A stretch of 64,000 bases of DNA from assembly GCF_900115205.1 (NCBI RefSeq), contig NZ_FOYQ01000002.1, positions 372,001 to 436,000 of the forward strand, given 5' to 3'. Below the pieces are notes generated by a model. It ran no database searches and was not told where the DNA came from. It saw only the letters and a program-made list of their open reading frames with translations. Shown one piece after another: positions 1-64,000 of this stretch. A program made the translations under genes and the position numbers. How positions within the stretch are numbered: the first letter of the stretch is position 1; each line of letters starts with the position of its first letter. This DNA comes from Robiginitalea myxolifaciens. Lineage in GTDB: Bacteria; Bacteroidota; Bacteroidia; Flavobacteriales; Flavobacteriaceae.

Positions 1-154
1 ATAATCAACCGGTGGATTTCGATCGCAAAGTGTGCATTTTATCGAGTTTTTTGCAGTTCGTCTAAAAGTAGGGTGTCATACGTCGAAAGGATATAATAAA
101 GCAGACCAAGGCGGGTTATTAACTTCCCAAAACCCTCGTAAACCTACTTTACCT

Positions 155-598
155 ATGACCTGTGTCGAATGCAAATCCCCCCTTAGTTACCTCGACCATC
201 GTAAGTCCATGGACAAATTCCAGGCGGAGTTGTGTCCGGCGCATCTCAAGCGTATGGAGAAATTCTTGGCACAGAATGATATTCCGGAAGAAACAATCAT
301 CCTGTACTACGCGCTCAAGGAAAAAGGTATCAAACCTATGATGGCCTGGTGGGATGGTAAACGTACGGTAGATTTAGCGATATCCCGGGTTAAACTGAAT
401 ATAGAAATCGAGAAAAGCTTGGAGCCGCTTACAAGTGAAAAAGCGCTGCAGGAGCTAGAAAAAACAATGCATTCCTATAAAAATGGTTTTACAACCATTC
501 GCATCCCCTATACCTTGATACGCAAAGATCTCGGCCGCACCGTAGAGAACATTCAGGGAATCATCGATGGCCTAAGAGTCAACATCAAAGTCATTTAA
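155..598 (+). CDS. Hypothetical protein with zinc-ribbon and PD-(D/E)XK-like fold
   Basis: Not assigned to a named family. The frame is open upstream to 32, but I start at the ATG at 155 (147 aa) because the N-terminal CxxC falls right after it and the upstream residues look like untranslated leader. Visible: Cys3-x2-Cys6 and Cys27-x2-His30, a possible zinc ribbon; then a stretch with Asp73 (TVDLAI) and the Glu84-x-Glu86 strand (LNIEIEK), followed by a helix and the strand FTTIRIP. That order resembles the DUF559/Vsr branch of the PD-(D/E)XK nuclease fold, where an Asp strand is followed by an ExD/ExE strand. The canonical Lys is missing from its usual place, so activity is uncertain. A small membrane protein gene follows after 10 bp. 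The function is inferred only. Confidence 0.75.
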   Translation: MTCVECKSPLSYLDHRKSMDKFQAELCPAHLKRMEKFLAQNDIPEETIILYYALKEKGIKPMMAWWDGKRTVDLAISRVKLNIEIEKSLEPLTSEKALQELEKTMHSYKNGFTTIRIPYTLIRKDLGRTVENIQGIIDGLRVNIKVI

Positions 599-608
599 AA
601 ATCAGCTT

Positions 609-899
609 ATGGAATCCCCTTTTAACTACACCCATCGCTCTTATCGTATGAGCCAGTTTATTCTGGGACTACTCACTATGGCAGCCCTTGCCATTATGCT
701 GAACATTAGCCCTTTAGCGTCACGCCTGCTTTTCGGACTTCCTATTGTCCTTTCCGGATTCCTGGGGATAGTCGGTACCTGGTATGTGATTAAAGGACTT
801 GACGAACCCCTTACCGAAAAGAAAGTAATCGCCATTACCGTAAACCTGGCCATGGTTGTATTAATCCTGGCAATCCTGGTGAGCAATACAATCTTTTAG
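609..899 (+). CDS. Small membrane protein of unknown function
   Basis: A 96-residue protein with three hydrophobic stretches, at about residues 16-34, 39-61 and 72-94, separated by short charged loops; the second loop (KGLDEPLTEKK) is the most polar part. There is no signal peptidase site, no Cys or His cluster and no motif I recognise. The ATG at 609 lies 10 bp after the stop of the zinc-ribbon protein gene, so the two are probably co-transcribed and may act together, although nothing in the sequence says how. Confidence 0.7.
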   Translation: MESPFNYTHRSYRMSQFILGLLTMAALAIMLNISPLASRLLFGLPIVLSGFLGIVGTWYVIKGLDEPLTEKKVIAITVNLAMVVLILAILVSNTIF

Positions 900-984
900 A
901 AGATTGCAATTCCCGCAGTCTCATTGCATTATCTAACTTTCAACTAAGTATTTCGTATCTTTTTGGTGAAAAGAGACACGAAAT

Positions 985-2091
985 ATGAATACCACCAACC
1001 GCCGAAATTGGCTTAAATCCGTCGCATTAGGAGGAGGCTTTACCCTTATGGGTGGACTCCCGGTTTTGCTGGCCACAACACCTTCCACAACTCAGGCACC
1101 CTTTGCCAAGTTAAACGCCAACGAAAACCCCTATGGCCCATCCCCTTTAGTTCGGGACGTCCTGAAAACCGGGATGGATGCGGGTTGCCGTTATCCTTTT
1201 GCCTATCTGAAACCTTTGGTTAAGGCTATAGCCGAAAAAGAGGAAGTTTCCGAGGACTGCATTGTAGTTACTGGAGGTTCCACGGAAGGGTTAAAAGCCA
1301 CAGGTTTGGTATATGGTATGGGCGGAGGGGAGATTATTGCCGCCGACCCTACGTTCCAGGCCCTGTTGAGTTATGCAGAGACTTTCGGTGCCTACGTGCA
1401 CCGGGTGCCCCTGGATTCGAGTCAGACCCACGACCTGGAAGCCATGGAACGGCGCATTAATTCAAAGACCCGACTGGTATTTTTGTGCAATCCGAATAAC
1501 CCCACGGGAACCTTACTGGATGCCGGGAAACTTCGAGATTTTTGCCTGAGTGTGGAAAACAGAACCTTGGTTTTCAGCGACGAGGCGTACTATGATTTTA
1601 TAACAGAACCCGATTATCCCTCAATGATAGAACTCGTTCGTGAAGGACGAAACATAATTGTTTCCAAAACGTTTTCAAAAGTCTTTGGTTTAGCCGGTTT
1701 GAGAATAGGTTATTTGGTTGCCCGCCCGGATATTGCGCTCCGGTTACGGGAACGGCTCATGGCCAACACCAATACGCTAGCTATCCTTGCTGCAGAAGCT
1801 GCCCTGAAGGACGACTCTTTTTACAAGTTTAGTCTTCAGGAGAATACAAGGGCCAAGCAGTATCTGTATAGCGAGTTCGACGCTATGGGATTGGAGTACA
1901 TTACCTCTCATACCAACTTTATTTTCTTTAAAACCGGACGCGATATACGGACGTTAATCCCGCAGATGATGGAACATCAGGTTCAGATCGGTCGCCCCTT
2001 CCCTCCCCTTATGGACTGGGCGCGAATCAGTACTGGAACTATGGAGGACATGAAGTCTTTTGCCTCTGCCCTCAAAAAAGTGCTTGCCTGA
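985..2091 (+). CDS. Tat-exported HisC-like PLP aminotransferase
   Basis: A class I/II aminotransferase of the histidinol-phosphate aminotransferase type, 368 aa. The first 35 residues form a twin-arginine signal: Arg6-Arg7 in NRRNWLK, then a Gly/Leu-rich hydrophobic stretch. The rest is a complete fold: ANENPYGPS near residue 45 (substrate N-terminal lid), CNPNNPTGT near 168 (phosphate/PLP strand), SDEAYYDF near 198, and the PLP lysine Lys232 with Arg240 in FSKVFGLAGLRIGY. Tat export suits an enzyme that must fold around its cofactor before crossing the membrane, so it probably acts in the periplasm; the true amino donor is unknown. An extended -7-like element (TTTCGTATCTTT) lies at 951-962. 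It ends 9 bp from the convergent yifB gene. Confidence 0.9.
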   Translation: MNTTNRRNWLKSVALGGGFTLMGGLPVLLATTPSTTQAPFAKLNANENPYGPSPLVRDVLKTGMDAGCRYPFAYLKPLVKAIAEKEEVSEDCIVVTGGSTEGLKATGLVYGMGGGEIIAADPTFQALLSYAETFGAYVHRVPLDSSQTHDLEAMERRINSKTRLVFLCNPNNPTGTLLDAGKLRDFCLSVENRTLVFSDEAYYDFITEPDYPSMIELVREGRNIIVSKTFSKVFGLAGLRIGYLVARPDIALRLRERLMANTNTLAILAAEAALKDDSFYKFSLQENTRAKQYLYSEFDAMGLEYITSHTNFIFFKTGRDIRTLIPQMMEHQVQIGRPFPPLMDWARISTGTMEDMKSFASALKKVLA

Positions 2092-2100
2092 TCCTTATAT

Positions 2101-3624
2101 CTAGAGTAGGTATTCCCGGTCCAGTCCGCGGTATTGAATAGCTTCACCCATGTCTTCCGCCCTGATCTTCTCAGAACCTCCCATATCGGCTATAGTGCGT
2201 GCCATTTTGAGGATCCGCTCATGTGCACGGGCCGAGAGGCTGAGCTTGTCAATCGCGAGATTTAATAGTCTGCGTGGTGCCTCCTCAAGGTTACAGTAGC
2301 GCTTGAGCTGCTCAGCACCCATCTGCGCATTACTGTATATTCCGGACCCCTCAAATCGACTTAATTGCACTTCCCTTGCGAGCTGCACGCGCGCCCTGAT
2401 AGCAGCGCTGGATTCCGAGGGTTTTCCTGAGGTTAAATGCTCAGTGGGAACCGGGTTAATTTCAAGATGCAGGTCGATTCGGTCAAGAAGCGGACCGGAA
2501 ATCTTCTTGAAATACCGCTGCATTTCGCGGAAAGCGGCAATTCCTTCTTTTTCGACATCTACATAATAGCCGGAAGGGCTTGGATTCATGCTGGCCACCA
2601 GCATAATGCTGCATGGATAAGTGAGCGTATACTTTGCCCTGGAAAGCGTTACCTGCCGGTCTTCCAGAGGTTGTCGCATCAATTCCAGCACGCTGCGTTT
2701 GAATTCTGGCAATTCGTCCAGAAACAGCACGCCATTGTGCGCCAGAGAAATTTCACCGGGTTGCGGGTATGCACCCCCACCGATCAGGGCTGCTTGGGAT
2801 ATAGAATGATGTGGATTTCGGAATGGACGTTGGGTTGTCATGCCCTTGTTCGGCTTGCCCGATGCGCTATGAATCCGGGTAGTTTCCAGAGTTTCTTCCC
2901 AGGTCATGGGAGGAAGTATTCCAGGCAATCGCCGGGCCATCATGGTTTTACCGGCTCCCGGCGGACCTATCATCAGGATATTGTGACCTCCGGATGCCGC
3001 AACTTCTAGCCCCCTTTTTGCCGCGAGCTGCCCCTTTACCTCAGCAAAATCAGGACTACCAAAAGGGGACTTACTTGCAGCTGTTTGCGCTTGCCCATTC
3101 AAGGGTTTAATTTCTGAATGACCCCGGAGTAATGCCACCACCTGATCCAGGTGATCCAATCCGTAAACGGCAATTCCCCGGACTACTGCAGCCTCCTTCG
3201 CATTGACTACAGGCAAGACACAAGCCTTAAACCCAGCTTTGCGGGAAGCCAATGCTACCGAAAGCGCTCCTCTGACCGGATGCAGGCTACCGTCCAGGCC
3301 CAATTCTCCCATAATAACATAGTGCGGTAGGTCCGGAAAATTAGTTTGCCCGGTTGCTTGTAAAATACCCAGCGCTATACAGAGATCGTAGGCTGCCCCT
3401 TCCTTACGAAGATCAGCAGGAGCCATATTAATGGTGATCTTCTTACCCGGGATGCGAAAGCCGCTTTGGGCCAGGGCCGAAGCAATGCGGTAATTACTTT
3501 CACGGACAGCATTATCGGGTAATCCAACTAAATGATAACCAATGCCTTTAGAAACGTTTACTTCAACAACTACATGAGTAGCTTCTATTCCCCTTAATGC
3601 ACTGGCATACACCTTGGCCAACAT
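2101..3624 (-). CDS. yifB: YifB/ComM-type Mg-chelatase-like AAA+ ATPase
   Basis: A 507-residue protein of normal family length. An N-terminal ChlI/ribosomal-S5-like domain (about 1-170) leads to the AAA+ domain with Walker A GPPGAGKT at 220-227 and Walker B GVLFLDE at 298-304, then the C-terminal Mg-chelatase helical domain (RAHERILKMARTIADM). ComM of Proteobacteria is a helicase that extends branch migration of incoming DNA during natural transformation; the same role is inferred here. The insertion that in many homologues carries a C-P-C plus C-x-C zinc knuckle reads Ser349-Pro-Ser351 and has lost all four cysteines. It is the last gene of the minus-strand run but has its own likely promoter at 3649-3679. 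Confidence 0.95.
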   Translation of the reverse strand: MLAKVYASALRGIEATHVVVEVNVSKGIGYHLVGLPDNAVRESNYRIASALAQSGFRIPGKKITINMAPADLRKEGAAYDLCIALGILQATGQTNFPDLPHYVIMGELGLDGSLHPVRGALSVALASRKAGFKACVLPVVNAKEAAVVRGIAVYGLDHLDQVVALLRGHSEIKPLNGQAQTAASKSPFGSPDFAEVKGQLAAKRGLEVAASGGHNILMIGPPGAGKTMMARRLPGILPPMTWEETLETTRIHSASGKPNKGMTTQRPFRNPHHSISQAALIGGGAYPQPGEISLAHNGVLFLDELPEFKRSVLELMRQPLEDRQVTLSRAKYTLTYPCSIMLVASMNPSPSGYYVDVEKEGIAAFREMQRYFKKISGPLLDRIDLHLEINPVPTEHLTSGKPSESSAAIRARVQLAREVQLSRFEGSGIYSNAQMGAEQLKRYCNLEEAPRRLLNLAIDKLSLSARAHERILKMARTIADMGGSEKIRAEDMGEAIQYRGLDREYLL

Positions 3625-3648
3625 ACCATTTGAATCTGAATATCAGTT

Positions 3649-3679
3649 CAAATATTACTGTTGACTATGCAGAATCAAA
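3649..3679 (-). promoter_or_regulatory. Probable promoter of yifB
   Basis: Read on the minus strand there is TTTG (3676-3679), 18 bp, then TAATATTTG (3649-3657). This matches the Bacteroidetes sigma-A pattern (-33 TTTG, -7 TAnnTTTG) except for one extra base in the -7 spacer. It lies 25 bp before the yifB ATG at 3624, in the 82 bp after the upstream gene. Confidence 0.5.
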
Positions 3680-3706
3680 GCAGGGATGCGATGGGAGCCG
3701 GCGGAA

Positions 3707-6157
3707 TTATTCCGAAGTTCGGACAGGAGTTAAAACCAGTCGATTGATCTCCTTCTCCTGTATTTCGGCAGGATTCATGAGCATCTTCCGGAATTCCCCG
3801 CGAATATAGAGTTCGGACTGGTCGTCGTAATGCGGACTGAACGGGTTGCCCGATTGACCCGTTGGCAATATGCTTTGGCTATTCTCTATATCTGAAAAAT
3901 CGATGACCCGGCGTGTGGAAGGCCCTGCATTCACCTTGAAATAACCTGTAGAATCGTAAGGAAAAGCCAGGTTATTTACCACCTCCCGACTTCCGTGAAT
4001 CGGATATGGGCCGATATTGAAAATTGGTCGCAGGGCGGCAACTGCTCCCAGCGGATGTTCAAATTCTATGGTGTGGAAATTCTTCCATTCCCACTTATCC
4101 GGGTCCTCGCCCGATTGATCGATTACCTGTTCCAGGGCATCTTTGAAACTCTGCTCAATAATGGCCTCCGCTGTTTCTACCGATTCGGTCTGTACATTAT
4201 CCCACCAGGGCCACTCCCTTTCCTTCACTAGTCGTGCAAGAACCCGCTTGTATATGTGGGTCGATAAGAGCGCCTTAAACCCTTCCTCCCCTAACTCATC
4301 CTGGAAGACAGCACGAGACAACTCATAAACCCAGCGGTGATATAGCACAGGCTCTGGACTCTTCAGGGCATGCGAACCATCCCAACTGTTGAGCATATCC
4401 AGGAATTCTAATTCGGTTTCATTTAAGGCATCTACAGGAACTGCACGGGCGAGATCTGAAATGATTTCCGGATCAACCGAAGAAGTCACGTCGACGATCA
4501 TTTCCGCAACACCCTCGCGATCCCAATCATCCCTACACTCCAGCAGGTCCGTAATTCGACGGGCCCTGTTTTCAGGTAAATAGTACCCCGGAATATACCC
4601 AGCGCTGGTACTTTCCGGTTGATTATTTGCACTGTAGACGTATCCCGCCTCCGGATTTATGGCTCTGGGATTTTCTGAAAAGGGAACGTCGCTTCGCAGG
4701 GAATCCAGGGAGGCCTCCATGACCAATTTGGTGCTAATCGAATCGGGAAAACGATATAATTTGGCGGCAGCCCACCAGGCCACATTGCCTTCAGCATCGC
4801 CGTACATCATATTCAATCCGGGCGCATGTATTTTGGATACAGCCTGCTCAAAGGCCTGGAAATCCCCAGCATGACTTATTCCGTAAAGCGCTTGAAGGAC
4901 TTCATTTTTACCCGAGGTAAATACCCAGGACATGACTACAGGTGTTTCCTCTTTCAGATCAGGAAACAGATCATTCACGACCGGGCCAAGGTCAGAGGTG
5001 CGAAAAGAGAAGGCCACGGCGTCCTCCCCTTTGACCTCAATCATCCTTTTTTCCTCTTTGAAAGACTCCCACTGCCCGTTCCTGCTATACTGACTGGGAT
5101 CTTCGGGATTTACGGTTTCGTAAAAGAAATCAATATCATCATTCTCGAACATCGTCATCCCATAGGCATTCTGCCGGTTGTGCGCCAGAATGGGAAAAGG
5201 AATCCCTGCCAGGTGATAGCCATAGCGCTCGTATTGTGGACTTTTAACGTGTGCTTCGAACCAGACTGATGGTTGGGCAAAGCCAATATGGGGATCGTTT
5301 GCAAAAAGAACGGCGCCCGTACTGGTTTTAGCCGGGGAAAGCACCCAGGAATTACTACCCTCAAGCGCGGGCAAGGGTAATCCACCAATGATTTGATCTA
5401 TTTTTCGGCTTACCCCGGTTAGCGAAGCTACCTCATCGCGCGGTTGGGGTAAAACCAGTTTGGCCTGCAAATCGGTGGCGGCTGCGCTGTCACCCGGATT
5501 TGTAATGGGGATGGTTTCGGTACAATTCGAGCAGTCCTCGAGTAGGCTGTACACATAATCCGGGCCTAACCGGTTCTTAATGTCTTCCAGTAAGGGATCG
5601 GTTTTATGTGCCATAGCAAAACTAAAAGCCATGTACCCGAGGGAATTGTATATGTCCACAAGCTCAAAGGGCTCTTTGTCCAGACCGGTAAGGTAATATT
5701 CCAAGGGCGTGGGGCCTTCTGCGATAAAAGTATTGACCCCTTCCAGATATGCTGTGGATAATTGATACTCCCGGGATAAGGTATCGGCCTTGGCGAGATG
5801 TCTTCTGCTGGCTTCATCAATTCCCAGGGTCAGAAAGAGCCGGTCGGCATCCAGGGTTTGACTTCCAAAGACTTCGGAGAGCCTTCCCGGAGCGATTCTG
5901 CGCAGCAACTCCATTTGCCATAGACGATCCTGTGCATGGACGTAGCCCAGGGCACGGTAAGCATCTGGTTCACTGTCGGCAGTTATATGGGGGATTCCAT
6001 AGGTGTCGTAAGAAACGGTAACAGAAGCAGCGAGCCCCTGCATTTCGAGTTCCCCGTCATACTCGGGTTTCAGATGTTGAACAAAGAAATATCCCGCCAG
6101 CACAAGCAACAACAGCAAGGCCAGCAATACTTTAAATATCCTGCGAATGGTTTTCAA
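3707..6157 (-). CDS. Penicillin acylase family N-terminal-nucleophile hydrolase
   Basis: An Ntn hydrolase of the penicillin amidase/acyl-homoserine lactone acylase family, about 816 aa. An N-terminal membrane anchor (LLALLLLLVLAGYFF) puts the enzyme in the periplasm. The alpha-chain hallmark VSYDTYGIPHITA and GYVHAQDRLWQMEL precede the autocleavage site GSNSW, whose Ser268 (from the TTG start) would become the nucleophile at the N-terminus of the beta chain; NDPHIGF follows. I chose the TTG at 6157 because the family usually has only a few residues before the anchor; an ATG at 6235 would add 26 polar residues and overlap the dsbD coding end by 40 bp. The substrate (amide or lactone) cannot be read from the sequence. 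Confidence 0.9.
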   Translation of the reverse strand: MKTIRRIFKVLLALLLLLVLAGYFFVQHLKPEYDGELEMQGLAASVTVSYDTYGIPHITADSEPDAYRALGYVHAQDRLWQMELLRRIAPGRLSEVFGSQTLDADRLFLTLGIDEASRRHLAKADTLSREYQLSTAYLEGVNTFIAEGPTPLEYYLTGLDKEPFELVDIYNSLGYMAFSFAMAHKTDPLLEDIKNRLGPDYVYSLLEDCSNCTETIPITNPGDSAAATDLQAKLVLPQPRDEVASLTGVSRKIDQIIGGLPLPALEGSNSWVLSPAKTSTGAVLFANDPHIGFAQPSVWFEAHVKSPQYERYGYHLAGIPFPILAHNRQNAYGMTMFENDDIDFFYETVNPEDPSQYSRNGQWESFKEEKRMIEVKGEDAVAFSFRTSDLGPVVNDLFPDLKEETPVVMSWVFTSGKNEVLQALYGISHAGDFQAFEQAVSKIHAPGLNMMYGDAEGNVAWWAAAKLYRFPDSISTKLVMEASLDSLRSDVPFSENPRAINPEAGYVYSANNQPESTSAGYIPGYYLPENRARRITDLLECRDDWDREGVAEMIVDVTSSVDPEIISDLARAVPVDALNETELEFLDMLNSWDGSHALKSPEPVLYHRWVYELSRAVFQDELGEEGFKALLSTHIYKRVLARLVKEREWPWWDNVQTESVETAEAIIEQSFKDALEQVIDQSGEDPDKWEWKNFHTIEFEHPLGAVAALRPIFNIGPYPIHGSREVVNNLAFPYDSTGYFKVNAGPSTRRVIDFSDIENSQSILPTGQSGNPFSPHYDDQSELYIRGEFRKMLMNPAEIQEKEINRLVLTPVRTSE

Positions 6158-6195
6158 AAGCTCGATGGTTGTATCCCCTAAAGATACGGCTTTCC

Positions 6196-8196
6196 CTATT
6201 GAATCGTCGCCGTTTGCCTGGCCGATTGAAGCCATTGGCGATAGGTCGCCACGTCGGTATTCTGGATGGGAGGCGCAAGGAGTTCGAGATCAGCACTTAA
6301 TTGAATGTAGTATGGCTGCGATATGGCTCCAAAATTTACGGTTTGGAAGGTTCCCCAAAGATCTCCGATATCTTCTATGGGTCTCGTTTTACCATTGGGG
6401 TAATGGAAAATGAACTGCGCTTCCTCAGCCAGTTCTTCCCTGTCGTCTACATAAAGGGATATCAGAACAAATTCGTCCCGAAGCAGTCGGTATACCTCCG
6501 GGTCGCTCCATACCTGCTCCTCCATCCGGCGGCAATTCACACAGGCCCATCCGGTAAAATCCAGCAACATGGGCTTGCCGGTTGCCCGGGATACTTCCCT
6601 GCCAGCTTCAAAGTCTTTGTAACATTCCAATCCCAGGGGACAATCACTTGCTCCTGCTCGTAAGCTATAAAAGTCCGGTGGAGGAAAGCCACTCAATTGT
6701 TTCAGGGGTTGGCCGGTAACAAGTCCATACCCTAAATAGGCCGAAAACAGCAAACAGGCCAGGGCACCCAAGCGTCTGGTGATACTGATGCCTGCCGGAC
6801 CTTCTGATTTTTTAAACCGAAACCAGCCCATAAGGTAGGCTGCTAGCCCCAGGGTAAGTAAAATCCATATCCCCAGAAAAATTTCCCGTTTGAGCAAGCC
6901 CCAGTGTCCGACCAAATCGGCATTCGAGAGGAATTTCAGGGCAAGCGCCAGCTCCAGGAATCCGAGGACAACCTTCACGGTCTCCATCCATTGTCCCGAC
7001 TTCGGCATTTTTTGCAGCCAATTGGGGAATAGTGCAAAAAGAGCAAACGGGAGTCCGAGGGCCAATCCAAAACCCGTCATACCAGCCGTCAGTTTTAGGG
7101 CGACATCCCCCTCCGAAAGCGCAGTACTGCCCAGCAACCCGCCCAGAATAGGTCCGGTACAGGAAAAGGAGACAATGGCCAGGGTGAGAGCCATAAAAAA
7201 GATACCAGGAGCCCCGCCTAATCGCTGGGAAGCACCATCCATACGGGCTGCCCAGGAAGCGGGCAGGGTAATTTCGAAATAGCCAAAAAAGGATATGGCA
7301 AAGAGCACGAAAATCAGGAAAAACAGCAGGTTCACCCAAATATTGGTGGCCAATGCATTCAAAAATTGCCCATCGGCGGAATCCATAAGGTGAAAAGGCA
7401 AGCTGAGCAAAAAGTAGATCAGCACAATGAACATCCCGTAGAGTACCGCATTTCCAACTCCCGAGGCTTTAGCGCCATTTTTTCGAGTGAAAAAGGAGAC
7501 CGTTAACGGAATCATTGGGAACACACAAGGCGTTAACAGGGCAATGAAGCCTCCAAGTATACCCAGCCCAAAAATCCCCCAGATTCCCTGTCCGCCACCG
7601 AGTACTTCCCCGGCACTACCTTCCCTGAGCATCTCCGGATTTTTAATTTGCAGGCGCAGGGCTGCAGATTTTAAGCTATCCGAGGCAGAAATATTGGCCT
7701 GAAGGTTTTCAGTATTCCCGATGGGCTCCCCGCCTGACAGGTAAAAATCAAAGGTGTGCTCTCCAGGAATACATACTTCATCACAGACCTGGTACTCAAT
7801 GGTTACCCGGATTGGTTCAGTCCCAGAATCGAGAAGGCGAATATCCTGTGTCATCCGCGCATTATTCTCAAAAAAGGTTTCATCGACCCCAAAAATGTCA
7901 TTGTAGGCCTTCCTTGTGGGGCTCTCGACGAGGGTATCCAAAATGACATACCGCTCCCCTACACCTTCAAAACCGAAAATCATCGGCATCGCCCCATCTT
8001 CATCGGAGTGCTTGCAGTACAAATGCCAGTTTTCCTCAATGTCGGCTGTGAAAACCAATCGATAGGTGCTGTCATTGATCTGCTCGAAGCTTTGATCCCA
8101 GCGTACCGGTTCCTCAGGAAGCCCAGTTGGAATCAATTGCCCAAATCCGGTCAGGGAAGTGAAGAAGATGAGTATCGTTGCTATTCGTGCCGCCAT
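6196..8196 (-). CDS. dsbD: Thiol:disulfide interchange protein DsbD
   Basis: A 666-residue inner-membrane reductant carrier that moves electrons from cytoplasmic thioredoxin to periplasmic partners. Signal peptide 1-20; periplasmic N-terminal DsbD-alpha domain with the redox pair Cys138 and Cys142 (VCDEVC); transmembrane beta domain from about 205 to 480 with its buried cysteines Cys224 (LTPCVFPMIP) and Cys346 (FSCTGPILGG); C-terminal thioredoxin-like gamma domain with Cys552-Val-Asn-Cys555. All three cysteine pairs are present, so it should be functional. Its start overlaps the end of tilS by 16 bp, so translation is probably coupled. Likely clients include the cytochrome c maturation proteins encoded near 52.5-55.9 kb. 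Confidence 0.96.
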   Translation of the reverse strand: MAARIATILIFFTSLTGFGQLIPTGLPEEPVRWDQSFEQINDSTYRLVFTADIEENWHLYCKHSDEDGAMPMIFGFEGVGERYVILDTLVESPTRKAYNDIFGVDETFFENNARMTQDIRLLDSGTEPIRVTIEYQVCDEVCIPGEHTFDFYLSGGEPIGNTENLQANISASDSLKSAALRLQIKNPEMLREGSAGEVLGGGQGIWGIFGLGILGGFIALLTPCVFPMIPLTVSFFTRKNGAKASGVGNAVLYGMFIVLIYFLLSLPFHLMDSADGQFLNALATNIWVNLLFFLIFVLFAISFFGYFEITLPASWAARMDGASQRLGGAPGIFFMALTLAIVSFSCTGPILGGLLGSTALSEGDVALKLTAGMTGFGLALGLPFALFALFPNWLQKMPKSGQWMETVKVVLGFLELALALKFLSNADLVGHWGLLKREIFLGIWILLTLGLAAYLMGWFRFKKSEGPAGISITRRLGALACLLFSAYLGYGLVTGQPLKQLSGFPPPDFYSLRAGASDCPLGLECYKDFEAGREVSRATGKPMLLDFTGWACVNCRRMEEQVWSDPEVYRLLRDEFVLISLYVDDREELAEEAQFIFHYPNGKTRPIEDIGDLWGTFQTVNFGAISQPYYIQLSADLELLAPPIQNTDVATYRQWLQSARQTATIQ

Positions 8197-9509
8197 TCTA
8201 ATTTTATAATCTGCCGGGTAGCTTCGGTAACCTTAAACCGATCGTCTCCCCGAAGTCCGGGTAACCAAACAATTCGGTCCCCGCATCCCAAAATCCATTG
8301 GGCCTCTTTTTGAAACTGACTTAATTTCAAGTCTTTAAAAAACTTGGAGACCTTCTTGCCCCCACGCATACCTATGGGGCAAAAATAATCCCCCTGGCGC
8401 CATTTACGCAGCCATAATCTTTGATTTAACGAAGCTTTATCAAGGTATAGTACATTAGGATCGGGGTCCTTTTGTATGCTTGCAGGCGTCATTTTTGCCT
8501 CTACCAGCGTTATTTTAAGTCCTGGAGGGTAATTCCCGGTCTCCCACAGATCAAACTGAAATTCCTTTATCGCTTCACTGGCCTTTGACTTCAACAGCAG
8601 CGCTTTCCGATCCCGCAACAGGCGATGCGTAGGGGATTGCACCTCTTTCCCGGACATACCTTCCAACAAATCTTCAATCGCCCGGTAATCCGTAAAACCA
8701 TATGGAGCGAATAATTCAAATAGATAGGGACCGCGGGGTGAAAGCGAAGCCAGTTGCTCCAGGTTAAAGGCAAGACAGTCCGCCTCCTGTGTTACCAGGG
8801 AGGCTTTGATCCCTTCAAGATGCTTTAACAGAATTTCCCGAGCCCCCTCTAAATGCTCCAAACTTTGTAAAAATGCAGGCAAAAGCCCTGGCAGGGTTTC
8901 CAGGAGAGGTGGAACCGCATGGTGCCTGAGACGATTCCGGAGATAGTTATCGGTAGCATTGCTGCTGTCCTCCCGGTATGCCAAGCCGTTTTCTGAAATG
9001 AATTCTTCCAGTTCTGATCGGGTTACTTGCAATAACGGGCGTAAAATACGGCCTTGTCGTTCCGGAATTCCGCATAAGCCACCAAGGCCAGCACCCCTGT
9101 TCAGATGCATTAAAAAGGTCTCCAATTGATCATTGGCATGGTGAGCCGTTAGCACCCATCGGTAACGCGTTGTAGCCAACAAAACCTGAAACCAGTGGTA
9201 TCTGAGATTTCGGGCACTCTCTTGAACTGAAAGTTTATGTAGATTTGCGTAATAATTTGTATTAAAAGACTTTACAAAATATTCCGTGTTAAACTTCCTG
9301 GCCAGATTCGCTACAAATTCTGCATCGGCCTTACTTTCCGATCCACGCAATCCAAAATCGGCATGGGCCACACCAAAATCCAACCCGGTCTGCTTACATA
9401 AATGCACCAGAGCCACGCTGTCCAGGCCGCCACTACAGGCAACCAAAACCGGCTCCTTTGCGAGCTCAGGAAATTTTTCCTTCAGCATGTTTGTAAACGC
9501 TGCTATCAT
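8181..9509 (-). CDS. tilS: tRNA(Ile)-lysidine synthase TilS
   Basis: This ATP-dependent enzyme attaches lysine to C34 of the minor tRNA-Ile (CAU), changing its decoding from AUG to AUA; it is essential in most bacteria. The 442-residue protein has the PP-loop motif SGGLDS at 26-31, the N-terminal ligase domain with TAHHANDQLET and RNRLRHHAVPPL, a central TilS substrate-binding domain, and a C-terminal TilS_C domain (LRKWRQGDYFCPIGMRGGKKVSKFFKD). A -7-like element, TAATTTCG on the minus strand (9534-9541), lies 25 bp upstream and suggests a promoter of its own in the 50 bp after pabB. Confidence 0.96.
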   Translation of the reverse strand: MIAAFTNMLKEKFPELAKEPVLVACSGGLDSVALVHLCKQTGLDFGVAHADFGLRGSESKADAEFVANLARKFNTEYFVKSFNTNYYANLHKLSVQESARNLRYHWFQVLLATTRYRWVLTAHHANDQLETFLMHLNRGAGLGGLCGIPERQGRILRPLLQVTRSELEEFISENGLAYREDSSNATDNYLRNRLRHHAVPPLLETLPGLLPAFLQSLEHLEGAREILLKHLEGIKASLVTQEADCLAFNLEQLASLSPRGPYLFELFAPYGFTDYRAIEDLLEGMSGKEVQSPTHRLLRDRKALLLKSKASEAIKEFQFDLWETGNYPPGLKITLVEAKMTPASIQKDPDPNVLYLDKASLNQRLWLRKWRQGDYFCPIGMRGGKKVSKFFKDLKLSQFQKEAQWILGCGDRIVWLPGLRGDDRFKVTEATRQIIKLEWRHE

Positions 9510-9559
9510 TATCGGAAAGAAAAAACGCTATTGCGAAATTAGGCCGAAGTTCTTTCAGA

Positions 9560-10864
9560 TCAAAGAACCTTACCCTCCAGAACTTCTCGCATGGCCCGGG
9601 CTTTTAGCAGGCACTCGCGATATTCGCGCAACGGAGCGGTTCCGGCAGTAAGCGCACTTCCAACCGCAAAACTCGCCAACCCTTTATTGGCGTCATAGAC
9701 TATGGAGCGAATGACCACATTGAAATCCATGCCCCCTTCCGGGTCCATATAGCCCAGGGCCCCGCTATAAACACCACGCCGGAATTGTTCCTCCTGTTCA
9801 ATAAGGTTGAGTGCCGAAATTTTAGGAGCACCCGTCATGCTTCCCATTGGAAAGGCATCCTTAAGCAATTCAATATTTCCCTGTGCGGGGGAAATTCTAG
9901 ACGTAACCGTGGATATCATTTGATGCACTTGTTTGTAGGATCTCAATGCACACAATTCAGAGACCTCCACGCTGCCTTTCAGCGCGCTCTTGCTCAAATC
10001 GTTACGGACGAGGTCCGTGATCATGATATTTTCGGCCCGTTCCTTGGGATCAGCGAGCAACGCAGCAGCCAATTCCTGATCCTCTGCTATATCCGAACTG
10101 CGCGGAGCCGTGCCTTTCATTGGCTGTGAGATCAGTTGAGTTCCGACTTTGCGGAGGAAGCGTTCCGGGGAAGCACTGATAAGGTAGCGCTGGCCAAAAC
10201 GCAGGAACGAAGCGAAAGGAGCTTGCGATATTTGATTCAGTGCCATAAAGGCCCGTAAGGGATTCAATTCCGGGGTTTCCGCAAAAAACTCCTGGCAAAA
10301 ATTTACTTCGTAAATATCGCCGCGACCAATATGCTCCAGCAGGCGCTGCGCGGCGTTGAGGTACTGCTCTTTATACATTCCCATGCGAATCCTGCAGGAT
10401 GGCGGGTCGCTCTCCCACTCCGACATTCCGGAAGCCTGGATTGCTTCCCAATCCTCGCGGATCTGCCCGGCCAAATGCAGCGGATAGCGAAAGATCAATT
10501 CCGCTTCCCGCACCTCGATGATTTTTTCCGGTTGAAAAAAGTATAGTTCGGGGAATCCCATTCGATCCGGATTATCCGAGCTTAGTGCTTCCAGGTCATT
10601 TTTGAGGTCGTAGGAAAGATATCCGAGAATCCAGTCCGCTTTATCGGCATAAAAGGTGCCGAGTTTGTCGAAGGCTCCTGGAACATCCGAGGCCAAATGC
10701 CCCAGATTACCAACCGCCAAAAGGGCCTCAAAAGCCCCGTATTTATCGCTATGCCTGTTACTATCCAACCAGGCGAAATGCGCCTGCTTTGAACTCCATC
10801 GGACGAGTTTCTCCTTTACCGCAGCGCTGGGAAGAATAGAAATTTTATGGGCGGTTCGCTGCAT
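9560..10864 (-). CDS. pabB: Aminodeoxychorismate synthase component I (PabB)
   Basis: A chorismate-utilising enzyme, 434 aa, that converts chorismate plus ammonia to 4-amino-4-deoxychorismate for folate synthesis. The chorismate-binding domain fills the C-terminal two thirds: IGRGDIYEVNFCQEF, SPERFLR, QPMKGTAPR, ITDLVRNDLSKSALKGSV and FPMGSMTGAPKISAL. Lys250 in the KGT motif is the residue that separates PabB from anthranilate synthase TrpE (which has Ala in PIAGT), hence the call. The amidotransferase PabA and lyase PabC are not in the window. Its ATG overlaps the stop of the upstream FMN reductase by one base (TAATG), a sign of translational coupling. Confidence 0.92.
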   Translation of the reverse strand: MQRTAHKISILPSAAVKEKLVRWSSKQAHFAWLDSNRHSDKYGAFEALLAVGNLGHLASDVPGAFDKLGTFYADKADWILGYLSYDLKNDLEALSSDNPDRMGFPELYFFQPEKIIEVREAELIFRYPLHLAGQIREDWEAIQASGMSEWESDPPSCRIRMGMYKEQYLNAAQRLLEHIGRGDIYEVNFCQEFFAETPELNPLRAFMALNQISQAPFASFLRFGQRYLISASPERFLRKVGTQLISQPMKGTAPRSSDIAEDQELAAALLADPKERAENIMITDLVRNDLSKSALKGSVEVSELCALRSYKQVHQMISTVTSRISPAQGNIELLKDAFPMGSMTGAPKISALNLIEQEEQFRRGVYSGALGYMDPEGGMDFNVVIRSIVYDANKGLASFAVGSALTAGTAPLREYRECLLKARAMREVLEGKVL

Positions 10865-11397
10865 TAAATGGAAGAGAGAAATTGATTGAGTTTTTCCCTG
10901 AAGTCAGTGGCCAATTCCTGATCCGTAATACCCTGTTCGTCTGAAAACGTATGGTTGAAAGAGGGCAAGCCAAATTCCCAAATATTTTCCGTGCCAAATC
11001 GCTTTAACATGCTCGCGACAGCTGCCCGGGAAGAACCGGCCCCTCCCCGTCCGGGTGAAGTGGAAAGCAGGAGGATTTTTAATTCGCTGCCAAAATTCTT
11101 GTCCTTGCGGCTTAACCAGTCTAACAAGCTCTTGGTGTAAGCCGAAGGATTCCCATTATGCTCATTTACTGAGAATACCCAGGCTTTACTGGACTTTAAT
11201 TTCTCATAAATCGCCTGGATTTCTCCTGGGATTCCCGAGGCCTTTTCAACGTCAACATCGTATATCGGAAGCTTAAGCGTGCGGAGTTCAATAAGTTCTG
11301 TTGGCTCCGAGGTTATGCTTTTCAGGGCGTATTTTACGAATCGATGATTAATTGAAGTTGCGCTGTTACTACCGGCAAATCCAAGGATTACGGACAT
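10864..11397 (-). CDS. NAD(P)H-dependent FMN reductase (flavodoxin-like)
   Basis: A 177-residue protein of the NADPH-dependent FMN reductase family. The N-terminal GFAGSNSATSIN is the phosphate-binding loop for FMN; FSVNEHNGNPSAYTKSLLDW and STSPGRGGAGSSRA are the further conserved blocks around the isoalloxazine ring. I start at the ATG at 11397 (MSVILGFAG) because the frame upstream to 11478 carries charged, non-conserved residues over what looks like promoter DNA. A -7-like element (TATTTTCG, minus strand, 11414-11421) lies just upstream. It heads the minus-strand run and is coupled to pabB by a one-base overlap. The substrate could be a quinone, chromate or free FMN. Confidence 0.9.
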   Translation of the reverse strand: MSVILGFAGSNSATSINHRFVKYALKSITSEPTELIELRTLKLPIYDVDVEKASGIPGEIQAIYEKLKSSKAWVFSVNEHNGNPSAYTKSLLDWLSRKDKNFGSELKILLLSTSPGRGGAGSSRAAVASMLKRFGTENIWEFGLPSFNHTFSDEQGITDQELATDFREKLNQFLSSI

Positions 11398-11454
11398 ATG
11401 AATTGCTTTTAGACGAAAATACCGCATTTCCCATTTTTCCCACCTCATTTTGAC

Positions 11455-11462
11455 TAATTTTG
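11455..11462 (+). promoter_or_regulatory. -7 element of the 11507 gene
   Basis: TAATTTTG matches TAnnTTTG exactly; a T-rich -33-like run sits about 17 bp upstream (11433-11438). It leaves a leader of roughly 40 nt before the ATG at 11507. The divergent FMN reductase promoter lies about 40 bp away. Confidence 0.45.
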
Positions 11463-11506
11463 CCCCCGAAAGATCCAAACGGCTTGTTTTGAAGTATATA
11501 GGCTAG

Positions 11507-12688
11507 ATGATGTCCAAACAAACAAAGCGACTCTACTTTATCGACGCGATGCGTGCCTGGGCCATCCTGATGATGCTGCAGGGCCACTTTATCGATGGTC
11601 TTTTGGATCCTGTATTCCGCGATCCGTCGAACACGGTATATTCGGTCTGGAAGTATTTTCGCGGCATAACCGCCCCAGTTTTCTTTACAGTATCCGGATT
11701 TATTTTCACCTTTTTGCTGCTGCGTGCGCCTAATCAAGGGATAAGTAATCCGCGTATCCGCAAAGGGGTACGTCGCGGTCTGGAACTTCTGGTGATAGGT
11801 TACCTGCTGCGCACCAATATCTTTGGAATCCTTCAGGGAAAGATTTATCCCGGTTTTTACCTGGTAGATGTGCTGCACTGTATCGGCCTCTCCTTATTGC
11901 TCATCATCGGACTCTATCTTCTTGCGCAGCGCCTGCGCGCCGGGTTGTTTCCGCTCCTGCTGCTCACCACCGGATTGGTGTTGTTCCTATTTGAACCTGC
12001 ATATAAAGTCTGGGATCTCAGTTGGATGCCAAGCGGAATTGAGAATTATTTTTCCAAGGCCAACGGCTCCGTTTTTACCATAATTCCCTGGGCCGGATAT
12101 GCCGCGATAGGAGCTTTCCTCTCCTGGATCTTCCTGAAGTTTCAAAATACCAAAAGGATTTTCCTATGGAGTATTGCGGTCAGTCTAATTTCCGGATGGT
12201 GGTTAATCGCACAAAGCTCAGCGTTTTTCAACTGGTTAGGACAGGCTACAGGCCTGGAGCTCTTTGAGCAGATTGTGGCAAATAACTATCTCTTTATCAG
12301 GCTGGGGGATGTAATGCTCGTCTTCGCTGTGTTTATCTTACTTCGAAAATTAATGGAGGTACGCCTCTTTCTGCGGATTGGGCAAAATACCCTGAGTATT
12401 TATGTGATACACTTCATTATACTCTATGGAAGTTTTACAGGGATGGGGCTCTATCGCTACCTGCATCATGATCTCAGTCCTGCAATAGCAATTCCAGGAG
12501 CCTTATTGTTTATGATTGCCTGTACCTGGTTTGCCCTGGTTTACGACAAGCATGAGCTTGCAATTAAATCCGGGATAGGCGAATTCTCCAAACGCGCTGT
12601 AAAAGAAATACAGGCTTTGTTCCAGGTTATTGCTCAACGATTGAAGCTCGTCTGGTCCAAGTTACTCCAGATGCTGGGTAAAGCTTAA
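11507..12688 (+). CDS. HGSNAT/DUF1624-like membrane acetyltransferase
   Basis: A 393-residue polytopic membrane protein with about ten hydrophobic segments. The opening RLYFIDAMRAWAILMMLQGHFID is the hallmark of the heparan-alpha-glucosaminide N-acetyltransferase catalytic (DUF1624) and related acyltransferase-3 families, in which a His near the first transmembrane helix takes part in acyl transfer (cut here: RLYFIDAMRAW, then MMLQGHFID). The C-terminal 50 residues are a charged cytoplasmic tail. In bacteria members acylate cell-envelope or surface glycans; the acceptor here is unknown. A second ATG three bases in (11510) is an equally possible start. It converges on lpd, and the two stop codons overlap by 4 bp. 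Confidence 0.82.
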   Translation: MMSKQTKRLYFIDAMRAWAILMMLQGHFIDGLLDPVFRDPSNTVYSVWKYFRGITAPVFFTVSGFIFTFLLLRAPNQGISNPRIRKGVRRGLELLVIGYLLRTNIFGILQGKIYPGFYLVDVLHCIGLSLLLIIGLYLLAQRLRAGLFPLLLLTTGLVLFLFEPAYKVWDLSWMPSGIENYFSKANGSVFTIIPWAGYAAIGAFLSWIFLKFQNTKRIFLWSIAVSLISGWWLIAQSSAFFNWLGQATGLELFEQIVANNYLFIRLGDVMLVFAVFILLRKLMEVRLFLRIGQNTLSIYVIHFIILYGSFTGMGLYRYLHHDLSPAIAIPGALLFMIACTWFALVYDKHELAIKSGIGEFSKRAVKEIQALFQVIAQRLKLVWSKLLQMLGKA

Positions 12689-14085
12689 ATATGTAGCGGG
12701 CGATCTTCCGTCGCTGCCAATGCAGCTTCCTTAACTGCTTCAGCATAGGTCGGGTGTGCATGGCTCATTCGGGCAATATCCTCAGCGGAAGCCCTGAATT
12801 CCATAGCCGTTACCGCTTCGGCAATAAGATCTGCAACCCGGGCTCCTACCATATGGACGCCAAGCACTTCATCGGTTTCCTTGTGCGCCAGGATCTTGAC
12901 GAAACCGTCGGTATCCATACTTGCTCTGGATCTTCCAAGTGCCCGCATCGGGAACTGACCACTCTTGTAGGGTACCCCTGCTTCCTTAAGTTCCTCCTCG
13001 GTTTTTCCTACCGCAGCTACTTCCGGCCAGGTATAGACAACTCCTGGGATCAGGTTATAGTTAATGTGCGGTTGCTGGCCCGCCAAAATCTCGGCTACCA
13101 TCACACCCTCTTCTTCCGCTTTATGGGCGAGCATTGCCCCGCGGATTACATCCCCAATTGCATAGATATTGGCCGCAGACGTGCGCATGTGGTCATCGAC
13201 TTCTACCTGCCCGCGATCGTTTAACTTAACCCCGGCCGCCTCGGCATTGAGTCCATCGGTATAAGGTCGCCGGCCAACGGAAACCAGGCAGTAATCCCCC
13301 TTGAATTCCACATCGGCGCCTTTTTTGTCTTCGGCTCCAACAATGACTTCTTTGCCTTTGCGGGTCACCGATTTTACTTTATGGCTCAGGTAAAACTTCA
13401 CCCCCTGCTTTTTCAGCACCTTGGTGAGTTCGCGGGATAAAGCGCCATCCATTCCTGGAATAATGCGATCCATGTATTCCACCACACTAACATCGGCCCC
13501 CAGGCGATTATAAACCTGACCCAATTCCAGGCCAATAACCCCTCCACCAATGATGATCATGTGTTTGGGCACTTCTTTCAAGCTCAGGGCCTCGGTCGAG
13601 GTTATAATTCGTTCCTTATCAATCTCAATAAACGGGAGGGTCGAAGGTTTCGAGCCTGTGGCAATGATGATATTTTTAGCCTCGATGGTCTCTTCCGTTT
13701 CCCCTTTAATCATAATATGGGTGGCGTCTTTAAAAGAGCCCAGGCCGTGGAATACCTCCACTTTATTTTTGTTCATGAGGAACTCAATCCCCTTGGTAGT
13801 CTGATCTACAACGCCCTGTTTGCGGGCAATCATTTGCTTGAGATTCACCTTAACATCGCCAGGTATATCGATCCCATGTTCTTCAAAGTGCGTAATCGCA
13901 TCATGGTAATGATGGCTTGAATCCAGAAGGGCCTTGGAAGGAATACACCCCACATTGAGACACGTACCGCCAAGGGTATTGTATTTCTCGATTAATGTGG
14001 TCTTCATACCTAACTGAGCGCATCGTATTGCGGCTACATATCCTCCGGGACCTGATCCAATCACGGCGACATCAAATGATTTCAT
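12685..14085 (-). CDS. lpdA: Dihydrolipoyl dehydrogenase (E3)
   Basis: This FAD enzyme reoxidises the lipoyl groups of pyruvate and 2-oxoglutarate dehydrogenases and the glycine cleavage system. The 466 aa have GSGPGGYVAA (FAD Rossmann motif) at 10-19, the redox disulfide Cys42/Cys47 in GGTCLNVGCIPSK, the NAD motif IIGGGVIGLELGQVYNRLG, the second FAD motif YAIGDVIRG, and the C-terminal HAHPTYAEAVKEA with the catalytic His-Glu pair (HPT...E). The start is the ATG at 14085; ten upstream residues in frame are non-conserved. An exact -7 element lies 47-54 bp upstream. Confidence 0.97.
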   Translation of the reverse strand: MKSFDVAVIGSGPGGYVAAIRCAQLGMKTTLIEKYNTLGGTCLNVGCIPSKALLDSSHHYHDAITHFEEHGIDIPGDVKVNLKQMIARKQGVVDQTTKGIEFLMNKNKVEVFHGLGSFKDATHIMIKGETEETIEAKNIIIATGSKPSTLPFIEIDKERIITSTEALSLKEVPKHMIIIGGGVIGLELGQVYNRLGADVSVVEYMDRIIPGMDGALSRELTKVLKKQGVKFYLSHKVKSVTRKGKEVIVGAEDKKGADVEFKGDYCLVSVGRRPYTDGLNAEAAGVKLNDRGQVEVDDHMRTSAANIYAIGDVIRGAMLAHKAEEEGVMVAEILAGQQPHINYNLIPGVVYTWPEVAAVGKTEEELKEAGVPYKSGQFPMRALGRSRASMDTDGFVKILAHKETDEVLGVHMVGARVADLIAEAVTAMEFRASAEDIARMSHAHPTYAEAVKEAALAATEDRPLHI

Positions 14086-14131
14086 AAACTGAATTGTTTT
14101 TATGGATGCGAACACCCGTCTTTATTCGGTA

Positions 14132-14139
14132 CAAAAATA
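14132..14139 (-). promoter_or_regulatory. -7 element of lpdA
   Basis: On the minus strand this reads TATTTTTG, an exact TAnnTTTG, preceded by TTCG as in several other promoters of this window. No clear -33 TTTG is seen. The expected leader is about 40 nt. Confidence 0.5.
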
Positions 14140-14148
14140 CGAATGTTT

Positions 14149-14634
14149 TTAGTTCCTGACGGCAGATTCCGGAGTGTCTAATGGGATTTCCGTGGTGTGT
14201 TTTACCGTACGGATCACAAACGCACTCAGGGTACTTCCGATATGTTGGATGGCCGTTAATTTTCCCACCATAAACTCGCGATAGGCCTCCATGTCCTTTA
14301 CATAAACCTCCAGCAGGTAATCGTAGTCCCCTCCGATATGGTAGCAACTCACTACTTCCCGCAATTTATTGATCTCCTTTTCGAAGGCTTCGACCTGAGG
14401 TTTTATGTGTTGGTCCAGTTTTACATGGCAATAGACCTTAAGGCCGCGCCGGGTTTTTTCAGGATTTAGCAGGGCCACATATTTCCGGATAATACCGCGA
14501 TTTTCCAGGCGCCTTACCCGTTCATAGACTGCTGTAGGTGAAAGATCGCACTGCAGGGCAAGTGCTTTGGTGGTCTGCTTTCCATCTTGCTGCAGGCTGT
14601 GAAGCAAGATCAAGTCTTTTTCATCGAGTTCCAT
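14149..14634 (-). CDS. Lrp/AsnC family transcriptional regulator
   Basis: A 161-residue regulator with an N-terminal winged helix-turn-helix (ILLHSLQQDGKQTTKALA, then LSPTAVYERVRRLENRGII) and a C-terminal RAM ligand-binding domain (EVVSCYHIGGDYDYLLEVYV). Members form dimers to octamers and respond to amino acids. It is transcribed away from a trans-sulfuration enzyme and an NhaC carrier, the usual layout of a local Lrp regulator and its target operon; two AT-rich palindromes lie between the genes. The ligand is therefore probably a sulfur or related amino acid (inference). The N-terminal MELDEKDLILLHSL is typical for the family, supporting the ATG at 14634. Confidence 0.93.
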   Translation of the reverse strand: MELDEKDLILLHSLQQDGKQTTKALALQCDLSPTAVYERVRRLENRGIIRKYVALLNPEKTRRGLKVYCHVKLDQHIKPQVEAFEKEINKLREVVSCYHIGGDYDYLLEVYVKDMEAYREFMVGKLTAIQHIGSTLSAFVIRTVKHTTEIPLDTPESAVRN

Positions 14635-14676
14635 GGAATATTTATCTACTAAAATGAGAAAAACGAATAAAATTAG

Positions 14677-14705
14677 ATATTTATTCTACTTAATATAATA
14701 AATAT
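14677..14705. promoter_or_regulatory. AT-rich inverted repeat, candidate Lrp site
   Basis: The arms ATATTTATT (14677-14685) and AATAAATAT (14697-14705) are perfect 9-bp inverted repeats around an 11-bp spacer, 43 bp before the Lrp start codon and 77 bp before the divergent PLP enzyme. Size, symmetry and AT content fit Lrp/AsnC operators. Confidence 0.5.
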
Positions 14706-14738
14706 AGTTTTAATATCTACAAATATAACTTAGCACAG

Positions 14739-14755
14739 AAAATATAGTATATTTT
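14739..14755. promoter_or_regulatory. Perfect 17-bp palindrome before the PLP enzyme gene
   Basis: AAAATATA-G-TATATTTT has perfect 8-bp arms around a central G, ending 26 bp before the ATG at 14782. It may be a second operator site for the divergent Lrp regulator or overlap the promoter of the PLP enzyme gene. Confidence 0.45.
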
Positions 14756-14781
14756 ATCTAGTTTTACTTAAAAATTTAACC

Positions 14782-16002
14782 ATGGGATATCGACCAGCAG
14801 ACGCCATTCAGGATTTACAGTACTTCGGGGAGTACGGAGGAGTAAATCCTTCTATTTCAGATTCTTCCACCTACACCTTCCTTTCAGCGAAAACCATGTT
14901 CGATACTTTTGAAGGAAACACAGAAGGGTGCTACCTGTACAGTCGGCACTCCTCCCCTTCAAATCTCTACTTAGGGGAAGCCCTTGCTGCCCTGGAAGGA
15001 ACAGAGACCGCAAATGTTACTGCCAGTGGAATGGGCGCCATTACGGCCGTAATCCTGCAATTGTGCAGTACAGGAGATCATTTAATCAGCAGCCGGACCA
15101 TCTATGGAGGCACCTATGCCTTTTTGAAAAATTTTCTTTGCCGTTTCGGTATTGAGGTGAGCTTTGTGGATATCACAAACCCTAAAGCCGTCCAAGAAGC
15201 AGTGCAATCCAATACGCGCATGATTTATTGCGAGTCCGTAAGCAATCCGCTGCTGGAAGTAGCCGACCTCCCTACCCTCTCCAAAATAGCCGATGAGGCG
15301 GGTGTTCCTTTAGTGGTAGACAATACATTCTCCCCATTGAGCATTTCCCCGGCAAAGCTGGGTGCCAGGATCGTTATTCACAGCCTTACCAAATTCATTA
15401 ATGGAAGCAGCGATGCGGTGGCAGGCGTGGTTTGCGCTGATAAGGAATTTTGCCTGGCCTTAAAAGATGTCAACGACGGGGCAGGCATGCTACTTGGAAG
15501 CACCCTGGATAGTATTCGGGCCGCCTCCATCCTAAAAAACATGCGTACGCTTCACCTTAGAATGGCCAAACACAGCTACAATGCGCATTATCTGGCCGAG
15601 CGATTCGAAGCAGATGGCCTCAGGGTAGTGTACCCGGGACTTTCCTCCCATCCCGGTCACGAAGCATTCACCAAACAGATGCGCGCTGAGTACGGCTATG
15701 GAGGAATGTTAACCCTGGATGCCGGCAGCCTGGATAAGGCCAATGCCCTGATGGAGATGATGCAGGGGGAGAATTTGGGATACCTGGCCGTTAGCCTCGG
15801 TTTTTATAAGACACTCTTCAGTGCTCCGGGCACCTCTACTTCTTCCGAAATCCCGGAAGACGAGCAGCGCGAAATGGGGCTCAGCGACGGGCTGATCCGC
15901 TTTTCGATTGGCCTGGACCAGAACATTGAACGCACCTACCACAAAATGAAGGAGTGCATGGAGAAACTTGGGATCCTAACCCCAGTTAACGCCATGAGAT
16001 AA
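14782..16002 (+). CDS. Cys/Met-metabolism PLP enzyme (methionine gamma-lyase-like)
   Basis: A 406-residue enzyme of the trans-sulfuration family (cystathionine gamma-synthase/lyase, O-acetylhomoserine sulfhydrylase, methionine gamma-lyase). Visible: YLYSRHSSPSN (subunit-contact Tyr/Arg for the PLP phosphate), ASGMGA, VVDNTFSPL with the PLP Asp180, and the Schiff-base lysine Lys204 in HSLTKFINGSSD. In methionine gamma-lyase the active-site loop reads YGCT with a specificity cysteine (Cys116 in Pseudomonas putida); here it reads YGGT (Gly110), as in cystathionine and O-acetylhomoserine enzymes, so the name methionine gamma-lyase would be risky. It is divergent from an Lrp regulator and followed after 60 bp by an NhaC-family carrier. 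Confidence 0.88.
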   Translation: MGYRPADAIQDLQYFGEYGGVNPSISDSSTYTFLSAKTMFDTFEGNTEGCYLYSRHSSPSNLYLGEALAALEGTETANVTASGMGAITAVILQLCSTGDHLISSRTIYGGTYAFLKNFLCRFGIEVSFVDITNPKAVQEAVQSNTRMIYCESVSNPLLEVADLPTLSKIADEAGVPLVVDNTFSPLSISPAKLGARIVIHSLTKFINGSSDAVAGVVCADKEFCLALKDVNDGAGMLLGSTLDSIRAASILKNMRTLHLRMAKHSYNAHYLAERFEADGLRVVYPGLSSHPGHEAFTKQMRAEYGYGGMLTLDAGSLDKANALMEMMQGENLGYLAVSLGFYKTLFSAPGTSTSSEIPEDEQREMGLSDGLIRFSIGLDQNIERTYHKMKECMEKLGILTPVNAMR

Positions 16003-16062
16003 TTTCTGCAGGTTGCAGAATGCGGGGCAATATCGTATTATTAGGGCCTTTAAACATTCCCT

Positions 16063-17544
16063 ATGGCCGCCGCTAAGCCCAAGTACCGACAGGACGAAAA
16101 TATCGTAGAAAACCAATCACTCTCCATTTGGGAAGCCCTGATCCCCGTGCTTGCGCTCGTCGGGATGCTGGCTTACAACGTGTTTGTTTTCGGCGATAAT
16201 GCCGTGGGCGGCTCCAACCAGTTTATCCTCTTGATGGGTGGCGCTGTAGCTGCAGTTGTTGGTGCTTTCAAGAAAGTAACTTTCAAGACCATGCTTTCCG
16301 AGGTGGCCGAAAACATTCGTTCTACCTCCGGCGCCTTGTTAATACTGCTCATGGTAGGGGCGCTGGCCGGAACCTGGCTGATCAGCGGGATTATTCCCGC
16401 CATGATCTATTATGGCCTGCAAATCCTGAATCCAACGATATTTCTGGCAGCCTGCTTGATCATCAGTGCGATTATCTCAGTAGCGACCGGGAGTTCCTGG
16501 ACTACAGCCGCCACAGTAGGTATAGCTTTAATAGGTATTGGGGACGCCCTGGGTATTTCCCTGGGAATGACGGCTGGCGCTGTGCTCTCAGGCGCCTACT
16601 TTGGGGATAAGATGTCTCCCTTGAGCGACACTACCAATCTGGCCCCGGCCATGGCAGGTGGAAATCTGTTTTCACATATCCGCTACATGACCTGGACCAC
16701 GATTCCAACAATACTTGTGGCGCTACTGGTCTTTATCATTATTGGTTTCACCCTGGATACCAGCGGTGAGGCCGACACTTCCAGCATCCAGCAAGCAATA
16801 ACCGGGGTCTTTACGATCAATGGCTGGTTGTTCCTTGTGCCATTGGCGGTTATCGGTATGATCGTGCGCAAAACCCCGCCCCTGGTTGCCCTTCTTGTGG
16901 GCACCCTGTTAGGCGCTGTTTTTGCCCTGATCTTTCAGCCCGGTGTAGTGGCGCAACTTACCGGAGCAGATACGCTGGATTTCGAATCCGCATACAAAGG
17001 CATCATTAACGCAATCACTATTAAAACATCCATAGCCACCGATAATCCCGCCCTGTCCGATCTTTTTTCCGCTAAGGGCATGAAGGGAATGCTGGATACG
17101 ATATGGCTGATTGTTTGCGCCATGGTATTTGGTGGAATTATGGATGCCATTGGCGCCTTATCCCGAATAACCGAATGGTTGCTGGGGATGGCCAAAACAA
17201 CCTTTGGGCTCTTCGCTAGCACGGTTGGAAGTTGCCTGGCGCTGAATATTACAGCTTCTGATCAATACCTGGCCATTGTAGTCCCCGGCAAAATGTTCGC
17301 TAAAGCCTATGAAGACCGGGGCCTGGCTCCTGAAAACCTGAGCCGAACACTGGAAGATTCAGGAACGGTTACCTCGGTATTGATCCCCTGGAACACCTGC
17401 GGGGCCTATCACAGTTCGGTGCTCGGGGTATCTGTTGCGGATTACTTCTTCTTTGCCATCTTCAACTGGCTGAGTCCGATAACAACACTGGTCTTCGCCG
17501 CCTTTGGAATCAAGATCAAGCAACTCCTTCCTAAAAAATCCTGA
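16063..17544 (+). CDS. NhaC-family Na+-coupled antiporter/amino-acid carrier
   Basis: A 493-residue carrier with about 12 hydrophobic segments and the family core ATGSSWTTAATVGIA, GAYFGDKMSPLSDTTNLAP and, near the end, LEDSGTVTSVLIPWNTCG. Classical NhaC exchanges Na+ and H+, but relatives exchange malate/lactate (MleN), and a group called MetT has been predicted from comparative genomics to carry methionine. Its position 60 bp after a sulfur amino-acid PLP enzyme and next to an Lrp regulator makes an amino-acid or product carrier more likely here than plain Na+/H+ exchange (inference). Nothing resembling a terminator separates the two genes, so I treat them as one operon. Confidence 0.9.
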   Translation: MAAAKPKYRQDENIVENQSLSIWEALIPVLALVGMLAYNVFVFGDNAVGGSNQFILLMGGAVAAVVGAFKKVTFKTMLSEVAENIRSTSGALLILLMVGALAGTWLISGIIPAMIYYGLQILNPTIFLAACLIISAIISVATGSSWTTAATVGIALIGIGDALGISLGMTAGAVLSGAYFGDKMSPLSDTTNLAPAMAGGNLFSHIRYMTWTTIPTILVALLVFIIIGFTLDTSGEADTSSIQQAITGVFTINGWLFLVPLAVIGMIVRKTPPLVALLVGTLLGAVFALIFQPGVVAQLTGADTLDFESAYKGIINAITIKTSIATDNPALSDLFSAKGMKGMLDTIWLIVCAMVFGGIMDAIGALSRITEWLLGMAKTTFGLFASTVGSCLALNITASDQYLAIVVPGKMFAKAYEDRGLAPENLSRTLEDSGTVTSVLIPWNTCGAYHSSVLGVSVADYFFFAIFNWLSPITTLVFAAFGIKIKQLLPKKS

Positions 17545-17624
17545 GGCTGGGAATCCGCTTGACCAGCAAGGCATTATTTTATTACTTTCGGAGGACGTAA
17601 TATTAATTCCCAAAAACGAACGCT

Positions 17625-18131
17625 ATGGCAAACATAACCCTGGGCGGAAATCCCGTCCACACCTCCGGAAACCTCCCTCAAGTAGGATCGAAAGCCCCTG
17701 AAGCAATACTTGTAAAAACAGATCTCAGCAAGATGTCTGTCAGTGATTTACAAGGTAAAAAAGTATTGATGAACATATTTCCCAGTGTAAATACCGGGGT
17801 GTGTTCCAAATCGGTCCGGCAATTCAATCAGGAAGCAGCAGAACTGGACAATACCGTAGTAGTTTGCATCTCCCGGGACCTTCCATTTGCGCAACAACAA
17901 TTTTGTGCGGCAGAAGGGATAGAAAATGTTGAAATGCTATCCGATTATATCGCAGGTGCTTTTGGCAAATCATACGGTCTGGAAATGACAGACGGGATTT
18001 TCGAAGCACTGCATTCGCGCTGTGTAATTGTTCTGGATACGGATGGAACCGTAAGATACACCGAGCAGGTTCCTGAAATCGGGGAAGAACCTAACTACAA
18101 AGCGGCGCTGGAGGCGCTGATGGATGGCTAA
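17625..18131 (+). CDS. tpx: Thiol peroxidase Tpx
   Basis: An atypical 2-Cys peroxiredoxin, 168 aa, that reduces alkyl hydroperoxides with electrons from thioredoxin. The peroxidatic Cys60 lies in PSVNTGVCSKSV (Thr57 and the later Arg84 complete the active site) and the resolving Cys94 in QQFCAAEG, the spacing typical of Tpx. The sequence opens MANITLGGNPVHTSGNLP, as in the family. Its end overlaps the dgkA start by 8 bp. The TTACTTTCGG stretch near 17582 may serve as a -7 region. Confidence 0.97.
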   Translation: MANITLGGNPVHTSGNLPQVGSKAPEAILVKTDLSKMSVSDLQGKKVLMNIFPSVNTGVCSKSVRQFNQEAAELDNTVVVCISRDLPFAQQQFCAAEGIENVEMLSDYIAGAFGKSYGLEMTDGIFEALHSRCVIVLDTDGTVRYTEQVPEIGEEPNYKAALEALMDG

Positions 18132-18489
18132 GGAATCTTTTGTTCAAAATCGACTGAAAAGCGTGGTTTACGCCTTGCGTGGGGCCTGGATTCTGGTGCG
18201 AACCGAAAGTAGTATTAAAATCCAGGTGGTCATCGCATTTGTCGTAATTCTGGCGGGATGGTATTGTGAGATATCTGCCACCGAATGGATCCTTCAACTA
18301 CTGGCCATAGGACTGGTTATGGGCGTGGAAGGGGTAAATACCGCTATCGAAAAACTATCCGACTTCGTACAACCCAACCACGACCCACGCATTGGTCGAA
18401 TTAAGGATATTTCTGCAGGGGCGGTAATGATTTGTTCCCTTATCGCTTCCGCTATCGGATGCATAATCTATCTCCCCAAGATATTTTGA
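18124..18489 (+). CDS. dgkA: Diacylglycerol kinase family membrane protein
   Basis: A small integral membrane kinase, 121 aa, of the DgkA/undecaprenol kinase family. It has an N-terminal amphipathic helix (LKSVVYALRGAWILVRTE), three transmembrane segments and the active-site motif VEGVNTAIEKLSDF, whose glutamates bind metal and ATP. It phosphorylates diacylglycerol or undecaprenol with ATP at the cytoplasmic face, recycling lipid for the envelope; which lipid is used cannot be told. The start ATG lies 8 bp inside tpx, so translation is coupled. A strong palindrome follows before ftsK. Confidence 0.95.
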   Translation: MAKESFVQNRLKSVVYALRGAWILVRTESSIKIQVVIAFVVILAGWYCEISATEWILQLLAIGLVMGVEGVNTAIEKLSDFVQPNHDPRIGRIKDISAGAVMICSLIASAIGCIIYLPKIF

Positions 18490-18494
18490 CCCAA

Positions 18495-18537
18495 TTTCAC
18501 CCGCTGGCTTAGGGGGTAAATTTGTAATTTAGCCCCT
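18495..18537 (+). promoter_or_regulatory. ftsK promoter within a palindrome
   Basis: TTTC (18495-18498), 18 bp, then TAAATTTG (18517-18524) form a good Bacteroidetes promoter. The -7 element lies inside an inverted repeat, 18511-18522 against 18526-18537, whose 12-bp arms (AGGGG-g-TAAATT) match except for one G-G pair around TGT. No T-run follows, so it is more likely an operator than a terminator. Confidence 0.55.
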
Positions 18538-18556
18538 GTCTACGCGAATCCTATTA

Positions 18557-20947
18557 ATGGCCCGAAAGAAAGCGACCAAAACCAGAACCAAAAAGAAAGC
18601 TTCCAGACTGAGACCTTCCAAGCAGAATAAGGTGATTCTGGGGAGCTTGCTCATTCTGATTAGTATAGCGCTGTTTTTCAGCTTTATTTCTTTTTATCTC
18701 AATTGGCAAAGCGACCAAAGTCTGCTTACGGAATTCGCAGACCGCAATCGGGAAGCCAAAAACCTGCTTAATAAATTCGGGGCGTCCGTCAGCCATTTTT
18801 TCATGTTCAAAGGCTTTGGGCTGGCCTCTTTTATTCTTCCGGTTTTGCTCTGCCTGAGCGGGCTTTACCTCTTTTTGGGAATTCCACGTAAAGGACTCAC
18901 TTCTAAATGGATATGGGGTCTGGTGATGATGATTTGGACGTCTATAGGCCTCGGTTTTTTTGCGGCTGAAAGCCCTTTGCTGGGCGGACAAATCGGCTTC
19001 GAAATGAACGATTTCCTGCAGGATTATATCGGAAAGATCGGCGTACTCCTGCTCCTCTTGTTCTGCCTGGTGGTTATCCTGGTACGCTTTTTTAATTTTG
19101 ATCCACAAGAGTTTGCGCGTGCATTGAATCGGGGAGCTACTGCATTGGTTCCGGAACGCAAACCCAAAGCAGTGGTGACCGACCTCGATGACACGGACAG
19201 TGAGGAAGAAACTTCCAACCCCATTACCCTGGCCTCAGAAGAAGCCGAAGAAGATGCCACAGATCTCTACACGCATAAAACAGATATTCCTCCGGTAACG
19301 CCCGAAGAACCTTCGACCGAAGAACTCCCGGATACCGGATCCGAGCTCAAGGTTGAGGTAGAACAGCAAGCCAATGAGGAAGAGGAAGATACCGATGTCG
19401 CCGCACAGAAACTGGTCGACAACTTCGGGGAATTCGATCCGACCCTTGAACTCTCAAAATACAAGTTCCCGCATCTGGATTTACTGGACACCCACGGGGC
19501 CAGTGGCGGAATAACCATAAATCAGGAGGAACTCGAGGAGAATAAGGATAAGATTGTAAACACCCTTAAGAATTACAAAATAGGCATTGCCCAGATCAAG
19601 GCAACCATCGGGCCTACCGTGACCCTTTACGAAATTGTCCCCGAGGCGGGTATACGGATTTCCCGGATCAAGAACCTGGAAGACGATATTGCCCTTTCCC
19701 TTGCAGCCCTGGGTATCCGTATCATTGCCCCTATACCAGGCAAAGGGACGATTGGTATTGAAGTCCCCAACAAAAAACCGACCATCGTATCGATGCGTTC
19801 CGTTATCGCCTCGAAAAAATTCCAGCAGGCCGAAATGCAGCTTCCCATTGCTTTTGGAAAGACAATCAGCAATGAGACGTTTGTTGTAGACCTCGCGAAA
19901 ATGCCGCACCTGCTCATGGCGGGAGCTACCGGGCAGGGTAAATCCGTTGGTCTGAACGCCATTCTGACCTCCCTGCTCTACAAAAAGCACCCGGCAGAGG
20001 TGAAGTTTATCCTGGTAGACCCGAAAAAGGTAGAGCTCACATTATACAACAAGATTGAGCGACATTTCCTCGCCAAATTGCCGGATACAGAAGAAGCGAT
20101 TATTACCGACAACACCAAGGTAATCCATACGCTGAATTCCCTCTGTATTGAGATGGACAACCGTTATGAGTTGTTAAAATCGGCCCTGGTTCGAAACATT
20201 GCAGAGTACAACACCAAATTCAAAGCCCGTAAACTCAATCCCAATGAAGGGCATCGTTATCTGCCGTATATCGTACTGGTAATCGATGAATTTGCCGACC
20301 TGATTATGTCTGCAGGGAAAGAGGTGGAAACCCCGATTGCGCGTTTGGCCCAATTAGCCCGTGCCATCGGTATCCATCTGATCATTGCCACCCAAAGGCC
20401 TTCGGTCAACGTGATCACCGGAATTATCAAGGCAAACTTCCCCGCCCGAATTGCATTCCGGGTAACTTCCAAGATCGATTCCAGGACAATCCTCGATACA
20501 CAGGGGGCCGACCAGCTTATTGGCCGGGGTGACATGCTTTACACACAGGGCAACGATATTGTTCGCCTGCAATGCGCCTTTGTCGATACCCCTGAAGTGG
20601 CTAAGATTACGGACTATATCGGAAGCCAGCGCGCTTACCCGGATGCCCATCTTTTACCGGAATATGAAGGCGAAGATTCTGGCACAGGAATTGATTACAG
20701 TATCGAGGAACGCGATTCCAAGTTCAGAGATGCTGCTGAGGTTGTGGTCACCGCACAACAAGGCTCAGCCTCCCTGATCCAACGCAAACTCAAACTGGGA
20801 TACAACCGGGCCGGTCGTATTATAGATCAGCTCGAAGCTGCTGGAATCGTAGGGCCATTTGAAGGAAGTAAGGCCCGGCAGGTATTGGTATCCGACCTGG
20901 CCAGCCTGGAACATTTATTGAACAACGAAACCAAAAGCGACTCATGA
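18557..20947 (+). CDS. ftsK: DNA translocase FtsK
   Basis: The septal motor that pumps chromosome ends apart and activates XerCD at dif during division. 796 aa: four N-terminal transmembrane helices (about 27-180), an acidic Glu/Thr/Pro-rich linker (about 205-285), the alpha/beta motor with Walker A GATGQGKS at 456-463 and Walker B YIVLVIDEFADL, then the C-terminal winged-helix gamma domain from about 730 (RKLKLGYNRAGRIIDQLE) that reads the KOPS-type polar sequence. The linker is short compared with the E. coli protein, as usual in Bacteroidetes. The stop overlaps the lolA start (ATGA). Confidence 0.97.
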   Translation: MARKKATKTRTKKKASRLRPSKQNKVILGSLLILISIALFFSFISFYLNWQSDQSLLTEFADRNREAKNLLNKFGASVSHFFMFKGFGLASFILPVLLCLSGLYLFLGIPRKGLTSKWIWGLVMMIWTSIGLGFFAAESPLLGGQIGFEMNDFLQDYIGKIGVLLLLLFCLVVILVRFFNFDPQEFARALNRGATALVPERKPKAVVTDLDDTDSEEETSNPITLASEEAEEDATDLYTHKTDIPPVTPEEPSTEELPDTGSELKVEVEQQANEEEEDTDVAAQKLVDNFGEFDPTLELSKYKFPHLDLLDTHGASGGITINQEELEENKDKIVNTLKNYKIGIAQIKATIGPTVTLYEIVPEAGIRISRIKNLEDDIALSLAALGIRIIAPIPGKGTIGIEVPNKKPTIVSMRSVIASKKFQQAEMQLPIAFGKTISNETFVVDLAKMPHLLMAGATGQGKSVGLNAILTSLLYKKHPAEVKFILVDPKKVELTLYNKIERHFLAKLPDTEEAIITDNTKVIHTLNSLCIEMDNRYELLKSALVRNIAEYNTKFKARKLNPNEGHRYLPYIVLVIDEFADLIMSAGKEVETPIARLAQLARAIGIHLIIATQRPSVNVITGIIKANFPARIAFRVTSKIDSRTILDTQGADQLIGRGDMLYTQGNDIVRLQCAFVDTPEVAKITDYIGSQRAYPDAHLLPEYEGEDSGTGIDYSIEERDSKFRDAAEVVVTAQQGSASLIQRKLKLGYNRAGRIIDQLEAAGIVGPFEGSKARQVLVSDLASLEHLLNNETKSDS

Positions 20948-21588
20948 AACGTCTCTTGATTATAGCATTAGCATTGACCTTTTCCAATGGGGTATTTGCG
21001 CAGAATTCGGCCAAGGCAAAAGCCTTGCTCGACGAAGTTTACGACAAGGTTAGCAGTTACGATAACATCTTTATCGATTTTAAATTTGAGCTGTATAACC
21101 AGGAAGCCAATGTCCGTCAGGAAACCCGGGGAGACCTAACCCTTAAAGGGGACCAGTATTTGTTGAATTATTTAGGAGCTCAGCAATTGTACGACGGCAA
21201 GAAGGTGTACACCGTAGTCCCTGAAAATGAAGAAGTCACCATCGAAGATAAGTCCGAAGATGCCGGGACAGTTAGCCCCAGCAAGATGCTGACCTTCTAT
21301 CGGCAGGGCCACAACTATGCCTGGGATATCCTCCAGAATGTGCAGGGACGTAAAATCCAGTACGTAAAGCTTACCCCTATTGACAGTAATTCGGAGGTTG
21401 CTTCCATCTTATTGGGAATCGATGCAGAAACCAAACACATTTACAAGCTCATCGAAACCGGTCAGAACGGCACAAAAACCACGATCACTGTTAATTCTTT
21501 GAAAACCAACCAACCCCTCTCGTCGGCCTTGTTTAACTTTGACGTCGAGAAATACGAGGAGGACGGTTACTACATCATACGGAATTAG
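20944..21588 (+). CDS. lolA: LolA-like outer-membrane lipoprotein carrier protein
   Basis: A 214-residue periplasmic protein with a signal peptide (MKRLLIIALALTFSNGVFAQ). The mature part shows the LolA half-barrel pattern: VSSYDNIFIDFKFEL, LTLKGDQYLLNYLGAQQLYDGKKVYTV (in pieces, LTLKGDQYLL and QQLYDGKKVYTV) and the late TTITVNSLKTNQPL. LolA shuttles lipoproteins from LolCDE to the outer membrane. It overlaps ftsK by 4 bp and is followed after 57 bp by lptG, an order widely conserved in Flavobacteriaceae. The family is divergent, so a different lipid-carrier role is not excluded. Confidence 0.9.
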   Translation: MKRLLIIALALTFSNGVFAQNSAKAKALLDEVYDKVSSYDNIFIDFKFELYNQEANVRQETRGDLTLKGDQYLLNYLGAQQLYDGKKVYTVVPENEEVTIEDKSEDAGTVSPSKMLTFYRQGHNYAWDILQNVQGRKIQYVKLTPIDSNSEVASILLGIDAETKHIYKLIETGQNGTKTTITVNSLKTNQPLSSALFNFDVEKYEEDGYYIIRN

Positions 21589-21645
21589 CAGGTCCAGACC
21601 TGTTGTTTTCTCGGTAATTCCTTACTCGAAGCAGATAACTAAGCC

Positions 21646-23334
21646 TTGCGCATACTCGATCAATATATACTGAAGCGATTCCTTACGAATTTTTTCAGTT
21701 CGTTCCTGATCCTGATGTTCATCTTCATCTTCCAGACGATCTGGTTGTTCATTGATGATCTCGCAGGCAAAGGGCTGGATTTGATCATTATCGGGAAGTT
21801 CCTGTTCTACCTGATGCCAAACCTCACAGAAAAGGTACTACCCCTTACCGTGTTACTCTCCTCCATACTTACTTTCGGAGCCTTTGCCGAAAATTATGAG
21901 TTTGCGGCGATGAAAGCGTCCGGGATTTCCCTGCAACGCTCCATGGCACCCCTGATCGTTTTTGTTTCCCTCTTGGGCATTCTTACGTTTTACTTCGCGA
22001 ATACGGTTATTCCAATATCGGAACAGAAGATCTACAACCTCAGGCGAAATATTGCCTCCCTGAAGCCCGCTGCGGCCATCACAGAAGGAGTTTTCAGCGA
22101 TTTTGAAGGACGCAGTATTAAGGTGGAAAGAAAATACGGGGAGAACGACCGCTTCCTGGATAACATTATCATCCACGAAAAATCCCGCCTGCAGAAAAAC
22201 GTAACGGTTATCAAAGCAGCAACCGGGGAACTCATCAGTTCCGAAGGATCAGACATTATTCAACTGCTGCTTAAGGACGGCTATTACTATCACGATTTGG
22301 TGAACAAGTCCGGGACAACAGATAGAACCTTTCCCTATGCCAAGGCCGATTTCGAAACCTATGTCATGAATATTGCCCTGCCCGATAATATGGAGGACAT
22401 CGAGGCAGATCGCAATGTGGAAACGGATAAGATGAAAAATGTGAGTCGGTTGTTGGTGGATATCGATTCCATCCGAGATCACAATCTGGAACTCGCCACA
22501 AACTTTTCGCGCTCTATTAGCAACCGGGTCGGTGCCTTCCCCCTTTCTGAGGAAACAACTCCCGTAGATAGCTTACAACGGGACAGTACGGGTCGTGCGC
22601 TGGAAGGAATGAAAGTGAGCCTGGACAGCACTAAGGCTGCTTCCAAGCCTACGGTCGCCCAACGCGCTCCGAACGCCGCAAATTCGAATTTCGGGCAGGC
22701 GAATCAACAGCGCCCGGGACAAGCGAATCGACAGCGTCCGGGACCAGCACGGCAATCGGCCAAACGCGAGGTCTCCAAAGTAGGCAAACCCCAGAGCTTG
22801 AGTATGGAGGACCCCAATCCTCATCGTGAAGTTTACCCCGACTCCCTGTTGACAGGTTTCAAAACATTCGAGCAGGGACAATTGCTGGACAACGCAAGAA
22901 ACAGTGTTCGGAATCTTCTCAATACCGTGCAGGGTAAACGAGACGAACTGGAGCTTAGCTATAAGCGATACAACGTGCACATTCTGAGCCTGCATAAAAA
23001 GTTTGCCCTCGCCCTGTCATGTATTGTGTTGTTCTTTGTGGGAGCTCCCCTCGGTGCTATTATCCGAAAAGGTGGCCTGGGACTGCCCATGGTTGTGGCC
23101 ATTGTCCTCTTCCTCGCCTATTACTTTTTTGGCGTATTTTCGGGCAACTACGCCAAGGAGGGCAATATCCATCCCGCGCTCGGCGCCTGGCTTCCAACCA
23201 TGATCATGCTTCCGTTGGGCATCTGGTTAACGCGTCGGGCAACTGCAGATCAGGGGTTAATGAGTTTCGGACATTTTATAGACTGGTTCCGGGAGCGCTT
23301 TTCGCGGAAGAATAAGGCGAAAGCAGCGAAATAG
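21646..23334 (+). CDS. lptG: LptF/LptG-type lipopolysaccharide export permease
   Basis: Inner-membrane permease of the LptB2FG transporter that extracts lipopolysaccharide. 562 aa, with a TTG start at 21646 (no nearby in-frame ATG fits [13 protein letters not shown], the usual N-terminus). Three transmembrane helices lie at about 12-36, 58-78 and 100-122, a periplasmic beta-jellyroll follows, then three helices at the end ([24 protein letters not shown] and beyond). Between the halves is a long polar insertion, about residues 255-415, with a Gln/Pro/Arg/Asn-rich stretch ([19 protein letters not shown]) absent from short proteobacterial members. It lies 5 bp before ribBA. Confidence 0.93.
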
Positions 23335-23339
23335 ATTTT

Positions 23340-24470
23340 ATGGAGAAAAAGATACGCTTGGATTCTATCGAATCCGCAATTGAATCCATTCGAGAAGGTA
23401 AAGTGGTAATCGTTGTCGACGATGAAAATCGGGAGAACGAAGGAGATTTTATTGCTGCTGCTGAGGCGGTAAGCCCCGAAATGATCAATTTCATGGCCCG
23501 TGAGGGTCGCGGGCTCATTTGTGCGCCACTGACCGAGGAGCGATGCGTAGAATTGGATCTCACCATGATGGTAGAGAACAATACCGTGCTCCACCATACT
23601 CAATTTACGGTTTCCGTAGATCTCATTGGTCATGGATGCACCACTGGAATATCGGTACACGACCGGGCCAAGACCATCAAAGCCCTCGTGGATCCCGAAA
23701 CCAATCCTCACGAACTGGGACGTCCGGGTCATATCTTCCCCCTGCGTGCCAAAAACGGAGGTGTCCTGCGACGTGTTGGACATACGGAAGCGGCTGTAGA
23801 CCTGGCTAGATTGGCAGGATTCCGTCCTGCAGGAATTCTGGTAGAGATCCTGAATGAAGACGGAACCATGGCTCGCTTACCCGAATTGATGGAGGTTGCC
23901 GAAAAATTCGATCTGAAACTAGTTTCCATCGAGGATTTGGTGGCCTATCGTATGCAACACGATAGCCTGATCCGGAAAATGGAAAGCTTCGACGTCGAAA
24001 CCCGGTTTGGGGATTTCCGACTCCATGCTTATAAACAAACCACAAACGAACAAATCCACCTGGCCCTTACCCGCGGAAGTTGGAAAGTGGGCGAACCCGT
24101 GCTCACGCGCATTAATTCCACCCTGGTGAACAACGATATCCTGGGTACTTTAACCAATAATGCGGATAAAAAACTGGACGACATGTTCAAGACACTTGGG
24201 CAGGAAGGAAAAGGAGCTATCGTCTTTATTAATCAGGACAGTAATTCCCTGAACCTGCTTTCCCGAATCCGGGGTCTCAAGGAAAACCAGGCCAAGGGCA
24301 TCCTCAAGGCACCGGGGATCGAAATGGATAACAAGGATTTCGGAATTGGCGCGCAAATACTACACGATCTCAACATTCAAAAGATCAGGCTAATGACCAA
24401 TAGCCAGCAGGCCAAACGTATTGGTATCGTGGGGTATGGCCTGGAAATCGTAGACTATGTGGCCTATTAG
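23340..24470 (+). CDS. ribBA: RibBA-type protein: DHBP synthase with degenerate GTP cyclohydrolase II half
   Basis: The N-terminal half (1-205) is an intact 3,4-dihydroxy-2-butanone 4-phosphate synthase (RibB): acidic loop [12 protein letters not shown] at 27-38, [17 protein letters not shown] near 97, and [13 protein letters not shown] near 148. The C-terminal half has the length and fold pattern of GTP cyclohydrolase II, but the zinc site C-x10-C-x-C is replaced by Thr261, Thr272 and Asn274, and the EGRGIGL-type GTP loop is not preserved ([12 protein letters not shown]). Such a half should not open GTP, so the protein probably supplies only the RibB step of riboflavin synthesis, like the RibBX variants described in Proteobacteria. 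Its stop overlaps the convergent DegT gene by 4 bp. Confidence 0.93.
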
Positions 24471-25666
24471 GTTTTGGTGATTTCCAATAAAACCCGACGC
24501 ATGCTTGCCGCACGTTCGGACAAGGCTGCTTCCGACCAGTTAAGCTTAATCAGTACAGAAAGGTTTCTTCCCATCCAATGATCGGATGCCGGGAACTCCC
24601 GGGTCGAGAGTTCTTTCAGGGCTGTCACTGTGGAATCGGGTAAGGCATGTAAGGAATGTCCCTGCTTTAGATGCTCCCATTTACGATGGTAATGCCAGTT
24701 ATTGTCGTACCAGTAAAAGACCCCATCTACTCCGGCTGCCACAAGGGCCTGCTGCGCCTTCCTGGCCCGGTTTTCATCCGGGAGGAAGAAATTCAGAAAT
24801 GAATAATTCTGCACCCCGGAATTCGGCACCTTCCGCAAGGTGATGCCTTCGATGTCCGCTATCGCTGCCTCCAATACTTTAAAGTGGCTTTCCTGTATCG
24901 CCAGAAACTCGTCGAGACGGCTTAGTTGTGCCAGGCCCACAGCTGCATGCAGCTCTGAAATGCGGTAATTAAACCCGAGAAAGGGATGCTGTTCTGCCCC
25001 CCGGTCCGAACCGATATGATCGTGCCCATGATCACTGAAAGCCTGAGCCTTTTCATAGATGGCCTCTGAGTTGGTGATGAGTCCCCCACCCTCTCCACAA
25101 GTAGTGGTTTTAACAAAGTCAAAGGAGAAGCAACCAATATGGCCCAAGCTTCCCAGGGGTTTCCCATTATACGTGCCCCCTATAGCCTGGCAGGCATCCT
25201 CCAGCAGGATAAGCTGGTGCTTTTCAGCAAGAGCGAGCAAGGGGTCCAATTCGGCCATGGAACCGCACATATGCACAGGCATTATCGCTTTGGTTTTCGG
25301 TCCAATGCATTGCTCCACCGCCAGAGGGTCGAGCGTTAAGGTGTCGTCAATGTCACAAAGCACAGGAATAGCCCCCACAGCGAGCACAGCTTCAAAACTG
25401 GCTACAAAAGTGAAGGTCGGCAGGATAACTTCGTCTCCGGCTCCAATCCCAGCACTCGCCATAGCCACAGATAAGGCAGCCGTGCCACTGCTTACCAAAT
25501 GGGCATGGCTGGTTTGCATCCGGGCGGCCAACAATTGCTCCATTTCCCTTGCCTTCCAGCGGTCGTTTCGCATTCCATCAAACCCGTAACGCATTAATAC
25601 CCCTGTATCCAGCACTTCCTGTATCGATTCCCTTTCGGCAGCCCCAAACTGTTCAAATCCCGGCAT
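24467..25666 (-). CDS. DegT/DnrJ/EryC1/StrS family PLP sugar aminotransferase
   Basis: A 399-residue PLP aminotransferase of the family that aminates keto-sugars for surface polysaccharides, although some members are dehydratases. Motifs: SSGTAALSVAMASAGIG near 59, ILPTFTFVASFEAVL near 81, VHMCGS, LLEDACQAIGG, and the PLP lysine Lys186 in SFDFVKTTTCGEGGGLITN (shown in part), which marks a true aminotransferase rather than the His-containing ColD type. FLGFNYRISELHAAVGLAQL is also canonical. No other sugar-nucleotide genes are nearby, so the product is unknown. A TAAATTTA -7-like element (minus strand, about 25690-25697) lies 24 bp upstream. Confidence 0.92.
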   Translation of the reverse strand: MPGFEQFGAAERESIQEVLDTGVLMRYGFDGMRNDRWKAREMEQLLAARMQTSHAHLVSSGTAALSVAMASAGIGAGDEVILPTFTFVASFEAVLAVGAIPVLCDIDDTLTLDPLAVEQCIGPKTKAIMPVHMCGSMAELDPLLALAEKHQLILLEDACQAIGGTYNGKPLGSLGHIGCFSFDFVKTTTCGEGGGLITNSEAIYEKAQAFSDHGHDHIGSDRGAEQHPFLGFNYRISELHAAVGLAQLSRLDEFLAIQESHFKVLEAAIADIEGITLRKVPNSGVQNYSFLNFFLPDENRARKAQQALVAAGVDGVFYWYDNNWHYHRKWEHLKQGHSLHALPDSTVTALKELSTREFPASDHWMGRNLSVLIKLNWSEAALSERAASMRRVLLEITKT

Positions 25667-25738
25667 GATTGCGCTTTTAATTTGTGCGTAAATTTAAGGG
25701 AATAATTATAGCTCAGGGAATCCATATCTTTAAAGCAA

Positions 25739-26833
25739 ATGGAACCATTGGAAGCAAACGCGGAAGTGCTCAATTTCTATGGCTGGTGGGAGTTTTCTAC
25801 CTGTCTTTTTGCATTTGCCGCACTGCTTGCAATCTGGTGGCACATCGGCAGGAAACAAGGCGATAAAGGGCAGGTCTGGCTGGCATTTTCCATTCTCTGT
25901 TGGAGCGCGAGCGGGCTGCTCGAAGTTTACCTCGCTTCTAATCCGCTGGAGGTCTCCTGGCCAGAGGGTGGAAAATCCCTGCTTTCGCTCATGAATTCCC
26001 TTTTTATCCTGAGCGCACTTCCCTGGTTTCGATTTCTCCCGAAACCTTTAGAAGCACTAATCCGATCGCCCTATTGGGTATATTTGATCACCATCCCTTT
26101 TGTACTCGCACTGCTTCCGACCTTGCGCAAGATTCTGATGGGTAGTGAAGGCCTGATCCAGGAGTTTGATGTCTACTATTCCCTGTTTACACTTCTGATT
26201 TTAGGAATGGTCCTATGGGAATCCTTCCGGCGCCGACGCCTGAAAGCCCTGGCTATTCTCTCTCAGGTCTGTATCTTAATCACCCTCCTGGCACAGCTCT
26301 ACAAACTCAGTGACTCCCGCTTAAATCTGTTGCTTTTTTCCGCCTTTTTCAAATCCTCCCTGATCATGATCTTTTTTGCATTGGCCCTGAGCTGGGTAAG
26401 GGAACTTTCGGAAACCCACCTCCCCTTGGTAGAAAATCTGAAACTGACGCTTTTCAGCAATCGGCAGGGAGATCGGATTAAAAAGGAGGTGGAAGTCCGT
26501 GGACTCCCGAATCGCGATCGCGTGCAAGTAAGCCTAACACCATCGAATTATGAACTGCTATCGCGATTTATCAGGGCCCGCACAGAGCATCCGCAGGGTT
26601 GGCTGGAGATCAGGCCCAAGAATGCACCAGCAAAAGATCGGGAGTACGATATTCAGGAATACAATGAAATCCGCCGGCTGCTAATAAACTTCCTGGACGA
26701 ATTGTACGGTCCGAAAGCCTGGGACAAGAAAATTCATTTTGATCCGATGAAGTCCTTGCTTTTTGAACAGTCAAAAGATCGCCAACGCCTGATACGCTTG
26801 CGTCTATCCCCGGATTCCCTGAAGATTTCGTAG
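25739..26833 (+). CDS. Seven-TM membrane protein with cytoplasmic C-terminal domain, unknown
   Basis: Not recognised. The 364 aa comprise about seven hydrophobic segments (near 15-35, 46-63, 82-98, 110-128, 145-160, 170-187 and 196-218) and a soluble, charged C-terminal region of about 140 residues (from VRELSETHLPLVENLKL) with no kinase, cyclase or HTH motif that I can see. The layout resembles the 7-TM sensor input domains of Bacteroidetes signalling proteins, but the output part is unknown. The element TATCTTTA (25725-25732) sits only 6 bp before the ATG, so the mRNA would be nearly leaderless if it is used. The next in-frame Met is far inside the membrane part, supporting this start. Confidence 0.75.
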   Translation: MEPLEANAEVLNFYGWWEFSTCLFAFAALLAIWWHIGRKQGDKGQVWLAFSILCWSASGLLEVYLASNPLEVSWPEGGKSLLSLMNSLFILSALPWFRFLPKPLEALIRSPYWVYLITIPFVLALLPTLRKILMGSEGLIQEFDVYYSLFTLLILGMVLWESFRRRRLKALAILSQVCILITLLAQLYKLSDSRLNLLLFSAFFKSSLIMIFFALALSWVRELSETHLPLVENLKLTLFSNRQGDRIKKEVEVRGLPNRDRVQVSLTPSNYELLSRFIRARTEHPQGWLEIRPKNAPAKDREYDIQEYNEIRRLLINFLDELYGPKAWDKKIHFDPMKSLLFEQSKDRQRLIRLRLSPDSLKIS

Positions 26834-26865
26834 GGCGTATCAAATCATTTCGGACCCTCCTTGTT

Positions 26866-26894
26866 TTCCGACAATTCTGAATTTCTTCCGACAA
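26866..26894. repeat. Pair of TTCCGACAA direct repeats, 20 bp apart
   Basis: TTCCGACAA occurs at 26866-26874 and 26886-26894, exactly two helical turns apart, in the 112 bp between the 7-TM protein and the Na+/alanine symporter. The same-face spacing suggests a pair of regulator half-sites upstream of the symporter. Confidence 0.35.
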
Positions 26895-26945
26895 ATGCCC
26901 TGTAACTGACTCATTGCCGGCATCTTGGATGGAAAATTCAAGTAT

Positions 26946-28481
26946 ATGCACACGGCTTTTTCTTTTTCCTTTCCACGCCTGAGTTTAAATACAGGAGGCA
27001 TCGACGAGCGTATCAATGAGGCATTCATGCCCGTAGCGCTTTGGTGGGAGCAATTGGTATTTACAGAAATTCCCATAGCTGGCATAGGTGTGCCCATAGT
27101 TTTGATCCTATTGATCTTTGGCGCTGTTCTTTTTACGCTTAGATTCCGATTTATCAATATCCGGCACTTTGGTACTGCCCTGCAGGTGGTACGCGGTAAG
27201 TTCGATGAACTGGAACGGGATGCAGCAGGGAATCAAGGGGAAGTCAATCACTTTCAAGCCCTTACCACGGCAGTATCAGGTACTGTAGGATTGGGCAATA
27301 TTGCCATGGTCGCGGTTGCTATTTCCGTGGGGGGGCCGGGAGCCACGTTTTGGATGATCCTGACCGGATTATTGGGGATGTCCTCAAAATTTGTCGAGTG
27401 CACGCTGGGGGTTAAATACCGGGATATGGATGAAAAGGGAAGTGTGTATGGCGGGCCCATGTATTATCTCTCCAAAGGACTGAAAAGCCTTGGGCTGACG
27501 CGACTTGGAAAAGTCCTTGCCGGGATATTTGCACTCCTCTGTGTCGGGGCATCTTTTGGGGGAGGCAACGCCTTCCAGTCCAATCAGGCCACTGCCCAGC
27601 TAGTTAGTCGATTTGGCTTGGATGGTAGTGCCTCAGGAACTTTGATTGGGGTTATTTTCGCAATCCTGGTTGGCATTGTGATCATAGGAGGCATCCAGCG
27701 AATAGCCAAAGTTACAGAGCGAATTGTTCCTTTCATGGCCCTGCTTTATGTCCTTGGCGCCGGATTCATCATTCTTTCACAATGGGATAACCTGGGGACA
27801 GCTCTTGGTTTGATCCTGGAAGAAGCTTTCACTCCCAGGGCCTCGGTCAGCGGCGGGTTTGCAGGAGTCCTGATCCAGGGGCTGCGCAGGGCAGCTTTCT
27901 CCAATGAGGCAGGGGCCGGTTCGGCTGCCATTGCCCATGCCGCAGTGAAAACCCGATATGCAGCCTCCGAAGGCCTCGTTGGTTTATTGGAGCCCTTTAT
28001 AGATACCGTATTGATTTGTACTATGACCTCCCTGGTTATTGTGTTATTTAACCTGGAGGGCAACTTTATCTATGGGGACGCATTAAACAATGAAGTCTTA
28101 CTACAAAGCGGAGAGCGCATCGGTGGCGTAAACCTCACCTCCATGGCCTTTGAAGCGGCTATCCCCGGAGCCTCATATGTCCTGGCTATTGCGGTTTTGC
28201 TCTTTGCCTTTTCCACCATTATTTCCTGGTCGTACTACGGACTGCAATCCTGGAATTACCTCTTTGGAAGAAGCCAGGTTTCCAGTATGGCGTATAAGGT
28301 ATTGTTTCTGGTATTTACGGTGCTGGGTGCCGCGGTAACCCTGGATGCGGTGATTAAATTTTCCGACGCCATGATTCTGGCCCTGGTCTTTCCCAATATG
28401 ATCGGTTTACTATTGCTTTATCCTAAAGCCGGTGAAGCGCTTAAGAAGTACTTATCAGCGATAAGGGGCCTGGATACCTAA
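26946..28481 (+). CDS. Sodium:alanine/glycine symporter (AGCS family)
   Basis: A Na+-coupled amino-acid symporter of the AGCS (AgcS/DagA) family. From the ATG at 26946 it has 511 aa; a further in-frame ATG at 26925 is possible. Family blocks: FQALTTAVSGTVGLGNIAMVA (given here as FQALTTAVSGTVGLGNI), SKFVECTLGVKYRD, GGPMYYLSKGL, GGGNAFQSNQA, FSNEAGAGSAAIAHAAVKT and ISWSYYGLQSWNYLFG. About eleven transmembrane helices. It imports alanine or glycine from the periplasm. It stands alone; direct repeats upstream may be regulatory. Confidence 0.95.
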   Translation: MHTAFSFSFPRLSLNTGGIDERINEAFMPVALWWEQLVFTEIPIAGIGVPIVLILLIFGAVLFTLRFRFINIRHFGTALQVVRGKFDELERDAAGNQGEVNHFQALTTAVSGTVGLGNIAMVAVAISVGGPGATFWMILTGLLGMSSKFVECTLGVKYRDMDEKGSVYGGPMYYLSKGLKSLGLTRLGKVLAGIFALLCVGASFGGGNAFQSNQATAQLVSRFGLDGSASGTLIGVIFAILVGIVIIGGIQRIAKVTERIVPFMALLYVLGAGFIILSQWDNLGTALGLILEEAFTPRASVSGGFAGVLIQGLRRAAFSNEAGAGSAAIAHAAVKTRYAASEGLVGLLEPFIDTVLICTMTSLVIVLFNLEGNFIYGDALNNEVLLQSGERIGGVNLTSMAFEAAIPGASYVLAIAVLLFAFSTIISWSYYGLQSWNYLFGRSQVSSMAYKVLFLVFTVLGAAVTLDAVIKFSDAMILALVFPNMIGLLLLYPKAGEALKKYLSAIRGLDT

Positions 28482-28548
28482 AAGCACCTGCGCTGCCTCA
28501 GTTTCTTTAGAATCTTTTCCTACAGTTTATGTAGCTATTTACTATCCA

Positions 28549-28579
28549 TTTGATAATCAATAATCTATGGAATATTTCG
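28549..28579 (+). promoter_or_regulatory. Possible promoter of the secreted-protein gene
   Basis: TTTG (28549-28552), 20 bp, then TATTTCG (28573-28579). The 13-mer TATTTCGTATCTT starting at 28573 also occurs at 949-961 before the Tat aminotransferase, so the core may be the TATCTT shared by both. The leader would be about 150 nt. Confidence 0.3.
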
Positions 28580-28734
28580 TATCTTCTTATCCTCATATCT
28601 TCCGCAAAATCCATTACGCTTTTGCCGTGCTAGGCAATACCGACCGGATATTCGTATCCCCTCCCGCAAGAACGCCCCAATGAGCGCGGTAAGCAGCTAT
28701 CTACAATAGCTTAAAAACAACCAACGCAATTAAG

Positions 28735-29496
28735 ATGAAAAAACTATTCGCAATGCTGTTGCTAATACCCGTATTGGCAGCAGGTCAGGAAATGCAGGAA
28801 TACCCGCTTTTCACCAACATCATGTTAACCCCTAACCCGGCCCATATATCTCAGCTGGAAGCCGGTTTAAAGGAACACAACGAAAAGTTCCATAAAGACG
28901 GACCCACAGGGGCCCGGGTTTACTGGATCATGAACGGTGTGAATTCCGGAAAGTATGTCTGGACCATGGGACCGCACTTCTGGTCGACCATGGACGAAAT
29001 GGATATGGGTCCCGAGCATATGAATCACTGGAATTCTGCAGTAATTGCCCATACAGAAGGGACGGCTGTAACCCACAGTTGGCGCTATAACCCGCAATGG
29101 AGCAACTTTTCCAGAGATTTTAATGTGAAATACCTCAACGTATTCATCATTGATATGAAGCGCTTTGAAAACGAATTATTCATGAGTGTTCTGGAACGGG
29201 TACGAAAGGTATATGCCGAAAAATATCCAGATCAGATCTACGGGATGTATTTCAATGTAATGCCTGGAGACGATGGAATGGATTTTGCCTGGATCGACTT
29301 TATTGATTCCATGAAAATGATGAATCAGGGCGATGAATTTCCAGGATATTTTGAAGAGGTACACGGCGAAGGAACTTTCCCAGCCTTCCTCGAAGACGTA
29401 GCAAAATCTACGGTCAAAGATCACGGAGAAATCTGGATGTATATGGAAGGTATTAGCGGTCTGGGCGCCGAAGTTCTGGCGCAGGACAGGCAATAG
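28735..29496 (+). CDS. Secreted protein of unknown function
   Basis: 253 aa with a clear signal peptide (MKKLFAMLLLIPVLAAGQ, cleavage near Ala-Gly-Gln). The mature part is rich in Met, Trp and Tyr and consists of two similar-looking halves, each starting with a strand such as LFTNIMLTPNP or YLNVFIIDMKRFE followed by a helix, reminiscent of a duplicated dimeric alpha-beta barrel (ferredoxin-like) fold. I recognise no catalytic motif. It is transcribed alone, 253 bp after the symporter gene, with a possible promoter at 28549-28579, and ends at a strong terminator. Function unknown. Confidence 0.8.
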   Translation: MKKLFAMLLLIPVLAAGQEMQEYPLFTNIMLTPNPAHISQLEAGLKEHNEKFHKDGPTGARVYWIMNGVNSGKYVWTMGPHFWSTMDEMDMGPEHMNHWNSAVIAHTEGTAVTHSWRYNPQWSNFSRDFNVKYLNVFIIDMKRFENELFMSVLERVRKVYAEKYPDQIYGMYFNVMPGDDGMDFAWIDFIDSMKMMNQGDEFPGYFEEVHGEGTFPAFLEDVAKSTVKDHGEIWMYMEGISGLGAEVLAQDRQ

Positions 29497-29570
29497 TCAC
29501 TATACAACAGCTTAGTGGTTTTGTAGGAGCCTACTGATTTTGCAGCAAAAAGGATTTTGCAACCATAAAA

Positions 29571-29600
29571 AAGCCCCGCAGTAAGCGGGGCTTTCTTTCT
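29571..29600 (+). terminator. Rho-independent terminator
   Basis: Perfect 9-bp stem AAGCCCCGC / GCGGGGCTT around AGTAA, followed by TCTTTCT; an A-run precedes it, so it could also work on the other strand. It lies 75 bp after the secreted-protein gene and just beyond the convergent LuxR gene. Confidence 0.85.
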
Positions 29601-29673
29601 GCCAGTTCCCATGGCTTCTATGGCTAAACACCCGGGACTGGTCTAGAAGCTAATCCCACAAAGCAACTTATCA

Positions 29674-30306
29674 TTAACTCGCTAAATCGAGTTCTTGTAA
29701 TTTATTCAGGGCTTCCGCTTTGGAATTGACATCCAGTTTCAAATAGATATTCTGGATATGAAAATTCACGGTAGAAGGACTTACAAATAGTTTTTCCGCA
29801 ATCATCTTATAGGTAGCCCCCTGACAGAGGTATTCGACGATTTCGTTTTCTCTTTCCGAAAAGCGTTCATAGGATTTACGACGGAACATGTCAATGACCT
29901 TCCGCGCAATATCACTACTTATCGCAGCGCCTTCATATTTAATGGCATCCAGTGCATTGAGTAACCTATCCTTGCTGATTGGTTTGGTCAGATAACCCAC
30001 CGCACCATACTTAAAGGCTTCCTTGATCTTTTCGAACTCATTTTCTTCGCTCACCATAATGACCTGGGCACTGGCGTCCATTTTACGGATTGCCTGGAGT
30101 ATAGAAATGCCTGATTCCTCCGGGAGACGCATTTCCGAAATCACGATATCCGGGCGCATACTATTGAAATCTTTAAGCGCCTCTGAAGCCGAACTATACA
30201 GGCCGCAAAGTTCGTAGTCGCGATAGGTGTGAAAATAATACGGATAGGCTTCCAGCATCCTGGGATCGCTATCGATAACCATAACTTTTAGAGTAGAAGT
30301 ATTCAT
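29674..30306 (-). CDS. NarL/LuxR-type response regulator with Glu in place of the phospho-Asp
   Basis: 210 aa: a receiver domain (1-120) and a LuxR-type helix-turn-helix (about 148-205: FSERENEIVEYLCQGATYKM and SPSTVNFHIQNIYLKL). Acidic-pocket Asp12 and Asp14, Ser86 (the Thr/Ser switch) and Lys108 are present, but the residue at the phosphorylation site is Glu58 (PDIVISEMRLP where the family has DxxxxDxxMP). The regulator is therefore probably not switched by phosphorylation at that site; Glu can mimic the phosphorylated state. No sensor kinase gene adjoins it; a TPR sensor kinase lies 16 kb away. It is preceded by more than 600 bp of non-coding DNA. Confidence 0.93.
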   Translation of the reverse strand: MNTSTLKVMVIDSDPRMLEAYPYYFHTYRDYELCGLYSSASEALKDFNSMRPDIVISEMRLPEESGISILQAIRKMDASAQVIMVSEENEFEKIKEAFKYGAVGYLTKPISKDRLLNALDAIKYEGAAISSDIARKVIDMFRRKSYERFSERENEIVEYLCQGATYKMIAEKLFVSPSTVNFHIQNIYLKLDVNSKAEALNKLQELDLAS

Positions 30307-30837
30307 ATTTTGGAGAATTTGGGGTTGTATTTTTGATTCTTTTGGGGTTTGAATTGGTCAAGGGATGCCCGGGGCACGTGCTTTGTAGCACGCACCCTGG
30401 CACAGTCAGACAGTATCCTTTTACTTTTGGGGCACTTTGGCTGCGGGGCACACAGCTAAAGAAAAGCACAGGATTACATCCGTGGACAACGTTTACTTTG
30501 TCGCTCAGGCATCCGGGAATCCGGCCAGTGCATCCGGACGGAATTTCCTTAAATAATAAAGGTGTCGGAAGGGGTCTTGAAGCGTACCCGTTTCAGCAGG
30601 GGTGTGCGATGATTTCGGGTTGCCTTCCTTTCGGGGGTAAAAGTAGGACATGATAAAAACAGATTTGGGTTGTACAAAAACAGGTTGTAATGTTTTCAAT
30701 GAAAATGTACGAAATACCCCCATTTCCACCCAGCAAATGCAGCTTTTTTCGATCAAGTGCAGTCCAGGTGTGCACTTGGTCGAATTTTCGTGTTAAAATA
30801 GACTGAGTGGTCTGTAATTCAAGAGCTTCAAAAATTT
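30307..30837. other. Long non-coding stretch upstream of the LuxR gene
   Basis: About 530 bp without a convincing gene on either strand; the few short open frames have no recognisable product and unlike codon use. It holds a 14-bp inverted repeat (30748-30784), a shorter hairpin CGTGC/GCACG (30377-30392) and two copies of GCATCCGG (30509-30516, 30530-30537). It is long for this compact region and may hold the LuxR gene's regulatory region or a small RNA. Confidence 0.4.
30748..30784. promoter_or_regulatory. 14-bp inverted repeat, candidate operator or RNA hairpin
   Basis: TTCGATCAAGTGCA (30748-30761) and TGCACTTGGTCGAA (30771-30784) pair over 14 bp with one T/C difference (a G-U pair in RNA) around a 9-nt loop. 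T-rich DNA flanks it on both sides but there is no proper terminator tail. It is 440 bp upstream of the LuxR start and about 55 bp beyond the terminator of the PorP gene. Confidence 0.4.
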
Positions 30838-30876
30838 AAAAAGACCACCCGAAAAATGCGTTTTCAGATGGTCTTT
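30834..30876 (-). terminator. Rho-independent terminator of the PorP/SprF gene
   Basis: On the minus strand the stem AAAGACCATC / GGTGGTCTTT (10 bp, one mismatch; arms 30867-30876 and 30840-30849) encloses an inner stem GAAAA/TTTTC and is followed by TTTAAATTTTTG. It lies 56 bp after the stop at 30932. Confidence 0.75.
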
Positions 30877-30931
30877 GTGGAGCAAGCGTAAGTGAGATGA
30901 ACCTCACCACTTCGTCAGAGGAATGTGTTTC

Positions 30932-32848
30932 CTAGTCCAGGAAATCCACTTTAGCCGTTGCCACTGGGTTATAGACTTCCATAATCCATTTCTCCTCCGC
31001 GTACTTGCCGCTTAAATTGGAGTTATGGGCCAGATCGGCATCCTCTTTAGTATTAAAATCGGCCAGATATACATAATACAACCCGTTCTCTGTGTTATAG
31101 AATTGCTTCGGATTCAAGCCTTTCTCCTTAAGTGATTTCACGAAGGCATTGAGATACGTCTTATTACTGTAGACGTTCGCAATTATATAATAACCAGATG
31201 ACACCCCAACGATATCCGACCGATTTTTGGATCGTATAGGAACTTCCTTAAAGTCTCTTTTTAGATTAGGTGTCTTTTGGGTGTTGACGGGAGCTTTCTG
31301 GGTAGGCACCGCCGCTATGGCAGTCCTTGCTCCACCTGCAGGCAGGCGCTCCTCCGGAGTTTGGGTTTTGGATTCAGGACAAGCTGTTTGTCCGTTGCAC
31401 TTTTCATTTCTTATTGTTCTCACAAGGGTCTCAAAGCGTTTTTCGAACTGCGCGGTACGTGCAGCCTCAATCGAATCCTGGCGCAGGATCAGTTCGTCCA
31501 GAATTAATCGGTTCTCAAATGCCAGGGAGTAGGAATTCAGGGCATCTTCCTTTAAGGCAGCCACATCGGCATCTGCCAACTTTGTCTTTGCCTTCCTCTT
31601 GCCGGACCTGGCCACCCGGGAATCCTCCTTATTATTATGGGCGGCTTGCCATCCTTCCCGCAATTCATCGGTAAGCGCAGGATTGGTGTTGGTAGTCGTA
31701 CTCGCTTTAGCGGTTGCATCCAAATCGGCAAGACCTTCCGGATTACTGCCGGAATTTTTAGCCACTGTACCCTGGGTGGAAGCCAGACGATCGGCTTCCA
31801 CCTCGGCCCGCAGCTGGGAAATTTGTTCCTCGTAATTCCGGATGATATCATCGATGCGCTTATCCTGGCTCAGGTTAGCGTAGTCTTTCAGGCTTTCTTC
31901 CTCATCGCGGAAGGTATACGCCAGGCTTATTTCATGATTCCAACCCAGATTGGATCCGGTATTGGTCACGTCCTTCTCCATCAAATATCCTAAGGACATC
32001 GTCTGACTCAGGTTGAAACCGAGCCCCATAGATAAACCATAGGTGGCATCATAGGTAGACTGGAGCCATCCGTAGTGGGGTAAATCCACCAGGAGGGAAG
32101 CGATATAGGCAATGCGGTCTTCCGGCCCCTGCCCTACCTGGACCATGGGCATAATACGACCGTCCTCGAATAAACCCGAAGTGGCATTAAGCGGTTGCGT
32201 ATACTGCAAGGCGGTTTGCAGGTTCGCTGTTTCAAACCCTGTAATTAACTCATTACTGGTTTGGTTGTACTTAATGAGTTCCTTTCCATAGAAAGCGAGG
32301 TCAAATCGCCCAAGGGTTAGCGCAATACCTGGTTGCACTGCAATTTTACTTTCCTTTCCGGCGTCCTGCAGGGTGGGATCCGTCTCTGGTGTAATAATAC
32401 GGGATTGATCCAGGCCCTGACTTACATAGGTAATATTCGTACCAAAGGTAAGCTTGCTGTTATCGCCCAGTTTAATGGCTCGGGCGTAATTCGCATTGAA
32501 CCCGAACTCCTGAACAACTCCCTCCCATTGTCCATAGATTCCAATACCCAGTGCAGTGCGCTCATTGAGCCGATTGCTGAATCCCAGGTAATAGTTCTGA
32601 ATGTTATCCTCAAAGGAAGCATATTGATTCCGGTGCAGGATATTTAGATAGGATTTGTTCTCGCGTACCAGGGAAAAAGTAGGGTTGATCAGGAATCGAT
32701 TAAAAAACAATTGATTGTGAAAGGGACTCTTAACACTGAATTCCCTTTCGGTCTCCGTTTGCTGCCCGGTAACTTCCGGGGCCAGGAGGAGCGTTACTGC
32801 CAGTAGCAGCCCGCTCAGGGTTCCGTTAATAAACTTGCTCGCTTTCAT
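30932..32848 (-). CDS. PorP/SprF family outer-membrane protein with C-terminal SPOR domain
   Basis: A type IX secretion/gliding PorP/SprF family protein, 638 aa from the ATG at 32848, where a normal signal peptide begins (MKASKFINGTLSGLLLAVTL); the frame upstream is proline-rich leader. The first 300 residues are the beta-barrel: NPTFSLVRENKSYLNILHRNQY, SNRLNERTALGIGIYGQWEG (given in part) and later paired strands. A coiled, Ala/Lys/Glu-rich linker (about 320-530) follows, then about 85 residues that look like a SPOR domain (GYYIIANVYSNKTYLNAFVK to YYVYLADFNTKEDA), which in other proteins binds denuded peptidoglycan. It forms a pair with the upstream PD40 protein gene, 144 bp away. Ordinary SprF is about 300-350 aa and has no SPOR domain. 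Confidence 0.88.
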   Translation of the reverse strand: MKASKFINGTLSGLLLAVTLLLAPEVTGQQTETEREFSVKSPFHNQLFFNRFLINPTFSLVRENKSYLNILHRNQYASFEDNIQNYYLGFSNRLNERTALGIGIYGQWEGVVQEFGFNANYARAIKLGDNSKLTFGTNITYVSQGLDQSRIITPETDPTLQDAGKESKIAVQPGIALTLGRFDLAFYGKELIKYNQTSNELITGFETANLQTALQYTQPLNATSGLFEDGRIMPMVQVGQGPEDRIAYIASLLVDLPHYGWLQSTYDATYGLSMGLGFNLSQTMSLGYLMEKDVTNTGSNLGWNHEISLAYTFRDEEESLKDYANLSQDKRIDDIIRNYEEQISQLRAEVEADRLASTQGTVAKNSGSNPEGLADLDATAKASTTTNTNPALTDELREGWQAAHNNKEDSRVARSGKRKAKTKLADADVAALKEDALNSYSLAFENRLILDELILRQDSIEAARTAQFEKRFETLVRTIRNEKCNGQTACPESKTQTPEERLPAGGARTAIAAVPTQKAPVNTQKTPNLKRDFKEVPIRSKNRSDIVGVSSGYYIIANVYSNKTYLNAFVKSLKEKGLNPKQFYNTENGLYYVYLADFNTKEDADLAHNSNLSGKYAEEKWIMEVYNPVATAKVDFLD

Positions 32849-32992
32849 CGGGTTGTAATTTGGAGCCGCTGGGGTAAACGGCCGGTATTTTGGGGGTATA
32901 AGCCGGGGGGAATGGGGGGTGACCACTTCCCCCGGCGACACTTCCGGGTATCCCGGAATAAAGTTCAGTTTAGCTTATAATCCAATCACAGG

Positions 32993-34267
32993 CTAATCTT
33001 CGAAATGCGTATTGGCTACTGTGCTTCGGGGGTTTACCGAGAGGATATCCATGAAGTCGTGGCGGTTATCCGCAAGACCGTTACGCTGCATTTCCTGATA
33101 GGTAATTACCAGCTCGCGCACATCATCGCCTCGGGTACCGCGGTTGGATACTACGGAAGCCATTCCGCTATCGGTGTTCAGATTGAGCGCCAGATCATCT
33201 TCTGCACTATTGAAGGGGCTTCCGATGTTCACGGCAAGGCCTACACTGCTGGGGGCTACCCGAGCGGCGTATAAATCCAGGCCACCAAAACCATCTCGTC
33301 CATCTGAAGCGAAGAAGAGCACATCGTCTCCTACCAGGGAGGGGAACATTTCATTCCTTCTGGTATTTACCTTGTCGCCCATATTTCGGGCTACACCGAG
33401 ACTACCATCGCGCTGAATATCTGAAACATAGATATCGTACTTCCCGAAAGAACCTGGCATGTCGGAAGAAAAATAAAGGCGTCGCCCGTCTGCCGATACA
33501 GCTGGATGCATTGCAGAAGCATACTTGGGCACCACACCCAATTCCCGGATGTCGCTCCACTTCCCATTTATTTTACGGGCACTGTAGAGTTTATGCACCA
33601 ATTGCTTTTTGGAGAATAATCCAGTAAGCGGCTTCATAGGTACAGCCTTGCTGAAGTAAGCCATTTGCCCGTCGGCCGTCACGGCCACCGGCGGGAGGTA
33701 GGCATCCTGGATCCCAATCCTGTCGGATTGCAACTGAGCCAGGTCGGCCTGCGGAATGGCCCGTAGGGCATCAAGACCATCCGTATCCCTTTGGTGACCA
33801 GAGCGGCCAAAGTCGGGCATTTGATAATTTGCTGCCAAATCCTGAGTGAGCTTGGCTACGTAAGAGGTATTGGTCACGCGGTAGTCGTCGCGAACTTTGG
33901 AGTACCAGTCCCGTCGGTCGGCAACATCGCGATGGGCAACGATACCTGCCTGGTGCTGAGCATATTTATAGCGTTCCAGGTAGCTAAAAGCCACCGCCTC
34001 AACACCCTGCAGATCAATGAGCTTCTGGTACCAGAATGCTGCAGTTTCGTAATTCTCGGCAAGGAAATTGGCATTTCCGAGATCCTCGTAAATCTCATCG
34101 TCGGAATAGCCGAGCTTTACCAGTTGTAAGTAGTTCTCGATTCTTTTGTCTGCCTCACTTCTCAGTTCCTGACCAGAGCGAGTCATCCTTTGGTTTTGTG
34201 CCTGAAGAGATATCATTCCCAGAAGCAGGCAACCCAAGAGGATTCTGATTTTTAACATAGGGTTCAT
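32993..34267 (-). CDS. PD40 (WD40-like propeller) protein lacking an OmpA domain
   Basis: 424 aa with a signal peptide (LKIRILLGCLLLGMISLQAQ). Residues about 30-120 form TPR-like helices (NYLQLVKLGYSDDEIYEDLG, NYETAAFWYQKLIDL); about 195-370 hold WD40-like PD40 repeats (AVSADGRRLYFSSDMPGSFG, YDIYVSD, FASDGRDGFGGLDLYAA). This is the front of the PorE/OmpA-type partner usually encoded beside PorP/SprF proteins, but the carboxypeptidase-like and OmpA peptidoglycan-binding domains that normally follow are absent; the protein ends soon after the propeller without any sign of frameshift. The first ATG is 9 bp from a second (34258). It is upstream of, and probably co-transcribed with, the PorP-SPOR gene. 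Confidence 0.88.
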   Translation of the reverse strand: MNPMLKIRILLGCLLLGMISLQAQNQRMTRSGQELRSEADKRIENYLQLVKLGYSDDEIYEDLGNANFLAENYETAAFWYQKLIDLQGVEAVAFSYLERYKYAQHQAGIVAHRDVADRRDWYSKVRDDYRVTNTSYVAKLTQDLAANYQMPDFGRSGHQRDTDGLDALRAIPQADLAQLQSDRIGIQDAYLPPVAVTADGQMAYFSKAVPMKPLTGLFSKKQLVHKLYSARKINGKWSDIRELGVVPKYASAMHPAVSADGRRLYFSSDMPGSFGKYDIYVSDIQRDGSLGVARNMGDKVNTRRNEMFPSLVGDDVLFFASDGRDGFGGLDLYAARVAPSSVGLAVNIGSPFNSAEDDLALNLNTDSGMASVVSNRGTRGDDVRELVITYQEMQRNGLADNRHDFMDILSVNPRSTVANTHFED

Positions 34268-34330
34268 AACACACAGATTTGGGGTTTGGAGCTGACAAAG
34301 TTTTACAGACAGGCCCCGAATGTGTTATTA

Positions 34331-34482
34331 GTTTTTCACAGGATTTGGGTAAAAACGGGTGATTTTTTGTTAAAAAACCAGATAAAGGCTATGAGTTTTT
34401 CACAGTTTCGGGTAAGTGCTTAATACTTTCGATGAGCGCATAGGCAACACTCAAAAGGCCTTACCCTCTGAATTATTCACAG
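34331..34482. repeat. Three TTCACAG motifs upstream of the sulfatase
   Basis: GTTTTTCACAG occurs at 34331-34341 and 34395-34405, in each case followed by a TTnGGGTAA block, and a shorter ATTATTCACAG at 34472-34482. All lie in the 254 bp between the divergent PD40 and sulfatase genes. They may be repeated regulator sites; nothing else is seen in this gap except a weak -7-like TACCTTTC near 34502. Confidence 0.35.
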
Positions 34483-34521
34483 GTATTTCACCGTAAATAT
34501 TTACCTTTCATCGATAGTACT

Positions 34522-36009
34522 ATGGATAGGATATTTCGATTTAAGCCAGTTTTTAGCCTCTTCCTTATTCTGATGTTGGCTATTTCCTGTGAATTTGCTG
34601 ACAGCGGTAAGCTGTCGAGGCCTAATATAATTGTATTCATAGCAGACGATGTCAGTGCAACGGATTTAAAGGTTTATGGTAACCCTATTGGTCATACACC
34701 AGTTATTGATTCCCTTGCACAAAATGGGATTACCTTTGAACGGGCCATATTAACTACCAGCTCCTGCAGCCCGAGCAGAGCCAGTATTATTAGTGGCCGG
34801 TATCCGCATAATACGGGTGCCCCTGAACTTCATACCCCCCTTTTACCCTCCATAAAAACAGTAGCTGGAGATCTGAAAAGCTCGGGATATTTCGTGGGCG
34901 CCAGCGGAAAGTGGCACCTTGGAGAAGCGACCCGAAAAGACTTCAATACTGTAATGGACACGGCAATCGGGCCTGGAGGTGAAGACCGGTGGTTGGAGCT
35001 GTTGGATTCTATTCCTGAACAGCAACCCTTTTTCCTTTGGATGGCTTCTTTGGACGCGCATCGCAATTGGGATCGGCAAGGACATCCCGCTATCCCGAAT
35101 GCCGAGGCTATTGTCCCACCTCCTTATCTCGTGAACGATTCCCTGACCCGTCATGATTTGGCCGCCTACCACGATGAGATAGCACGCTTCGATTTTCATA
35201 TCGGACGCGTACTCAATGCGTTGAGGAACACGGGAAGGTTGGAGAACACCTTGGTCATTGTAATTGCCGATAATGGAAGGCCTTTTCCCAGGGACAAGAC
35301 GCGGATGTACGACAGTGGTTTACAAACCCCGCTGATAGTATCCGGGGCTGGTATTGGCAATAGACCCCAACGTTCCAGGGCCCTGATATCTATTATAGAC
35401 CTTGCCCCTACCTTGCTGCAGATTGCCGGACTCCCGGTTGGTGAATCCTACCAGGGCATGTCCTTTAAATCAGTGTTGCAAAATCCTGCGATTTCCCATA
35501 GGGACTATGTATTTGCCGAACACAATTGGCACGATTATCAGGCGCATGAACGCATGGTTCGTTCCCAAGAGTACTTATTGATCGAAAATAACCTTCCGGA
35601 GAAACGCCAATCCAGTGCAGCCGATGTCCATACTGGTGATAGTTTTAAATCACTGCTTCAGTGGGGCCTCAATCCGGAAGCAATCCCTTCAGAATACAGG
35701 GACCACTTCATATACCCCCGACCACAATACGAGTTGTATCACACAACCGAAGATCCTCATCAATTGCACAATCTGGCAGAATCCCCTGAATATAGCGCTG
35801 TTTTGGAATCGCTAAAACAAAGACTTAATAACTGGAAAAAGGCAACTGCCGATACCCCGGCTGTGAACTTAACTCCGGATCACTACGACTACTACGGCAG
35901 TCCGCTGGATTCACTTAAGACCTTCAATAGCGTTGACCGCGGCAAACTGCCCGGTGAAGATCTGCGTGCCAGTAAAATCGTATCTAACGATAGGGATTTA
36001 CAAGAATAA
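34522..36009 (+). CDS. S1 family sulfatase lipoprotein (heparan N-sulfatase-like)
   Basis: 495 aa. A signal peptide ends at a probable lipobox (LAISC, Cys23), so the enzyme is lipid-anchored. The formylglycine signature is SCSPSRASIISGRYPHNTG, with Cys82 the residue to be converted by a maturase (anSME) not encoded in the window. Metal residues: Asp43-Asp44 (FIADDVSATD) and the later VIVIADNGRPF; substrate-side Lys132-type block GKWHLGE is present. The NTG.ELH pattern recalls N-sulfoglucosamine sulfohydrolases (S1_8), but the exact sulfated glycan is not certain. No glycoside hydrolase or SusCD pair adjoins it, which is unusual for marine Bacteroidetes sulfatases. Confidence 0.92.
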   Translation: MDRIFRFKPVFSLFLILMLAISCEFADSGKLSRPNIIVFIADDVSATDLKVYGNPIGHTPVIDSLAQNGITFERAILTTSSCSPSRASIISGRYPHNTGAPELHTPLLPSIKTVAGDLKSSGYFVGASGKWHLGEATRKDFNTVMDTAIGPGGEDRWLELLDSIPEQQPFFLWMASLDAHRNWDRQGHPAIPNAEAIVPPPYLVNDSLTRHDLAAYHDEIARFDFHIGRVLNALRNTGRLENTLVIVIADNGRPFPRDKTRMYDSGLQTPLIVSGAGIGNRPQRSRALISIIDLAPTLLQIAGLPVGESYQGMSFKSVLQNPAISHRDYVFAEHNWHDYQAHERMVRSQEYLLIENNLPEKRQSSAADVHTGDSFKSLLQWGLNPEAIPSEYRDHFIYPRPQYELYHTTEDPHQLHNLAESPEYSAVLESLKQRLNNWKKATADTPAVNLTPDHYDYYGSPLDSLKTFNSVDRGKLPGEDLRASKIVSNDRDLQE

Positions 36010-36019
36010 CCTTCTGAAA

Positions 36020-39000
36020 TTAGTGTCGTACTACCTGGCAACCACAATGTGGTACCCCAAAGCTCATGGTGTCTTCATGCCAGGGAAAGGCCTGGTTGTT
36101 TCTTCCCTGCTCCCAGTAAAACGGTCCTCGCTCCCGGGTGTGGTTTCCGGTTTCGTTTAGGGTAGAAGCGTCATATAGCCTGCCGTTGACCATCGTGTAT
36201 CGCACTGTATTCGTGTTTTCGATATCCTCCAATGGGTTTCCATCCAACACAATAAGGTCGGCCAGTTTTCCGGTTTTCAGGGAGCCGATTTCCTTTCCGG
36301 CTCCTATATATTCCGCCCCATTGATTGTAGCGGCCCTAAGGGCTTCCATATTGCTCATTCCTCCCTGATGAAGCATCCAGAGTTCCCAGTGTGCACCGAG
36401 TCCCTGTAACTGTCCATGTGCCCCAAGATTTACCTTAACACCGGCATCGCTTAAGTGCTTGCAGGTCTCTGAAACCAGTATATGCCCATTATCGTATTCC
36501 TCCGCAGGGACTTTTGTTCTATGCCTGGATCGGGCATCTACAATTCCTCTTGGCGTAAACGTCAGTAACTTCTCATTCTCCCACACGTTGTCCCGCTCAT
36601 AATAAAAGAACTCCCCGTTCATACCTCCATAATTTACGATCAAGGTTGGGGTATACCCCGTATCGCTATTGCCCCAAAGTGTAGTGACGTCTTTATATAC
36701 CGGTGCAACGGGTATATTGTGTTCCACCCCGGAATGCCCATCCATTACCATACTTAAATTGGTGAAGAACGTAGAGCCTCCTTCAGGGACTACATGCACG
36801 CCCAATTCCCGGGCAGCCTGTATCACCTGTTGGCGCTGCTCCCGCCGAGGCTGGTTATAACTTTTTACGGATTGCGCCCCGTAGGCCTTAGTACGCCGGA
36901 TGGCCGATCGCGCATCTTCCAATGAGTTAATGACCGCCTTGAAATCACCATCCGCCCCATAGAGGATAATACCTGTTGAGAAAATACGCGGGCCTACCAT
37001 GGTTCCATTGCGGACCATTTCGGCCAGGGAAAAGATGGTTTCCGAATTTGCCGAAGGGTCATGCGCAGTCGTTACTCCATAGGCAAGATTGGCATAAAGT
37101 GGCCAATGTTGCTGCGGGGTTAGCCCATGGCGGAAGGCTTGTAAATGGGCGTGGGCATCCACGATCCCCGGCATTATGGTTTTACCGCTCGCGTCAACGA
37201 TATGTGCTGCTGACGGAATATTCACTGCTCCTGCCGGTCCGACGGCCTCAATTCGATTATCCCGGACTACCAGGGTCCCATTTTCAATGACCTCATCTCC
37301 TTCCATTGTAATAATGCGAGCACCGGTAAATACCGTTACACCTTTGGGTACATCGGAATTTAATTCGAGCCCAATAGGCATGCCTTTCTCCTTTACAGGA
37401 GGAATACTATCCGGGGAATCCGGGAGGAAGGTAAACCGATTGGCTACGGCATTTTCAAAATATTGATCCCCAAGGGTCCATAATATCTTTTGACTATCGC
37501 CGGACCAGTGAATATTGATTCCGGCGTCTTTACTAACCTGAGACACGGGTACATATTTGGACTTGTTATCCAGGTCCAAGGTTTTACCAGAAGCAGGCCA
37601 GGGTGCCAGGAATACCTTGTGTAAATGAGAAAATGCGATCCATTTACCGTCGGGGCTGGGTACAATTCGGTTGGCGTATTTTGTTTTAACGTGCGTGCGT
37701 TTATCTTCCCCGTTCAGATCAACGCTATTCAGCGATTTGGTAAGGTTACCAAAATAGGTGCCTCCGGATTGATAGAGAATTCGATCCCCTTTTGGATTGA
37801 ATTGTGGGTAGGCCCCCTCCCCGATTACTTTTTTGAGCGCTCCTCCCCGGGCATTCACAGTATAAATCCCCGCTTCCTTGGTAAAGGCGAAGCCCTGATC
37901 CCCATTACCGGATTCCCGAACAAACACAAGGCTATTTCCATCAGCGGAAAAGGCAGGTGTGCGGTAAATTCCCTTAACTGTGGTGAGTTTGGTGGAATTT
38001 CCGCCTGAAACCGAGATGGTATGCACAGCTCCTTTTTCCTTATCATCCCAGCTTACATAAGCAAGCTGCCTGGAGTCCGGGGAAAAAGCAGGTTCAAAGG
38101 CAAAAGCCGGACCGGTAGTGAGTTGTTTGGGCTTCCCATTGGGCAATCGTTTGGTCCATAACTGCCCGACTGCATTAAAGGCAAGAGTTTTACCGTCCGG
38201 GGAAGTTACTGCACCCCGGATGACCCGTGCGGTGAATTCTTGCGGTGCCACCGGTATCTCAAAGTGAAGCGCCTCAGCAATGCTAAGCGTAGTGGAAGCT
38301 TCGAAGGGTATATTGCTCACTTCCAGGCTGGCCACCTCCAGGCGATTGAGTTTTCCACCCGCCCAAAAAATGAGGGCACTATTGTCCGGAGTCCAAGAAA
38401 AGTTCGGGTAAGTGCCAAAAATAGCCCAGGCTTCTTGTTGGTCTTTATTCAGATCCGCATAGAGCGGCCACTCTTCGCCGGTTTCCAAATCGTGGATATA
38501 GAGTACCGTCTTGGTGCGAACCCTGCGTACAAAGGCCATTTTTGTGCCGTCAGGGGATATTTCGGGCCGCGCTGCCCCACCGGGACCACCTGTAACGGTC
38601 AGGGTTTCCCCTTTTTCCCGATCGTACCGCTTAATGGCGTAGATCTGCTTATTGGGATCCTTATTGTATTGAAAAAACCCGCCCGGATACACATCCTCAC
38701 TGTAATAGACATAGCGGCCATCGGGTGAAAGACTGGGTTCGTTTACGTCCTGCTGGTCGTTCTTGCGCTTGGTAAGCTGTAAACCGGAACCTCCGGTAAT
38801 GTGGTACATCCATAATTCCCCTGCACCGAGAGAACGCTGGGAAGTAAAGTGTTTTCTGGCGATCAGGTACTGCCCGTCAGGGGTCCAGGTTGCATTGTTC
38901 AACAGGCGGAAGCTCTCTTTGGTAACCTGCCGCGCATTGCTGCCGTCCCGGTCCATGACCCAAATGTTGTCTCCGCCCCCTGCGTCACTGGTAAAGCTAA

Positions 39001-39313
39001 TATGCTTCCCGTCCGGACTAAACCGGGGCTGAACCTCGTAGGGAAGTCCCCCACGTAAAAGCGTAGCCGTACCTCCGGAAATCGGTACGATAAAAATATC
39101 ACCGACCATATCGAATACAATGTGAGTTCCGTCCGGGCTAACATCGAGGTTCATCCAGGTCCCCTCGTCGGTTTGCAGCGGAACCTCTTTAATATTCCAA
39201 TCGCCCTCAGGCGCAGCTACATTCCATTTCGCGTCTTTCTCCTGAGCAGACAGATTTGCAGCCAGCAGGAATACGAATAAAAGCAAGCGAACGCTTACAA
39301 TTTTTGATTTCAT
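36020..39313 (-). CDS. Secreted TolB-propeller/amidohydrolase fusion
   Basis: 1097 aa from the ATG at 39313, where a signal peptide starts (MKSKIVSVRLLLFVFLLAAN). Residues about 40-660 are WD40/PD40 propeller repeats (MNLDVSPDGTHIVFD, RFSPDGKHISFTSDAGG, ARPEISPDGTKMAFV and more). The C-terminal 400 residues are a metal-dependent amidohydrolase: IMPGIVDAHAHLQAFRHG with the His-x-His metal pair, later EHNIPV and NLGAHGQLQGLGAHWE, and the closing GSLKTGKLADLIVLDGNPL. The substrate is unknown; such exported fusions are common in Bacteroidetes and may process peptides or cyclic amides. It converges on the sulfatase gene with 10 bp between stops. Confidence 0.92.
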   Translation of the reverse strand: MKSKIVSVRLLLFVFLLAANLSAQEKDAKWNVAAPEGDWNIKEVPLQTDEGTWMNLDVSPDGTHIVFDMVGDIFIVPISGGTATLLRGGLPYEVQPRFSPDGKHISFTSDAGGGDNIWVMDRDGSNARQVTKESFRLLNNATWTPDGQYLIARKHFTSQRSLGAGELWMYHITGGSGLQLTKRKNDQQDVNEPSLSPDGRYVYYSEDVYPGGFFQYNKDPNKQIYAIKRYDREKGETLTVTGGPGGAARPEISPDGTKMAFVRRVRTKTVLYIHDLETGEEWPLYADLNKDQQEAWAIFGTYPNFSWTPDNSALIFWAGGKLNRLEVASLEVSNIPFEASTTLSIAEALHFEIPVAPQEFTARVIRGAVTSPDGKTLAFNAVGQLWTKRLPNGKPKQLTTGPAFAFEPAFSPDSRQLAYVSWDDKEKGAVHTISVSGGNSTKLTTVKGIYRTPAFSADGNSLVFVRESGNGDQGFAFTKEAGIYTVNARGGALKKVIGEGAYPQFNPKGDRILYQSGGTYFGNLTKSLNSVDLNGEDKRTHVKTKYANRIVPSPDGKWIAFSHLHKVFLAPWPASGKTLDLDNKSKYVPVSQVSKDAGINIHWSGDSQKILWTLGDQYFENAVANRFTFLPDSPDSIPPVKEKGMPIGLELNSDVPKGVTVFTGARIITMEGDEVIENGTLVVRDNRIEAVGPAGAVNIPSAAHIVDASGKTIMPGIVDAHAHLQAFRHGLTPQQHWPLYANLAYGVTTAHDPSANSETIFSLAEMVRNGTMVGPRIFSTGIILYGADGDFKAVINSLEDARSAIRRTKAYGAQSVKSYNQPRREQRQQVIQAARELGVHVVPEGGSTFFTNLSMVMDGHSGVEHNIPVAPVYKDVTTLWGNSDTGYTPTLIVNYGGMNGEFFYYERDNVWENEKLLTFTPRGIVDARSRHRTKVPAEEYDNGHILVSETCKHLSDAGVKVNLGAHGQLQGLGAHWELWMLHQGGMSNMEALRAATINGAEYIGAGKEIGSLKTGKLADLIVLDGNPLEDIENTNTVRYTMVNGRLYDASTLNETGNHTRERGPFYWEQGRNNQAFPWHEDTMSFGVPHCGCQVVRH

Positions 39314-39413
39314 CGGTTGGTGAAGTTTAGGTTGTGTTGGTAAAGTACATAAAATCAAGAAGTTTTATTCAAGGGCATTCATACAACTAATCGAACGAGA
39401 TATACAATCCCCC

Positions 39414-39431
39414 TTATTAATCCTTTAATAA
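39414..39431. promoter_or_regulatory. TTATTAA/TTAATAA inverted repeat
   Basis: Perfect 7-bp arms around TCCT in the 153-bp gap between the divergent amidohydrolase and glycosyltransferase genes, 36 bp before the ATG at 39467. It may overlap either promoter. Confidence 0.3.
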
Positions 39432-39466
39432 TTAGTACTTTATCCTCATACCAACCCAACTAACAC

Positions 39467-41560
39467 ATGCAAAAAGTCTTTTCTCGCCAGACTTTTACTT
39501 CCAATCCCCGCTTGTGGCAGGGCTTGACGCTACTAGGCGTCCTGCTATTTACTATCTGGAGATCCTCTTACGGCACACGCCTGGATTCTTTTGCCAATGA
39601 CGAACCCTTTCATATTATTTCCGGAGCCTATTATGCCGAAACCGGAGATTACCGATTGAATCCAGAACATCCTCCCCTCTCTAAATTATGGGTGGGACAC
39701 TGGATAAAAAATGATATGGAGTTGCGTCCGCTGGAGGTGCTCAACGACAAGGAACATGAGCGGCATTGGCTGCAGGAAATCATGTATTACGAAAACGACG
39801 ACATTGGGATACAGCGGAAATCCCGGGCGGCGATGTACGCTTTTCATTTTATTCTCGGCCTGTGTATCGCCGGCTTGCTTTGGCGTTTTTTTGGGTTTCA
39901 ATGGGCCCTGATAAGTATGCTATGGCTCGCTTTGGAGCCCAGTATTAGTTCGCATCAGCCTCTCGTATTAACAGATTTACCCCTATCGCTGACCCTTGTC
40001 CTTAGCGCACTTACAGCCGGTAAACTCGCAATGACCTGGAAATGGGAATGGGTAGTCGCCTTTGGCCTTGCCGTGGGAAGCGCCATGGCCGTAAAGCATT
40101 CTGCGTTACCGGCAATAGCCGGGATAGGGCTGCTGTTGCTCGGTTTTGCCCTGATTCCCCTGGTTAAGAAATCCTGGAAAGAAGCCGGGAGTCGTTTGGT
40201 ACGGATCCTCGGAGCCTCGATTATCGGACTTGGGGTGTTATGGGCTGCCTATGGCTTCAGCTATGAAGGATCTATCGAGGGGAAAGACCAGTTTAATCGA
40301 AGTCTGGAGCTCAAGATTTCAGACCTCAATAAGCCCATATATCGGAACCTGGTGACCTTCATGGACAATTCCCGCCTTTTTCCCAAGGCTTATCTCTGGG
40401 GGTTTGCCGATACGATTCGGGCAGGCATGGAAGGCCGTGGCGATGACGAACACAAATTCTTCGGGGAAGTGGTTATGGGCAGAGCTCCCTATTTATACTT
40501 CCCTGCTGTTTTGTTGGTGAGAATTCCGCTTGCGCTTCAACTGGTTCTGTTATTGGGGCTCGGCGTGTTAATCTATTGCGCAATAAAAGCGCGTAAAGGG
40601 GAGGGTTCATTTACCAAAGAACAATGGGTCATTATTGCATTCGTCGGCACTTTGGTAATTATGCATGTGCTGGCCCTGGCTTCGGGGCGTACTTCCTACG
40701 GGGGCGTACGTCATGCCATGCCCATTACCGCGGGGCTGGGTATCCTGGCCGGAGCCTCCGCTTTTTTAGGTTTGCCCAGACTGGGTATCCGAAATCGACT
40801 GATCCCTTACGGCCTATTGCTCATAACCTTTGTTATGACGGTCACTGAGAAACGGATCTACGAGTATCACAATGAAATCGTAGGGGGTACGGAAAATGCC
40901 TATAAGTTTTTCGCCAACGAAGGCTTGTATCTTGGGCAACGCTTTTATGAAATCCGGGATTTCTTTGATGGGATTCATGTGGATAGTACGGAAAATATCC
41001 AAAGTTGGAGTTGGCTAATGAAGGAAGAGGTAAATGCTTCCAAACTCGATGTAGAGCGGGGTATTGTTAAAGATATTTTTGACGATTCCAATTCGGAAGG
41101 TAAGGTCAAGGGTTATTTTATTATTGAATCGTGGCTCTACCACCCCTGGCCAAACTGGGATCCCGCACGCCTGGATGCGCTCAAAACAGTTAAACGACTT
41201 GGCAATATCAGTATCGCCTACGGGGAACTGGCCGATCCCGAAAACTGGGCATTCTCCATGAGTGGAAAAGTGTTTGAATACCTGGCCGAAACCCGGGAGC
41301 CGGATTGGGATCTGGTGCGCAGGCGCATGGAGAAAGTGGTAGAGATCATGCCTTGGCGTAGCAGTGATAACACGGTTCTGGGGAACGCCTATCTGAGATT
41401 AAATCAAAAGGAAAATGCACTGGCAGCCTATACCAGAGCATCTGAAAACCTGGCTTCGGACGATCCGTATCAGGAACTGCTGAAGAATCAGATAGAAACG
41501 ATACGTAACGCAACAGAACTATCTGATATTAAGACATTAAGGCCTGCTGTATTAGAGTGA
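39467..41560 (+). CDS. GT39-like membrane glycosyltransferase with TPR-like tail
   Basis: 697 aa. A dolichyl-phosphate-mannose/ArnT-like (GT-C fold) enzyme that transfers a sugar from a polyprenyl carrier on the periplasmic side. Hallmarks: Asp45-Glu46 in FANDEPFHI after the first helix, the catalytic-loop type acid motif, and NPEHPPLSKLW with the HPPL motif; then about eleven transmembrane helices up to residue 465. The last 230 residues are soluble: a loop region followed by TPR-like helices (SDNTVLGNAYLRLNQKENAL, AYTRASENLAS). The acceptor, protein or lipid, is not known. No neighbouring glycan gene helps. Start: first ATG, MQKVFSRQTFTSNPRLWQG. Confidence 0.85.
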   Translation: MQKVFSRQTFTSNPRLWQGLTLLGVLLFTIWRSSYGTRLDSFANDEPFHIISGAYYAETGDYRLNPEHPPLSKLWVGHWIKNDMELRPLEVLNDKEHERHWLQEIMYYENDDIGIQRKSRAAMYAFHFILGLCIAGLLWRFFGFQWALISMLWLALEPSISSHQPLVLTDLPLSLTLVLSALTAGKLAMTWKWEWVVAFGLAVGSAMAVKHSALPAIAGIGLLLLGFALIPLVKKSWKEAGSRLVRILGASIIGLGVLWAAYGFSYEGSIEGKDQFNRSLELKISDLNKPIYRNLVTFMDNSRLFPKAYLWGFADTIRAGMEGRGDDEHKFFGEVVMGRAPYLYFPAVLLVRIPLALQLVLLLGLGVLIYCAIKARKGEGSFTKEQWVIIAFVGTLVIMHVLALASGRTSYGGVRHAMPITAGLGILAGASAFLGLPRLGIRNRLIPYGLLLITFVMTVTEKRIYEYHNEIVGGTENAYKFFANEGLYLGQRFYEIRDFFDGIHVDSTENIQSWSWLMKEEVNASKLDVERGIVKDIFDDSNSEGKVKGYFIIESWLYHPWPNWDPARLDALKTVKRLGNISIAYGELADPENWAFSMSGKVFEYLAETREPDWDLVRRRMEKVVEIMPWRSSDNTVLGNAYLRLNQKENALAAYTRASENLASDDPYQELLKNQIETIRNATELSDIKTLRPAVLE

Positions 41561-41579
41561 AACTAAAATAGATGTCCTA

Positions 41580-41993
41580 CTACTTCACTGAAGTTGTATC
41601 CGGAACTTTGAATCGAATAATTCGTTTTTGCCGACCCCATTCCCGGGCTTTGGAAACGTCAGTCCCCATATACAGATCTACATGATTCCTGAACCTGCGG
41701 TTCATCTTGTCCTTCACGAGGTAAGTTCCTGGGAGACCTTCAATTTCTACCTCCGTGTTGTGCTCAAGGCCTATAGCCAACAGGTCCCTTGAGATGGCGA
41801 TGCACTGCATGCCTTCTTGCAAGGTGTCGCCCCAGGCGGTTATCGTTGGATCTCCATCGGTTTGCCAGGGCACAGAATTGAAAGCAGAAACCGTTACCTC
41901 TATTTCCTGCCAGACGTACTCCTGATCTGGCTGACAGGAGTTTAGGAAAAACAGCAGTAGCAGACCTGAAGGTATTATTGATTTAAAGTACAC
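41580..41993 (-). CDS. 3D-domain lipoprotein
   Basis: 137 aa from a GTG at 41993, 11 bp after the upstream gene's stop; an ATG at 42059 would place the start inside that gene. The signal peptide ends in a lipobox (FLNSC, Cys20). The rest is a 3D (Asp-Asp-Asp) domain, the double-psi beta-barrel also found at the C-terminus of the lytic transglycosylase MltA: TAWGDTLQEGMQCIAIS, EVEIEGLPGTYLVKDKM and HVDLYMG carry the three conserved Asp. It probably acts on or binds peptidoglycan at the outer membrane (inference). It is likely co-transcribed with the AT-rich outer-membrane protein gene. Confidence 0.85.
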   Translation of the reverse strand: MYFKSIIPSGLLLLFFLNSCQPDQEYVWQEIEVTVSAFNSVPWQTDGDPTITAWGDTLQEGMQCIAISRDLLAIGLEHNTEVEIEGLPGTYLVKDKMNRRFRNHVDLYMGTDVSKAREWGRQKRIIRFKVPDTTSVK

Positions 41994-42004
41994 GGTTTTT
42001 AAGG

Positions 42005-43195
42005 CTAAAAAATTGAGTATCCTACTATTATGGCGGTTGTTTGATACTCTGAAAACCAAAATTCAAACCTGCTTAGGATATCTCTTGTTGTTTGATAACG
42101 TAGTTCCAAACTCAATTTATCATTGTGTTTATAACCTATCCCAAAAGCAATATTATCAGCAACGCTTATTTCTAAATCATTAGAAAAATCACGAATCACC
42201 CTCGATTTACCTATACTGTAATCTAGGACGTAAGCAGCATTGATAAAGATTTTGGATTGCTTATTGATAAAGAAATAGTGCCTTACCCCTACCGGTATTT
42301 CAATAGATTTATAATCAACACCGTCTATTGATGAGGAGGATTCTTCTAAATCAGATTTAAAATACTGATAAGTGGGTTCAGCAAACAGTGCCCATTTACT
42401 GTTGTTAAAAGGTAAAATAAATTCAACCTCCATCCCTAGCCTTAAGGATGTTTCAGCGTTAAATTCTTCTTTTATATCAGATAGATTATTTTGAATGTTT
42501 AGGGTGGTAAACCGTATGCCCGGTCGAATGTTCAGGTTGAATAAATCTCGATTCTTTTTAATCTCAAAATACATATAATCTGATCCGGCGCATTCATTAT
42601 AATTTATAAAATAAGGTGTCAAATCCTTCTCGTGGTATTCTAGACTCTCAACCTTACTAATTCTAGAATCAGGGCATTTTATAGTGTTCCATAACTGATT
42701 TCTAAATTCATTGTTTCTATTTATTCGTTCGCTGGTAACAAAGTAGGATTTGTAGACCAACTGCTTCAAATCGGTTTCTTGTGTATTATAGAAGAATCTT
42801 ACTAAATCCCCATTTTCGTATCTGTAAAGGCTGGCCCTGCCTTCGACAAGTACTTCCAGGAATATCGTTTCTTCTTCATAGACAGGATTTCTTTCATAAG
42901 TCATCATTTCGAAATTCTCACTTGATTTATCGATGTTGACAGTACGGCGGACGTACTTAGCGATACTATCTATTTGAAACTCCTTTACATCTGAAATGCC
43001 AATGGTTTTGGATTCAAGATTTTCTTTCAATCGGTATTCAAACTCTGTAGGATTGTCCTTCCAGTCTACATTCCTGATATAACAATCCTTCCTTTGCCCT
43101 GAATTATCAATATAAAAACCCTTTTCATAGGATATTTGTCCGTAAATATTTGAAGTCAAAAGACAAATGATTAGTACTAAAATGATCCTTTTCAT
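42005..43195 (-). CDS. AT-rich outer-membrane beta-barrel protein, unknown
   Basis: 396 aa from the ATG at 43195 (MKRIILVLIICLLTSNIYGQ, a clean signal peptide). The first half is a soluble domain starting YEKGFYIDNSGQRKDCYIRN, seen in many Bacteroidetes exported proteins; the second half alternates hydrophobic and polar residues in paired strands and ends in Phe (VGYSIF), typical of an outer-membrane beta-barrel. The DNA is visibly richer in A and T than its neighbours, with many Asn, Ile, Lys and Tyr codons, suggesting acquisition from a lower-GC relative. Function unknown. Confidence 0.8.
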   Translation of the reverse strand: MKRIILVLIICLLTSNIYGQISYEKGFYIDNSGQRKDCYIRNVDWKDNPTEFEYRLKENLESKTIGISDVKEFQIDSIAKYVRRTVNIDKSSENFEMMTYERNPVYEEETIFLEVLVEGRASLYRYENGDLVRFFYNTQETDLKQLVYKSYFVTSERINRNNEFRNQLWNTIKCPDSRISKVESLEYHEKDLTPYFINYNECAGSDYMYFEIKKNRDLFNLNIRPGIRFTTLNIQNNLSDIKEEFNAETSLRLGMEVEFILPFNNSKWALFAEPTYQYFKSDLEESSSSIDGVDYKSIEIPVGVRHYFFINKQSKIFINAAYVLDYSIGKSRVIRDFSNDLEISVADNIAFGIGYKHNDKLSLELRYQTTRDILSRFEFWFSEYQTTAIIVGYSIF

Positions 43196-43640
43196 GGCAA
43201 TTTTGGGTTTGAAAAAACTGAAAGTAAGATTATTCTTCAAGGTTTACCTACTTTATCGTTGAAAGTATTCGGCAACCTGATCTTCTTTTTACTTCCATCC
43301 CTATTACCCGAGTATGACGAAGAACTCGCTTTACTAGGTATGCAAGAAAGGTGTCCTGCAATTTGAAAACTTAGCCATGCAGGCAAAGGGATTTCTCGCT
43401 TCACTCGTGATCCCGGGCCGAGCGCTCGCAGAAGGTCCGGTGGAGCTTCTGCAGCGAGGAGCCAGCCGGTGCGCTGGAAATTGAAGGATTAGGAAATCCT
43501 TTAAAGGATTACGCCGCTAACGCGACGTGATCCCTTGAGGGGAGTCCTGCAATTACAAAGCGCCCTGTCATGCTGCGCATGACCGTCTTTTCTGTTTAGT
43601 TTTGCTTACAAAAACAGGTTTTTGACGCAAACACAAACAA
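43196..43640. other. Non-coding stretch with direct and inverted repeats
   Basis: About 445 bp without a supportable gene. It starts with the AT-rich upstream region of the 42005-43195 gene and from 43352 turns GC-rich and repeat-rich; see the separate repeat entry. Confidence 0.5.
43352..43553. repeat. GC-rich block flanked by 11-bp direct repeats
   Basis: GTCCTGCAATT occurs at 43352-43362 and 43543-43553, bracketing about 180 bp. Inside are CGTGATCCC twice (43405-43413, 43525-43533), the inverted pair CGCTCGCAGAAG / CTTCTGCAGCGAG (43422-43433, 43445-43457), CCAGC/GCTGG and AAGGATT/AATCCTT. It borders the tRNA-Ser gene. It may be a decayed small mobile element or MITE; no transposase or terminal-repeat pair is recognisable. 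Confidence 0.4.
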
Positions 43641-43668
43641 AAAAGCCCCGCTTATCGCGGGGCGCTTT
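43641..43668 (-). terminator. Rho-independent terminator after tRNA-Ser
   Basis: Perfect 7-bp stem GCCCCGC / GCGGGGC (43645-43651, 43657-43663); on the minus strand it is followed by TTTTTTGTTTG. It lies 10 bp after the 3' end of tRNA-Ser. Confidence 0.85.
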
Positions 43669-43673
43669 GTTTG

Positions 43674-43758
43674 CGGAGGAAGAGGGATTCGAACCCCCGG
43701 AGGTGTGACCCTCAATGGTTTTCAAGACCACCGCATTCGACCACTCTGCCATTCCTCC
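43674..43758 (-). tRNA. tRNA-Ser (UGA)
   Basis: An 85-nt class II tRNA. The acceptor stem GGAGGAA pairs with TTCCTCC, discriminator G; the anticodon loop CTTGAAA gives anticodon TGA (reads UCA and other UCN codons); a long variable arm (GAGGGTCACACCTC) is typical of tRNA-Ser; the T loop reads TTCGAAT. CCA is not encoded (CAA follows), as usual in Bacteroidetes. Confidence 0.97.
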
Positions 43759-43908
43759 TGAAATGCGGGGCAAATATATGGCTTTTTTGTAAGTGGGCGC
43801 AAAGGAGAATCGATTTTCGGCCTGCTTTTCCCGAAGAAGTTCGGTTCCCTTGCATTTCGGCGGAATGCACTTAATTTCATATCTTCCGTATTCCAATTAG
43901 CACAACGA

Positions 43909-44892
43909 ATGAAAGGATATAAAGCAGCAGTTCTCGGACCCATTCCCAGGGATCATATCACCACCCATCGCGGAGAGGTTATCGAGAAATATGGGTGCGC
44001 AACACATACGGCCATTGGCATGTCCCGTCTGCTGGGAAATGACGGTGAAGTCCACTTGATTTCTCATGTCCGCAAAGCAGATAAGCCCGGTGTTTTGGAA
44101 ATCCTTTCCCCCTACTCCAACATCAATACCACCGGGATTCGCGATGGTGCAGATCAGGGAGATGTTATTCAGCTCAAATTCGTCGATCAGAACAACCGTT
44201 TGGAGAAGCAAACCGGATTTATGAATCCGATCGTCGGAGAGGATTTAGAAGATGTGCTCGATGCCGATGTATTCGTCTGCGTTCCGATTACCGATTACGA
44301 AATTCCCCTGGAGACCCTGAAGTTCATCAAAGCAAACAGCAATGCGCCTGTAATATTCGATGCCCATGGGCCTACGAACATTGTTACTACAACCGGAGAC
44401 CGGCTTATCCGATATTGGATTGATCGGGATCTTTGGTTACCCTATATCGATGTGCTGAAGATGAACCTGGAGGAATCCCGCTGTTGCTGGTTCGAAAAAG
44501 AGTATAAGGTGGAAGACTTGAAACCTTTCCACGATGTTAGTGAAGCCCATCTGGACGACCTGGCCAATCACGTACTTTTCAAAGGGGTGAAATCCCTCAT
44601 TGTAACCCTGGACGCTGGCGGAAGTGCCGTTTACTTTATGAAAAACGGGAAAGTCCACAAGGAAATCGTTCCTTCTGTACCGGTTACGGATGTGGTAGAT
44701 ACTACGGGTTGTGGAGATTCTTTTGCCGGGGGTCTGGGCTTTGGGCTGTTGGAAGAGCCTGAGAACTTTGTCCGGGCGGCCAAGTACGCCAATGCCCTGG
44801 GCGCTCAACGTACACAGGGGCGTAATTTTGACGTGTTCCTAGATCGGGGTACTACGGATCAAATGCTCCACAAGGCCTACGGATCTATCTGA
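43909..44892 (+). CDS. PfkB family carbohydrate kinase
   Basis: A 327-residue ribokinase-like sugar or nucleoside kinase. The C-terminal PfkB signature DVVDTTGCGDSFAGGLGFGL contains the catalytic Asp (GCGD) and the anion hole; SLIVTLDAGGSAVYFMKNGK is the ATP-side strand. The N-terminal glycine pair typical of ribokinase is less clear (GPIPRDHITTHRGEVIEKYG), so the substrate may not be a simple pentose or hexose. It stands alone between tRNA-Ser and an M28 peptidase. The substrate cannot be named. Confidence 0.9.
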   Translation: MKGYKAAVLGPIPRDHITTHRGEVIEKYGCATHTAIGMSRLLGNDGEVHLISHVRKADKPGVLEILSPYSNINTTGIRDGADQGDVIQLKFVDQNNRLEKQTGFMNPIVGEDLEDVLDADVFVCVPITDYEIPLETLKFIKANSNAPVIFDAHGPTNIVTTTGDRLIRYWIDRDLWLPYIDVLKMNLEESRCCWFEKEYKVEDLKPFHDVSEAHLDDLANHVLFKGVKSLIVTLDAGGSAVYFMKNGKVHKEIVPSVPVTDVVDTTGCGDSFAGGLGFGLLEEPENFVRAAKYANALGAQRTQGRNFDVFLDRGTTDQMLHKAYGSI

Positions 44893-44914
44893 TTCCTGAC
44901 CGCATAGATTTCCG

Positions 44915-44922
44915 TATTTTTG
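44915..44922 (+). promoter_or_regulatory. -7 element of the M28 peptidase gene
   Basis: TATTTTTG, an exact TAnnTTTG match preceded by CCG, 19 bp before the ATG at 44942; the leader would be about 12-15 nt. Confidence 0.5.
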
Positions 44923-44941
44923 AATTCCTAAATAAAAATTG

Positions 44942-46501
44942 ATGAATAAGTATTGCATTTGTCTTGCTGCGCTTGCTCTTTCCTGCAACACCAGTAAGAA
45001 CACGGCATCCACCACTCCGGATCAGCCGGAAGTCGATGCCTCCGTAACCTATGCCGCCACGATTACCGAAGCGGAATTACAGGAACATTTATACACCTAC
45101 GCCTCAGACGAATTTGAAGGCAGGGAGACCGGGGAACCCGGACAAAAGAAAGCAGTCGAATATTTGAGAGAAGCTTATAAAGGGATGGATATTCCAGCCG
45201 CTGCCGGAACTTCAGGTACTTATTTCCAGAAGGTTCCTCTTGAAATGTCCAAACTTCCCGAGGGGCGAATCGTCCTGGATGATGTTATTCTTACCAATGG
45301 CGGAGAATTCCTGGCGTTTTCGCCCGGTACCGGCACCTATTCTGAAGTGGTCTTCATGGGATATGGCATTGATGAGGAACAGTATTCCGATTATGACAAT
45401 GTCGATGTAAATGGCAAGGTGGTGCTCACCCGTTCCGGAGAGCCACGAGGCGATGATGGCAATTATATCCTTACAGGGACCCTGGAAGCTTCGAAATGGA
45501 GTAATGTATCGGAAGCAATCAATCGTCGCGTAGATGCGGCCCAGGCTCATGGAGCCAAGGCCCTGATGTATGTAGACGATCAGAACTTCAAGCGGTATAA
45601 AGGCTATTTTGATAATATGCGACGCAACAATAGCGGGCGTATGAATTTGGCTTCTCAAGAGGAAAACACCCAATTTATCCTCCTCAATGGGGATGTGGCC
45701 AATACCGTATTCGGGGAGTGGTCCAAAATAGAGGTTGGCAGTAGTATTGCTGCAGATCTTGCCCTGGAAATTGAAAGTGAAAACCAGGCCATTGATTCCG
45801 AAAACGTAGTCGCTATTCTGGAAGGATCGGAAATCCCAAATGAGTATGTCGTGATTTCCTCTCACCTGGATCATATTGGTTTAGAACCCGATGGGGAGGT
45901 AAATAACGGCGCCGATGACGACGGATCCGGTACGGTTGCTATGCTGGAAATTGCGGAGGCCTTTAAGGAGGCTGCCAAAGCAGGTATCCGTCCCCGGCGA
46001 AGTATTGTTTTCCTCCATGTTACCGGGGAAGAAAAGGGGCTGCTAGGCTCGCGATACTACACGGATGTCGAACCCCTGTACCCCCTGGCCAACACGGTTG
46101 CGAATCTGAATATCGATATGATCGGACGAATCGACCCCAAACGCGAGGGTTCCCGGGAGTATATTTATCTGATCGGTTCCGATAAGCTGAGTACAGAACT
46201 ACACGAGCTGTCGGAGGAGGTAAATTCGAAATACACGGGGATGGAGTTGGATTATACCTACAACGACGAAAACGACCCCAACCGGTTTTACTACAGAAGC
46301 GACCACTACAATTTTGCCAAGAACAACATTCCGATCATTTTCTATTTTAACGGGACCCATGTAGATTATCACCGGCCCGGGGACACTCCGGATAAAATAA
46401 ATTACGATTTACTGGAGCAACGGGCGCGTTTGGTATTCCACACAGCCTGGGAAGTTGCCAACCGCGATGCGCGTTTGGTTGTTGACAAAGCGGCCAAATA
46501 A
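44942..46501 (+). CDS. M28 family metallopeptidase lipoprotein
   Basis: A 519-residue di-zinc aminopeptidase-like exopeptidase with a protease-associated (PA) domain inserted between residues about 120 and 280. The start is the ATG at 44942 rather than the TTG three bases before. The signal peptide ends in a probable lipobox (LALSC, Cys15). Zinc residues: His308 and Asp310 (SSHLDHIG), Asp325 (NNGADDDGSG), the catalytic/metal pair Glu363-Glu364 (HVTGEEKGLLGS), Asp in NLNIDMIGRID and His in VDYHRPGDTPDK. It should release N-terminal residues from peptides in the periplasm or at the cell surface. A strong hairpin terminator follows. Confidence 0.94.
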   Translation: MNKYCICLAALALSCNTSKNTASTTPDQPEVDASVTYAATITEAELQEHLYTYASDEFEGRETGEPGQKKAVEYLREAYKGMDIPAAAGTSGTYFQKVPLEMSKLPEGRIVLDDVILTNGGEFLAFSPGTGTYSEVVFMGYGIDEEQYSDYDNVDVNGKVVLTRSGEPRGDDGNYILTGTLEASKWSNVSEAINRRVDAAQAHGAKALMYVDDQNFKRYKGYFDNMRRNNSGRMNLASQEENTQFILLNGDVANTVFGEWSKIEVGSSIAADLALEIESENQAIDSENVVAILEGSEIPNEYVVISSHLDHIGLEPDGEVNNGADDDGSGTVAMLEIAEAFKEAAKAGIRPRRSIVFLHVTGEEKGLLGSRYYTDVEPLYPLANTVANLNIDMIGRIDPKREGSREYIYLIGSDKLSTELHELSEEVNSKYTGMELDYTYNDENDPNRFYYRSDHYNFAKNNIPIIFYFNGTHVDYHRPGDTPDKINYDLLEQRARLVFHTAWEVANRDARLVVDKAAK

Positions 46502-46540
46502 TCGCAGTTCAGTAGCAATACAGTAATGCCATAAACAAGA

Positions 46541-46575
46541 AAGCCTTCAGCAAAAACTGAAGGCTTTTTTTCTTG
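46541..46575 (+). terminator. Rho-independent terminator
   Basis: Perfect 10-bp stem AAGCCTTCAG / CTGAAGGCTT (46541-46550, 46557-46566) around CAAAAA, followed by TTTTTCTT on the plus strand. It ends the M28 gene and lies immediately beyond tRNA-His on the other strand, for which its U-tail is weaker. Confidence 0.88.
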
Positions 46576-46650
46576 GGTGGAAGACCGGGTTCGAACCGGC
46601 GACCTCTGGAACCACAATCCAGCGCTCTAACCAGCTGAGCTACAACCACC
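46576..46650 (-). tRNA. tRNA-His (GUG)
   Basis: 75 nt including the extra 5' G(-1) opposite C73 that defines tRNA-His. The anticodon loop ATTGTGG gives GTG; D arm GCTCAGCTGGTTAGAGC; T loop TTCGAAC. The acceptor stem GTGGTTG against CTTCCAC leaves two adjacent U-U pairs at positions 5-68 and 6-67. CCA is not encoded. Confidence 0.96.
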
Positions 46651-46862
46651 ATTTTAGCGGTGGCAAAGTTAATAGAATTCGAAGCTGTGCGCAAAATTAT
46701 TTCTGGCATATTTTGATTCGACCGGGAGGGTATTTGCGCCTTTTTCAGGCTCAGTTTCCAACTTCCAGAATTCCATTTTTATCGACGAACTGCACGATTA
46801 TATCGACCAGACACACAAAAATCCACCTTTCACAACAAACTTTACGCCACACAATGGGTCAA

Positions 46863-46876
46863 GGGTAAATTTAGCC
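46863..46876 (+). promoter_or_regulatory. Promoter element of the TPR sensor kinase
   Basis: GGGTAAATTTAGCC holds a -7-like TAAATTTA (46866-46873); a TTTA lies 21 bp upstream. The sequence strongly resembles the palindromic ftsK promoter, as if the centre of that palindrome had been removed. The ATG follows at 46893. Confidence 0.4.
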
Positions 46877-46892
46877 TGTCTGATTTTGACGC

Positions 46893-48998
46893 ATGAAAAG
46901 CCTTTGGCAACCTATACCAGTTCTCCTTTGCCTGTGCCTCCTGTTTCCGGGAATTTTTCCGGGGACTATGGATGTACTCGCCAATGAAACCGACCCCCGA
47001 GCTGAACTTCGAAAAGAAATCCAGAAGTTGGAGCGGTCCATAGACTTCAATCCACAGGATTCCACCTATATCAACAAACTCAACGAACTGGCTAAAGAAA
47101 TCCGGTTCTATCAGGCCGATAGCCTCCTGCAAATAGGCGAATTGATGCTGGACCTCAGTGAAGCTGCCGATTACCAGGCAGGAAAGAGTAAGGCAAATAT
47201 GCGACTGGCCGATTATTATTCAGATCGCGGTCAGAATGCCAAAGCGATTCGATACTACAAAAGAGGGCTCACCCTGGCCGAAGGAGATGAGCATCAGATG
47301 CTTCGCCTTAAAGGACTCAACAGCCTTTCTGGCGAATTTGCTTATAAAGGAGATTACGGTAGCGCATTGAATGGTTATCTGGAAGCCCTGGAATTGGCTC
47401 AGGAATTGGATGAGTTAATCATGCAATCGATAATCCTGGAGAATATTGCCAATTTATATTCCGAACAAAAAGACTACGAAGCCGCGCTGGCCTATTATAA
47501 AAAGGTCAAGCGCTTAAACGATTCTATTGATAATGAGGTGATCAAGGCCGAAACCATGAGCAATCTGGGATCCTTGTATGCCGATATGGGGAACCTGGAA
47601 TACGCCATGTTTAACGTTAACCAGAGTATCGACATCTTCGAAGAGCACCGGATCATGGATTGGCTGGCCTACGCCTATGAGACTAAGGGTAAAATCTACC
47701 TGAAGAAATACAATTACAAGTGGGCGCTGTACTGGTACAACCAAAGCGATATGTTGCATCTGAGCCTGGACGATCAGCGCGCTCGCATTGATTTGCTTAA
47801 TGGAATGGCACAGGCCTATTTTGGGAAAGGCAATGATAGTCTTGCTTCGGTTTACGCCACGGACGCGTTCAGAATAAGCAACGAGATCAATTTCACCAAT
47901 GGAAAGCGGGATTGTGCCAAGACCCTCTATAGAATCCACAGGAATCGGGAGGATTACGCTACTGCCCTGGCCTATCATGAGCTATTCCAGCAATTATCGG
48001 ACTCCCTGGCCCGAAGCGAAAACCGCCAGAGCCTGAATCTGCATAAGACTAAGGACGAATACGAGCGGCAGAAAGCCGAACTCATTGAGAACAACGAAAA
48101 GGCCCTGGCCAAGCAAAAGCGTTATATCCGCATCGGTTGGGTAATCCTTTTGATTGCCACCATTATTATCTATTTGGTGTGGCGCTCTAAAAAACTACAA
48201 AAGCAGCTGACTGCAGAATTGCAAACCAAGCAGGAGTTCCTCGAAAAGCGTAAAGCCGAACTCCAGGATATCAGTGAAACCAAAACCAAGCTCTTCTCCA
48301 TTATCGGTCACGACCTGCGCGGACCCATAGGTGCCTTACAAGGCTTGTTGAAAATGTTCAAGGACGGCGATCTGAAACGGGAAGAATTCCTGACCTTAAT
48401 GCCCAAGCTGCGCGGGGATGTTGATCATATCTATTTTACCCTGAATAACCTGCTCTCCTGGGGTAATTCCCAGCTGGAAGGCAGCATAACCAAGGCTCAG
48501 GAAATGGATATGCAAACTGTTGTACAGGACAATATAAACCTGCTTTCCGAACTGGCCGAACGCAAATCGATTCGCATTGTTTCCAAAGTGGATGGATCTG
48601 TACAAACCTGGTCCGATCCGAACCAGATCGACATTGTGATCCGAAACCTGATCAGCAATGCCATTAAATTTACCCCACACAACGGGATGGTAACCCTCAA
48701 AGCCCGGGAACTCGAAACGGAATGGGAAATCTCGGTCCGTGATACCGGTATGGGAATGGACCGTATTACTTTAGGTAAACTCTTCCAGGATAAGACGCAT
48801 CACACTACCTACGGAACAGATAAGGAGAAAGGTACCGGCCTGGGGCTTTCCCTTTGTAAAGAAATGGTCGAAAAGAATAACGGCCGAATCTGGGTGGAAA
48901 GCATTATGCGAAAAGGAAGTACCTTCTACTTTACCCTGCCCAAGGCCTGTATGCGGGGCCAAAACAATCCTGAAAACGCCTTAGGAAAAGCGGTTTAA
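46893..48998 (+). CDS. TPR-containing sensor histidine kinase
   Basis: 701 aa. Signal peptide (about 1-25), a periplasmic array of tetratricopeptide repeats (about 100-375, for example ANMRLADYYSDRGQNAKAIR and LENIANLYSEQKDYEAALAY), a coiled coil, one transmembrane helix at 411-430, and the kinase core: H box SIIGHDLRGPIG with phospho-acceptor His473, N box NLISNAIKFTP, G1 DTGMGM and G2 GTGLGLSLCKEM. It reads a periplasmic protein or peptide signal through the TPRs (family knowledge). No response regulator gene adjoins it, so its partner is unknown. Its stop overlaps the convergent bshB1 stop by 4 bp. Confidence 0.94.
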   Translation: MKSLWQPIPVLLCLCLLFPGIFPGTMDVLANETDPRAELRKEIQKLERSIDFNPQDSTYINKLNELAKEIRFYQADSLLQIGELMLDLSEAADYQAGKSKANMRLADYYSDRGQNAKAIRYYKRGLTLAEGDEHQMLRLKGLNSLSGEFAYKGDYGSALNGYLEALELAQELDELIMQSIILENIANLYSEQKDYEAALAYYKKVKRLNDSIDNEVIKAETMSNLGSLYADMGNLEYAMFNVNQSIDIFEEHRIMDWLAYAYETKGKIYLKKYNYKWALYWYNQSDMLHLSLDDQRARIDLLNGMAQAYFGKGNDSLASVYATDAFRISNEINFTNGKRDCAKTLYRIHRNREDYATALAYHELFQQLSDSLARSENRQSLNLHKTKDEYERQKAELIENNEKALAKQKRYIRIGWVILLIATIIIYLVWRSKKLQKQLTAELQTKQEFLEKRKAELQDISETKTKLFSIIGHDLRGPIGALQGLLKMFKDGDLKREEFLTLMPKLRGDVDHIYFTLNNLLSWGNSQLEGSITKAQEMDMQTVVQDNINLLSELAERKSIRIVSKVDGSVQTWSDPNQIDIVIRNLISNAIKFTPHNGMVTLKARELETEWEISVRDTGMGMDRITLGKLFQDKTHHTTYGTDKEKGTGLGLSLCKEMVEKNNGRIWVESIMRKGSTFYFTLPKACMRGQNNPENALGKAV

Positions 48999-49711
48999 AT
49001 TAAATCGCTCAGTTGCCGTACTGCAGGGAGGCGCGATACATTGAAGCCCTCGGCATGTTCTACCCCTATTAAACGTCCCAAATCCCGTGCCCGGTATTCT
49101 ACGCTGTCGGTGAAATTCTTGCTGCTTATCGGTGTTTGAGGTTCCTCGCTGTTGGGATCGTAAAATTGAGACGCATAGGCGCCAATTGCCGCTAGTTTCT
49201 GATCCATAAATCCACTGACATCCAGAGCAAAATCAGGAGTCAGGTTCTTCCATTGAATATAATGGTAAACATTTTTGGGCCTCCAGGCCTCCTGGGCGTC
49301 CCCGTTGTGATTTGTAGGAATCTTAATCAGACCGCTCAAGAAACAAGCGTCACTTACGAGTTCGCTTCCGCGGCCGTGGTCAATGTGGCGATCTTCCACC
49401 GCATTGCAGAGTACGATGTCAGGGCGATACTGTCGGACCTTTTGAATAATCGCCAACTGGTGCTGCCGATCATTACGAAAAAAACCATCGGCAAATCCCA
49501 TATTCTCGCGGACGCTTAATCCCAGTATTTCGCCTGCTTTAGCTGCTTCTGCATCCCGGATTTCAGCGGTGCCCCGAGTGCCCAGTTCACCCCGGGTGAG
49601 ATCGATAATCCCAACTTTTTTTCCCTGCGCTATTTCTTTGGCAATGGTAGCTCCTGCCCCGAGTTCCGCATCGTCGGGATGGGCCCCGAATACCAGTACA
49701 TCTAACTTCAT
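48995..49711 (-). CDS. bshB1: Bacillithiol biosynthesis deacetylase BshB1
   Basis: A 238-residue zinc-dependent LmbE/PIG-L deacetylase that converts GlcNAc-malate to GlcN-malate, the second step of bacillithiol synthesis. Zinc residues are His11, Asp13 and Asp14 (GAHPDDAELGAG), followed by LTRGELGTRGTAEIRDAEA and EDRHIDHGRGSELV with the further His ligand. Length and motif order match BshB1 of Bacteroidetes. The ATG overlaps the stop of the upstream cystathionine enzyme gene by 4 bp (ATGA), linking it to cysteine supply, since bacillithiol is Cys-GlcN-malate. bshA and bshC are not in the window. Confidence 0.93.
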   Translation of the reverse strand: MKLDVLVFGAHPDDAELGAGATIAKEIAQGKKVGIIDLTRGELGTRGTAEIRDAEAAKAGEILGLSVRENMGFADGFFRNDRQHQLAIIQKVRQYRPDIVLCNAVEDRHIDHGRGSELVSDACFLSGLIKIPTNHNGDAQEAWRPKNVYHYIQWKNLTPDFALDVSGFMDQKLAAIGAYASQFYDPNSEEPQTPISSKNFTDSVEYRARDLGRLIGVEHAEGFNVSRLPAVRQLSDLI

Positions 49712-50871
49712 GCGAGGCTGTGTGTTGCTTTACGTAATGCTTGCAGCAAATCTTCCTTTAAGTCTTCAATATCCTCTATACCGGAGGAAAAACGAATGAG
49801 GCCTTCTTCAATTCCGGCTGCCTTGCGTTGCGCTTCGGTCAACAGGGCATGTGATGTCTGCGAAGGAAGTGTCAGCGTACTCTCGACTCCGGCCAAACTC
49901 ATGGAAGCCTTAACTAATTTGAGCGAATGGGTGAATTCACCAAGGTCTACCTCAGGGGCCAATTCAAAAGACAGCATGCCCCCAAAAGCCTTCATTTGCT
50001 TTTTTGCCAATTCGTGATCCGGATGGTCTTCCAGTCCCGGATAATATACCCGGTTTACTTCCGGGCATGTTTGCAGGAAACGGGCCAGCTCCAAGGCATT
50101 CTGGCTTTGCGCCTTAACGCGAAGCCCCATGGTCTTGATACTACGCTCGAGGAGCCACACCGTGTAATCGCTCAGACTTCCTCCCATATTTTTGGCTAAC
50201 TGGAAGATACGGTCAATGTGTTCCGTACTTCCCATTACCACACCAGCGCAGATGTCGGAATGTCCTCCCATGTACTTGGTAGCCGAATGAATAATGAGGT
50301 CAATCCCGAAGTCTGCCGGATTTTGGTTTACCGGGGAGGCAAAGGTGTTGTCGATCATCGTAACAAGACCTTTTTTCCGGGCAAGCTCCGCCACTCCCTC
50401 CAAATCAGTGATTTGCATCAGTGGATTGGAAGGGGTCTCGAGGTAGAGAACCCGGGTATTTTCACGGATCGCCTGCCGGTATGCGGCAACCGTTGGTTCG
50501 GCTATGAATGTGTATTCGATCCTGAACTTGTCGAATTCCTCCCGGATCAGGTTCTGCGTACCTCCATAGGAATGCTCTGAGAGCACCACATGATCCCCGC
50601 TTTGTACAAAGGCGAGTAAGGCGGTACTTACAGCGGCCATTCCACTCCCGAAGATCAGCGCCGTTTCCGTGTTTTCCAGGGCGGCCATTTTGCGGCAAAG
50701 CGCCTCTTGATTCGGGGTATTGAAGTATCGCGGATAGCGTTTAATATCCACATCCTCATAGGCGTAAGAGGTACTTACATATATGGGAGATACCGCCCCG
50801 CGAAATCGCTCATCCTCGAGGTTTCCGCTATGCGTGCAGCGCGTATTGATTCCCTTGTGTTTGTTTTCCAT
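49708..50871 (-). CDS. Cystathionine gamma-synthase/lyase family PLP enzyme
   Basis: A 387-residue trans-sulfuration enzyme, starting at the ATG at 50871 (MENKHKGINTRCTHSG); a frame open to 50919 adds 16 unlikely residues. Motifs: RYFNTPNQEALCRKMAALEN (subunit contacts), FGSGMAAVSTAL, YGGTQNL, IDNTFASPV with the PLP Asp, and Lys199 in HSATKYMGGHSD. It could make cystathionine or split it to cysteine; lyase and synthase cannot be separated by eye. The 4-bp overlap with bshB1 favours a role in cysteine supply for bacillithiol. Confidence 0.9.
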   Translation of the reverse strand: MENKHKGINTRCTHSGNLEDERFRGAVSPIYVSTSYAYEDVDIKRYPRYFNTPNQEALCRKMAALENTETALIFGSGMAAVSTALLAFVQSGDHVVLSEHSYGGTQNLIREEFDKFRIEYTFIAEPTVAAYRQAIRENTRVLYLETPSNPLMQITDLEGVAELARKKGLVTMIDNTFASPVNQNPADFGIDLIIHSATKYMGGHSDICAGVVMGSTEHIDRIFQLAKNMGGSLSDYTVWLLERSIKTMGLRVKAQSQNALELARFLQTCPEVNRVYYPGLEDHPDHELAKKQMKAFGGMLSFELAPEVDLGEFTHSLKLVKASMSLAGVESTLTLPSQTSHALLTEAQRKAAGIEEGLIRFSSGIEDIEDLKEDLLQALRKATHSLA

Positions 50872-50978
50872 ACATCCGAAAATTAACCAGTCGTAACTCA
50901 GATTAGGTCCGACATTCAAAAATAGCGATTCCGGGGCATTTCACCTGAAATTCCGGAATCGCCTGAGATAGCGTTGGT

Positions 50979-52382
50979 TTACACCTGGAAGGACTTCCAT
51001 TTCCCCTTGCGAAAAGCCAGCAGCGCCAGTACGGTAAGTAAAACCTCGGCGAGGGTTATGGCCAGGAATACTCCAATAGGGCCATAATCCAGAACTTTTG
51101 CCGCGAAATAGGCAAAGGGGAGTTGGAATAACCAGAAAGCTACCAGATTAATACGCGTTGGGGTTCGTGTATCCCCGGAACCGTTGAAGGCTTGAGTAAC
51201 CACCATTCCGTAGGCATAGAATATGTAACCCGCCGCGATAACCCGCAGGCATAATGCCCCGTTCTCCACTACAGCGGGTACGTCGTTGAACCAGCCCAGG
51301 ATGGTGGGGGCAAATATCAGGTAACCGATAGATACCAATCCCATAAACCAGGCATTGTATTTTCCGGTTTTCCATACGGAAGTCTCTGCGCGTTCCGGTT
51401 TGCCCGCTCCCAGGTTTTGACCAACCAGGGTGGCAGCCGCATTACTCATACCCCAGGAAGGCATCAGCGTAAACATCATTACCCGGATGGCAATGGTGTA
51501 GCCGGCCAGCACCTCGCTTCCGAATTCGCTCATTAATCGCATGAGGAATACCCAACTGCTGGTTCCGATTAAGAATTGTGCAATTCCCCCAAGAGAAACC
51601 CGTACCAGATTCCACATAACTTTCAGATCCAGCACCCAATTCCTCAGGGTAACTTTTATTCTGCTCCAGCCTAAGAACAGGATCGCCAGTTGGACGAGCA
51701 CCGCGGTACCCCGGCCTATATTGGTAGCAATAGCAGCCCCTTTTACCCCGAATTCAGGGATAGGCCCCCATCCGAAAATAAAAATAGGATCGAGAATAAT
51801 GTTTAAGCCATTGGAAAGCACCAAAACCCACATGGCCACGGAAGCATCCCCCGCCCCCCGGAATATCGCGTTGATCAGGAACAGCAACATTATGGTGATA
51901 TTTCCCCCGATCAACCATTGGGTATATCCGTAGCCCTCTTCAATAAGATCCTGCTCTCCACCCATTAACTGGAGGATATCCTTGGCATAGATATATCCGA
52001 ATATACCGACGGTAATCGCCACGACACTCCCGAGGATTATGGCTTGCACAGCGGCTATTCGGGCTCCGGTGACGTCTTTTTCACCAATGCGGCGTGCAAC
52101 AACGGCAGTTGCTGCCATGCTTAAGCCAATGGCTACTGCGTAAAGTAAGGTGATAACAGATTCGGTCAGGCCTATGGTGGCTACAGCATTTACGCTAACC
52201 TTGGACACATAGGCGATGTCTACAACGGCAAAGACGGATTCCATCATCATCTCCAGAATCATTGGAATGGAGAGCATGAAAATGGCTTTACGTACGCTGC
52301 CTTCGGTGAAATCCCCATGAGAACCCTTGAGGGCCTGAAGGAAATACTTGAAGTATCGTGATTTAAATGGATTGATCGACAT
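50979..52382 (-). CDS. MATE family efflux transporter
   Basis: 467 aa with twelve transmembrane helices in two pseudo-symmetric halves: SIPMILEMMMESVFAVVDIAYV (in part SIPMILEMMMESVFAVV) starts the N half and NAAATLVGQNLGAGKPERAE sits in the C half; PTRINLVAFWLFQLPFAY is another family block. MATE pumps export cationic drugs or metabolites with Na+ or H+. The N-terminal 30 residues are cytoplasmic. It stands between the cystathionine enzyme and the ResB-CcsA gene with gaps of 107 and 179 bp, so it is probably transcribed on its own. Substrate unknown. Confidence 0.95.
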   Translation of the reverse strand: MSINPFKSRYFKYFLQALKGSHGDFTEGSVRKAIFMLSIPMILEMMMESVFAVVDIAYVSKVSVNAVATIGLTESVITLLYAVAIGLSMAATAVVARRIGEKDVTGARIAAVQAIILGSVVAITVGIFGYIYAKDILQLMGGEQDLIEEGYGYTQWLIGGNITIMLLFLINAIFRGAGDASVAMWVLVLSNGLNIILDPIFIFGWGPIPEFGVKGAAIATNIGRGTAVLVQLAILFLGWSRIKVTLRNWVLDLKVMWNLVRVSLGGIAQFLIGTSSWVFLMRLMSEFGSEVLAGYTIAIRVMMFTLMPSWGMSNAAATLVGQNLGAGKPERAETSVWKTGKYNAWFMGLVSIGYLIFAPTILGWFNDVPAVVENGALCLRVIAAGYIFYAYGMVVTQAFNGSGDTRTPTRINLVAFWLFQLPFAYFAAKVLDYGPIGVFLAITLAEVLLTVLALLAFRKGKWKSFQV

Positions 52383-52561
52383 GATTAAGAAGTTTGTGGT
52401 AAAGGATTACCGGAAACTGACGTCTTGCCGCAGGATTAAGGGGCATTGAAGTCTGTATTTCCAGTCTTTTCCGGGAAGTTCCGGAAGGATCGCGAAGGGC
52501 TTCTTAATCAATCATAGTCCGCAAATATTGCGAAAAAATCTGAATCCGGCCTAAAACCAAG

Positions 52562-55500
52562 CTATTTTTTATGGTAATGCACCTGGTATCTCCAACGACT
52601 GAGGACGCCCAGGATGAGCACCCCTAACAGGGTGTACCACACAAAAGAAGGGGTAATCACCTGTGCTCCGCTTGCATAACTGTGCAGGCCGGCTAGGTAA
52701 AAGTTAACCCCGAAATAGGTCATCATTATGGAACTGAAAGCGAGTATGCTCAGGAAGTTAAAGGTCCAGTTGCCCCGGAGTCCGGGAATCAATCGGGTGT
52801 GTATCACAAAAGCGTATACCATTATGGAAATGAGCGCCCAGGTTTCCTTGGGATCCCAACCCCAGTAACGCCCCCAGCTTTCATTGGCCCATTGTCCGCC
52901 GAGAAAGTTTCCAATAGTCAACATCACCAGGCCTACGGTAAGCGACAGTTCGTTGATAACCGTTAGTTCCCGCAGATTGAGCTTCATGCGCTCCCTGTTC
53001 TTTTTCGTAGTGAGCAATATTAGAATTAGGGAGACTACCCCGAGGATCATACCCACGGTCAGCGGTCCATAACTTCCCACAATCACGGCCACGTGTATCA
53101 TTAACCAGTAGCTGTCCAGCACCGGTTGCAAGTTCGCAATGGCGGGATCTACCCAGCTCTGATGCGCAATCCAAAGCAACATAGAAGTTACGAAAGCCGA
53201 AGCGGCAATAGTCATATCGCTCTTTCGGCCCAGCGCCAGCCCCATGGCCATTGTAGCCCAGCTTACATAGAGAATACTCTCATATGCGTCGCTCCAGGGC
53301 GCGTGACCTGATATATACCAGCGTAGCACCAGGCCAATGGTGTGCCAGAAAAACAACAGCCAAATCACCCCTTTGAAGAAGAAATTCCCGATATCCCAAA
53401 TTCGCCGCTCCCGGAAAATCTGGAAGACCAGTACAAAAAACAGCAACAAGCCGCTGAGGGCATAGTATTTATAAAGCCGGTTAAATATGTCCAGCTTGTT
53501 GTAGACAACTTCTGTTTCGATTCGGTTATCGGAGGGGCGGACGGCACTTCCGTGGTTCAATTGATTCTGCCGGAAAGCAGCCAACAGTTTGTCCGCTTCT
53601 GAATAATCCCCGGTCTGTTGCGCCTGCTGCAGAGTCATCAGGTAAAAATTCATGGAATTGCGGATGAAGTTGGAATACAAGGTATCCCGCACCACGTAGT
53701 CTCCTGTAGCATAATCCGGAGCAGAAATCCATTTGTTATTGGAGTCGTCAATCAGGGGGAATATTTTGAGGATTTCGCCGCTCAAAGCACGGTTTAAGAG
53801 CCCCAGGCGGAAGTAGGCATCCTTAAAATCCTGTTGGAATTTGTCCGGAGTATTCGTGGCAAAGGCCTCCCTGAGAACGGGATCCAGTTTGTTTTGTGCA
53901 TTCTCGTCAAAGAATTCAATGAGCCTGACATATTCCCGGTCCTTGGGAACGCCTATCATGCTTCGGATACTATCGTTTTGGGTTTTCTTGTCCAGCGCAA
54001 TAAACTCTGCAACAGTCCAGAGGTTGGGCTGCATGAGCATAGACAGCAATACCTGGTCCGAACTGAGTCCGTTGTAGGTGCTTTTAAAACTGATCTTCCG
54101 AAGTAACTCGGAGGAAAAGGTATTCACCGGCTTCATCCGTCCTCCGTCGTCCTGGATCACGAGGTGGCCAAAGGCTTCAGCCTGCTCCAAAGGTATGGCC
54201 GTTGCAAGAATAAGGGAATCGATGAGTTCCTTTGGCGGGAGTTGCCGGTGCAAATGATCCTGTTCAACAGCTGGGTTCAACGCGGCTGCTTCTGTTTGCG
54301 AATTCGAAACAGGTGGTGAGTTGACTGGGATCGCGGCCTGGGGATCCGTACCCTGGGTTTGTTGAGCCTGTACCTGCGTTACTCCCAGCAGCATACCCAG
54401 AAAGAACAGACCAGCAGCGGCCTGTCTTGCTTTTTTCTTCTTCAGTTTTTCCAGCTGCGCCCCGAGATCTTTAAATCGGGTTTTCCCAAAGAACATAATG
54501 CCCATAAGCCCTATGTACAGCAGGAAATATCCAATGTAGGTGATCCAGGTCCCCCACCAATCGTGATTCACCGAAAGTACCGTGCCTTTTTCGTCAGGGC
54601 TGAAGCTCGCCTGGAAGAATCGATACCCCTTATGGTCGAGAACATGGTTCATGTATATGTCATAATCAAACGGACGCTCTCCGCCCAGGCTGTCCCGTAC
54701 CGTTATCTTACTCATAAAGGAGGCATACCCCTGCTCGGTTCCCGGATATTTCTCCGCAATAAAATCGTTGAGGGTAATGCTGAATGGCAGTTCATAAACC
54801 TTGGAACCGTAGGAACCGCGTACCTGCAATCCCCCTATGGTACTGGGCTCATTGTACTCGGCCCTTCCCTTACTCCCCAGGAGCTTTAACTGTTGGGTCT
54901 CCGAACCAATGGTGACGTCGACCAGCAAGGCATCCAGGTCATTGTCGGTGCGCTCATTTTCAGGGATAGCTACCACATCATACCGACCGCGCACCGGGGG
55001 ATCGGGAAGCACAAACTGCTGACTCCCAAGGGTGTATAAGGATCGCATTTGTAACTGCTGAATACTATCTGCGGCCACTACCCCGCTGAATTGATCTGCC
55101 ATCCGCATAAAGCTTCCGGCAAAAGGGGATTCTATACTTTGTATGCTATCGTTAATGATAATATTGACAGCTCCGGCCTGCCGGTTGTTATAGGTAAACA
55201 GGATGTTGTGGATATTCGCAATTTCCCCTTCCTTCAGGTAGTGTTCATGCCGGGTTCCTCCTCCCGATTCAACCACCTTCAGGTATTGGTCTCCAGCCGG
55301 ATCGGGTACAATTCCCAATTCCGCACCCTTTACGAAGCCTGCGTAATCAACGCGGACAGGAGTCCCGTCGAAATCGGTATTCCAGGGCAGTCCTGATTTA
55401 AGCGCTTCTTCGGTAACAATGATTTCCTCCTGCAAGGGTTTCCGCATGGTCTGCCCATTCATTTCCCCATCGACTAATAACGTCAGGTAGGTTTTATCCG

Positions 55501-55852
55501 AATAGAAAACCCGCTCCGTTGCGCCTTCCCGAATAGGCATCATGCCTTCGAAACTTATATATCGGGTAATGGCCGCTCCTACGATTATGAGAATCCAACT
55601 CAGGTGGAGGAGTAAGACGGGCCATTTTTTCCATTGGAGCAGTCGATATCGCTGGATATTCCCGAAAAAGTTGACAACGAAAAGCACCATAATACCTTCG
55701 AACCACCAGGTATTATAGATCCATACTCGTGCCGTTTCTGTACTATACCAACTTTCTATAAAGGTCCCGAAGGCCATGGCTACAGCCAATCCAAGGAATA
55801 GCACGGCCATAAATCGGGTAGAAAACAAGAATTTCTCGAAGGCTTTCAGCAT
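52562..55852 (-). CDS. ccsBA: ResB-CcsA fusion, system II cytochrome c synthase
   Basis: 1096 aa. A fusion of ResB/CcsB (N-terminal half) and CcsA (C-terminal third) that carries heme across the membrane and ligates it to apocytochrome c. Start at 55852 (MLKAFEKFLFSTRF); nine residues upstream are open but unlikely. The ResB part has four transmembrane helices and a large periplasmic region (about 110-470) ending near LLYIGLMGIMFFGKTRF; a second periplasmic segment (about 500-770) precedes the CcsA part with helices and the heme-handling WWD-type motif WGRYWGWDPKETWALI and conserved His. A complete fusion as in Bacteroidetes and epsilonproteobacteria. It requires reduced thiols, for which DsbD (6196-8196) is the likely source. 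Confidence 0.95.
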   Translation of the reverse strand: MLKAFEKFLFSTRFMAVLFLGLAVAMAFGTFIESWYSTETARVWIYNTWWFEGIMVLFVVNFFGNIQRYRLLQWKKWPVLLLHLSWILIIVGAAITRYISFEGMMPIREGATERVFYSDKTYLTLLVDGEMNGQTMRKPLQEEIIVTEEALKSGLPWNTDFDGTPVRVDYAGFVKGAELGIVPDPAGDQYLKVVESGGGTRHEHYLKEGEIANIHNILFTYNNRQAGAVNIIINDSIQSIESPFAGSFMRMADQFSGVVAADSIQQLQMRSLYTLGSQQFVLPDPPVRGRYDVVAIPENERTDNDLDALLVDVTIGSETQQLKLLGSKGRAEYNEPSTIGGLQVRGSYGSKVYELPFSITLNDFIAEKYPGTEQGYASFMSKITVRDSLGGERPFDYDIYMNHVLDHKGYRFFQASFSPDEKGTVLSVNHDWWGTWITYIGYFLLYIGLMGIMFFGKTRFKDLGAQLEKLKKKKARQAAAGLFFLGMLLGVTQVQAQQTQGTDPQAAIPVNSPPVSNSQTEAAALNPAVEQDHLHRQLPPKELIDSLILATAIPLEQAEAFGHLVIQDDGGRMKPVNTFSSELLRKISFKSTYNGLSSDQVLLSMLMQPNLWTVAEFIALDKKTQNDSIRSMIGVPKDREYVRLIEFFDENAQNKLDPVLREAFATNTPDKFQQDFKDAYFRLGLLNRALSGEILKIFPLIDDSNNKWISAPDYATGDYVVRDTLYSNFIRNSMNFYLMTLQQAQQTGDYSEADKLLAAFRQNQLNHGSAVRPSDNRIETEVVYNKLDIFNRLYKYYALSGLLLFFVLVFQIFRERRIWDIGNFFFKGVIWLLFFWHTIGLVLRWYISGHAPWSDAYESILYVSWATMAMGLALGRKSDMTIAASAFVTSMLLWIAHQSWVDPAIANLQPVLDSYWLMIHVAVIVGSYGPLTVGMILGVVSLILILLTTKKNRERMKLNLRELTVINELSLTVGLVMLTIGNFLGGQWANESWGRYWGWDPKETWALISIMVYAFVIHTRLIPGLRGNWTFNFLSILAFSSIMMTYFGVNFYLAGLHSYASGAQVITPSFVWYTLLGVLILGVLSRWRYQVHYHKK

Positions 55853-55911
55853 AAGATTCAGACGCAATTTTGAGTGCAAAAATAGTGCATAATGGCGTAT
55901 TTTTGCTACCT

Positions 55912-56676
55912 GTGCAACGGATTGCTATTATCGGAAGTGGAAACCTCGGGGTAAACCTGGCCTATTCGCTGGAAAAGGCAGCGGGTTTGGACTTTGCAGG
56001 GATTTACGGGCGGAAAGAACGAGACTTCCGTGGTTCTGACTGGCAGGTTAGGATTCAACGCCTGGATACCCGTCTGCCTCAGGCCGATTGCTATTTCCTG
56101 GCGCTTCCAGACGATTCCCTGGCAAGCTTCACCGCTTCTTTTGATTTCGGGGATTCCCTGGTTGTCCATCATTCCGGGGCAAAGGCATTGTCCGAGATTG
56201 AATCAGCAAAGCATACGGCGGTATTTTATCCTTTGCAGACCTTTTCTGCAGACAGGATTATAGGTTTAGAGGATGTTCCGGTCTTTCTGGAGGCCACATC
56301 GGCACCAACGTTACGCGATCTCGAAAACCTTGCAGGCGCTTTAGGCGCTAAAACACATCATGCGAATTCTGAGCAACGATTGCGTTTGCACCTGGCGGCA
56401 GTCCTTGCCAATAATTTTAGCAACCACCTGATTTATTTGGCTCAAAACATTTTGGAAGGGTCCGGACTTGCCGGGGATAGTCTTAATCCTTTACTTGAAG
56501 AGACTTTTAGTAAAGCATTAAAAATAGGCGCTTTTGACGCACAAACAGGGCCTGCCCGCAGGGGTGATGAGAACACCATCGCCCGGCATCTCGGATTGCT
56601 GGATACCCCGGCGCTTCGGACGCTTTATCGCCATTTAAGTGACAGTATCATTGAAACCTATTCCAACAAAAAGTAA
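55912..56676 (+). CDS. Rossmann-fold protein with DUF2520 domain
   Basis: About 254 aa from a GTG at 55912; the frame is open from 55870 (TTG), but the family starts just before the nucleotide motif. The motif is RIAIIGSGNLGVNLAYSLE with the Gly-rich loop GSGNLG at 8-13, then a 6-phosphogluconate-dehydrogenase-like DUF2520 domain (ALANNFSNHLIYLAQNILEGSGL, here in part ANNFSNHLIYLAQ, and GPARRGDENTIARHL). It is probably an NAD(P)-dependent reductase with unknown substrate. A TATTTTTG element at 55898-55905 lies so close that the mRNA would be leaderless, or nearly so. Likely first gene of an operon with kdsC and maf. Confidence 0.85.
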   Translation: MQRIAIIGSGNLGVNLAYSLEKAAGLDFAGIYGRKERDFRGSDWQVRIQRLDTRLPQADCYFLALPDDSLASFTASFDFGDSLVVHHSGAKALSEIESAKHTAVFYPLQTFSADRIIGLEDVPVFLEATSAPTLRDLENLAGALGAKTHHANSEQRLRLHLAAVLANNFSNHLIYLAQNILEGSGLAGDSLNPLLEETFSKALKIGAFDAQTGPARRGDENTIARHLGLLDTPALRTLYRHLSDSIIETYSNKK

Positions 56677-56685
56677 CAGCACACC

Positions 56686-57207
56686 ATGAACTATAAAGAG
56701 AAACTCAAGGACGTAACCACTTTTGTTTTTGATGTCGACGGCGTTTTCACCGATAGCTCCATCCTGATCACCACCTCAGGAGAACTGCTGCGGAAAATGA
56801 GTGTGCGCGATGGTTTTGCCGTGAAAACAGCTATTGATAAAGGGTATCGGGTTTGCGTTATTAGTGGAGGTTCCAATGAAGGCGTCCGCCAGCGTTTAAA
56901 AGGATTAGGGGTTACCGATATCTTTCTGGGCGCGGGTTACAAGGAAGAAGTACTTCGTGACTACATACTGGATTATGAACTGAAGCAGGGGGAATTGCTT
57001 TATATGGGGGATGACATTCCGGATCTTCCTGCTATGAAACTTTGTGGAATTGCCACCTGCCCGCAAAACGCGGCACCTGAAATAAAGGCAGTGAGTGATT
57101 ACATTTCCCATTTCAACGGCGGCCAGGGCTGTGTCCGGGATATCGTTGAGCAGGTGCTCAAAGTTCGTGGCGACTGGGAGAATCACTTTAATGCTTCTAA
57201 CGACTAA
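56686..57207 (+). CDS. kdsC: KdsC-type HAD phosphatase (KDO-8-phosphate phosphatase)
   Basis: A 173-residue cap-less HAD phosphatase. Motif I FVFDVDGVFTDSS with nucleophile Asp16 and Asp18; motif II VISGGSNEG; motif III Lys near 85; motif IV LLYMGDDIPDLPAM. This is the C0 subfamily that frees KDO from KDO-8-phosphate, part of the lipopolysaccharide core pathway; relatives act on N-acylneuraminate-9-phosphate, so KdsC is the likely but not certain identity. The other KDO genes are not in the window. It lies 9 bp after the DUF2520 gene and 4 bp before maf. Confidence 0.9.
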   Translation: MNYKEKLKDVTTFVFDVDGVFTDSSILITTSGELLRKMSVRDGFAVKTAIDKGYRVCVISGGSNEGVRQRLKGLGVTDIFLGAGYKEEVLRDYILDYELKQGELLYMGDDIPDLPAMKLCGIATCPQNAAPEIKAVSDYISHFNGGQGCVRDIVEQVLKVRGDWENHFNASND

Positions 57208-57211
57208 TATC

Positions 57212-57784
57212 ATGCATATCATACTCGGCTCAGCCTCCCCGCGCAGAAAAGCCTTGCTCGAAGCTTTGGGCTATTCGTTCGAGGTGCAAACGCAAGACGG
57301 ACCCGAGGACTACCCCACGGAATTAAAAGGCAGTGAAATCACAGATTTCCTGGCCCAAACCAAGGCGAGCCGGATTATGACGGATGTTCCACCCAACACC
57401 GTACTATTGACGGCGGACACCATTGTATGGATGGAAAATCGCGTACTGGAAAAACCACGTAGCTCCGGGGAAGCCCGCCGAACCCTGCTGGAATTATCGG
57501 GTAAGACCCATGAAGTAATTACCTCAGTTTGCTTTCGAACTTCCTCCCAGACGTGGGTATCCCATGCGATAACCGAGGTCGAATTCGCTGCATTGAGTCA
57601 GGAGGAATGCGACTACTATATAGAGGCCGGTAATCCTATGGATAAAGCGGGAGCCTATGGTATACAGGAATGGATTGGGATGATTGGAGTTGTATCTATA
57701 AAAGGCTCCTACACCAATGTCATGGGCCTTCCTACCCATTTGGTTTACAGAACCCTAAAAGAGCTGGCAACCGCCGGATTTTGA
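57212..57784 (+). CDS. maf: Maf family nucleoside-triphosphate pyrophosphatase
   Basis: A 190-residue house-cleaning enzyme that hydrolyses dTTP/UTP or modified nucleotides to monophosphate and pyrophosphate. Start at the ATG at 57212, opening MHIILGSASPRRKALLEALG with the family motif SASPRR; LLTADTIVWMENRVLEKP carries the catalytic Asp in motif DT; PMDKAGAYGIQEWIG and SYTNVMGLPTHLVY are also canonical. The YhdE (dTTP/UTP) type is favoured by the GAYGIQ block. It is followed after 23 bp by a lipoprotein gene. Confidence 0.94.
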   Translation: MHIILGSASPRRKALLEALGYSFEVQTQDGPEDYPTELKGSEITDFLAQTKASRIMTDVPPNTVLLTADTIVWMENRVLEKPRSSGEARRTLLELSGKTHEVITSVCFRTSSQTWVSHAITEVEFAALSQEECDYYIEAGNPMDKAGAYGIQEWIGMIGVVSIKGSYTNVMGLPTHLVYRTLKELATAGF

Positions 57785-57807
57785 GTAACTTTAGTAAAAA
57801 CTGCAAG

Positions 57808-58731
57808 ATGAGACTGAACTATTTGATACCTGTAATAATCCTGGCACTCTTCTGGAATTGCACAGAAACTCCGGAACAATCCGAAGTTGTCGATGCCCCC
57901 GAAGAAGCAGCTGCCAAACCCTTCCCCCTGAGCGCCGAATTCAGATCGTATTGGTATGCCGGGCAGGCGGAGCTCACCTCATACGAGCTCAGTCAGGCGA
58001 GATATGGAGAACTTCGGGATGGGGAAGCTGTACTGATATATGTAACGGAACCGTTTGACCCGGTGAAACAAGTCAAAGACGATCGTACAGACAGCAGTAC
58101 AGTATCCGTACTGAAGTTAAACAGAACCAAGAAATTCTTAACGGGCCTTTACCCCTATTCCATAATGAGTAGCATCTTTTATCCTGTTGGGGATCATATG
58201 GGTGCCAGCAAGATTTCGACCTCGGTTCAAGAGTGGTGCGGACATGTCTATACCCAGCTAAATCGCAGGGACTCCTTGCAAGTAATTGGGCACAGTTATT
58301 TCGAAAGCGAAGGCGAACAGGATTTTAAGCTTCCTCTTGAAATTACGGAGGATGAACTCTGGATGCGCCTGCGCATTGCACCGGAAAGACTTCCCCTGGG
58401 CGAACTTCGGGCCGTTCCTTCTCTGGAGTATCTTCGCCTTAAACATCAACCGATCCGCGCATATACCGTACAGGCTACCCTGAGTGATCCCGGAGCACAG
58501 CGTACGTACACCCTGACCTACCCTGAGCTGAACCGCACCCTGCAGATCCATTTCGAAGGTGAGTTCCCTTATGGAATCAAAGGGTGGTCAGAAACCTATC
58601 CGGACGGTTTTGGTGCGGGGGCGAAGATGCTGACGACCACCGCAACACGCAAGAACCGACTACTAACCCCCTATTGGACTAAAAACAGTAACGCCGATGT
58701 TATTCTTCGCGATAGCCTGGGCCTCGACTAA
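57808..58731 (+). CDS. Lipoprotein of unknown function next to maf
   Basis: 307 aa from the ATG at 57808. A lipoprotein signal ends at LFWNC (Cys17). The mature part has repeated beta-rich blocks (FRSYWYAGQAELTSYELSQA, GEAVLIYVTEPFDPVKQVKD, SVQEWCGHVYTQLNR) and no motif I know. The conserved-looking Trp-Tyr-Ala-Gly, Trp-Cys-Gly and Gly-Trp-Glu-type spots suggest a compact binding fold rather than an enzyme. It is probably in one operon with maf and the following MscS-like gene, which starts 4 bp after its stop. Confidence 0.82.
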   Translation: MRLNYLIPVIILALFWNCTETPEQSEVVDAPEEAAAKPFPLSAEFRSYWYAGQAELTSYELSQARYGELRDGEAVLIYVTEPFDPVKQVKDDRTDSSTVSVLKLNRTKKFLTGLYPYSIMSSIFYPVGDHMGASKISTSVQEWCGHVYTQLNRRDSLQVIGHSYFESEGEQDFKLPLEITEDELWMRLRIAPERLPLGELRAVPSLEYLRLKHQPIRAYTVQATLSDPGAQRTYTLTYPELNRTLQIHFEGEFPYGIKGWSETYPDGFGAGAKMLTTTATRKNRLLTPYWTKNSNADVILRDSLGLD

Positions 58732-58735
58732 GCAT

Positions 58736-59266
58736 ATGGAGAGCTTCCTTTCGAACTACCAAAATGAATTACTCACCACCCTGGTGTGTATTATAATCAT
58801 ATTGATTTCCAGAACCCTGGCACTCAAGACTATTCGCAGAATTGGCAGGATAAGCAGCCTCAATGAAGTGCGTACCCGATTGATCAGCAAGTATATACTC
58901 ATTATGCATAGTGTATTGCTGATCGTAGCGCTGGTCTTTATCTGGGGGATAAATATCAAGGACCTGGGATTGATTTTCTCCTCGGTTTTTGCGGTGATTG
59001 GCGTTGCCCTGTTCGCTACCTGGTCTATTCTCAGTAACGTAACTGCGGGAATTATCCTGTTTTTTAGTTTTCCCTATAAAATCGGCGACCGCATAAGAAT
59101 CCATGATAAAGAATTAGAGGAAAAGGTAGACTATACTATTGAGGATATCCGGGGATTTCACGTTCATCTGCGCAAACCTGGCGGGGAGCTCGTTACCTAC
59201 CCAAATAGTCTTTTTCTTCAAAAAGCGGTCACCCAGCTTCCCCCAGAAATCGACAGTGAGTTCTAG
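58736..59266 (+). CDS. Small mechanosensitive channel (MscS-like)
   Basis: 176 aa from the ATG at 58736. Two to three transmembrane helices (LLTTLVCIIIILISRTLAL, LIVALVFIWGI, FAVIGVALFATWSILSNVTA) lead into the MscS pore-and-beta region: FFSFPYKIGDRIRI and EDIRGFHVHLRKPGGELVTYPNS. The C-terminal cytoplasmic cage of full MscS (about 280 aa) is cut short at the end of the beta domain. It probably relieves turgor after osmotic downshock. The TTTTT at the end belongs to the next intergenic region; a promoter for the PIG-L gene follows. Confidence 0.9.
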   Translation: MESFLSNYQNELLTTLVCIIIILISRTLALKTIRRIGRISSLNEVRTRLISKYILIMHSVLLIVALVFIWGINIKDLGLIFSSVFAVIGVALFATWSILSNVTAGIILFFSFPYKIGDRIRIHDKELEEKVDYTIEDIRGFHVHLRKPGGELVTYPNSLFLQKAVTQLPPEIDSEF

Positions 59267-59337
59267 ACTTGCGATTTTGTTTAATCTTCGATGTTAAAGA
59301 AGTTTTAAAGCTACAGCGCCTGCGGTCAAAATCTCCC

Positions 59338-59345
59338 TATCTTTG
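59338..59345 (+). promoter_or_regulatory. -7 element of the PIG-L deacetylase gene
   Basis: TATCTTTG, an exact TAnnTTTG match, 27 bp before the ATG at 59373; no clear -33 TTTG. It would drive the PIG-L, microprotein and symporter genes as one unit. Confidence 0.5.
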
Positions 59346-59372
59346 AGGTGAACCACCGCTAACAAGCCAGAC

Positions 59373-61907
59373 ATGATTGCCATCCTGAAGAGGGCCACAC
59401 TGTTCTTTGCGTTTCTTCCACTTCTTCTTTCGGCGCAACGTGCGTCTACCAGCAGTTCAGTAGATCTCTATAACGACCTGCAAAAATTAAACTTTCTCGG
59501 GTCAGCACTTTATGTGGCAGCCCACCCCGACGACGAGAATACGCGCCTCATTTCTTATTTGTCTAACGCGGTACATGCCCGGACAGCCTATCTTTCGTTA
59601 ACTCGCGGAGATGGAGGTCAAAACCTCATCGGTCCGGAATTACGGGAGCTTCTAGGCGTACTGCGGACTCAGGAATTGTTGGCAGCTCGAAATGTAGATG
59701 GTGGTGAACAATTTTTTAGCAGGGCTGTGGATTTCGGGTATTCCAAACACCCCGATGAAACCCTCAACATATGGGAAAAAGACGAGGTTCTTGCCGATGT
59801 AGTCCGCATTATTCGTCAATTCAGGCCGGATGTAATCGTAAACCGATTTGATCACCGAACTCCGGGAACTACCCACGGGCATCATACAGCTTCGGCTATG
59901 TTGAGTACCGAAGCCTTTGCACTTACCGGAGATTCCAACGCCTATCCCGAACAATTGGAAACCCTGGATACCTGGCAACCCAAGCGTATCTTTCACAATA
60001 CCTCCTGGTGGTTCTACGGAAGTGAAGAGCGCTTCCTGGAGGCGATGAAGGAACGGGATTTAGTGCAATTAGACGTCGGTGTCTATTATCCTGAACGCGG
60101 GCTTTCCAATAATGAAATTGCCTCAATGGCCAGTAGCCAGCACCTTTGTCAGGGCTTTGGGCGTCCGTTGCGCAGGGGCTCGGAAGGAGAATTTCTGGAG
60201 CTTATCGAAGGAATGCCACTCAGCGGTAACGACCTTTTCGAGGGAATTGATACCAGCTGGGGGCGGATCGCAGGTGGTTCGGCCGTGGGAGCAATCCTCT
60301 ACCCCATTGCAGAGAACTTTAATTTTGCCAATCCTGCAGCGCACTTACCCAAACTCCTGGAAGCCTATCAAAAATTAAGCGGTTTAGAACCAGGGTTTTG
60401 GCGGGATCGTAAATTAATAGAACTCAAAAACCTCATCGTTGGGACTGCTGGGCTGTACCTCGAGGCCTCATCTCAGGAATCCACCGGGGTCCCTGGCGCA
60501 ACAGCCAGAGTTTCCATAGAACTGATAAACCGCAGTGAGGCTGCGGTAAAACTTTTGGGGATAACTGGCAACAGCGGAATGCAGGTCGACACCACCCTGA
60601 ACCTCACCCAAAACAAACGCCATGTGCTTCCGGTGACGCTCAACATTGACAAAGACCAACAACTTACAGGGCCTTACTGGCTACGAGATGCGGCCACCCT
60701 GGGTATGTACAATGTTCCTGAGGAAGGTCTTATCGGCAAACCAGAAACTCCGGCAGCCTTCTCCGTTGATTTGAATATTGAGATTGAAGGTAATTCAATG
60801 CACATAAACTTGCCGGTAATTCACCGGTATGCGGAGCCCGACAAAGGTGAGCGATACAAACAATTCGACATAGTTCCGCCTGTTACCGCTGGATTTACAG
60901 AGACAGTTGTGATCTTTCCCAACGAATTGGCACAACCCGTGCAAGTTAGTTTGAAGGCACAGGCAGCCGGACAACAGGGCACCTTGAAATTGAATATCCC
61001 GGAAGGCTGGTCCGTAAATCCGGCTCAATACAATTTTAGCCTGGCCACCGCAGGAGAGGAAAAGGATTTCACCTTTGAAGTCCTTCCCCCTAATAATGCA
61101 AGCGAAGGGAGTATCCGACCCGAAATCCAAATTGAAGGCGAAATATATGACCGGGAATTGATAACTATAGCCTATGATCATGTACCAACCCAACTGGTAC
61201 TCATGCCAGCACAGGTTCGCGTAGTACGCCTGGACGTTCAAAAGAAAGGGCAGCATATCGGTTATATTATGGGAGCGGGTGACGCAGTCCCTGAATCTCT
61301 GGAAGCCATTGGCTATACGGTACATCGCCTTGAAGTAGACGATATCAGTGCCGAAGCCCTTCAGGGTATGGACGCTGTTGTGCTGGGTATCCGGGCCTAC
61401 AATGTATTGGATGACCTTCCTTTTAAGAATCCAGTGCTCCTGGAATACGTAGCGCAGGGAGGAACCATGATTACCCAATACAATACCTCCGGACGCGGCC
61501 CCCGGGATTTTTCTTCCCTGAGTCCTTACGCCTTACAATTGTCCAGGGACCGGGTTTCGGATGAAAATGCGAAAGTGAGCCTGCTTGCAGGGGACCATCC
61601 CGTGCTGAATTTCCCAAACAAAATTACAGAAGCCGACTTTGAGGGCTGGGTACAGGAACGCGGACTGTACTTCCCCGACAGTTGGGATAGTCAGTTTACG
61701 CCTATTCTGGGTATGAATGATCCCGGGGAATCTCGCAAAGACGGTAGTCTCCTTGTGGCCCCCTACGGAGAAGGTCATTACATTTACACCGGACTGAGCT
61801 TTTTCCGGGAACTGCCCGCCGGAGTACCCGGAGCCTTTAAGCTCTTTACCAATATGCTGTCTATCGGAGCAGAAGAACCAAAAGAAGATCGTGAAATTAA
61901 GGGATGA
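59373..61907 (+). CDS. Exported PIG-L family deacetylase with C-terminal ThuA/GATase-like domain
   Basis: 844 aa. A signal peptide (about 1-21) is followed by a PIG-L/LmbE zinc deacetylase domain: His51-Pro-Asp53-Asp54 (VAAHPDDENTRLI), LTRGDGGQNLIG and HGHHTASAML (168-177) with the third ligand His. The middle (about 370-620) holds immunoglobulin-like beta domains, and the last 220 residues, from about 629 (IGYIMGAGDAVPESLEAIGY), resemble a ThuA/GATase-1 alpha-beta fold (VVLGIRAYNVLDD, EYVAQGGTMITQYN). It should remove acyl groups from exported or imported N-acetylated sugars. Its stop is 1 bp before the microprotein ATG at 61909, so the three following genes form an operon. Confidence 0.92.
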   Translation: MIAILKRATLFFAFLPLLLSAQRASTSSSVDLYNDLQKLNFLGSALYVAAHPDDENTRLISYLSNAVHARTAYLSLTRGDGGQNLIGPELRELLGVLRTQELLAARNVDGGEQFFSRAVDFGYSKHPDETLNIWEKDEVLADVVRIIRQFRPDVIVNRFDHRTPGTTHGHHTASAMLSTEAFALTGDSNAYPEQLETLDTWQPKRIFHNTSWWFYGSEERFLEAMKERDLVQLDVGVYYPERGLSNNEIASMASSQHLCQGFGRPLRRGSEGEFLELIEGMPLSGNDLFEGIDTSWGRIAGGSAVGAILYPIAENFNFANPAAHLPKLLEAYQKLSGLEPGFWRDRKLIELKNLIVGTAGLYLEASSQESTGVPGATARVSIELINRSEAAVKLLGITGNSGMQVDTTLNLTQNKRHVLPVTLNIDKDQQLTGPYWLRDAATLGMYNVPEEGLIGKPETPAAFSVDLNIEIEGNSMHINLPVIHRYAEPDKGERYKQFDIVPPVTAGFTETVVIFPNELAQPVQVSLKAQAAGQQGTLKLNIPEGWSVNPAQYNFSLATAGEEKDFTFEVLPPNNASEGSIRPEIQIEGEIYDRELITIAYDHVPTQLVLMPAQVRVVRLDVQKKGQHIGYIMGAGDAVPESLEAIGYTVHRLEVDDISAEALQGMDAVVLGIRAYNVLDDLPFKNPVLLEYVAQGGTMITQYNTSGRGPRDFSSLSPYALQLSRDRVSDENAKVSLLAGDHPVLNFPNKITEADFEGWVQERGLYFPDSWDSQFTPILGMNDPGESRKDGSLLVAPYGEGHYIYTGLSFFRELPAGVPGAFKLFTNMLSIGAEEPKEDREIKG

Positions 61908-61908
61908 A

Positions 61909-62010
61909 ATGAAGGAAAAAATGGTATGGAAGCGCGAGTATACGCTCGTGCTCATCCTCAATGCCATTTATTTTCTGGTGTTCTATTTTATCATGACCTC
62001 AAACGCCTGA
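61909..62010 (+). CDS. 33-residue single-span membrane microprotein
   Basis: An ATG at 61909 (1 bp after the PIG-L stop) opens a 34-codon frame ending TGA at 62008-62010, 1 bp before the symporter ATG. The product starts MKEKMVWKREY and is otherwise one hydrophobic helix (TLVLILNAIYFLVFYFIM) ending TSNA. Charge pattern (Lys/Arg-rich N-terminus, then the helix) predicts an inner-membrane protein with its N-terminus inside. It resembles the small partner subunits of other SSS symporters (YhdT with PanF, DUF485 with ActP) in position, not in sequence. I see no known family. Confidence 0.72.
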   Translation: MKEKMVWKREYTLVLILNAIYFLVFYFIMTSNA

Positions 62011-62011
62011 T

Positions 62012-63718
62012 ATGGGATCTTTAGACTGGATCATACTTGCTGGCACCTTACTTTTTATCGTAGCCTATGGGGTATGGAAAACCCGGGGGAGCCAAAGCGT
62101 AGAAGACTATGTGCAGGGCGGCAAGAAAGCCAAATGGTTAACCGTAGGGCTCTCGGTAATGGCTACTCAGGCCAGTGCGATCACATTCTTATCCACTCCG
62201 GGGCAAGCCTTTCACGATGGGATGGGCTTTGTTCAATTTTATTTTGGGCTGCCACTGGCAATGATTATAATTTGTCTGGTTTTTGTTCCAATCTACCATC
62301 ATCTCAAAGTCTATACCGCCTATGAATTCCTGGAACGACGGTTCGACTTAAAGACAAGAACCCTGGCAGCTGTCCTGTTTCTTATCCAGCGTGGACTCTC
62401 TGCGGGAATCACCATTTTTGCGCCTTCGATAATCCTATCAGCTGTGCTGGGATGGGACCTGACAATCCTGAATATCGTAATCGGGATATTGGTAATCATT
62501 TACACCGTCTCCGGAGGAACTAAAGCGGTCAACGTTACCCAGAAGCAACAGATGTTTATCATCATGCTGGGGATGTTTATGGCATTCTTTTTCATTCTCG
62601 GGTATCTGCCCACCGACCTTACCTTTGGCAAAGCCCTTAAGGTGGCCGGGGCAAGCGAAAAACTGAATATCCTCAATTTTGACTTCGATACGGATAGCCG
62701 GTACACCTTCTGGAGCGGAATTACTGGGGGAATGTTCCTGATGCTGGCGTATTTCGGAACCGATCAGAGTCAGGTTCAGCGTTACCTATCCGGCAAGTCC
62801 GTGCGCGAAAGTCAATTGGGACTTATTTTCAACGGAATCCTCAAAATCCCTATGCAATTCTTTATTCTGCTGGTCGGGGTTATGGTTTTCGTTTTCTATC
62901 AGTACAATCCTTCTCCCCTGAACTTTAACCCGGCTGCGACTCAAAGTGTCCTGGATTCGGAATATGCCGAGGAGTACCAGGTGCTGGAAACCGCCCACAG
63001 GGAACTGGAGGTGGAAAAGAAGATGGCGCAGGAAAACTTTTCAGCTGCCCTTGACCTCAAGGAATACACGGCAACCGTAGATGCCAAGCAAAAGATCCTC
63101 GAGATAAACCGCAAGGAACAGAATAACCGGGAGGCTGCCCGGGAAATGATTGCGAAAGCAGATCCTGGAGCTGAAACGAATGACAAGGACTATGTCTTTA
63201 TCCACTTTATCCTGAATTACCTGCCACGGGGATTGATTGGCCTGTTACTGGCCGTAATTCTCTCCGCAGCCATGTCGTCAACCGCTTCCGAGCTCAATGC
63301 CCTGGGTACGATTTCCGCCCTTGACCTGTACAAGCGAAATACACACCAGGTAATGGATCAGAAACACTATCTCAAGGTAAGCCGGTTCTTTACGCTGCTT
63401 TGGGGCGTTATTGCCATACTCATTGCCTGCTTTGCCAATCTGTTCGACAACTTAATCCAGCTAGTGAATATTATTGGTTCCATATTCTATGGAAATGTCC
63501 TGGGTATATTTTTGCTGGCTTTTTTCGTACGCTATGTACGCGGGAATTCGGTGTTTGTGGCAGCCCTGATCACTCAGGTCATCGTGATAGTAATCTGGTA
63601 CCTCGACTGGATGTCTTACCTCTGGCTCAATGCCGTAGGTTGTGTTGTAGTTATGTTGTTGGCGCTCATCATAGAGAGTTTTGACCGCCTCTTGCAACAG
63701 GAGCCTGCCGAGCTATAA
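62012..63718 (+). CDS. Sodium:solute symporter (SSS family) with coiled-coil insertion
   Basis: 568 aa, a Na+-coupled symporter of the SLC5/SSS fold with about thirteen helices. Family blocks: LSVMATQASAITFLSTPGQA (TM1 region with the Na+/substrate site), FLERRFDLKTRT, YTVSGGTKAVNVTQ, YFGTDQSQVQRYLSGKS and AVILSAAMSSTASELNALG (the Na2 site Ser pair). Between the helices lies a charged, helical insertion at about 310-393 (ETAHRELEVEKKMAQENF and on) that is not part of the standard fold and looks like a coiled coil, presumably periplasmic or cytoplasmic in the loop. It follows the microprotein by 1 bp, so both are made from one mRNA with the PIG-L deacetylase. Substrate unknown. Confidence 0.93.
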   Translation: MGSLDWIILAGTLLFIVAYGVWKTRGSQSVEDYVQGGKKAKWLTVGLSVMATQASAITFLSTPGQAFHDGMGFVQFYFGLPLAMIIICLVFVPIYHHLKVYTAYEFLERRFDLKTRTLAAVLFLIQRGLSAGITIFAPSIILSAVLGWDLTILNIVIGILVIIYTVSGGTKAVNVTQKQQMFIIMLGMFMAFFFILGYLPTDLTFGKALKVAGASEKLNILNFDFDTDSRYTFWSGITGGMFLMLAYFGTDQSQVQRYLSGKSVRESQLGLIFNGILKIPMQFFILLVGVMVFVFYQYNPSPLNFNPAATQSVLDSEYAEEYQVLETAHRELEVEKKMAQENFSAALDLKEYTATVDAKQKILEINRKEQNNREAAREMIAKADPGAETNDKDYVFIHFILNYLPRGLIGLLLAVILSAAMSSTASELNALGTISALDLYKRNTHQVMDQKHYLKVSRFFTLLWGVIAILIACFANLFDNLIQLVNIIGSIFYGNVLGIFLLAFFVRYVRGNSVFVAALITQVIVIVIWYLDWMSYLWLNAVGCVVVMLLALIIESFDRLLQQEPAEL

Positions 63719-63722
63719 AAAA

Positions 63723-63750
63723 ACCCGGCCTTTGAGCCGGGTCTTTGATC
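63723..63750. terminator. Bidirectional terminator
   Basis: A perfect 7-bp stem ACCCGGC / GCCGGGT (63723-63729, 63736-63742) around CTTTGA. On the minus strand it is followed by TTTTTTTATAG, the better tail; on the plus strand by CTTTGATC. It ends the symporter operon and the convergent DUF2911-type gene. Confidence 0.8.
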
Positions 63751-63766
63751 CTGTATTTATGTCCAA

Positions 63767-64000
63767 TTACATTGCGCCCCACTCTTTGAGGCTGTCTTTG
63801 TTCATTTTGATGTAATCGTTGTTGCCCGCATCTTCGGCCGCGGCCAGGGATTTTTTGGCGGCTGCAATAGCGCCTTTGGTATCGCCCATAGCAGCATAGA
63901 TCAATGACTGACGGCGGGACATCCAGAATGCCTTTGGATTGGCAGCGACTGCCTTGTCAATCCATTCTTTGGCCTTAGCCAGATCCATCCCTTCGTCGTG
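63767..64000 (-). CDS. C-terminus of a DUF2911-type secreted protein (partial)
   Basis: The frame is open to the right edge of the window, so the N-terminus is not visible; about 77 residues are seen. They form two TPR-like helical pairs (LAKAKEWIDKAVAANPKAFW, RRQSLIYAAMGDTKGAIAAA, KKSLAAAEDAGNNDYIKMNK) ending KEWGAM. This tail is characteristic of DUF2911 proteins of Bacteroidetes, whose front part is a beta-rich domain. The identity rests on the tail alone. It is convergent with the symporter operon and shares the terminator. Confidence 0.7.
   Translation of the reverse strand, partial: HDEGMDLAKAKEWIDKAVAANPKAFWMSRRQSLIYAAMGDTKGAIAAAKKSLAAAEDAGNNDYIKMNKDSLKEWGAM

Follow-up and report, generated by a model that had tools for sequence, protein, structure and literature searches.

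A conserved single-helix microprotein encoded beside an SLC5-type sodium symporter, and its probable role as an accessory subunit

Small companions of transporters in the sodium:solute symporter (SSS) family include the DUF485 proteins (YjcH with ActP), YhdT, which accompanies PanF, and the DUF4212/TIGR03647 proteins, all of them larger than the 33-residue microprotein described here. In the NSS family, MetS is the small subunit of the symporter MetP. Modulators of the AcrZ, MgtS and MgtR type are mostly condition-dependent and are not known to abut their targets over a whole phylum. MAP17 has a family of its own in Pfam. MAP17 (PDZK1IP1) is the auxiliary subunit of human SGLT2 and its helix interacts with TM13; in the portions consulted, the paper on the SGLT2-MAP17 complex credits it with contributions to stability, folding and localisation, and records differing views as to whether it serves activity, surface expression or folding (PMC10803289). 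The bacterial AcrZ, MgtS, MgtR and similar proteins, about 30-50 residues long, bind a transporter according to the excerpted text of PMC10710835.

The window, by which we mean the whole 64,000-nucleotide stretch of Robiginitalea myxolifaciens DNA analysed, contains a small ORF set tightly between two larger genes:

59373..61907, + strand: PIG-L family deacetylase, 844 aa (Pfam PIG-L 56.1 bits, cut-off 28.2)
61909..62010, + strand: 33-residue single-helix membrane microprotein, putative symporter accessory subunit
62012..63718, + strand: SSS/SLC5-type sodium:solute symporter, 568 aa, presumed partner (TIGR00813, Pfam SSF and PDB sequence matches)

Translation of 61909-62010 gives MKEKMVWKREYTLVLILNAIYFLVFYFIMTSNA, 33 residues. 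The ATG at 61909 follows the stop of the deacetylase ORF (59373-61907) after a gap of 1 bp, and the TGA ends at 62010, again 1 bp before the symporter ATG at 62012, just as the first-pass annotation had described the layout. An alternative in-frame GTG at 61891 would yield a 39-residue product; we favour the ATG as the start because the family alignment has the spacing M-x-x-K-x-x-W. No Rfam RNA element was found at gathering thresholds in 59000-64000, nor any link to a defence system in the form of a PADLOC match at E <= 0.1.

The symporter scores 236 bits against NCBIfam TIGR00813 (cut-off 184), which places it in that superfamily, and 137.7 bits against Pfam SSF (cut-off 22.8); its solved relatives, by PDB sequence match, include SMCT1, NIS, SMVT, vSGLT, SGLT1 and SGLT2. 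It carries a large, hydrophilic and probably helical insert at window positions 62940-63190 (residues about 310-393), where the best SSF and TIGR00813 stretches stop just short and where the predicted model of a relative has long helices. In a scan of ORFs and hydrophobicity, none of the four SSS paralogues found in this genome had a comparable small helix gene directly upstream, which makes a single symporter clade the likely partner. A search of a plasmid collection found no annotated record with this symporter. The deacetylase has a hydrophobic, signal-like N-terminus (judged by eye) and scores 23.9 bits against NPCBM_assoc, slightly below the cut-off of 24.4. Further upstream, a 307-residue frame (57808-58731) with a signal- or lipoprotein-like start (by eye) has no Pfam match at E <= 1e-3, and at its 3' end it runs into the beginning of a mechanosensitive-channel ORF (58697-59266).

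Conservation, selection and reach of the small ORF

Of 299 genomes sampled from the window's family, 266 have the symporter at E <= 1e-100. We assembled 110 family-level loci (the window's own, 29 sampled and the top 80 of 571, with some near-duplicates among them), and a homologous small ORF lies just upstream of the orthologous symporter in every one. Detection was by motif in 108; the other two copies belong to L112, where F replaces Y, and to L106, which was read by eye and has a gap of about 70 bp. Named carriers in the family include Robiginitalea, Arenibacter, Allomuricauda, Maribacter and Lutibacter. Across 57 aligned members W7, N18, Y21 and F25 never vary, and K8, Y11, V14 and M29 hardly do.

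The small ORF is a real protein-coding gene under purifying selection. Pooled over 45 disjoint pairs from 108 sequences, dN/dS was 0.10 (dS 1.21, dN 0.124; range 0.075-0.138 from 300 bootstraps over pairs), pS exceeded pN in all 45 pairs, and differences at codon positions 1, 2 and 3 numbered 225, 97 and 457. Read in its two other frames, this DNA gave ratios of about 0.9 and 1.9; for the first 200 codons of the symporter the ratio was 0.03, with dS near saturation.

Judged by sequence, homologues occur throughout the class and beyond. A profile built from family sequences alone, run on 395 phylum genomes, matched 58, including 19 outside the family; 15 of these 19 matches are directly upstream of a symporter match, two homologues (G334 and G395) are separated from the symporter by about 15 kb, and two matches (G442 and G548) look like chance. 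Another 109 loci were then available (L147-L255, L253 duplicating L154), 104 of them with the symporter: 91 had been fetched for the symporter, from among 151 genomes with it, and 13 for a microprotein match. Searching the upstream 300 nt at E < 1e-4, a wider profile was positive in 87 of the 91 symporter-selected loci (80 of the 84 outside the family), a figure that is partly circular because its seeds come from the same loci, and in 13 of the 13 fetched for the microprotein. The family-only profile at E < 0.01 recovers only 21 of the 84 outside-family loci, as against 0 of 221 control segments 400 nt further upstream, and the sequence drifts fast outside the family. The four misses of the wider profile comprise L158 and L159, whose microprotein lies elsewhere, L207, which meets a contig end, and L226, where it is absent; in the L207 genome a copy follows deacetylase sequence at the edge of a second contig (L260). 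Start codons chosen by script in 100 outlined copies were ATG in 84, GTG in 13 and TTG in 3. In six loci (L193, L202, L205, L218, L219 and L220) a different small membrane ORF of 60-66 residues stands just ahead of the microprotein and ends 105-114 bp before the symporter.

The first-pass annotation had argued that the frame was not a product of chance, and had pointed to its conservation upstream of orthologous symporters and to its Ka/Ks as ways of checking. Both have now come out in its favour, with the frame in place in 110 of 110 family loci and, by the wider profile, in 80 of 84 symporter-selected loci outside the family, and with purifying selection evident in the pooled ratio of 0.10. 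Its suggestion of a possible accessory subunit is thereby supported, although physical membership and a part in folding or activity remain putative.

Helix anatomy and proposed role

The product has one hydrophobic helix. K/R residues are more numerous on the N-side of this helix in all 108 family sequences and in 96 of 100 from the class and phylum, which by the positive-inside rule argues for a topology with the N-terminus in and the C-terminus out. The periodicity of the column entropies is strongest at 100 degrees per residue. For residues 7-29 the conservation moment was reached by 1 of 20,000 position shuffles in the family and by 4 of 20,000 in the phylum, and over two other residue ranges by 3-6 and 9-14 shuffles. 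The conserved face in the family consists of W7, Y11, V14, N18, F25 and M29. Through the phylum W7, Y11, V14, I22 and F25 persist; N18, kept in 19 of the 86 members of the phylum-level alignment, and M29 are family features. Such a one-sided stripe with variable flanks suggests a helix that packs on a protein partner.

Covariation with the symporter was computed from 208 paired sequences (effective number 143, the window repeating L001). The mean of the top 50 inter-protein couplings was 0.976, compared with 0.79-0.89 in 25 within-clade shuffles, and the highest, 1.66, was above 24 of the 25; finer shared ancestry could lift this score because the shuffling treated one clade of 112 sequences as a single unit. 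The signal localises to no region of the symporter, the last-helix region holding 10 of the top 50 couplings and 2-14 in the shuffles. For a structural view we used an AlphaFold2 model of L184, where microprotein and symporter are naturally read through as one stretch (alignment of 97 rows, 41 with the read-through). It has a pTM of 0.87 and a good symporter fold. The small helix takes up residues 13-35 at moderate confidence (pLDDT 74 for residues 11-20 and 77 for 21-30), and the linker that joins it is of low confidence. Structurally this relative's model comes closest to a sialic acid symporter (5nva, the top Foldseek match, E 4.4e-20) and to the SGLT2 of the SGLT2-MAP17 complex.

We put at roughly 80% the probability that the microprotein is a single-helix accessory subunit of the SLC5-type symporter, docking via the conserved stripe and acting as a MAP17-like stabiliser or helper. 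Presumably translated, and made along with the symporter from what would be a single transcript, it would sit in the inner membrane as one helix with its N-terminus inside and its C-terminus outside. Physical binding to the symporter would run through the stripe W7-Y11-V14-N18-F25-M29, and the likely effect on folding, stability or activity would be to stabilise the folded transporter or to support the transport cycle, much as MAP17 acts on SGLT2.

Linkage of the genes and docking of the helix would be just as compatible with a small regulator, one that inhibits the symporter or directs it to proteolysis in the manner of SgrT or MgtR, as with a stabilising subunit. Regulation or inhibition has to be weighed because small membrane proteins do regulate transporters: membrane proteins of about 30 residues restrain or target other transporters in the excerpted text of PMC10710835. 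One-to-one genes that abut or overlap over much of a phylum would nevertheless be more typical of a subunit, and we consider a regulator unlikely.

Separation, loss and the choice of partner

The microprotein survives unlinked from the symporter in six genomes. Two of these, G771 and G850, have the symporter on another contig and the microprotein directly behind a deacetylase that matches the window's at E 5e-118 and 9e-119 respectively; between the two microproteins there are 4 nonsynonymous and 5 synonymous changes (pS 0.205, pN 0.037). The remaining four, G395, G334, G349 and G323, have about 15 kb between microprotein and symporter, and their microproteins are nearly identical, with a pooled pS of 0.247 and pN of 0.033 over six non-independent pairs. 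G562, where the microprotein is 108 kb from the symporter on the same contig, is probably a seventh case.

These separations bear on the idea of a translational-coupling leader, in which translation alone matters, through a 4-bp overlap or 1-bp spacing, and the product is irrelevant. Such a leader would account for the 66 of 100 outlined copies that overlap the symporter start by 4 bp, and for the 1 bp spacing in the window. It would leave unexplained an amino acid sequence conserved at a dN/dS of 0.10 and a helix whose conservation is one-sided, and the persistence of the microprotein away from the symporter in six genomes makes a mere leader peptide improbable. The microprotein may do both, as a coupling leader with a functional product.

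A second kind of exception is loss. Among the 115 symporter-positive genomes of the sample described below, 16 have no profile match. Eleven of them have a hydrophobic small ORF just upstream, seen by eye (G376, G441, G561, G512, G420, G577, G503, G495, G457, G545 and G565), for which place and shape suggest homology because profile scores are weak or nil, and in G402 the locus is interrupted by a contig end. The other four are genuine absences that leave no room between genes: in G406, G426 and G434 the deacetylase gene touches or overlaps that of the symporter, and the fourth is G452. Genus g400 of the class sample (L226, L277-L282) gave no match better than E 0.18 in 10 of 10 genomes searched, and in six of these genomes the 160 nt that precede the symporter showed no small helix frame by eye; with the symporter kept, this is, as far as the sequences can tell, a lineage-wide loss of the microprotein. 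Because some lineages lost it, the microprotein is not strictly obligatory, and symporters that lack it suggest that the transporter can work alone or has replaced it.

Co-occurrence was scored in one draw of 296 phylum genomes, with thresholds of E <= 1e-3 for the microprotein, E <= 1e-60 for the symporter and E <= 1e-100 for the long deacetylase. The microprotein was found in 100 genomes, the symporter in 115 and the long deacetylase in 86; these counts come from a limited set of scored microprotein candidates per genome and from a profile that includes members from some sampled genomes, and related genomes are not independent. The symporter is present in 99 of the 100 microprotein genomes, and the microprotein in 77 of the 82 genomes with both symporter and long deacetylase and in 0 of the 177 with neither. 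In 95 of its 102 places the microprotein sits immediately upstream of the symporter match; the seven exceptions are in G324, in G562, in four g289 genomes at a distance of about 15 kb, and in G131, where the match is a chance hit inside a long frame.

A role as partner or membrane anchor of the PIG-L deacetylase might be supposed from the many loci in which the microprotein is directly downstream of that gene, and from G771 and G850, where the deacetylase still adjoins it and the symporter does not. Against this, the microprotein scores in 22 of the 33 genomes that have the symporter and no long deacetylase, and in 10 of the remaining 11 a divergent ORF for a small helix can be read by eye. 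Conversely, it occurs in only one of the four genomes with the deacetylase and no symporter, G324, and there (L307:1983-2384) the deacetylase and microprotein precede a frame of 84 codons whose match to symporter residues 502-542 (E 8e-5) marks it as a symporter deletion remnant. Co-occurrence thus ties the microprotein to the symporter more than to the deacetylase, which it leaves as a member of the gene cluster with a weakened claim to be the required partner; we regard a deacetylase partnership as very improbable. A chance open frame, for which one could say only that 33 codons are short and unremarkable alone, is rejected, with position, sequence and selection (dN/dS 0.10) all conserved.

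The neighbourhood in some genomes hints at the solute carried by the symporter, the partner preferred here. In G349, which belongs to genus g289 outside the class, a short PIG-L gene (Pfam PIG-L 90 bits) lies beside the symporter and divergent from it, a possible further link to deacetylation. The stretch from microprotein to symporter in this genome (L319:308-14606, minus strand) contains genes for a TonB-dependent receptor, SusD, FecR, a sigma factor, a ROK-family protein, an MFS transporter, a PcRGLX-like protein and a sodium:sulfate symporter, which is the make-up of a polysaccharide-use cluster. Together with the PIG-L company, this suggests a sugar-like, perhaps amino-sugar, solute.

Comparison with known systems

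The microprotein family is real and old, and appears to have one symporter clade as its partner. It is new as a family within Pfam, NCBIfam and the literature searched, and of a kind already known. The window protein matches 0 NCBIfam families and in Pfam only Synaptobrevin, at E 0.25. For the 86 members, DUF485, YhdT, DUF4212/TIGR03647 and MetS are absent among the 20 NCBIfam families listed, and none of these small subunits is among the 25 of 39 Pfam families listed (E <= 1). Neither the family nor the deacetylase-symporter pair was found in the literature among the matches listed (titles and starts of abstracts), and the main text of a review of prokaryotic SSS symporters (PMC7918813) does not contain the terms small subunit, accessory, auxiliary, subunit, DUF or small protein. 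The comparative evidence gives a family outside Pfam and NCBIfam a strong case for one partner, and a practical corollary, should the microprotein be a subunit, is that heterologous expression of the symporter may fail if the 100-bp gene that precedes it is omitted.

Like the DUF485, YhdT and DUF4212/TIGR03647 proteins, the microprotein is a small membrane protein encoded beside an SSS symporter. It resembles MetS as a small membrane subunit, here a putative one, encoded with a sodium symporter, but the partner of MetS comes from another transporter family and no model match connects the two; we found no description of MetS/MetP among the literature matches listed or in the consulted part of one review. 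AcrZ, MgtS and MgtR are similar in size and bind transporters, as the microprotein would, but the transporters are different ones.

The closest likeness is to MAP17, which is also a small single-membrane-helix protein serving a transporter of the SLC5/SSS family. The microprotein differs in having 33 residues and in being encoded beside its symporter. No MAP17 family appeared for the window protein in Pfam, and a PDB search with the phylum-level profile returned only one unrelated chain, at E 0.56, and no MAP17 chain; the resemblance is therefore taken to be functional, not ancestral. A bolder possibility, which we advance tentatively and think somewhat doubtful, is that bacterial SLC5-type symporters own a MAP17 analogue, an ancient, phylum-wide single-helix subunit that evolved independently and perhaps uses the same docking face. 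If so, a small helper helix would be a recurrent need of the SLC5 transporter fold, and its role would be open to dissection in bacteria, including the loss lineages (genus g400, part of g290, and G452). The cases in which the bacterial microprotein is present, unlinked or absent would allow a simple test of the question, activity, surface expression or folding, that surrounds MAP17 itself.
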